A stretch of 22,560 nucleotides of DNA, from positions 1 to 22,560 of the IMG/VR virus record IMGVR_UViG_3300042540_000280; one strand, 5' to 3'. Positions 1 through 22,560 of the stretch are shown here, piece after piece; position 1 is the first letter of the stretch; each line of letters begins with the position of its first letter. The position numbers and the translations under genes are program-made. The notes beneath the pieces were generated by a model, which was not told the DNA's origin, did not search any database, and saw only the letters and a program-made list of their open reading frames with translations. This DNA is from a virus.

Positions 1-528
1 GCGGGGGCGGCCGATCTTCTGGCCGGCGGCGGTTTCCTTGCGGGCTTTCGCGGCGTTTTGCTCGCACGACGCCCTCGAGAAAATCCACACGCGGTCGGCC
101 GCCTTGCCGTCCCGGCCGTTGTGGACAGTTCGTCCGACGATGTCGCCGCGGCGGGCTGCCCGTGGGGGCCATGTCCAGTGGCATCCCATGATCTCGGCGG
201 CCTCGGCGCTGCCGATGGCGTCGTGGAAGTCGATCGGCGTTTTCAACGCCTTGAGCCGGCGCAGCTCGTCCGGCCGGAGGTCGACGTAGGATCGCGGACG
301 TCCCTTCTTCCGATCCCGCCTCGCCTCTTCGTAGTCGGCGTAGTCCTGGTCGCACTCCGCGAGTGAGTAGACCTGGAACGACCTCGCCTCGCCGCTGCCG
401 CTGACGGCCTTGATGGCCCGGCTGGTCAGCAAACCCTTCCTGACCATCACGGCCGGCTGCGTGAAATGGACACCCATCACGGCCGCGGCCTCCCACGACC
501 CAATCGCCTGGTCTTTCACAGTAGGCAT
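1..528 (-). CDS. Partial DNA-binding-like protein with duplicated HTH/GRPR modules
   Basis: This reading frame stays open to the left edge, giving 176 visible residues with the C-terminus missing. The ATG at 528 follows an AGGAG Shine-Dalgarno at the usual spacing. The protein contains two copies of one module about 96 residues apart. Copy 1 (about 9-79) begins IGSWEAAAVMG and copy 2 (about 105-176) begins IGSAEAAEIMG. Each continues with an aromatic/T/P turn and an R[KR]G segment, and ends in a basic tail with the AT-hook-like tetrapeptide GRPR (76-79 and 173-176). The Ala-Ala-x-x-Met-Gly pattern resembles a helix-turn-helix of excisionase or MerR type. It lies divergent from the integrase operon, so a regulator or excision factor is a reasonable inference. 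The exact family is not recognised, and more repeats may lie beyond the edge. Confidence 0.72.
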   Translation of the reverse strand, partial: MPTVKDQAIGSWEAAAVMGVHFTQPAVMVRKGLLTSRAIKAVSGSGEARSFQVYSLAECDQDYADYEEARRDRKKGRPRSYVDLRPDELRRLKALKTPIDFHDAIGSAEAAEIMGCHWTWPPRAARRGDIVGRTVHNGRDGKAADRVWIFSRASCEQNAAKARKETAAGQKIGRPR

Positions 529-571
529 TTCGACGTCTCCTTTGGGGACTAGGAAAGATAGGCAAGGCAGA

Positions 572-588
572 GTGTCCACTCGGGACAC
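572..588. promoter_or_regulatory. Operator-like palindrome 1
   Basis: GTGTCC and GGACAC form perfect 6-bp arms around a 5-bp centre. The site lies in the 170-bp divergent gap between the minus-strand HTH-like gene and the plus-strand integrase operon. It shares TCCACT with the second palindrome, centred about 44 bp away. This suggests a pair of sites for one regulator. It is an inference from symmetry and position only. Confidence 0.4.
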
Positions 589-615
589 GAGGCCCGTGAC
601 GCCCCTGGCCGCAGA

Positions 616-633
616 CTCCACTTGAAAGTGGAG
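616..633. promoter_or_regulatory. Operator-like palindrome 2
   Basis: CTCCACTT and AAGTGGAG form perfect 8-bp arms separated by GA. The site overlaps the -35 hexamer of the predicted plus-strand promoter (622-650), so a protein bound here would block the promoter. As RNA it would be a poor hairpin because the loop is only 2 nt, which favours a protein-binding site over a terminator. Confidence 0.45.
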
Positions 634-650
634 GATAGGGGATTCAGAAT
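622..650 (+). promoter_or_regulatory. Putative sigma-70-like promoter for the integrase operon
   Basis: TTGAAA (5 of 6 matches to the -35 consensus) is followed after exactly 17 bp by CAGAAT (4 of 6 matches to the -10 consensus). It lies 48 bp upstream of the GTG start of the 67-residue gene. The -35 falls inside palindrome 2. The -10 is imperfect, so the call is moderate. Confidence 0.4.
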
Positions 651-698
651 GTGACGGTGCCGAAAGGAATCGTACCACCACTGTGAAAGGAGTCTGCC

Positions 699-902
699 GT
701 GCCCTCCAGAAACGTCAGCGTAACCCTCAGTGTTTCCGAAATCCGCAGTCTCTTCGCCGCCGTCAACACCGCCGGAATGCTTTCAGCCGGCCGCGTGGCC
801 GACCGCGACGCGCTCGAGGGGACGCTCATGTCGGCGCTCGCGAAGCTCGAGGACGCCAGCGGCGTCGAGCGCGAAACCGTGGACGAATGGGCGATGTGCT
901 GA
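699..902 (+). CDS. Small hypothetical protein upstream of the integrase
   Basis: This 67-residue protein starts at GTG 699, preceded by AAAGGAG at a 6-nt spacing. That is one of the better ribosome binding sites in the window. It begins MPSRNVSVTLSVSEIRSLFAAV and continues with an acidic, mostly helical sequence ending VDEWAMC. It has no signal peptide, membrane segment or recognised catalytic motif. It is the first gene behind the predicted promoter at 622-650 and is probably co-transcribed with the integrase about 50 bp downstream. By position it could be an accessory recombination or regulatory protein, but the sequence does not show this. Overlapping frames in the same stretch are longer but lack a comparable ribosome binding site. 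Confidence 0.62.
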   Translation: MPSRNVSVTLSVSEIRSLFAAVNTAGMLSAGRVADRDALEGTLMSALAKLEDASGVERETVDEWAMC

Positions 903-912
903 AGGGGGGTTG

Positions 913-957
913 ATGACCGCCATTGGTGTGGCACCTTCCGGGGGAGCACTCCGATGA
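913..957 (+). CDS. Possible 14-residue leader peptide coupled to the integrase
   Basis: An ATG at 913 follows a purine-rich GAAGGGGGG and opens a 14-codon frame (MTAIGVAPSGGALR). Its TGA overlaps the integrase ATG as ATGA at 954-957. Such an overlap is typical of translational coupling, so this frame could meter integrase translation. It may also be chance, since the integrase has its own GGGGGAG sequence upstream. Confidence 0.3.
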   Translation: MTAIGVAPSGGALR

Positions 958-1823
958 CGCTCCGTAGCTTTCTTGACGACTACTACGCTCCCATGCGTGG
1001 CATCAGCGACCGCACGCTGCGGTTGTACGGATTCACCCTGGCCGCATTCGGCGAGTTCTTGGGCCACGAGCCGACTCTGGAAGACCTCGACCCGCTGGTG
1101 GTCGCCAGGTTCCTCTCGTGGCGCCTCCGCGACCGGGAGCCGGGGACGGCCGCCAAGGATCGGGCGCAGCTCCGCGCCCTCTGGCAACTGGCCTGGGACG
1201 AGGCCATCCCCGGCGTGAAGCGTGGCCCGTCGGCCAGCCTTCGACGAATCGTCGTGCCGGAGCGTGTGCCGGAGGCGTGGCTGACCGACGAGATGCGGCG
1301 GCTGGTGGCGGCGGCCGGCGAGGAGCGCGGCCTCGTCGATGGCGTCGATGCCGCCGGCTATTGGCGGGCGCTGCTACTGGTCACCTACGACACCGCGGAG
1401 CGCATCTCGGCGGTCTTGAGCCTCAAGTTCCGCGACGTCCACGACGGGATGGTTCACTTCCGCGCCGAGGGCCGCAAAGGCCACCGCAGGGACATCACGC
1501 GCTCGATCAAGCCGGAGACTCAAGCCGCGATCGCGGCGATCTCGACGCCTCCTCGAGACGTCGTTTTCCCGTGGGGGCGGGCCGTCAGCACGCTCTACCA
1601 CCACCTTGACCGCGTCCTGAAGCGGGCTGGCCTGCCGGTAGATCGCCGCAGCAAGTTCCACCGCATCCGCCGGACGGCGGCTTCGTACTACGAGGCTGCG
1701 GGCGGCGATGCCCAGGAACTGCTCGACCACTCGTCGCCGGCCCTGAAGCGGAAGAGCTACATCGACCCCAGGATCACCGGGGCCGGCGCCGACGCCGCGG
1801 CTAAGATTCCGCGGGTGGGCTGA
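954..1823 (+). CDS. int: Tyrosine recombinase / phage integrase
   Basis: This 289-residue protein has the two-domain form of site-specific tyrosine recombinases, which cut and rejoin attP and attB through a covalent 3'-phosphotyrosine. Residues 1 to about 90 resemble the SAM-like core-binding domain (SDRTLRLYGFTLAAFGEFL). The catalytic domain has the full expected set: Arg150 in AERISAVLSL, Lys175 in the beta hairpin RKGHRR, His236 and Arg239 in FHRIRRTAAS, His259 in LLDHSS, and the nucleophile Tyr269 in KSYIDP. No arm-type DNA-binding domain is evident at the N-terminus, so it is a short integrase. The ATG at 954 follows GGGGGAG. It is the only clearly identifiable plus-strand enzyme, and it ends convergently with a 23-bp overlap into the last late gene. 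Function is confident; the target site is unknown. Confidence 0.95.
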   Translation: MTLRSFLDDYYAPMRGISDRTLRLYGFTLAAFGEFLGHEPTLEDLDPLVVARFLSWRLRDREPGTAAKDRAQLRALWQLAWDEAIPGVKRGPSASLRRIVVPERVPEAWLTDEMRRLVAAAGEERGLVDGVDAAGYWRALLLVTYDTAERISAVLSLKFRDVHDGMVHFRAEGRKGHRRDITRSIKPETQAAIAAISTPPRDVVFPWGRAVSTLYHHLDRVLKRAGLPVDRRSKFHRIRRTAASYYEAAGGDAQELLDHSSPALKRKSYIDPRITGAGADAAAKIPRVG

Positions 1824-2115
1824 CCACCAACCCCGCCACCTCGCTCATCGGCACCACCTCCACCTGCGCCATGATCTCAGGCGTCATGTAGGCGAACGCC
1901 TGCGCGAGAATCCCGCCCTCGCCGACCTCCGAGAGAACGTCGCCGCACAGCATCCAGCGACCGTCGCTCAACTGCCGACCCGCCGGAACGTGACGCGGAT
2001 CGCCATGCTCCTCCTGCACGCCGTACAGCGTGACGGCGACCTCGTAGGAGTAGACGAGCGCGAGGTCGCGGCACTCGGCGTAGGGCAGCGGGAGGGTGAG
2101 GTCAGAGAGCCACAT
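1801..2115 (-). CDS. Hypothetical protein, last gene of the late operon
   Basis: This 104-residue protein begins MWLSDLTLPLPYAECRDLAL. The start is the ATG at 2115, which overlaps the stop of the LamG gene as TGATG and has AAGGA just upstream. A longer frame to 2220 would run inside the LamG gene and is not needed. The sequence is acidic and mixed alpha/beta, has an internal DGRWMLCGDV segment, and lacks a membrane span or known motif. Its 3' end overlaps the integrase 3' end by 23 bp on the opposite strand. Being coupled to the adhesin gene, it could be a fibre chaperone or accessory protein, but that is position-based inference. Confidence 0.7.
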   Translation of the reverse strand: MWLSDLTLPLPYAECRDLALVYSYEVAVTLYGVQEEHGDPRHVPAGRQLSDGRWMLCGDVLSEVGEGGILAQAFAYMTPEIMAQVEVVPMSEVAGLVVSPPAES

Positions 2116-3806
2116 CACACGTTCCTTGAGAGGGCGGTTTGGAACGCCTGCATGGCGGTTCGGTAGGACGCCGCCTGCGCGGATGTCAGGCCCAGACCGA
2201 TTGAATAGGCCGCAATCCATGAGTTATGCCATCTGTCTACTGTGCCATTTCTATTTGCGGCGAAGACAGCAAAGGCGGCGGTCGAAGTAGCAGGCGTGAT
2301 CGTAGTCGTATTTGTGGCGACGACGCTGCCGTTGTGATAGTGCGTCAGCGAAGACGCCGACTCTCGCGACAAGATTCTGTGCCCTGCGGAGCCATGACCG
2401 TTCGCCGCAAGCGACTGCGATGCGCCCTGAAGTCCCCCGTAGTTCCCAATAACATTCGCCGTTGAGAACGAATCCGTCCCGAGATAGAACCGATTTGACG
2501 CTGTTGCGTCGTTCGCACCCATGTAGTAGCGGTTGGCGTCCACGCCGCTGCTCTGCCCGTGATACACAGACAGGTGGCCGCTAGAAGCAGTGCCCATGTC
2601 GTTCACCGACAGCCCGGTGTTCAGGTACTTGCTCGTCCCGTTCCCGGTCAGCCCGCCGCCTGCCCCCGTCTCGTTGTAGTCGCCGCTGACGAACGGCCCC
2701 ACGTTGGTGTCCACCGCGCCGCCGTACTTGATTCCAAGACTCGTCGGCCCGGTGTAGAGCGGAACGAGGCAGGCATTGAGCCCAGTGCCAGCAAACAGGT
2801 TCAAGCGGAAGAACCTGTCGCGGATACCGGCCGCGTCGATAGCGTCGCAGAACGCATTGACCGCGCTCGCCGTGCTGGCACTCACCGTGCCGCCGTTGCC
2901 ATAGACGCGGTCGATCCAATCCTGCGCATCTACGTTGCTGACGACCGGCGCACCAGCCAGCGCCACGCTCCACTTGCGCGCGAGGTAAAGTTCAACCCTT
3001 CGCCGCTCCCTGTCAGGAAGGTATCGCGAGTAGGCGATCACCTCTGCGATGCGACCGTTGAGAAAGACGGTTGGCGAGTTGATTCCCCCTGCCGCTTGGT
3101 TGTTTCGCCGCGCACCCAGCGTGATGTTAGACCAGCCGCCGCAGTTGAATCTGTTTGTCCCGGCCATCCCCCTTCCGCTGGCCCACGCCTGCTTGCGGAT
3201 CGCTGACGCAGTTGCAGAATGCGACAAGCACTGCGAGGCAACGTGCGGGACGTTCGCAGTGATGTCTCCGCCTGCACCGGAGCGGCCTTGAAGGTCTACG
3301 TTTGTAAACGAACGAGTTGTGTCTGCGGCGTAAGTCGGCAAGCCAGACGCTGCGACTTGAAGGCCAGCGATGTTGGCAAAGCCCGTCAGGTTCTGCGCCT
3401 GCGCGTTCGTTGTGTCTCCTCCATGGCTGAACTCATAAGTGATTCCGCCGGTCAGTGAGTTTTGCTGATGCACCGTCAGGATCGACAGGTCGTCCGAAGT
3501 CAGTCCCGGCTGTCTCCAGATGTTGTCGTCGGTGCCGTCGAAGTTCAGGCAGGGCTTGGACGAGATGCCGGTCAGGTTGAGCGTCGGCCTGCTGGCGGCG
3601 ATGCCTTGCGTGAGGTGTCGTCCGTTCCCACTCTTGTCCCCCCAGTACCCCACCGGATCGCTGGTCGCGGTGGCGGGAGCTGTGCCGTCGCTGTTCTGGA
3701 ACAGCGTGGACGAATCGCTCGCGTCCAGCCACAGCGCGAGGCCGCTGATCTGTCGCGGGTTGAATCCGCTGCTCGCCGGTCGGAGGGTGCGTGGGGAGAG
3801 GGGCAT
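2115..3806 (-). CDS. LamG-type (concanavalin A-like) phage adhesin / tail fibre protein
   Basis: This 563-residue protein contains a recognisable LamG-like jelly-roll. It opens near residue 20 with ISGLALWLDASD, continues with a W-x-D-K-S-G-N-G turn (about 55-62) and ASRPTLN (71-77), and closes with NGRIAEVIAYSRYLPDRE (250-267) followed by an amphipathic helix VELYLARKW. This form is common in phage and bacterial surface-binding proteins that recognise glycans. A second half, from about residue 290, starts DWIDRVYGNGG and has its own FFRLNLFAG and YLNTGLSV segments, suggesting a second lectin-like domain. The Ser/Thr/Asn/Gly-rich composition suits an exposed fibre. It overlaps the preceding small fibre-like gene as TGATG. 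It is probably a receptor-binding component; the glycan target is unknown. Confidence 0.75.
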   Translation of the reverse strand: MPLSPRTLRPASSGFNPRQISGLALWLDASDSSTLFQNSDGTAPATATSDPVGYWGDKSGNGRHLTQGIAASRPTLNLTGISSKPCLNFDGTDDNIWRQPGLTSDDLSILTVHQQNSLTGGITYEFSHGGDTTNAQAQNLTGFANIAGLQVAASGLPTYAADTTRSFTNVDLQGRSGAGGDITANVPHVASQCLSHSATASAIRKQAWASGRGMAGTNRFNCGGWSNITLGARRNNQAAGGINSPTVFLNGRIAEVIAYSRYLPDRERRRVELYLARKWSVALAGAPVVSNVDAQDWIDRVYGNGGTVSASTASAVNAFCDAIDAAGIRDRFFRLNLFAGTGLNACLVPLYTGPTSLGIKYGGAVDTNVGPFVSGDYNETGAGGGLTGNGTSKYLNTGLSVNDMGTASSGHLSVYHGQSSGVDANRYYMGANDATASNRFYLGTDSFSTANVIGNYGGLQGASQSLAANGHGSAGHRILSRESASSLTHYHNGSVVATNTTTITPATSTAAFAVFAANRNGTVDRWHNSWIAAYSIGLGLTSAQAASYRTAMQAFQTALSRNV

Positions 3807-4078
3807 CAGGAAATCTCGTAGGCAGTGAGTATGCCGTTGGTAAACGTGAGTAGATGCGATGAACCAAGGCCGTTGTCGAAGATGCTGATGACCCCGGTGT
3901 ATCCGCCGGGGATGGACTTCACCGACCCGTCCGCCGACTTGTAGAGCATTTTCCCGTCGGCCGAGTTGAGCGCGACCTCGCCCGTTCGCAGGCCGGCAGC
4001 GCCGATCGACTCAAGTGGAGTCGCGGAGTGCTTCAGCCGCACCTTGCCGCCGGTTGTCGAAGAGTCTTTCCACGGCAT
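3806..4078 (-). CDS. Small fibre-like structural protein
   Basis: This 90-residue protein contains GEVALNSADGKMLYKSADG (about 33-51). That resembles the beta-hairpin seen at the N-terminus of many phage tail fibres and tropism determinants (GE-x-A-x-N-x-x-DGKLYYK pattern). The remainder is beta-rich and ends LLTFTNGILTAYEIS. It has no signal peptide or membrane segment. It lies 3 bp after the holin-like gene and overlaps the LamG adhesin as TGATG. The pair looks like an attachment module, perhaps with this protein as fibre base or adaptor. The fibre link rests on one motif plus position. Confidence 0.65.
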   Translation of the reverse strand: MPWKDSSTTGGKVRLKHSATPLESIGAAGLRTGEVALNSADGKMLYKSADGSVKSIPGGYTGVISIFDNGLGSSHLLTFTNGILTAYEIS

Positions 4079-4081
4079 CGC

Positions 4082-4327
4082 TTAGTTCTCCGGCTTTGCG
4101 TGGCTCTTGGGCTGAAGGGCGTACAAGAGCCTCGTCTGCTCGTTGACCGCCTCGGCGATCTCTTTCTGGCTGTCGGCGATCGTCTTCAGGAACGTCGCGT
4201 GCTGGTCAACGAGAGGAACCAAAACGTCCTGCCTCAAGACGTACCCAGCCGCCAGCGCCACAAGGGTCGGAAAACCCCACCGCTCGATGATGGTCTTGAG
4301 CGTCTCGCTCACCTCTGCACCGCTCAT
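4082..4327 (-). CDS. Small single-span membrane protein, holin-like candidate
   Basis: This 81-residue protein has one hydrophobic stretch (about residues 17-38, including FPTLVALAAGYVL). After it comes a polar helix with heptad character (about 43-70, ATFLKTIADSQKEIAEAV) and a charged tail. The ATG at 4327 lies 2 nt after the stop of the upstream gene; an in-frame ATG at 4354 lies inside that gene and was not used. Small one-span proteins with a charged coiled tail are common phage holins or holin accessories, which form lesions in the inner membrane. No endolysin is adjacent, so the holin role is tentative. It could instead be another small membrane-anchored phage protein. Confidence 0.6.
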   Translation of the reverse strand: MSGAEVSETLKTIIERWGFPTLVALAAGYVLRQDVLVPLVDQHATFLKTIADSQKEIAEAVNEQTRLLYALQPKSHAKPEN

Positions 4328-4329
4328 CG

Positions 4330-4686
4330 TCAGGTCTTCATCGTCACGATGCACACCGCTGCCGTCGCGGCGGCCTGACCGGCGACCAGCCGGATCGCGC
4401 CGGCGCCATAGCAGGCATCCGGCAGGGCGTAGACCCGCGCCTCAGTCGTGGACGGAGCCAGGGTGATGTCGGCCGCCGACCCGCTTGAGTCGTACAGACG
4501 GCCGAACGTGCCGACCGTGGCGTCGGAGGCCCAGACCTGAATGCTGGTGGCGGCCGTCGAGACGGTGCCCATCTCGATCGTCCCGCCGGCAACGTCGTCC
4601 CAGCGGAGGGTGGTGGCGGCGGCTACGGCCGTCGAGAGCGTGACGCCGATCGCCTTGAACTTACGTCGAATCTTCGGCTCGGACAT
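4330..4686 (-). CDS. Beta-rich phage structural protein, hypothetical
   Basis: This 118-residue protein starts MSEPKIRRKFKAIG at ATG 4686, behind a perfect AAGGAGGT Shine-Dalgarno at 8-nt spacing. An upstream in-frame ATG at 4728 lacks such a site. The sequence is rich in Ala, Thr, Ser and Val with alternating beta pattern (TIEMGTVSTAATSIQVWAS), typical of small virion beta-sandwich proteins. It broadly resembles the 147-residue protein next to the capsid, but not enough to assert homology. Its strong independent ribosome binding site, after a 52-bp gap, suggests it is made in more than trace amounts. The exact role is unknown. Confidence 0.65.
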   Translation of the reverse strand: MSEPKIRRKFKAIGVTLSTAVAAATTLRWDDVAGGTIEMGTVSTAATSIQVWASDATVGTFGRLYDSSGSAADITLAPSTTEARVYALPDACYGAGAIRLVAGQAAATAAVCIVTMKT

Positions 4687-4723
4687 GGCTGCGCACCTCC
4701 TTGTGCATTGCGGGCCTCTGGGG

Positions 4724-4735
4724 GCCACTCGTGGC
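4724..4735 (-). other. Short inverted repeat in the gap after the kinase gene
   Basis: GCCAC and GTGGC form perfect 5-bp arms around TC within the 52-bp gap between the dNMP kinase stop and the next gene. There is no T-run, so it is not a clear terminator. This is one of the few real gaps in the operon. Confidence 0.2.
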
Positions 4736-4738
4736 GTG

Positions 4739-5284
4739 TCACAGGTACTCTTTCATTGTAGCCTTCACGGCCTCGACGAGTTCGTCCATCTGGTAGGCGT
4801 TGACGATCGTCGCATCGACGAGATCGTCGCTGACGCCGGCCTCGCTTGAGTGCCGCATCGTCTCGCCGGCAACGCACCCCGACGGCCGCACGACTCGGAC
4901 GATCTTCCCTCCAGCCTCGCGGATCGCCGCCGCCTCGTTGTCGAAGCGGACGTCTGGGACGACGACGCGACGAAAGCCTGCCCTCAGATTCACCGCGGCG
5001 CGCCGCAGGCAGATTTTGACCCATATGTCCTCGCCGATGACCTGACGGCCCCACTCAGTCCCCAGCGTCTGGAGGAGCCGGCGGGGAGACTGCCCGACCC
5101 AGTCGATCGTCTGCTCCTTCTTGCCGCGGTCGACCAGGTCAGCCTCGGGGATGCCGAACATGGCCGACAGCGCCTTGTAGAGGGGGTCGGCCAGCGGGAT
5201 CGTCACCCCCAGCCCGTCGCCGCAGAGGATGTCGGCTACCGTCGTCTTCCCTGCCCCGGCGGGGCCGCAAATGCCAATGATCAT
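4739..5284 (-). CDS. Deoxynucleoside monophosphate kinase-like P-loop protein
   Basis: This 181-residue protein starts MIIGICGPAGAGKTT, giving a Walker A P-loop at residues 7-14. It continues with SPRRLLQTLGTEWGR (66-80) and a DVRFDNE segment (111-117) followed by an A-x-x-I-R-x-x-G-G helix. These features match phage dNMP kinases of the T4 gp1 type, which phosphorylate dNMPs to dNDPs in the cytoplasm for phage DNA synthesis. The length is close to the usual size of short members. The start overlaps the deaminase stop as ATGA, so the two are coupled and likely act in the same nucleotide pathway. Substrate specificity cannot be read from the sequence; a related small adenylate or shikimate kinase fold is the alternative. 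Confidence 0.85.
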   Translation of the reverse strand: MIIGICGPAGAGKTTVADILCGDGLGVTIPLADPLYKALSAMFGIPEADLVDRGKKEQTIDWVGQSPRRLLQTLGTEWGRQVIGEDIWVKICLRRAAVNLRAGFRRVVVPDVRFDNEAAAIREAGGKIVRVVRPSGCVAGETMRHSSEAGVSDDLVDATIVNAYQMDELVEAVKATMKEYL

Positions 5285-5763
5285 AGGTGCAAGTCTCTCC
5301 CGTCAAAGGTGATCGTCACATCCAGCTTGTCGGCGATCCACCGCGTGTTGACGCCGGCCTCGCGGAGCATCCGCTCGCCATCCTCGACGGCCCCCAGCCA
5401 CCGGGCGGGCGTCGCCTGGCGGGCGTGCAGGCTGCCGACGACGCTCTTGATGCCTGAGCAGATGATCGCCCTGGCGCAGTCGGGGCAGGCGAACCAGACG
5501 ACGTACAGCGTGGCGCCGTCCGTCCGCAGCCCGCACCGGCCGGCCTCGTAGATGACGCCGCGTTCGGCGTGCTCGATGTAGCGGTACTTCGCCGGCGGTT
5601 CGAGCCTTTCCCCGCTTGCCCAGCGGCGAATCGGGTAGGCATTCGCCGCAACGACCGTCCCTCGCCTCGCCACCAGGATGGCGCCGTTCTGCGTCCTGGG
5701 GTCTTGGCTCGCCGACTTCGCCGTGCCGGCGGCCACGCGGAGGAAGTGGAGGTCGCTGCTCAT
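5281..5763 (-). CDS. dCMP deaminase-like zinc protein
   Basis: This 160-residue protein has the zinc site of the cytidine/deoxycytidylate deaminase superfamily: HAE at 65-67 and CPDC at 93-96 (Cys93, Cys96), in the context YVVWFACPDCARAIICSGI. The family converts dCMP to dUMP and so supplies the dTMP precursor. The residue before the first cysteine is Ala92, where the family normally has Pro (PCxxC). The His, Glu and both Cys are present, so activity is plausible. The C-terminal part (ARWLGAVEDGERMLREAGV) fits the phage deaminase pattern. The ATG at 5763 overlaps the phosphoesterase stop as ATGA; the longer frame to 5979 lies inside that gene and is rejected. The stop overlaps the kinase start. 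Confidence 0.85.
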   Translation of the reverse strand: MSSDLHFLRVAAGTAKSASQDPRTQNGAILVARRGTVVAANAYPIRRWASGERLEPPAKYRYIEHAERGVIYEAGRCGLRTDGATLYVVWFACPDCARAIICSGIKSVVGSLHARQATPARWLGAVEDGERMLREAGVNTRWIADKLDVTITFDGRDLHL

Positions 5764-6938
5764 GTGATGTGGGGGTCGGCAACGTGCATCGCCGCCATCC
5801 CGCCCTCCTGTCGGTAGATGAAAGTCTCCATGCACTGCCGGGAGCCAATGAAGCCCCCAGCCGAGTGCCAGTCGTCGGGAGGGCAGATCGTCGGCGCCGT
5901 CCTGACGATGACGCCGTCCAGCGTGTCCAGGGGCTTGTTGTTCGCCGTCGCCTGGTGGTGGAGGTGGCCGGTGTGCCACTCGCGGTAGACGCTTTCGCTC
6001 CAGAGCAGCGGCTGCTCGAGCGCCATGATCTGCGGCAGCTTGGCCTTCGCTTTGTGCCCGTGGCAGAAGCCGAGGAGATTTCTGCCGTGCGTCAGGTACT
6101 GCCGGCCGGTGAACTCGCCGTGGATCGTCACGCCCTTGTGGCGGCGGAATCGCTCCATGAGGATTCGCTGGAAGCCCCAGGTCAGGACTTCGTCGTGGTT
6201 GCCGTTGACGATGACGACGTCGGTCGGGGCCGTCTGGGCCGACTGCTCGACGACCCCCAGGAGGACGTCGGAGGCGACGTTGAGCACCTTTTGCAACCGG
6301 CCGTCACGCTCAAGCGGCGTGCCGGAGGTCGTCGTGCCGGCGGGGGTGTCGAAGTGAAAGAGGTCGCCCAGGAAGGCGATCGTGCGGCGGGCCGGGGCGT
6401 AGGTGTCGCCGGCGACGAGGAGCTGCGTCGAGGCGTCGGTGACGCGGGCCTCGGCGATGCCCAGGTCGTAGTCGCTGCCGCCGGTCGTCTTCCCCCACGA
6501 GTAGGCGCCAAAGTGCGTGTCGGCGACGACGACGACTTGCCAGACGCCTGCCTTCGCTCTCGCCGGCCGCTTGCCCGCGGGGCGGGCGATGTCCCGGCTG
6601 GCCGCGGAGATCATCGCCTGGACGGCCTCGCGGGTGGTCGGCCCGCCGCGCGGCTTCAGGCGAACGAACACCCGGTGCAACTCTGTGACCGTCGCGTCGC
6701 CGTCCGGCGACGACGTCGCCACCTCCCACTTGGTGGCCTCGCTGGCCGCGACCTCGAATCGCTCGAGGTCGGCCTTGATGTGGGCCAGGAGGTCTTCGAC
6801 GGTCTTGATTCGCCTCGAGGTGCTGCGGGCCTCGGTGACGTCGCCTTCGTGCTTGACGGTCACCTGTTCGGATGAGGCGTCGGGCTTCGGCGGCGGCAGG
6901 CTGGCGGCGACCTCGGCGACTAGGGTCTTTCGAGCCAC
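5760..6938 (-). CDS. Metallophosphoesterase (calcineurin-like)
   Basis: Starting at GTG 6938 behind GGAG, this is 392 residues long. Residues 135-330 hold the ordered motifs of the calcineurin-like superfamily, which binds two metal ions and hydrolyses phosphomono- or diesters: DTH (Asp140, His142), GDLFH (191-195), GNHD (246-249), CHGH (292-295) and GHLH (324-327). The first roughly 130 residues form a separate region with an amphipathic helix (TVEDLLAHIKADLERFEVAA) and a basic linker. It starts inside the preceding HTH-like gene (19-bp overlap) and ends overlapping the deaminase, so it is part of a coupled cassette. The substrate could be DNA, nucleotides or cyclic nucleotides; the sequence does not decide. 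An upstream ATG at 7061 lies deep inside the HTH-like gene and is not favoured. Confidence 0.88.
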   Translation of the reverse strand: MARKTLVAEVAASLPPPKPDASSEQVTVKHEGDVTEARSTSRRIKTVEDLLAHIKADLERFEVAASEATKWEVATSSPDGDATVTELHRVFVRLKPRGGPTTREAVQAMISAASRDIARPAGKRPARAKAGVWQVVVVADTHFGAYSWGKTTGGSDYDLGIAEARVTDASTQLLVAGDTYAPARRTIAFLGDLFHFDTPAGTTTSGTPLERDGRLQKVLNVASDVLLGVVEQSAQTAPTDVVIVNGNHDEVLTWGFQRILMERFRRHKGVTIHGEFTGRQYLTHGRNLLGFCHGHKAKAKLPQIMALEQPLLWSESVYREWHTGHLHHQATANNKPLDTLDGVIVRTAPTICPPDDWHSAGGFIGSRQCMETFIYRQEGGMAAMHVADPHIT

Positions 6939-7165
6939 GAGATGACTCCAGAGTGGCCGATGTCGACGCCGCGGGTCTTCAGCACCTTCGCCAGTGCGAA
7001 GCCGAGGCCGGTCTTCGTCCCCATCTCGCCAGCGCGGAATGCTGCCTTGATTTGGTCGCACTCACTGCGGACGTCATCCGGCAGTCGGTCGTACCAAGTC
7101 TGCGGCCCGCGGCTCGTCGGCAGCGCCGACCTCACCTCATCCACCAGGCTCTTCGCCTTCGCCAT
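6920..7165 (-). CDS. Small helix-turn-helix-like DNA-binding protein
   Basis: This 81-residue protein starts MAKAKSLVDEVRSALP at ATG 7165, with GGAGG just upstream and a TAATG overlap with the metallopeptidase gene. The middle has a W-Y-D-R-L-P-D-D-V motif (24-32) followed by an IKAAFRAGEMG helix. The C-terminus (LAKVLKTRGVDIGHSGVISWL) looks like a helix-turn-helix with the recognition helix near the end. I have the impression that this arrangement recurs in small phage DNA-binding proteins, but no family name is certain. The neighbouring metallophosphoesterase could use it as a DNA-targeting partner. A small-terminase role is not supported, because no large terminase is nearby. Confidence 0.65.
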   Translation of the reverse strand: MAKAKSLVDEVRSALPTSRGPQTWYDRLPDDVRSECDQIKAAFRAGEMGTKTGLGFALAKVLKTRGVDIGHSGVISWLERP

Positions 7166-7458
7166 TACTCCTCCGGTAGCTCGCGGAAGTTGAGCTTGAA
7201 GAGCACGCGAGCGATGTCCCTGGCGCTCACGGTGATGTGCTCCTCGCTCACGGTCGGAAAACACACATGGAGCAACTCGTGGATGATCGTCTCGCACTTC
7301 GGGCGACCCTTGAGCCGCGAGTCGATCAATAGCTTGCGTTCCAGATGCGGCGTCTTCGGGTCGGGGAGGTACGCCCAGCCGGCGGCGCGGCCTTTCAGCC
7401 GCGTGAAGCGGAGCAGCCACTTCTGGCCCGCCACGGTGAAATGGTGGTCGTCCGGCAT
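7165..7458 (-). CDS. Small HELLH zinc metallopeptidase-like protein
   Basis: This 97-residue protein contains ETIIHELLHVC with the zincin motif HExxH at residues 60-64 and possible third ligands at Glu72 or Glu73 (VSEEHI). It is much shorter than ImmA/IrrE repressor-cleaving proteases or SprT proteins and looks like a minimal zincin. The N-terminal half (KWLLRFTRLKGRAAGWAYL) is beta-rich and basic. The C-terminal helix (SARDIARVLFKLNF) would complete the fold. It is coupled to the HTH-like gene as TAATG. Proteolysis of a regulator or virion protein is plausible, but no target is visible. Confidence 0.65.
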   Translation of the reverse strand: MPDDHHFTVAGQKWLLRFTRLKGRAAGWAYLPDPKTPHLERKLLIDSRLKGRPKCETIIHELLHVCFPTVSEEHITVSARDIARVLFKLNFRELPEE

Positions 7459-7482
7459 CTTCGTAGTGTCGGCCAGTAGGGT

Positions 7483-7824
7483 TTAGGAGTCAAGGGTGGT
7501 TTTGCTGGCATCGCCGCCGCCGTTCGACCCTTCTGGCAGGCCGAGGTACTTGGCCCCCACGGCGTTCAAGGCTGCCTGCCTCGCCCTGCACCCGCAGTCG
7601 CCGCCGACTAGAGCGCTGACTCGATCTTTGGTGATTCCGACCGCCGACAGGCCGGCGGCGACCATGTCGCCAAGGCCGGGCCGTGGCTGCGGGTAGGCCG
7701 GGTGCGTCTCGTCCACCGTGATCGTGTCGCCGTCCTCGCTCACGATGCACGCACGCACGGCGTCGAGCGTGGTGCCACGCTGGCGGCAGCGGGCTTCAAG
7801 ATGACGGCGCTTGCAGATGATCAC
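7483..7824 (-). CDS. Hypothetical phage protein with CGC-x-x-RQ motif
   Basis: This 113-residue protein starts at GTG 7824, overlapping the cysteine-rich gene stop as GTGA. It begins MIICKRRHLEARCRQRG, has an acidic beta segment (EDGDTITVDETHPAYP, about 30-45) and a helical segment (LGDMVAAGLSAVGITKDRV). It then has CGCRARQAALN, which I think recurs in small proteins near phage tail genes. The C-terminus is Gly/Ser-rich. Function is unknown. A metal-binding Cys pair is possible (Cys76, Cys78, plus cysteines near the N-terminus). Position suggests a tail-tip or fibre accessory protein. Confidence 0.65.
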   Translation of the reverse strand: MIICKRRHLEARCRQRGTTLDAVRACIVSEDGDTITVDETHPAYPQPRPGLGDMVAAGLSAVGITKDRVSALVGGDCGCRARQAALNAVGAKYLGLPEGSNGGGDASKTTLDS

Positions 7825-9137
7825 GGTAGCGGGTTCTCTTCTCGCTCACACCCGAACCCAGGCTGGAGCGGAGCATAGTACGCCGGCTCGATTTCGATTG
7901 CGTTCATGCCGTTTAGGATCATTGTGTAGTACCGAAGTTCGGTTCGTTTCAGTAGTTCGCCCGTCTTGTCCTGCCAGTTTTCGTCGCAAGGCGTGAACAC
8001 AAACGCGCGATACTTGTAGACGGTGCCTGTTACGCTTGTGTAGCCGCCATCAATGCCGGTCAAGAAGTCGCCTATCTGGTTGTCGGCGCCCAAAAACGCG
8101 GCGTCTTGCCAGAGAATGATTCTGTACCCATCCTGAACGTACTGCAACGCTCTTTCGTGGTCGGCCCAGTTACAGTCTGTGCCATTTCCGTTGCAGTCGT
8201 CGATGCCGACGGGTATCTCCTCCGTCGTGAATCCCATCAGGCCGTTTGCGGCGATAAACGGGCGAGTGATGGACGAACGGGCGCCAATAAACGGAGATGC
8301 GCCCGGCGCAAAAAACGCGGCCCCCTCTCCCGCCCTGCTGCCGGTCTGTATTCGAGAAAGCGTTTGGCCGCCTGACCCCCCAAAAAGCAAAACCCCCTGG
8401 TACCCGATGCAATCTGAAAACCACGTTGCGTTGTCGCCTGCATAGCCGGGGTTTTCCTGATCGTGGCACGGCTCGCTGCATGGCCCCACGCACTCTCCGT
8501 CGCAGCAGATTTCGTCGGCCTCGCACGGCGGGTCGTCGCAGCACGGCTCGTCGGCGTCCTGGCAGACCCCGTTGCAGCACTCTTGGCCCTCAACGCACGG
8601 CGGGTTGCACGGCGGCGGCGGCGGCGGCGGCGGCACCGCGCAGCACTCGCACTCTTCCTCGGACTCCGGGTCTTTGCAGCACCAGCAGATCCGAACCTGC
8701 GCAACGCCGTATGGGCCGCCCACCTGCGCGTTCGTCGCCCTGAACGGCACTTTTGCCAGCCAATAGGCGTCGTCGTTTGGGTCGGTGATGATTTCGATTT
8801 CGTCCGTAATGTCGTGGTCGCCTTGGATAAAGCCGAGTTGTCCGCACACGGTTGTCGTAGCAACGCCCGCAATTGTGCCGAAGTCATCGAGCGCCGAGCC
8901 GTCTAGGAGTTTGGCGCGAATCTCGCTCTCGCCCACAACAACCTTGCAGAACCGCTCGATGAGGTGGCCCTCAAGAACCTGCCCAGCGCAATCCCCGACC
9001 GGCTGCCCCTCCCCGCACCCGCCGATGCCAGGGCATTCGTCATACCACTTCGCCGGCGGGACTGAGTCGTCATATGAATACGACACCGTGCGACAGCAAG
9101 GCTTGCAGCAGCACGCGCAGTTTGGAAGCATGATCAT
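7821..9137 (-). CDS. Cysteine-rich, polyproline-hinged tail/adsorption protein
   Basis: Starting at ATG 9137 (ATGA overlap with the preceding gene), this 438-residue protein has about 35 cysteines. The N-terminus carries CACCCKPCC (7-15). Residues 20-150 form a beta-rich domain. Cys pairs at 151-166 lead into eight consecutive prolines (169-176). The core at about 177-224 has 13 cysteines in repeated CCxGxC/CCDDPPC spacing, like disulfide knottins or metal-binding Cys-rich modules. The remaining 210 residues are beta-rich and Gly/aromatic-rich (LLFGGSGGQTLS, VQDGYRIILWQDAAFLG). No signal peptide is evident. Placement after the tape measure and tail genes suggests a tail-tip or receptor-binding role. 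The upstream in-frame extension to 9542 lies in another gene and is rejected. The family is not recognised. Confidence 0.72.
   Translation of the reverse strand: MIMLPNCACCCKPCCRTVSYSYDDSVPPAKWYDECPGIGGCGEGQPVGDCAGQVLEGHLIERFCKVVVGESEIRAKLLDGSALDDFGTIAGVATTTVCGQLGFIQGDHDITDEIEIITDPNDDAYWLAKVPFRATNAQVGGPYGVAQVRICWCCKDPESEEECECCAVPPPPPPPPCNPPCVEGQECCNGVCQDADEPCCDDPPCEADEICCDGECVGPCSEPCHDQENPGYAGDNATWFSDCIGYQGVLLFGGSGGQTLSRIQTGSRAGEGAAFFAPGASPFIGARSSITRPFIAANGLMGFTTEEIPVGIDDCNGNGTDCNWADHERALQYVQDGYRIILWQDAAFLGADNQIGDFLTGIDGGYTSVTGTVYKYRAFVFTPCDENWQDKTGELLKRTELRYYTMILNGMNAIEIEPAYYAPLQPGFGCEREENPLP
8611..8634. repeat. (GGC)8 trinucleotide tract
   Basis: Eight perfect GGC units on the plus strand encode the eight-proline run (residues 169-176) of the cysteine-rich protein on the minus strand. 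All eight prolines use CCG. Homocodon tracts can slip in replication and alter hinge length in whole codons without frameshift. Confidence 0.85.
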
Positions 9138-9505
9138 GCCTCGCTGCACTCCGCTGCGATCAGGTACCAGTACCCGTTCCCGCCGCGGGCCACGATCACC
9201 CACTTCCCCGTCGCGACGTTTGCGAACTTGTTCACGCAGTTTTCCAGGGTGTCCGCCGGCGTCTTCTTCCCCTCGCTCGGCGGCGTCCCCTCCTCGAAGA
9301 GCTCGATCGTCGCGAGCGTGTTTTTGTTCCATGCGGCCGTCGTCTTGCCTAGCTTGACGCGACCAGGCGGGCTCGGCATCCCCTGCAACCTCGTCGGCAC
9401 CTCCGCGCCGTTCTCCTTCATCGGAGTGCCTTTGACCAACGAGATCACTTCGTTGATCTCGTTGCGCTTGTTCGGCCCGACGAAGTAGCGTTCTGGGCGT
9501 GCCAT
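9134..9505 (-). CDS. Hypothetical tail-region protein
   Basis: This 123-residue protein starts MARPERYFVGPNKRNEINEV at ATG 9505, overlapping the stop of the 369-residue tail gene as TAATG, and ends overlapping the Cys-rich gene as ATGA. The sequence has a basic N-terminus, a Pro/Gly-rich middle (GMPSPPGRVKLG) and a beta-rich C-terminus (GKWVIVARGGNGYWYLIAAEC). It has no membrane or enzymatic motif. I do not recognise the family. Tight coupling on both sides places it with tail-tip or adsorption assembly. Confidence 0.68.
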   Translation of the reverse strand: MARPERYFVGPNKRNEINEVISLVKGTPMKENGAEVPTRLQGMPSPPGRVKLGKTTAAWNKNTLATIELFEEGTPPSEGKKTPADTLENCVNKFANVATGKWVIVARGGNGYWYLIAAECSEA

Positions 9506-10614
9506 TAGGTGAGCCGTAGGCCAAGGACTTCTGTGAAGTCAATCTCAGGGGCGACGCGGTAGCGTTCGATCAGCACTGGGTAGGCAAACTCGCCGTTGTC
9601 ACGAACGACCTTCCTGGGCGTGCCGCCGAAGTTGAGCGGGACGGGCTGCGCCGAGGGAATCTGCGATGCGCCGCCGTTCTCATACTCGAAGACCTTGACC
9701 ATCGCCCGCACCTTGTCGCCGGCGGCGACGTTGTCGAAGAGCGCCAGGGGCGTCACGATCTTGCCGCCGGAGTGCTTCAGCGGCTGGCCGAATGCGTCCT
9801 CATTGGCTGCGGCGCCTGCGGGGGCGAATGCCCTGACATTGAAGCCCGTCAGCGGCACGGCCATGTCCCATCCGATGTCTTGGTCTGTGTATCGCTGGCC
9901 GCCGTAGTGGATGTACGGGACTCTGTTTCGCCGGAACGCGAACTCGTAGGATGCCATCCATCCTCGCCAAATGCGGTTTCCGAACGCCTCGACATGGGGC
10001 TTGGTTTGGACGCCGCGAAACATCACCGACGCCCGCGTACACGACAAGCTGCCAAGTGTGAAGTCGTTGCTGTTGACTGATCCGGCGTGCATAACGTGCC
10101 GCGTTGGATCAAGCGGCTCGTACTGCTCGATGTTAATGGTGACGATCGGCTCGAGCCTGGTGACGCCGTCGTAGCGGTCGCCGACGGGATTCACGGCCGG
10201 GCCGGGGTCGTCCCACGCGGGCGAACCGTCGAAGTTGATCTGATACCACGCATAGACCGGCACCTCCATCAGCGAGGTGCTGGTCGTCCAGTTGGCCGGC
10301 CGGACGTCGGGCATCATGAGGCTGGGCTCCTGCCCGCCGCCCGACGTCTCCTTCGTCCCGTACTGGAACGTGCAGACGATGACCATGCGGCTTTCGCCTT
10401 CGTAGGCCGCCGAGAACGACTGACAGAAGATTTCGGTGTTCGACGGGTGCTGGTCGCCGATCTGGACGCCGCAGGCTCCCTGGATGTCCAAGGGTTCGCC
10501 GGCCTCTGCCATCATTACGCGGAAGACCCGCGTCTGCGAATCGGCGACGACTCCAGGCTGGCCTGACCTGGAGAACTGCTGGCCGCTTGAGACTTCGCTT
10601 ACCATCCGGGGCAT
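9505..10614 (-). CDS. Putative tail structural protein downstream of the tape measure
   Basis: This 369-residue protein starts at ATG 10614 behind GGAGGG in the end of the preceding gene, 3 bp downstream of that stop. It begins MPRMVSEVSSGQQFSRSG and is mixed beta with many aromatics (MEVPVYAWYQINFDGSP; WRGWMASYEFAFRRNRVP; RYTDQDIGWDMAVPL). This is typical of virion proteins. By gene order it is in the distal-tail or tail-tip slot. No known distal tail or baseplate motif is recognised, so the assignment rests on synteny. A non-structural alternative is unlikely given its position. Confidence 0.68.
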   Translation of the reverse strand: MPRMVSEVSSGQQFSRSGQPGVVADSQTRVFRVMMAEAGEPLDIQGACGVQIGDQHPSNTEIFCQSFSAAYEGESRMVIVCTFQYGTKETSGGGQEPSLMMPDVRPANWTTSTSLMEVPVYAWYQINFDGSPAWDDPGPAVNPVGDRYDGVTRLEPIVTINIEQYEPLDPTRHVMHAGSVNSNDFTLGSLSCTRASVMFRGVQTKPHVEAFGNRIWRGWMASYEFAFRRNRVPYIHYGGQRYTDQDIGWDMAVPLTGFNVRAFAPAGAAANEDAFGQPLKHSGGKIVTPLALFDNVAAGDKVRAMVKVFEYENGGASQIPSAQPVPLNFGGTPRKVVRDNGEFAYPVLIERYRVAPEIDFTEVLGLRLT

Positions 10615-10617
10615 TGA

Positions 10618-10986
10618 TCAGCCCTCCGTAATGTCGACGCGGAGGCGGCTGCCGGCCGTGCCGCGGGCTTGGTATGACGTCCCGCTCGAGAGCCGAAAGA
10701 CCGCCGGCTCGCCGGCCCGCAGCGTGGCGAAGGAGACGAACGACCCGCCGGCCTCGATGCCGATCTGGACGGTCGACGCCGTCGCCGTCGACAGGTTCCG
10801 TAGGAACCCCAGCCCGACGCTGCCGAGGTTCGCCGTCGAGATGCTCGAGGCGTTCGTCGTCAGCGTGTAGGTGTCGCTCCGCAGGCCGGCGAGGGCCATC
10901 GCTGCCGTGACGCCGGCGGCGTTGTTGTTGCTCGACAAGAAGCCCTTGTCGACTCTCATCGTCACGCTGTAGGAGATGTCTGCCAC
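10618..10986 (-). CDS. Beta-sandwich phage structural protein (paralog group member 1)
   Basis: This 122-residue protein starts at GTG 10986 with AGAGGAG upstream. The second half reads LGFLRNLS, then an IG strand, FATLRAGEPAVF, and GSRLRVDI. The same order (x-x-x-RN-x-S, an IG strand, a hydrophobic L-x-x-G-x-x-x-F strand, a GxxLR[VI] strand) appears in the proteins encoded at 17853-18362 and 18364-18852, so the three look like distant paralogs. Such small beta proteins are common head, tail or fibre decoration proteins. It sits directly after the tape measure gene. The precise virion location is unknown. Confidence 0.68.
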   Translation of the reverse strand: MADISYSVTMRVDKGFLSSNNNAAGVTAAMALAGLRSDTYTLTTNASSISTANLGSVGLGFLRNLSTATASTVQIGIEAGGSFVSFATLRAGEPAVFRLSSGTSYQARGTAGSRLRVDITEG

Positions 10987-11001
10987 TGTAGGCTCCTCTT
11001 G

Positions 11002-14000
11002 TTAGTCAAACATTCCCGGCAGATTGCCGGTGTTTGCCTTCGCGATGGCGACCAGTTCACTGAGCGACGCGCTCTGCTTCTGGAGTTCCACGAGGTTCTG
11101 GTTGCGGGCCGAGTCGTCGCCCCGCAGGAGGCGGTTGAGTTCCGAGGCTCCCTGAACCGTCGAAACGTCGGTGGCCTGGAGTGCCGCCCGAGACGGGCCT
11201 TGGAGGACGGCGTTCTGCACCTCGTCGGCGAGGTTAAAGATGGCCGGGGCGGTTTGGCGCTGGGCTTCTTCGACCGCGCGGCGCTGGGCGGGGGCGGCGT
11301 TATCTAAGAACTCCCGCGCGCCGCCGTTGAATGTGCGCTGTATGTCGTTAATCGTCCGCGCAAGCTCTTCGCCGGCTCGCTGGGCTGGAGTCTTCCTGGC
11401 TTGAAAGCCTCGCTCTTGCGCCTGCCGGCGCCGCTCCTCGAAGTTGCTGGCGTCACGGGCGTTGCGAACGGCGGGGTCGTTGTCAACGGCCCGCTGGACG
11501 GCGGCGTCATTTTCAGCGCGGAGCCGCTCGCGCTCGGCAATCAAATCGTTCCGCTGGCCTTGATTCAGGACATCCTTGCCATTTAGCTGGCTGTCGATTT
11601 CAGCAATCCTGCCCTCGCGGCGGCGAATTCCCTCGTCCTGCCTTGCCCGTTCTTCGGCGAGTGCCGTCTCGCGGCGAACATTGTCCCTTAAAACCCGCTG
11701 CGACTCGAGGTCTCGCTCTGCGCGAGCCCGCTCCGGGGACGGGTTACCCCGCGGGACTCTCCTCTCAAGGTCGTCGCCACGCGCTTGGTCGGCGGCAGCC
11801 TGGGCCGACTGGAAGTTGCTCTCGGCCTCCTGTCGAACCCTGTCGAACGCCGACGCGAAGAGTTCGACGGATCGTCGAGCGGCGTCGATTGCCTTGATCT
11901 CGCGGTCGCGGGCGCTAATGGCGTCAGATACCGCTTTGATTTCTGTCTGCGCCGAAGACTGCGCCGCGTTCCGCTCTTGTGGGTCTTCGATTTTTGCCGC
12001 GTCAACGAGTTGGTCGCGTGCTGCGCGAAGCCTGGCGCCGAGCGAATCAAGGTCGTTCTCCAACTTGCGAGCCCCTGGGACACCCTGATCAAACGCCTTG
12101 GCGGCTTCATTCTGCCCCTTGGCTATAAGCTCGCTCGCATTGTTGATGGACTGGGCTGCGCGGATGAAAGACTCGTCATTTAGCTGTGACAGTGATCTGT
12201 CGAGAAGCGAAAGCTGGCTTCTCAGCTTCTCAAGTTCGCCAGATAGGTCGATCCTGTCGGATGCCCCGAATGGCCCTCGCGGCTGAATGGCGCCGACCGA
12301 CGACAGCTGGCCTCTTACTATATTGCGGCGCTGTAGGATGTCGCCGAAAGTATCTCCTTCGTTGACCCTCCTGGCGTCCTGCTCAAGAAGCGTCTGCCGT
12401 GCAAGCCGCGACCGATCCCTGAATGGCGACCCTGCCGCAAGCTCGTTGGCTCGGCGCAGCCTGGCCGCCGTGTCTTGCAGTAGCTGGCGAGTTTGATCCG
12501 CCGTTGGCGCTGGCGTGTCGGCGATCGACTTGCGAACCCTGATCCTTGCTGCCTCAAGGTCGCCCAAGGAGGTTCTCAGGAACTCAGCTCTGGCGCTATT
12601 GGTTTCCGTCTTCAATGACTCAGCGACGACTGACTTCCTCGCCTCGACGTCCAACGACCTTGGGTCGGTCGCAGCCGCTGCGTCGGCTCTTGCTTCAGCG
12701 GATTCTCTCCGCAATTTTGCGATTTCTTCGGCGAACTGCCTGGCGTCTCGTCCAGCATTTGAAAAGACGTCGCCGGCCAGCCCTCTTCCGAGAGACTCCA
12801 GGGCAGATCGGAGCCCCTCGGCAACCGTTCGCTGCTTCTCCAGGGCAGAGGTAAGTGCATTTGCTTGAATCTCTGTTGTCTTGCCTGAGTTGGCCCACTT
12901 GATGTACGCGACGATGAGCTGCCCAGTGATCGCCGCAGATACGCCAGCGATGAGCCCTGTAGTTCCTCCGAGGACGAAGCCCAACTGGGAGATATTGTTG
13001 CCGGCGGCGCGGATTCGCTGGTCAAGGCCGCCCGTGACGCTGAAGAAGTCATCGATGGCGAAGACGGCCTGCTGGACGCCGAGGCCGATGTTGCCGAAGG
13101 CACCGCGGCCGATGTCGCCGGCACGCTGGAATTGGCGATTGAGCCTATCTGGCGAGATGCCCGCGGCAGCGGCGGCGGCCCGTATGGCGTCTTGGGCAAC
13201 GCCATTGATCTGACGCCTCGTCTGCTCGAGGTCGATCGTGCCGCTGTCGGCCGCTGTGGCTATCGCCGTGCGGAGCCTGTTGAAGGCATCCAGCGCAGGC
13301 CCTCGCGCCTGCGTCGAGACGCCGGAGAGAGTCCGTTGCAGAACCTGTAGCTGCGCGGTGTACCCTTGCAGCGACTGAGCCTGAAGTCCGAACTCGAGGC
13401 CGCGGCGACCTGCGCCGCCGAACTGCTGTCCGAAGTCAAGCGCCCGCTGCGACCGTGCGACGCGCTGCTCAAAACGCTCGGCCTCGTTGGCGGCGTTTCT
13501 GATCTGGGCGGCCGTGGCCCCGAACCCCTGTCGGGCCAGGGTTGACGCCTGGTCGGTCGCTCTCTGGAGGGCGGGGATCAATGCCGTCCGCAGCGGGTCG
13601 GGGAGCGTGTCGAGTTGCTGGCGAGCGGCGGTGACGCGGTTGATGACGTTGTCGACCTGGCGGCCGACCTCAAGCTGACCTCCCAAAGGCCCGGCGCCGC
13701 CGGGGATGTCGCCGCCCATCCGCGAGCGGGCCTGACGCTCAAGGTCGCCTGCGGTGTCGATTGGCGTGGCTCGCTGAGAGAAACGGCCCTGGGCCTCGGC
13801 GATCTCAGCATCCCGCCGGCGGCGTTCCTCTTCCTGCCTGAGCCTGAGCAGGTCGCCGACCGGCGTGGCCCGTCTGGAGAACTGGCCTTCTGCGGCAGCG
13901 ATTTCGGCATCCCGCCGGCGGCGTTCCTCTTCCTGCCTGAGCCTGAGCAGGTCGCCGACCGGAGTGGCTCGCCTGGAGAACTGGCCTTCTGCGGCAGCGA

Positions 14001-14883
14001 TTTCGGCGTCTCTTTGTCGGATCGCTTCAGCCGCCGCGGGCGCCGCCACTGCGGCGTCAAGAGACTCCGAAAGCTCGCCTGACCGCCTGATCAGCCGAGT
14101 AAGCCTCTGCTCCGCTGCCGCCGTGTCGATGTTCAGGATGCGGCGACTCTCGATGGTTGCCTGAACACGCTGGATCAGGTCATCAAGCCTCGCCAATTGC
14201 TGAACAGACCGGCCCACAGACCCGTCGTCAAGGACGCTCGCAGCCGCGCCCTGCGCCCGATTTCTTGCCGCCGCCGAAGCGGCCAGCGAGTCCCTGACTC
14301 GCGGGGCGACGAACGCCAGTTCACGCCCCCGCGGCCCGCTGCCTGCGATTGCCGACGCCTCCGCCAGCCTGTCGGCGGCCTGCGCTGCCTGCTCGGCCTT
14401 GAGGCGGATACGCTCAAAGCTCCTCTCGCCAACAGTGCCACCGCGATTCAGCACAGCCGACAAGTTCTCGGCGCTTCGCTGGGCCGACCTCATGGCGGGC
14501 TCGAAGGCCGTCTGGACGCTGGCCGAAAGGCGCTCCACCGTCCTCGCTGCGGCGCCCAGCGGCTGGTTGACCTCAGAGGCCGCTCGCTGAATCCTCTTGA
14601 ACTGCTCGACCGCCTGAGTCAGCGACGCGAAGGTGGATGTGTCGAACCCCTTGAACGACAGCCGCTGCGACGCGACAGCCTGAAGGGCGCGTGATACCTT
14701 CTGAGACTCGGTGTAGATGCCCCGAAGAGAAGTCGCCGCAGACCGCTCTGCCGACTTGAGCGACGACTCCATCGCCGACGCGAACGAGCGAACCTCCTTC
14801 GCCGACGCATTCAACTTGCTGTTGAAGTCGGAGGTGTTCGCCGTTACCAGCGCCGAGATTTTGCCGAGATACGCTTTTGCCAT
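11002..14883 (-). CDS. Tail tape measure protein
   Basis: This 1293-residue protein is by far the largest in the window and directly follows the G/G-T chaperones, the standard siphovirus place for the tape measure. It starts MAKAYLGKISALVTANTSDFN and is dominated by Ala/Arg/Glu/Gln-rich helix and coiled coil. A hydrophobic patch (about 625-660, including GLIAGVSAAITG) is typical of tape measures that insert into the host envelope. At the family rule of about 0.15 nm per residue it would specify a tail of roughly 190 nm. Residues 293-384 hold a tandem 33-residue repeat. The ATG at 14883 has AAGGA about 7 nt upstream and lies 4 bp after the chaperone stop. No peptidase or muramidase domain is apparent. 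Confidence 0.93.
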   Translation of the reverse strand: MAKAYLGKISALVTANTSDFNSKLNASAKEVRSFASAMESSLKSAERSAATSLRGIYTESQKVSRALQAVASQRLSFKGFDTSTFASLTQAVEQFKRIQRAASEVNQPLGAAARTVERLSASVQTAFEPAMRSAQRSAENLSAVLNRGGTVGERSFERIRLKAEQAAQAADRLAEASAIAGSGPRGRELAFVAPRVRDSLAASAAARNRAQGAAASVLDDGSVGRSVQQLARLDDLIQRVQATIESRRILNIDTAAAEQRLTRLIRRSGELSESLDAAVAAPAAAEAIRQRDAEIAAAEGQFSRRATPVGDLLRLRQEEERRRRDAEIAAAEGQFSRRATPVGDLLRLRQEEERRRRDAEIAEAQGRFSQRATPIDTAGDLERQARSRMGGDIPGGAGPLGGQLEVGRQVDNVINRVTAARQQLDTLPDPLRTALIPALQRATDQASTLARQGFGATAAQIRNAANEAERFEQRVARSQRALDFGQQFGGAGRRGLEFGLQAQSLQGYTAQLQVLQRTLSGVSTQARGPALDAFNRLRTAIATAADSGTIDLEQTRRQINGVAQDAIRAAAAAAGISPDRLNRQFQRAGDIGRGAFGNIGLGVQQAVFAIDDFFSVTGGLDQRIRAAGNNISQLGFVLGGTTGLIAGVSAAITGQLIVAYIKWANSGKTTEIQANALTSALEKQRTVAEGLRSALESLGRGLAGDVFSNAGRDARQFAEEIAKLRRESAEARADAAAATDPRSLDVEARKSVVAESLKTETNSARAEFLRTSLGDLEAARIRVRKSIADTPAPTADQTRQLLQDTAARLRRANELAAGSPFRDRSRLARQTLLEQDARRVNEGDTFGDILQRRNIVRGQLSSVGAIQPRGPFGASDRIDLSGELEKLRSQLSLLDRSLSQLNDESFIRAAQSINNASELIAKGQNEAAKAFDQGVPGARKLENDLDSLGARLRAARDQLVDAAKIEDPQERNAAQSSAQTEIKAVSDAISARDREIKAIDAARRSVELFASAFDRVRQEAESNFQSAQAAADQARGDDLERRVPRGNPSPERARAERDLESQRVLRDNVRRETALAEERARQDEGIRRREGRIAEIDSQLNGKDVLNQGQRNDLIAERERLRAENDAAVQRAVDNDPAVRNARDASNFEERRRQAQERGFQARKTPAQRAGEELARTINDIQRTFNGGAREFLDNAAPAQRRAVEEAQRQTAPAIFNLADEVQNAVLQGPSRAALQATDVSTVQGASELNRLLRGDDSARNQNLVELQKQSASLSELVAIAKANTGNLPGMFD
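13732..14007 (-). repeat. Tandem 99-bp repeat in the tape measure gene
   Basis: Two full 99-bp units (14007-13909 and 13908-13810) encode the same 33 residues (AEIAAAEGQFSRRATPVG...). They differ at only 3 bases, all silent. A diverged third copy of about 26 residues follows (AEIAEAQGRFSQRATPI). Each unit adds 33 helical residues, so unit gain or loss would change tail length in frame. Confidence 0.9.
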
Positions 14884-14887
14884 CGCC

Positions 14888-15202
14888 TCATCCTTGAGGT
14901 GCCTGGAGCTTCATCAGCTCGGCGAAAATCTGGTCGTTCGTCTGCTCTGGTTTGATCGCTCGGGGGATGAACACCGACTCTTCGGGGATGTCCTTACGCT
15001 TGTAGTTGCCGGAGGAGGCCATGATGATCCGGCATATCCTCGCGGTCTGAGCCCAATGGTCGGGGAGTGGATACCGCTGGTCGAAGGCGTACCACTCCGC
15101 GATCTCTTCGCTGTCAACCTCCTGTAGCAACCTCTTGACCGACATCCCCAGGCACAGGGCCAAGCGGAGGTAGAACCTCCGCTCGGGCCTGTCGGTCATC
15201 AT
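14888..15202 (-). CDS. Tail assembly chaperone T part (G-T frameshift extension)
   Basis: From ATG 15202 this encodes 104 residues (MMTDRPERRFYLRLALC ... DQIFAELMKLQAPQG), which fits the family of phage T-type tail chaperone domains (the stretch EIAEWYAFDQRYPLPDHW is characteristic of this slot). In the frameshifted product the frame is entered earlier, through GGG-AAA-AGA at 15211-15203, adding one Arg before the first Met. The fused protein would be about 216 residues (111 from G plus 105). T domains bind the tape measure and recruit tail tube subunits during assembly. It lies immediately upstream of the tape measure, as in lambda-like phages. It could also be made independently by ATGA coupling. 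Confidence 0.82.
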   Translation of the reverse strand: MMTDRPERRFYLRLALCLGMSVKRLLQEVDSEEIAEWYAFDQRYPLPDHWAQTARICRIIMASSGNYKRKDIPEESVFIPRAIKPEQTNDQIFAELMKLQAPQG

Positions 15203-15537
15203 TCTTTTCCCAGGTTCTCCACGGCCTCCTGCGTGAAGGCGTTGATCTTCCACGCCGTCTCGAAGACGCGGTTGAGGACGACGCTCGACTTCTTGCCGAG
15301 TTCCTTGGCGTCCTCGTCCTTGAAGAGCCGGTCGCCCTTCTCGTCGCAGAGGCACAGCACGAGGAACCGAACGCGGAACGACTTCATCTTCTGTTCCGCG
15401 TAGGAGTCCTCGAAGGCGTCGCGGTCGGTGCCGCTGATGATCTTGATGTAGTAGTCGCCGCCCCACTCGGGGATCGCCACCTTCTCGATCTTGATGTCGT
15501 CGGCGGCGAGGATGCGGCTGCGGAGGTCGAGGGCCAT
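15199..15537 (-). CDS. Tail assembly chaperone G-like protein
   Basis: This 112-residue protein starts MALDLRSRILAADDIKIEKV at ATG 15537, with GGAG upstream. It contains VAIPEWGGDYYIKIISG and a helical DAFEDSYAEQ segment, the pattern of phage tail assembly chaperones that sit between the tail tube and tape measure genes. It folds around the tape measure during tail assembly and is usually absent from the virion. The last codons contain the -1 slippery heptamer, so a fraction of ribosomes should make the G-T fusion. Product ratio is normally set by slip efficiency. The two functions are read jointly from motif, position and frameshift site. Confidence 0.85.
   Translation of the reverse strand: MALDLRSRILAADDIKIEKVAIPEWGGDYYIKIISGTDRDAFEDSYAEQKMKSFRVRFLVLCLCDEKGDRLFKDEDAKELGKKSSVVLNRVFETAWKINAFTQEAVENLGKE
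15205..15211 (-). promoter_or_regulatory. -1 frameshift slippery heptamer GGGAAAA
   Basis: At the end of the G gene, the zero-frame codons CTG-GGA-AAA-GAA-TGA contain G-GGA-AAA. This is the canonical X-XXY-YYZ arrangement, and the stop follows two codons later. Slipping back one base reads GGG-AAA-AGA-ATG-ATG straight into the T frame. Lambda uses the closely related G-GGA-AAG at the same place. The reading phase was checked base by base. Confidence 0.85.
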
Positions 15538-15555
15538 GCTGCTAGGACTCCAGGG

Positions 15556-15963
15556 TCAGTAGGGGATGTTGTTCATCACGAAAGTCATTCGGCCGCGCAT
15601 GAAGTCGCCCGCGGCCAGTTCGGTTCCGGCGCTCTCGAGCACCGCCTCGGACTGCACAACGAACGCCGCAGAGTTGGCGATCGTCAGCGTCCCCACCTGG
15701 CCGCCGCTGCTGCCATTGAAGGTCGTCAGCGGCACAGCACGGGCAAGCTCCGTCGAGTCGCGGAGATACTCGATCGTGACCTTCGCCGGGGACAGAATGT
15801 CCCCCGTGGCGACCATCTTGCGGCCCCCAAGGGGGTCGCCGACCTGGGTCATGTCGACGATCTCCGGCGTCGCCTCCTCGACGGAGATCGACAGAACCTT
15901 CGCGGTGAAGGTTCCGCCGGCATCCTGGAATGCGAACGTCGTCCCTTGCGACGAGATAGCCAC
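15556..15963 (-). CDS. Tail tube-like protein, copy B
   Basis: This 135-residue protein starts at GTG 15963. It shares a framework with its neighbour encoded at 15987-16319: S-x-QG-x-TF-x-F near the N-terminus, a V-x-I-x-Y strand in the middle and GDF-x-RG-x-x-TF near the C-terminus. It is larger because of insertions after the QG motif and in the second half. Tail tube proteins (lambda gpV, HK97 major tail protein) are beta-sandwiches stacked as hexamers, and this position before G/T fits. Which of the two copies builds the tube, and whether the other is a terminator or minor tube subunit, is open. Confidence 0.78.
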   Translation of the reverse strand: MAISSQGTTFAFQDAGGTFTAKVLSISVEEATPEIVDMTQVGDPLGGRKMVATGDILSPAKVTIEYLRDSTELARAVPLTTFNGSSGGQVGTLTIANSAAFVVQSEAVLESAGTELAAGDFMRGRMTFVMNNIPY

Positions 15964-15986
15964 AGACGCCTCCCGTCAAGCAGACG

Positions 15987-16319
15987 TCAGGAGAGGCGGA
16001 ACGTGGCCGACCCCCGGATGAAGTCGCCGACAGAGCCGCCCAGCGACGCCTGCGACACCGTCGCATTGCCGCTGAAAGACATCGGCCCGCTGATCGAGAG
16101 GGCGCCGGACGAACCCGCCGAGAGGATGGTCGTGTTGATGTAGTCGATCTGGACTTCGCGCTCGGTCGCGAACCCGCCGACGAACACCCGCCGGCCGTTG
16201 GCGGCGATGCCGAGGTGGGTCGCGTCGAGGAGGTCTTGCGAGTCATTGACCTGAACCGAGGTGACGGTGACCGCGGAGCCACCGAACGTGAACGTAAGTC
16301 CCTGTGCCGACGTTCCCAT
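15987..16319 (-). CDS. Tail tube-like protein, copy A
   Basis: This 110-residue protein starts MGTSAQGLTFTFGG at ATG 16319 with a strong AAGGAGG Shine-Dalgarno. It is beta-rich throughout (VTVTSVQVNDSQDLLDATHL; EREVQIDYINTTIL) and has the same S-x-QG-x-TF, VQIDY and GDFIRGSATF landmarks as copy B downstream. The strong ribosome binding site suggests high expression, consistent with a major tail protein, though length is short for a classic tube subunit. The pair appears to be a tandem duplication that has diverged. Confidence 0.78.
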   Translation of the reverse strand: MGTSAQGLTFTFGGSAVTVTSVQVNDSQDLLDATHLGIAANGRRVFVGGFATEREVQIDYINTTILSAGSSGALSISGPMSFSGNATVSQASLGGSVGDFIRGSATFRLS

Positions 16320-16340
16320 GTATCGCGCCTCCTTGCGCTA

Positions 16341-16769
16341 CTAAGTGGCAGATTCCTGCCAGGTGACCTGATACAGTTGTCTGACCTCGTAGGCTGGGGG
16401 CAACTGAGCCCCGGCAACCGTCGGGTCGAGGAAGTCGTCCGTTTCGGACACCAACCTCATATCTTCTATCGTAGCATTCGCCATCGTGCCGGTGTGACCA
16501 TCGAGGGCCAGGCGAACCTCGTCAGCCAGCGTGCGGACGGTGTCGTAGGACAGCGCCCACGACGATATCTGGAGGTTCACGGTCGGCATGAAGATCGGCC
16601 CGCCCAGCGACGACTCGCGGGCGATGTTCGCCCGCCGGTAGACGATGAACGGCAGGCTCGCCCCGGTCTTCGGCACGGCGATGGGGTAGACCTGGAAGCC
16701 GACGAGCCGCGCCACGCCGGGGGTCGACACCAGCCGGAGGTAGATGTGCTTTTCTGGTGAGATGAGCAT
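16341..16769 (-). CDS. Tail completion protein, DUF3168-like
   Basis: This 142-residue protein contains GFQVYPIAVPKTGASLPFIVYRR followed by an FMPTVNLQISSWALSYDTVRTLADEVRLAL stretch (about 60-90). This is the pattern of the DUF3168 tail completion family related to SPP1 gp17, which caps the tail for joining to the head. It overlaps the gp10-like gene as TGATG, and the head-to-tail order (gp6, closure, gp10, DUF3168, tube) matches HK97-like phages closely. Start MLISPEKHIYLRLV is at ATG 16769. Confidence 0.85.
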   Translation of the reverse strand: MLISPEKHIYLRLVSTPGVARLVGFQVYPIAVPKTGASLPFIVYRRANIARESSLGGPIFMPTVNLQISSWALSYDTVRTLADEVRLALDGHTGTMANATIEDMRLVSETDDFLDPTVAGAQLPPAYEVRQLYQVTWQESAT

Positions 16770-17539
16770 CAGGTGTACCTGTTGATCTGGGCCTGGATGG
16801 CGGCGAACAGGATGTCCTGCACCTCTTTGTGGTTCGCCGTGATGGTGTCTTCCATCGGATGGTACGCCGGCATCGGGTCGATGCTTTCGCCGGGGCCGAG
16901 GGTGATGGGGTGCTGCTTCCCGTTGCCGTCGAGGGCGAAGTCGTGCGAATACCCCTTGCCGCGGCCGGCCTGGCGGGTCGGCTCGTTTATGCTCCCCATG
17001 AGGAAGTAGTAGCCGCGGCCTTTGCGGGCGAACTCCTCGTCGTTAAGCGTCCCCGTCCGCTTCATCTTCCCGTTGATGGCCTGGTGGACGTTGACGTAGG
17101 TACGGCGGCCCTGCGTGCCCGGCCGCCGCCGGCCCGTTCCGAACTCCACGAGCCAGGCGTGGTTGCCGCTGCCGTCGCGCTCGTCGGCCCCCTTGTTGCC
17201 GGTGCTCTGGGGGCCGGTGATCGACACGCCAACCTGGCCGTCGCGGTAGTCCTTGCTGATCGTCTTCACGCTCTTGGCGAGGTTGCCGGTCGCGCCGCCG
17301 CTCTTCGCAGAAAACGGCCTCGACACCAGAATCTTGTAGTCGTCGCGAATGGGCTTCGACGCCTGGAAGGTGATCTTCTTCAGGAGGCCGGGCAGCTCGA
17401 GGACGCCGGCGACGCGGGCCAGCTCTTGGGCCAGCTCGCGGGCGCCGGCCGTCTGGATGGTGACGAAGCCGCTGGTCTTCTGGATCGACGACTCGCCGCC
17501 GACGACGCGCGGTGCTCCGAGGCCACGTTCGATCGCCAT
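16769..17539 (-). CDS. HK97 gp10-like head-tail joining protein
   Basis: This 256-residue protein starts MAIERGLGAPRVVGG at ATG 17539, overlapping the closure gene stop as TGATG. It has the gp10 signature elements: GNLAKSVKTISKDYRDGQVGVSI, NHAWLVEFGTGRRR (near 130) and a late DPMPAYHPMEDTI. In most gp10 proteins the VEFGT and PA-x-P segments are close together. Here they are separated by about 75 residues that include GKMKRTGTLNDEEFARKG and GYYFLMGSINEPTRQ, so an inserted subdomain is likely. A much longer in-frame extension to 18052 runs through two other genes and is rejected. The role is in neck or tail completion. Confidence 0.85.
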   Translation of the reverse strand: MAIERGLGAPRVVGGESSIQKTSGFVTIQTAGARELAQELARVAGVLELPGLLKKITFQASKPIRDDYKILVSRPFSAKSGGATGNLAKSVKTISKDYRDGQVGVSITGPQSTGNKGADERDGSGNHAWLVEFGTGRRRPGTQGRRTYVNVHQAINGKMKRTGTLNDEEFARKGRGYYFLMGSINEPTRQAGRGKGYSHDFALDGNGKQHPITLGPGESIDPMPAYHPMEDTITANHKEVQDILFAAIQAQINRYT

Positions 17540-17856
17540 CAGATGACCTCCCTGACGAGGAGTTCGGTCATCGTGCGATCGATGCGGTCGGTGATGCTCG
17601 CCACCTCCATCGTCTTGCCGCGCCACTGCACGCGGTACTGGTAGGTGACGCTCGGCCGGTGGCGGATGCGGATGCGATGCGTCGCCACGACGTCGGCTTG
17701 CTGGGCCTGGAGGATGTCCTTGGCCGCCAGCCCCTCGACCTCGGCCCACACCGTCGCCTCCGCGGTGAACGTCAGCGTGGCTTCGCCCATAGGGCTGCGA
17801 GACTCGCTCGGAGCCAGGAGGCTGACCCGCTCGTTCATGCGGCCGGCGGAAATCAC
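17539..17856 (-). CDS. Head closure / head-tail adaptor protein
   Basis: This 105-residue protein starts at GTG 17856 (MISAGRMNERVSLLAPSE) in a GTGA overlap. The opening G-x-[LM]-x-x-RV-x-[IL]-x-x-P, the VWAEVEGLAAKDI segment and the RIRHRPSVTYQYRVQWRGKTMEVASI strand pattern are characteristic of the SPP1 gp16/HK97 head closure family. These proteins form a ring below the connector that seals packaged DNA until the tail docks. Length is normal for the family. Confidence 0.87.
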   Translation of the reverse strand: MISAGRMNERVSLLAPSESRSPMGEATLTFTAEATVWAEVEGLAAKDILQAQQADVVATHRIRIRHRPSVTYQYRVQWRGKTMEVASITDRIDRTMTELLVREVI

Positions 17857-18362
17857 GAGACGGTTCCCTCGCCGATGAGGACGATTTCGTAGGTTGCGCC
17901 GGGGGCGCCCGACACCCGCAGCTTGTTGCCCGCGGCCACTGCAATTCCGGCCGCCGACGGGTCGCAGACGAACACGGCGGCGCCCTTGGATAGCGTGTAC
18001 CCGCTGTCAAACGATGTTGGGGTTCCCGTCCACGGCGATGACGGTGCCACATCGCCCTGCTGGTCGCGCCCCAGAGAAATGCCGCCGTCTGCCGCCGAGG
18101 TGTTCCTGATGTACAGAGCCTTGATCGACGAGAAGGCGACGGTTCCTCGATCGTCGGCCAATGCGGTCAGGACGAGGTCGTCGACCTCGCTGACGCCGAT
18201 GGCCCTGGTGCCGCTCCAGGTGACCTGCGCCTGGTTGGCGGCTGTGCCATTGCTGAAGAACGCCGCGAACGTCGCCGGCGTGACCCGCATCTGAGTCGAC
18301 ATTTCGTCGCTGGTCGTCTCGTGCGACACCAGAGACAAGGAAGCCTGCGCTGTCAGCGGCAT
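17853..18362 (-). CDS. Beta-sandwich phage structural protein (paralog group member 2)
   Basis: This 169-residue protein starts MPLTAQASLSLVSHETTSDE at ATG 18362, one base after the upstream stop. Key segments are IKALYIRNTSAADGGISLG, YTLSKGAAVFVC and NKLRVSGAPGATYEIVLIG. The same strand order occurs in the next upstream protein (LCVRNLSSSN, RIGGPSGTEYEIHIMG), and a shorter version occurs in the protein at 10618-10986. It is probably a head or neck decoration protein; binding partner unknown. It is inserted in the otherwise standard connector-to-closure gene order. Confidence 0.68.
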   Translation of the reverse strand: MPLTAQASLSLVSHETTSDEMSTQMRVTPATFAAFFSNGTAANQAQVTWSGTRAIGVSEVDDLVLTALADDRGTVAFSSIKALYIRNTSAADGGISLGRDQQGDVAPSSPWTGTPTSFDSGYTLSKGAAVFVCDPSAAGIAVAAGNKLRVSGAPGATYEIVLIGEGTVS

Positions 18363-18363
18363 A

Positions 18364-18852
18364 TCAGTTCCCCATGATGTGGATTTCGTATTCCGTCCCG
18401 CTCGGGCCGCCGATCCGCAGGAGGCTTCCGCCGGTCGTGGTGGCGAACCCCGTCGAGTTTGGGCAGGAGAGCAGGAACGAACCCAGCGGGCGGATCGGGT
18501 AGCCCCGCAGCGACAGCGAGCCGAGGTTGACCATCGGCGAGAAGTTCCACGAGACGACGTCGGTGGCGAAGTTTCTGAACTCCGCGCCGTTCCATCCTGC
18601 GGTCATCCCGATGGCGTTGGACGACGACAGATTCCTGACGCACAGCACCTTGACGTTGGACACGCCGGCCGCCGACAGGTCGATGTCGTCGTGGCCTTCA
18701 GCGCCGCACGCTCTGCGGTCGCTCCACACCACGGTGCAGTCGCCGACGTCCAGCACGAACCGGAGTGGGTGGTTCTTGATCGACGACGTCAGGCCGCTGG
18801 TGACGACTTCCCTGGCGTCGATGTCAACCGCCACCGCGGCCTCGACGCTCAT
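18364..18852 (-). CDS. Beta-sandwich phage structural protein (paralog group member 3)
   Basis: This 162-residue protein starts MSVEAAVAVDIDAREVVTSG at ATG 18852, overlapping the gp6-like stop as ATGA. It ends LLRIGGPSGTEYEIHIMGN, matching the LRVSGAPGATYEIVLIG end of the downstream protein nearly position for position. It also shares the NVKVLCVRNLS strand. The two are adjacent and likely arose by tandem duplication. Virion surface or head-joint location is inferred from fold and neighbours only. A longer in-frame reading to 19236 lies inside the gp6-like gene and is rejected. Confidence 0.68.
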   Translation of the reverse strand: MSVEAAVAVDIDAREVVTSGLTSSIKNHPLRFVLDVGDCTVVWSDRRACGAEGHDDIDLSAAGVSNVKVLCVRNLSSSNAIGMTAGWNGAEFRNFATDVVSWNFSPMVNLGSLSLRGYPIRPLGSFLLSCPNSTGFATTTGGSLLRIGGPSGTEYEIHIMGN

Positions 18853-19502
18853 CTGTACCCGCCCCAGCCGCTCGCGGCGAGCAGCGTGTCGAAGGTGCCG
18901 GGGATGGTGACCATCTGGAGGTTCGCGGCCGTCACCGGCTCCCGGTTGGCGTACCAGTGGGCCACGAGGAGCAGAATGAGGTGCCGGAGGGTGGCTGGGC
19001 AGTTGGCCCCGCTGGCCCCGTAGCCGGCCGTCCAGCGCACGGTGACGCTGTTCTCGTCGCCCCGTACCGCCGGCCACACGCCGGAGTACAGCGGGTAGAT
19101 GCGGCCTGGGGTGACGTAGGAGTCGGCCTGGAAGCCGGCCACGCTCGTGATGGTGTTGTTGGTGCCGCCCTCGTCGCGGTAGATGACGGTGACGGTCTGA
19201 GCCGCCATCGGCGGGCGCGGCAGCGTCAGTTCCCACAAGGGAAAGCAGTCGTAGCGAGCCTCCCAGACGGTCGTGATCATCGAAATGTCGAGGATGTCCT
19301 CGACATACAGCCTGGCCGCCGTGATCAGCGTAGACAGGTAGGCATTGTCGTCGTCGATGTCGACGCGGCAGTGGGCCTTCGCTTCGGCGAGCGTCACGGG
19401 CTCGACGGCCGGCTCGGTGAACCGCCGCAAGCTGCGATACGGCGTGATGCCGACGCTCGGCGTCTCAGGCGTGACGTAGACGATTCCTGCCCCGGTGGTC
19501 AT
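18849..19502 (-). CDS. gp6-like head-tail connector protein
   Basis: This 217-residue protein has FTEPAVEPVTLAEAKAHCRVD followed by DDNAYLSTLITAARLYVEDI (about 28-70). This is the helical signature of HK97 gp6/SPP1 gp15-type connectors, which bind beneath the portal. The C-terminal region (VTVRWTAGYG, ATLRHLILLLVAHWYANREP) also matches the family, where a long helix packs against the portal. It overlaps its neighbours on both sides by ATGA-type junctions. It is of normal length. Confidence 0.9.
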   Translation of the reverse strand: MTTGAGIVYVTPETPSVGITPYRSLRRFTEPAVEPVTLAEAKAHCRVDIDDDNAYLSTLITAARLYVEDILDISMITTVWEARYDCFPLWELTLPRPPMAAQTVTVIYRDEGGTNNTITSVAGFQADSYVTPGRIYPLYSGVWPAVRGDENSVTVRWTAGYGASGANCPATLRHLILLLVAHWYANREPVTAANLQMVTIPGTFDTLLAASGWGGYR

Positions 19503-19696
19503 GGCTGCCTCTTCCTTGGCTTCCTGTCGATCGTTGCCCGTTCAGCCCGCTGCTCGACGGCGGCCGTCTCGACGACGCGCTCCTCGACCGGGACGACCAG
19601 CCCGCGGGCGACGAAGATGCGTGCCGCACCGTCGCCCCACTCGAACTCCTGGCCGACCTTGTAGCCGCCGAACGCCTTCGCGACGCGAACCTTCAT
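19499..19696 (-). CDS. Small hypothetical protein between glycosyltransferase and connector
   Basis: This 65-residue protein starts MKVRVAKAFGGYKVGQEFEW at ATG 19696, chosen because it overlaps the glycosyltransferase stop as ATGA; an in-frame ATG at 19711 is possible but less coupled. It has an SH3-like beta start (FGGYKVGQEFEWGDGAARI) and a long charged C-terminus ending RKPRKRQP. Similar short proteins occur beside connector genes in phages, but I cannot name the family. The stop overlaps the connector gene start. Confidence 0.65.
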   Translation of the reverse strand: MKVRVAKAFGGYKVGQEFEWGDGAARIFVARGLVVPVEERVVETAAVEQRAERATIDRKPRKRQP

Positions 19697-20418
19697 TTTA
19701 CGATCCCCCATGCCCGCTCATGCGGAGTGCCGCTCGACCAGTAGTCGGTCGTGTGCTGCTGCACCTTGCCGCCCGCGTCCTGCCTGGACGGCCAGGTGAT
19801 CATCAACTCGGCGTGGCCGATGCTGATCTGGGTCGCCATGCCCAGCGTGTTGCCGGCCTTCGCCCACGCCCGCCAGAAGTAGATGTCCTCGTCCACATGG
19901 CCGCCCGTCCACTCGCCCTTGTCGTTGGCGTGGGCCAGGAACCACGGCTTCTCGACCTTCTTGAGAGCCGCCGTGCGGAACAGGGTGCAGCCGAAGTGGG
20001 CCGTCTCGACCCGCTGGACGGGCTTCGCGAACCAGTCGTCCTCGACGGAAGTCTTGTCCTCCGGGGCGACGCCGGGGAGGGCGAACATCACCGAACTGCT
20101 CTCCCGCTTCTGTTGCAGCGGGGCGATGGCGTCCACGCCGGAGAAGTAGAGCAGCGTCATCAGCGCCTCGACGGTGCGAGGGGTGAAGACGCTGTCGTAG
20201 TCGATCGTCAGGATGACGTCGTAGTCGTCGATGACGCTCTCCATCGACCTCTGGACGCATTGGCCCCAGAACGCACCGGAGTGCTTGACGATGGGAATCT
20301 TGTGAGGCGTCAGCGCCTGCGAGACGCAGAAGAAGTTGTCAGTGAAGCCGAGGCGAGGGGTGCTCATCAGAGCAACGACCTTCGCCTCGGCTTCGCACTG
20401 ACCTACACGCAGCAACAT
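19693..20418 (-). CDS. GT-A fold glycosyltransferase-like protein
   Basis: This 241-residue protein has an N-terminal Rossmann-like start (AKVVALMSTPRLGF). DYDVILTIDYDSVF follows, with a DxD-type metal and nucleotide-sugar site at Asp73-Tyr-Asp75. Later comes HFGCTLFRTAALKKV, then a GGHVDEDIYFWRAWAKAG segment (172-189) whose acidic DED fits the catalytic position of inverting GT-A enzymes. It would transfer sugar from a nucleotide sugar to an unknown acceptor. It has no signal or membrane segment, so it acts in the cytoplasm. It lies between head-protein and connector genes, which suggests glycosylation of a virion protein. DNA base glycosylation is a less likely alternative. The ATG at 20418 follows AAGGAG, which is buried in a predicted hairpin. 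Confidence 0.8.
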   Translation of the reverse strand: MLLRVGQCEAEAKVVALMSTPRLGFTDNFFCVSQALTPHKIPIVKHSGAFWGQCVQRSMESVIDDYDVILTIDYDSVFTPRTVEALMTLLYFSGVDAIAPLQQKRESSSVMFALPGVAPEDKTSVEDDWFAKPVQRVETAHFGCTLFRTAALKKVEKPWFLAHANDKGEWTGGHVDEDIYFWRAWAKAGNTLGMATQISIGHAELMITWPSRQDAGGKVQQHTTDYWSSGTPHERAWGIVK

Positions 20419-20422
20419 GGGA

Positions 20423-20440
20423 CGCTCCTTGTGAGGAGCG
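20423..20440 (-). promoter_or_regulatory. Hairpin sequestering the glycosyltransferase ribosome binding site
   Basis: On the minus-strand RNA, CGCUCCU, a CACA tetraloop and AGGAGCG form a perfect 7-bp stem. The 3' arm contains the whole Shine-Dalgarno AGGAG, ending 4 nt before the ATG at 20418. Unlike most junctions here, this gene has a 79-bp gap upstream (20419-20497) and no coupling overlap. Translation of the gene could therefore be held low or made conditional. The gap also contains a second weak inverted pair (GGCGC/GCGCC at 20441-20457). Confidence 0.5.
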
Positions 20441-20497
20441 GGCGCGCCTCATGCGCCTTTGTCGGCCGTCCTTGGCCGTCCCGCATGGAATACGGGA

Positions 20498-20941
20498 TCA
20501 GCCTCGAACCAGACCGATGACGTTGGCCTGGGCCGCGTTTTCGGGCGACACCTCGGCGCGACCAAGCCGGCCGACGATCGCCACGGTGGCAGAGGCACCT
20601 GGGGTGTAGGACACCTTCAGGTATCGCTTCTTCGCCTTCGTGTCGATGTCCATCTTGAGGATGGACGCCGAGCCGGTCGCGGAAACCGCGATCGCGGGGA
20701 TCGAGAAGCCGCCGCTGCCGCCGCCGACGAGGGCGGTGACGTTGGAGTAGGACGAGTTGTCGTCCGACTCCTCGACCTTCACCGCGTTGGCGAAGACCGT
20801 GCTGGCGTTCGACGCGCGGATGACGGTCACGCTGGCGTGATCGTATCCGAGGGTGTCGATCGTCAGCGTGGCGGTCGCCGTCGCGCCGACAGCCGCCGTG
20901 GGGAGTTCGGCGACGACCCGATGGTTCTGAGCGTGAATCAT
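20498..20941 (-). CDS. Beta-rich head (decoration-like) protein
   Basis: This 147-residue protein lies 21 bp after the capsid gene stop, the usual position of a decoration or head-stabilising protein. It starts MIHAQNHRVVAELPTAAVGA at ATG 20941. It is Thr/Ser/Val/Ala-rich with alternating strands (TATLTIDTLGYDHASVTVIR; AKKRYLKVSYTPGASATVAIVG), consistent with a jelly-roll or beta-barrel. It does not match the classical gpD sequence, so the decoration role is positional. A fibre-type head protein is the alternative. Confidence 0.72.
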   Translation of the reverse strand: MIHAQNHRVVAELPTAAVGATATATLTIDTLGYDHASVTVIRASNASTVFANAVKVEESDDNSSYSNVTALVGGGSGGFSIPAIAVSATGSASILKMDIDTKAKKRYLKVSYTPGASATVAIVGRLGRAEVSPENAAQANVIGLVRG

Positions 20942-20962
20942 CTGCTAGGTGCTCCTGTTAGA

Positions 20963-22306
20963 TCACGAGGCCGCCGACTTGAGGGCGACCACGGGGCCGG
21001 CCTCGCTCGTCGAGCCGAGGGTGTGGTGGTTGATGTCGAACCGCATGGTGCCCTGGAGCAGCACCTGATCGGTGGTGGCGTAGACCTGGTCGTACAGCCG
21101 CACCGAGAAGTCACGCCGCTTGGCGTAGATGCTCGAGAGGCCGAGGTTGCCGAAGAGCACCTTGACCTTGCTGGTGTCAGCGCCGAGGGTGCTGTTCATC
21201 ACATGCACCATCCGCACCGGGTAGCCGAGGAACGTCTCGCCGGCCGCCGACCCGATCTCGCTGACGGTGTTGCCACCGGCGGCGTACTTCAGGCGAGCGA
21301 TGCTGGCGGCGTAGCCGGCGGGGCTGACGTACCAGGCCGCGCCCTGGCGGGCGTAGATCGGCAGCTTGCCCATCGCACCGAGGAAGTCCTCGAGGTCGAG
21401 CGTCTCGAAGCCGGTGTTGCCGCTGGCGGCGGTGTGAACCGACGCCGTGTGGCTGCCGTTGTCGATCTTCGACACGATGCCGCGGATGCCGCCGAAGCTC
21501 GAGCTGCCGTCGCCGATCCACCCGCAGGTGTCGACGGTGTAGGCCAGCGAGGTGCTGAACTCCTGGGCACAGGCGTCGGCGATCGACACCACGGCGTCCT
21601 CGACGACCTCGGAACTCATCCGGCAGGCCACCGCGAGCTTCTTGGCCGTCAGCGAGACGTTGCCGTAGGTCGGCTCGCTCTCGGTGATGGCAGAGCCTTC
21701 GCCGATGAAGTAGGCCGACGTCCCGGTGAGCCGCTTGGGGATCACCAGGGTGTCACGGGCCATCGACACGTTCTCGGCGGCGCCGGGGAAGGTGCCGTAG
21801 GTTTCGACGAGCCGGATCACGCGGGCGGCGAACTCCTCGGGGACGAGAGCGCCACCGGCCGAGTTGCTGCCCTCGTTGAGGGCGCGGCCCTCGACGCCGT
21901 GGTCACGGCACCACCGGAGGTCGTCGGCGTTTTTGAACACGACGCCGCGAATCCACCGGCCGCAGCGGTACGCCTGCTCGACGGCCTCGGGGCTGTCGTT
22001 GAAGGCCCGCAGGCTCGTGTGATGCGGGTAGATCGCCCGAATCTCGGTCTTCTTGGGCTGCTCCGGCTCGACGGCCACCGGGGTCGGCGCGGGGGCGGCC
22101 TTCTCGACCACCGAACGCAGTTCCGCCTCCTTGGCGGCGAGCTTGCCCTCGAACTCGAGGTCGGTCTTGACGGTGTCGCACTCGTCGGAGAGCCGACGAA
22201 GCTCGGAGGTCTGGTCTTCCGACCGCTCGGCCACAGAGGCCAGTTCGTTCATCCGCGCGGCGATGGCCGCGGCACGATCCTGAAGACGCTTGAGGTTGCT
22301 CGCCAT
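20963..22306 (-). CDS. HK97-type major capsid protein
   Basis: This 447-residue protein has two parts. Residues 1 to about 70 form a charged coiled coil (LKRLQDRAAAIAARMNELA), like the HK97 delta scaffold domain, which is normally removed by the prohead protease. After a Pro-rich linker and a KKTEIRAIYPHHTSLRAF region (about 85-102), the HK97-fold body follows with GGALVPEEFAARVIRLVETYG (151-171), LAVACRMSSEVVEDA and a late DFSVRLYDQVYATTDQVLLQG segment. The body forms hexamers and pentamers of the shell. The ATG at 22306 (MASNLKRL) is chosen over an upstream in-frame extension because the coiled coil begins there; GGAG lies 11 nt upstream, a weak spacing. Confidence 0.95.
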   Translation of the reverse strand: MASNLKRLQDRAAAIAARMNELASVAERSEDQTSELRRLSDECDTVKTDLEFEGKLAAKEAELRSVVEKAAPAPTPVAVEPEQPKKTEIRAIYPHHTSLRAFNDSPEAVEQAYRCGRWIRGVVFKNADDLRWCRDHGVEGRALNEGSNSAGGALVPEEFAARVIRLVETYGTFPGAAENVSMARDTLVIPKRLTGTSAYFIGEGSAITESEPTYGNVSLTAKKLAVACRMSSEVVEDAVVSIADACAQEFSTSLAYTVDTCGWIGDGSSSFGGIRGIVSKIDNGSHTASVHTAASGNTGFETLDLEDFLGAMGKLPIYARQGAAWYVSPAGYAASIARLKYAAGGNTVSEIGSAAGETFLGYPVRMVHVMNSTLGADTSKVKVLFGNLGLSSIYAKRRDFSVRLYDQVYATTDQVLLQGTMRFDINHHTLGSTSEAGPVVALKSAAS

Positions 22307-22420
22307 GATGGCCTGCTCCGTATTGAGCCGGCCAGGCGGGCATGGAGATGCGCGACGGCCGGCGGGGTGTTGATCCCGCAAGCGCGCCGCGCCTTGCATC
22401 CGCAAGACACTCGCACTGCT

Positions 22421-22440
22421 CTCGCGACATCCATCGCGAG
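22421..22440 (-). other. Stem-loop upstream of the capsid gene
   Basis: CTCGCGA and TCGCGAG form perfect 7-bp arms with a 6-nt loop in the 165-bp gap between the partial upstream gene and the capsid start. A second small hairpin (CTTGC/GCAAG) lies near 22393-22406. There is no T-run, so it is not a clear intrinsic terminator. It may be an RNA processing or stabilising element for capsid mRNA. The rest of the gap shows no convincing gene. Confidence 0.35.
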
Positions 22441-22471
22441 CATTGTGTCTACTTGTAGGCTACCGCGTCGA

Positions 22472-22560
22472 CTACTTGCCGTGCAACGGAGTCGACATGA
22501 TCGCTGCCTTCAGCGCCGCCGCCTTGCCGATGTAGTCGGTGGTGTCGGCCATCGATCGCG
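22472..22560 (-). CDS. Partial C-terminal end of an upstream gene (possible prohead protease)
   Basis: A frame open to the right edge ends in TAG at 22472-22474 and reads MADTTDYIGKAAALKAAIMS over its start, ending TPLHGK. It could be the tail of a longer gene entering from the right, or a short gene starting at ATG 22552. In HK97-like order the gene before the capsid is usually the prohead protease, but only 29 codons are visible and no protease motif can be checked. Confidence 0.4.
   Translation of the reverse strand, partial: RSMADTTDYIGKAAALKAAIMSTPLHGK

Follow-up and report, generated by a model that had tools for sequence, protein, structure and literature searches.

The cysteine-rich protein encoded at positions 7821-9137 of the window (the whole stretch of viral DNA that was analysed, 22,560 bases) is one of many that fill an exchangeable slot whose ends are conserved, a point that goes beyond the first-pass annotation of this DNA. 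The slot has a fixed place between two conserved genes, designated here UP (upstream partner) and DN (downstream conserved gene), and in 142 complete distinct loci of IMG/VR it holds a cysteine-rich protein. The slot protein is probably an exchangeable distal-tail component of a siphophage-type tail, and most likely a disulfide-stabilised receptor-binding part seated on UP.

The translation of 7821-9137 (minus strand) contains 438 amino acids without internal stops. Its 35 cysteines (8.0%) agree with the earlier estimate of about 35, and the reported CC pairs (CC steps at residues 9, 10, 14, 153, 165, 187, 199, and 211) and the run of eight prolines (P168-P175) are also present as described. 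With an assumed background of 1.2% such a content has a binomial P of ~4e-18, and the other genes of the window contain 0-4.4% cysteine; 19 of the 35 cysteines lie in residues 140-230. Identical copies of the protein occur in IMGVR 3300034101_002383 and 3300034062_002216. The ATG start at 9137 and the TGA that ends the upstream gene overlap as ATGA, and because most of the long-form relatives have the same arrangement the coordinates are considered correct. An alternative start at TTG 9542, which gives a long upstream extension of the frame, was rejected, since it overlaps the conserved upstream gene and the relatives start at or near the stop of that gene. The gene is divided as follows.

7821..9137, minus strand: cysteine-rich slot protein, 438 aa, 35 Cys, from the ORF translation
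9093..9137, minus strand: short-form N-terminal adaptor with Cys cluster, MIMLPNCACCCKPCC, residues 1-15; M[VIL]L[LM]P-x-CxCC form, as in L011, L013, L144, L259, and others
8643..9092, minus strand: domain A, residues 16-165, predicted beta-sandwich; common to L259, L330, and L246
8613..8636, minus strand: poly-proline hinge (residues 168-175), encoded by eight CCG codons; L259 and L330 have proline runs in the corresponding position
8466..8609, minus strand: Cys-dense region, residues 177-224; two imperfect PPC...CC-x-G-x-C units by sequence
7836..8465, minus strand: C-terminal body, residues 225-434; no relative found, pLDDT <50
7824..7835, minus strand: conserved C-terminal tetrapeptide NPLP; synonymous codon variation among relatives

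The minus-strand block to which the gene belongs includes, in order, the major capsid protein (PF05065), head-tail adaptor Ad1, head closure Hc1, tail terminator, and tail assembly chaperone, and continues with a 1293-aa probable tape measure, a 122-aa protein, a 369-aa protein, the 123-aa UP, the cysteine-rich protein, and the 113-aa DN, past which nucleic-acid metabolism genes (exonuclease, dCMP deaminase, and dNMP kinase) are found. Three genes lie between the probable tape measure and the cysteine-rich gene, which thereby has the tail-block position of a modular receptor-binding protein, the tape measure being assigned by size and position. The relevant features of the window, together with two further reading frames observed in it, are listed below.

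15199-15537: tail chaperone, just upstream of the tape measure
11002..14883, minus strand: 1293-aa protein, probably the tape measure as judged from size and position only
9505..10614, minus strand: conserved 369-aa tail-block protein, found in 27 viral loci
9134..9505, minus strand: UP, 123 aa, with a C-terminal-side Cys in WYLIAAEC; probable adaptor socket
7483..7824, minus strand: DN, 113 aa; its GTG start overlaps the slot TGA (GTGA)
7165-7458: 97-aa protein whose IHELLH motif looks metallopeptidase-like by eye; Pfam and PHROGs gave no hit
2115-3806: possible second fibre, 563 aa, with a hit to a PHROG virion structural protein (1e-27)
954-1823: integrase

In nearly all readable loci among the 27 reached via the 369-aa neighbour, the gene after UP encodes an N-terminal Cys cluster, and the protein usually differs between loci; four slot proteins from this set have only the first ~27 residues in common. 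The set was enlarged by the motif DGKVG-x4-CCC, by DN scans, and by two further N-terminal patterns to 162 distinct slot proteins, 161 of which contain the N-terminal cluster; several of these scans used the Cys motif as their query and the final extraction favoured frames with such a cluster, so that the neighbour-led sets give the best measure of how common it is, and there it is near-universal. The 142 complete proteins have a median cysteine content of 7.2% and a length of 105-1972 aa, and form 63 body clusters. Among the 327 collected sequences, some of which overlap one another, the UP family was detected in 300 and the DN family (pattern RCRQRGYTLDEVRPCIV...GLGDMVAAGLSAVGIT...DCGC) in 248. 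The opposite end of the slot protein is conserved as well: about half of the members carry a C-terminal NPLP or N[EP]FP, and 53 end in LP and 23 in FP (mostly NPLP or NEFP) across unrelated bodies. The codons of NPLP vary synonymously, except the last one, where the start of DN overlaps.

Several members have an unusual composition. L040 (8424-10676) has a tandem pair of Cys-rich ORFs (Cys content 6.9% and 10.9%) that share GACC-type repeats and are ~37% identical over 101 aa. Two very long proteins, L029 (8452-14349, 1965 aa) and L039 (8482-14400, 1972 aa), show RCC1-like and GSGYTSAP-type repeats by eye and have only CC in the N-terminal cluster, and a Pfam search with L029 gave no match. 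In L010 (9104-9838) and L015 (9095-9865) UP carries an additional Ser-rich region and a run of seven prolines, and in L032 (8512-10581) and L042 (8385-8796) a hydrophobic stretch (LPLWAAFLFAAGMYPIGLIFGCSPCC) precedes the Cys cluster, unlike in the other members seen.

Most slot proteins carry the Cys cluster behind one of two short N-terminal adaptors, the long form being MTLITFQDGKPVLRDGKVGTEQ-x-CCC and the short form M[VIL]L[LM]P-x-CxCC. The window protein (MIMLPNCACC) is of the short form, and some proteins (e.g., L009, L023, and L182), a minority, have neither. The adaptor type is matched to the partner: all 43 short adaptors, with L196 counted here by inspection, stand behind a UP with AAEC near its end, and the 73 long adaptors whose UP is classifiable all stand behind one with W-x-x-x-T-C near its end, with no mismatches. 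This matching could arise from simple linkage, the breakpoints falling at the Cys cluster.

Behind the adaptor whole bodies are exchanged, and in both directions. When locus pairs with UP at least 90% identical were compared, the bodies were unrelated in 47 of 71, and in the reverse case 22 pairs with bodies at least 80% identical had UP proteins less than 50% identical or unrelated; L196 (short adaptor) and L216 (long adaptor) have bodies 93.5% identical. Such two-way exchange of body and UP is the pattern expected of host-range genes. Within the window protein domain A shows 55-58% identity to L259 and L330 and 25% to L246, a long-adaptor protein, and L259 keeps almost all of the cysteines of residues 1-166 of the window protein. 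The C-terminal half of the window protein is not common to these three relatives: past the hinge L259 has a different C-terminal half related to L314 (42%) and L251 (34%), whose N-terminal domains are other than domain A, which indicates that recombination takes place also near the hinge. Relatives in other phages were found for the slot and for domain A, and not for the C-terminal body (residues 225-434).

The replacement of the body, with both ends still recognisable, suggests an exchangeable, disulfide-hardened part for host recognition, and the fixed tail-block position, the short anchor matched to UP, and the wholesale exchange of bodies are together what is expected of a receptor-binding component. 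According to this model the N-terminal adaptor with its Cys cluster would dock on the 123-aa UP, whose C-terminus bears a near-invariant Cys, and the body (domain A, Pro/Cys hinge, and variable C-terminal part) would reach the host surface, while the conserved NPLP may serve in docking or assembly. The cysteines would be oxidised to disulfides after the particle has left the reducing cytoplasm, and host recognition would change when recombination sets a new body between the two conserved ends. It counts against the receptor-binding reading that the 369-aa and 123-aa neighbours have no assigned function, and, given the candidate fibre at 2115-3806, the cysteine-rich protein need not be the main receptor binder. 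A bolder version of the model, which we regard as rather unlikely, is an undescribed class of exchangeable tail-tip proteins, where the N-terminal CxCC/CCC plug would be held to the C-terminal Cys of UP through a disulfide between the two proteins or a metal site that they share and so act as a universal coupling for any disulfide-rich body.

The chemistry of the cysteines was left between disulfides and metal in the first-pass annotation, and of these extracellular disulfides stay the best reading, metal having lost ground. In 86 pairs of slot proteins at 25-70% identity, not fully independent of one another, cysteine is conserved best of all residues when the N-terminal module is set aside (70%, compared with 54% for Gly and 51% for Trp). 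The CxxC spacing in the bodies is only 1.2-fold above that of shuffled sequence and histidine makes up 0.85% of residues, which fits extracellular disulfides better than metal sites. These values weigh against a tail-associated protein whose Cys clusters, at least the N-terminal CxCC/CCC, bind zinc or an iron-sulfur cluster and in which metal instead of disulfides gives the structure, and profile searches revealed no match to a metal-binding family. The bodies show little sign of metal ligands; a metal site confined to the N-terminal CxCC/CCC is conceivable, where closely spaced cysteines are present in nearly all members, the near-invariant C-terminal Cys of UP could complete a four-Cys site, and the tail-tip proteins of lambda gpL type carry an iron-sulfur cluster. 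Taken together, metal binding is held to be an improbable explanation. A signal from odd cysteine counts, which would have pointed to disulfides plus one free thiol, is unconfirmed: it was seen in the set where it was first noticed (42 odd versus 6 even body clusters; 29:3 among long forms), it was not replicated in the newly fetched loci (15:12), and the overall 47 of 63 body clusters is driven by the first sample.

The earlier statement that phage proteins are rarely so rich in cysteine needs qualifying, since in Agrobacterium phage Milano, whose structural proteins contain 2.1% Cys on average, tail and baseplate are linked by a network of disulfides, a precedent for such networks in phage tails and receptor-binding attachments (PMC10811340). 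The slot resembles Milano, where the cysteines are oxidised in the particle, in having a Cys-rich tail-region protein and differs from it in the concentration of cysteine in one hypervariable protein (median 7.2%), and in the tail, which is contractile in Milano, no sheath gene being identified in the window.

The 438-aa protein has no match in Pfam, PHROGs, or NCBIfam, in accordance with the first impression that it belongs to no described family, and it has no significant match among sequences of solved structures (PDB); named-phage and plasmid collections gave one insignificant hit and nothing else. A Pfam/NCBIfam hit of domain A to CitF was far below the cut-off and was rejected. Residues 177-224 show the C...CC-x-G-x-C spacing of Stig1-like, granulin-like, and knottin repeats; unlike those families, they match no curated profile or solved structure (no Pfam match even at E 10, and one chance-level PDB hit to ADAMTS-4, E 0.32). 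The resemblance to knottin, Stig1, or ADAMTS proteins is thus at chance level in profile and PDB searches, which gave no sequence support for the suggested knottin-like pattern. Of the two beta-rich domains proposed originally one is retained: AlphaFold2 with four sequences predicts a beta-sandwich for residues ~51-165 (block-wise pLDDT mostly 63-91), and beyond residue 200 nothing is reliable (pLDDT <50), so that the C-terminal part has no model. The best PDB fold matches to the model, CBM35 (E 0.02) and, with worse values, GH2-type enzymes, are not significant. The model of the 369-aa neighbour gave no PDB match and structural matches to uncharacterised Caudovirales proteins only.

No homology or fold match to known receptor-binding or tail-tip proteins was obtained for the slot protein, whose C-terminal body lacks a usable model; the tail-tip receptor binder proposed at first is nevertheless the best reading, in view of the tail-block slot and the swapped bodies. 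A published counterpart of the slot system was not found in the open-access literature. The motif DGKVG-x4-CCC occurs in 96 viral stretches and gave four chance-like hits among 84,980 prokaryote genomes, and scans of prokaryote genome contigs for the host with neighbour proteins and motifs yielded only chance-like pattern hits; a planctomycete host is no more than a guess from similar sequence motifs.

The orphan bodies and their rapid exchange would fit accessory genes too, so that the product might be a non-virion accessory or surface protein (e.g., a superinfection exclusion or anti-host factor) encoded within the tail block, and the hydrophobic N-terminal stretch of L032 and L042 is in line with this; it was, however, noticed in these two relatives only. 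The gene occupies the same place with overlapping start and stop codons in essentially all loci, in the manner of a core gene whose body varies, and the adaptor type tracks the neighbouring gene product; an accessory role is considered improbable. A system similar to ribosomally made modified peptides, with a conserved leader (MTLITFQDGKPVLRDGKVGTEQ) and a Cys-rich variable core, is very improbable: the leader-like N-terminal module, the CCC at the core start, and the extreme core variation recall it, but the cores reach 1972 aa, conservation is found at both ends, the MTLITFQDGKPVLRDGKVGTEQ leader is missing from the window protein, and no modification enzyme was identified adjoining the slot.

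Modular receptor-binding proteins and tail fibres of phages consist of a conserved N-terminal anchor and an exchangeable C-terminal part. The slot shares with them the conserved N-terminal module, the exchanged unrelated bodies, and the position after the probable tape measure. It differs in that the anchor is only ~10-30 residues and ends in a Cys cluster, the C-terminal tetrapeptide is conserved too, and the bodies are Cys-rich and have no sequence relation found to described families. Polymorphic toxin systems (PMC3482391) likewise have a conserved N-terminal part and C-terminal modules swapped by recombination; unlike them the slot has no identified toxin domain, immunity gene, or export signal and lies in a phage structural block, DN is conserved and not replaced along with the bodies, and toxin profiles gave no hit in the window protein or in the ORFs of eight relatives. 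In DGR systems point variation arises from a template repeat and a reverse transcriptase, and the whole-body replacement in the slot is of a different kind.

If the preferred reading of the slot protein as an exchangeable receptor-binding part is true, widespread uncultured phages, represented by well over a hundred loci, would swap Cys-rich recognition parts via a standard short coupling, and the Cys-cluster adaptor between two conserved genes would be a sequence handle for host-range determinants in metagenomic phages. It would also make testable how a protein with 35 cysteines stays soluble in the reducing cytoplasm and is oxidised later.
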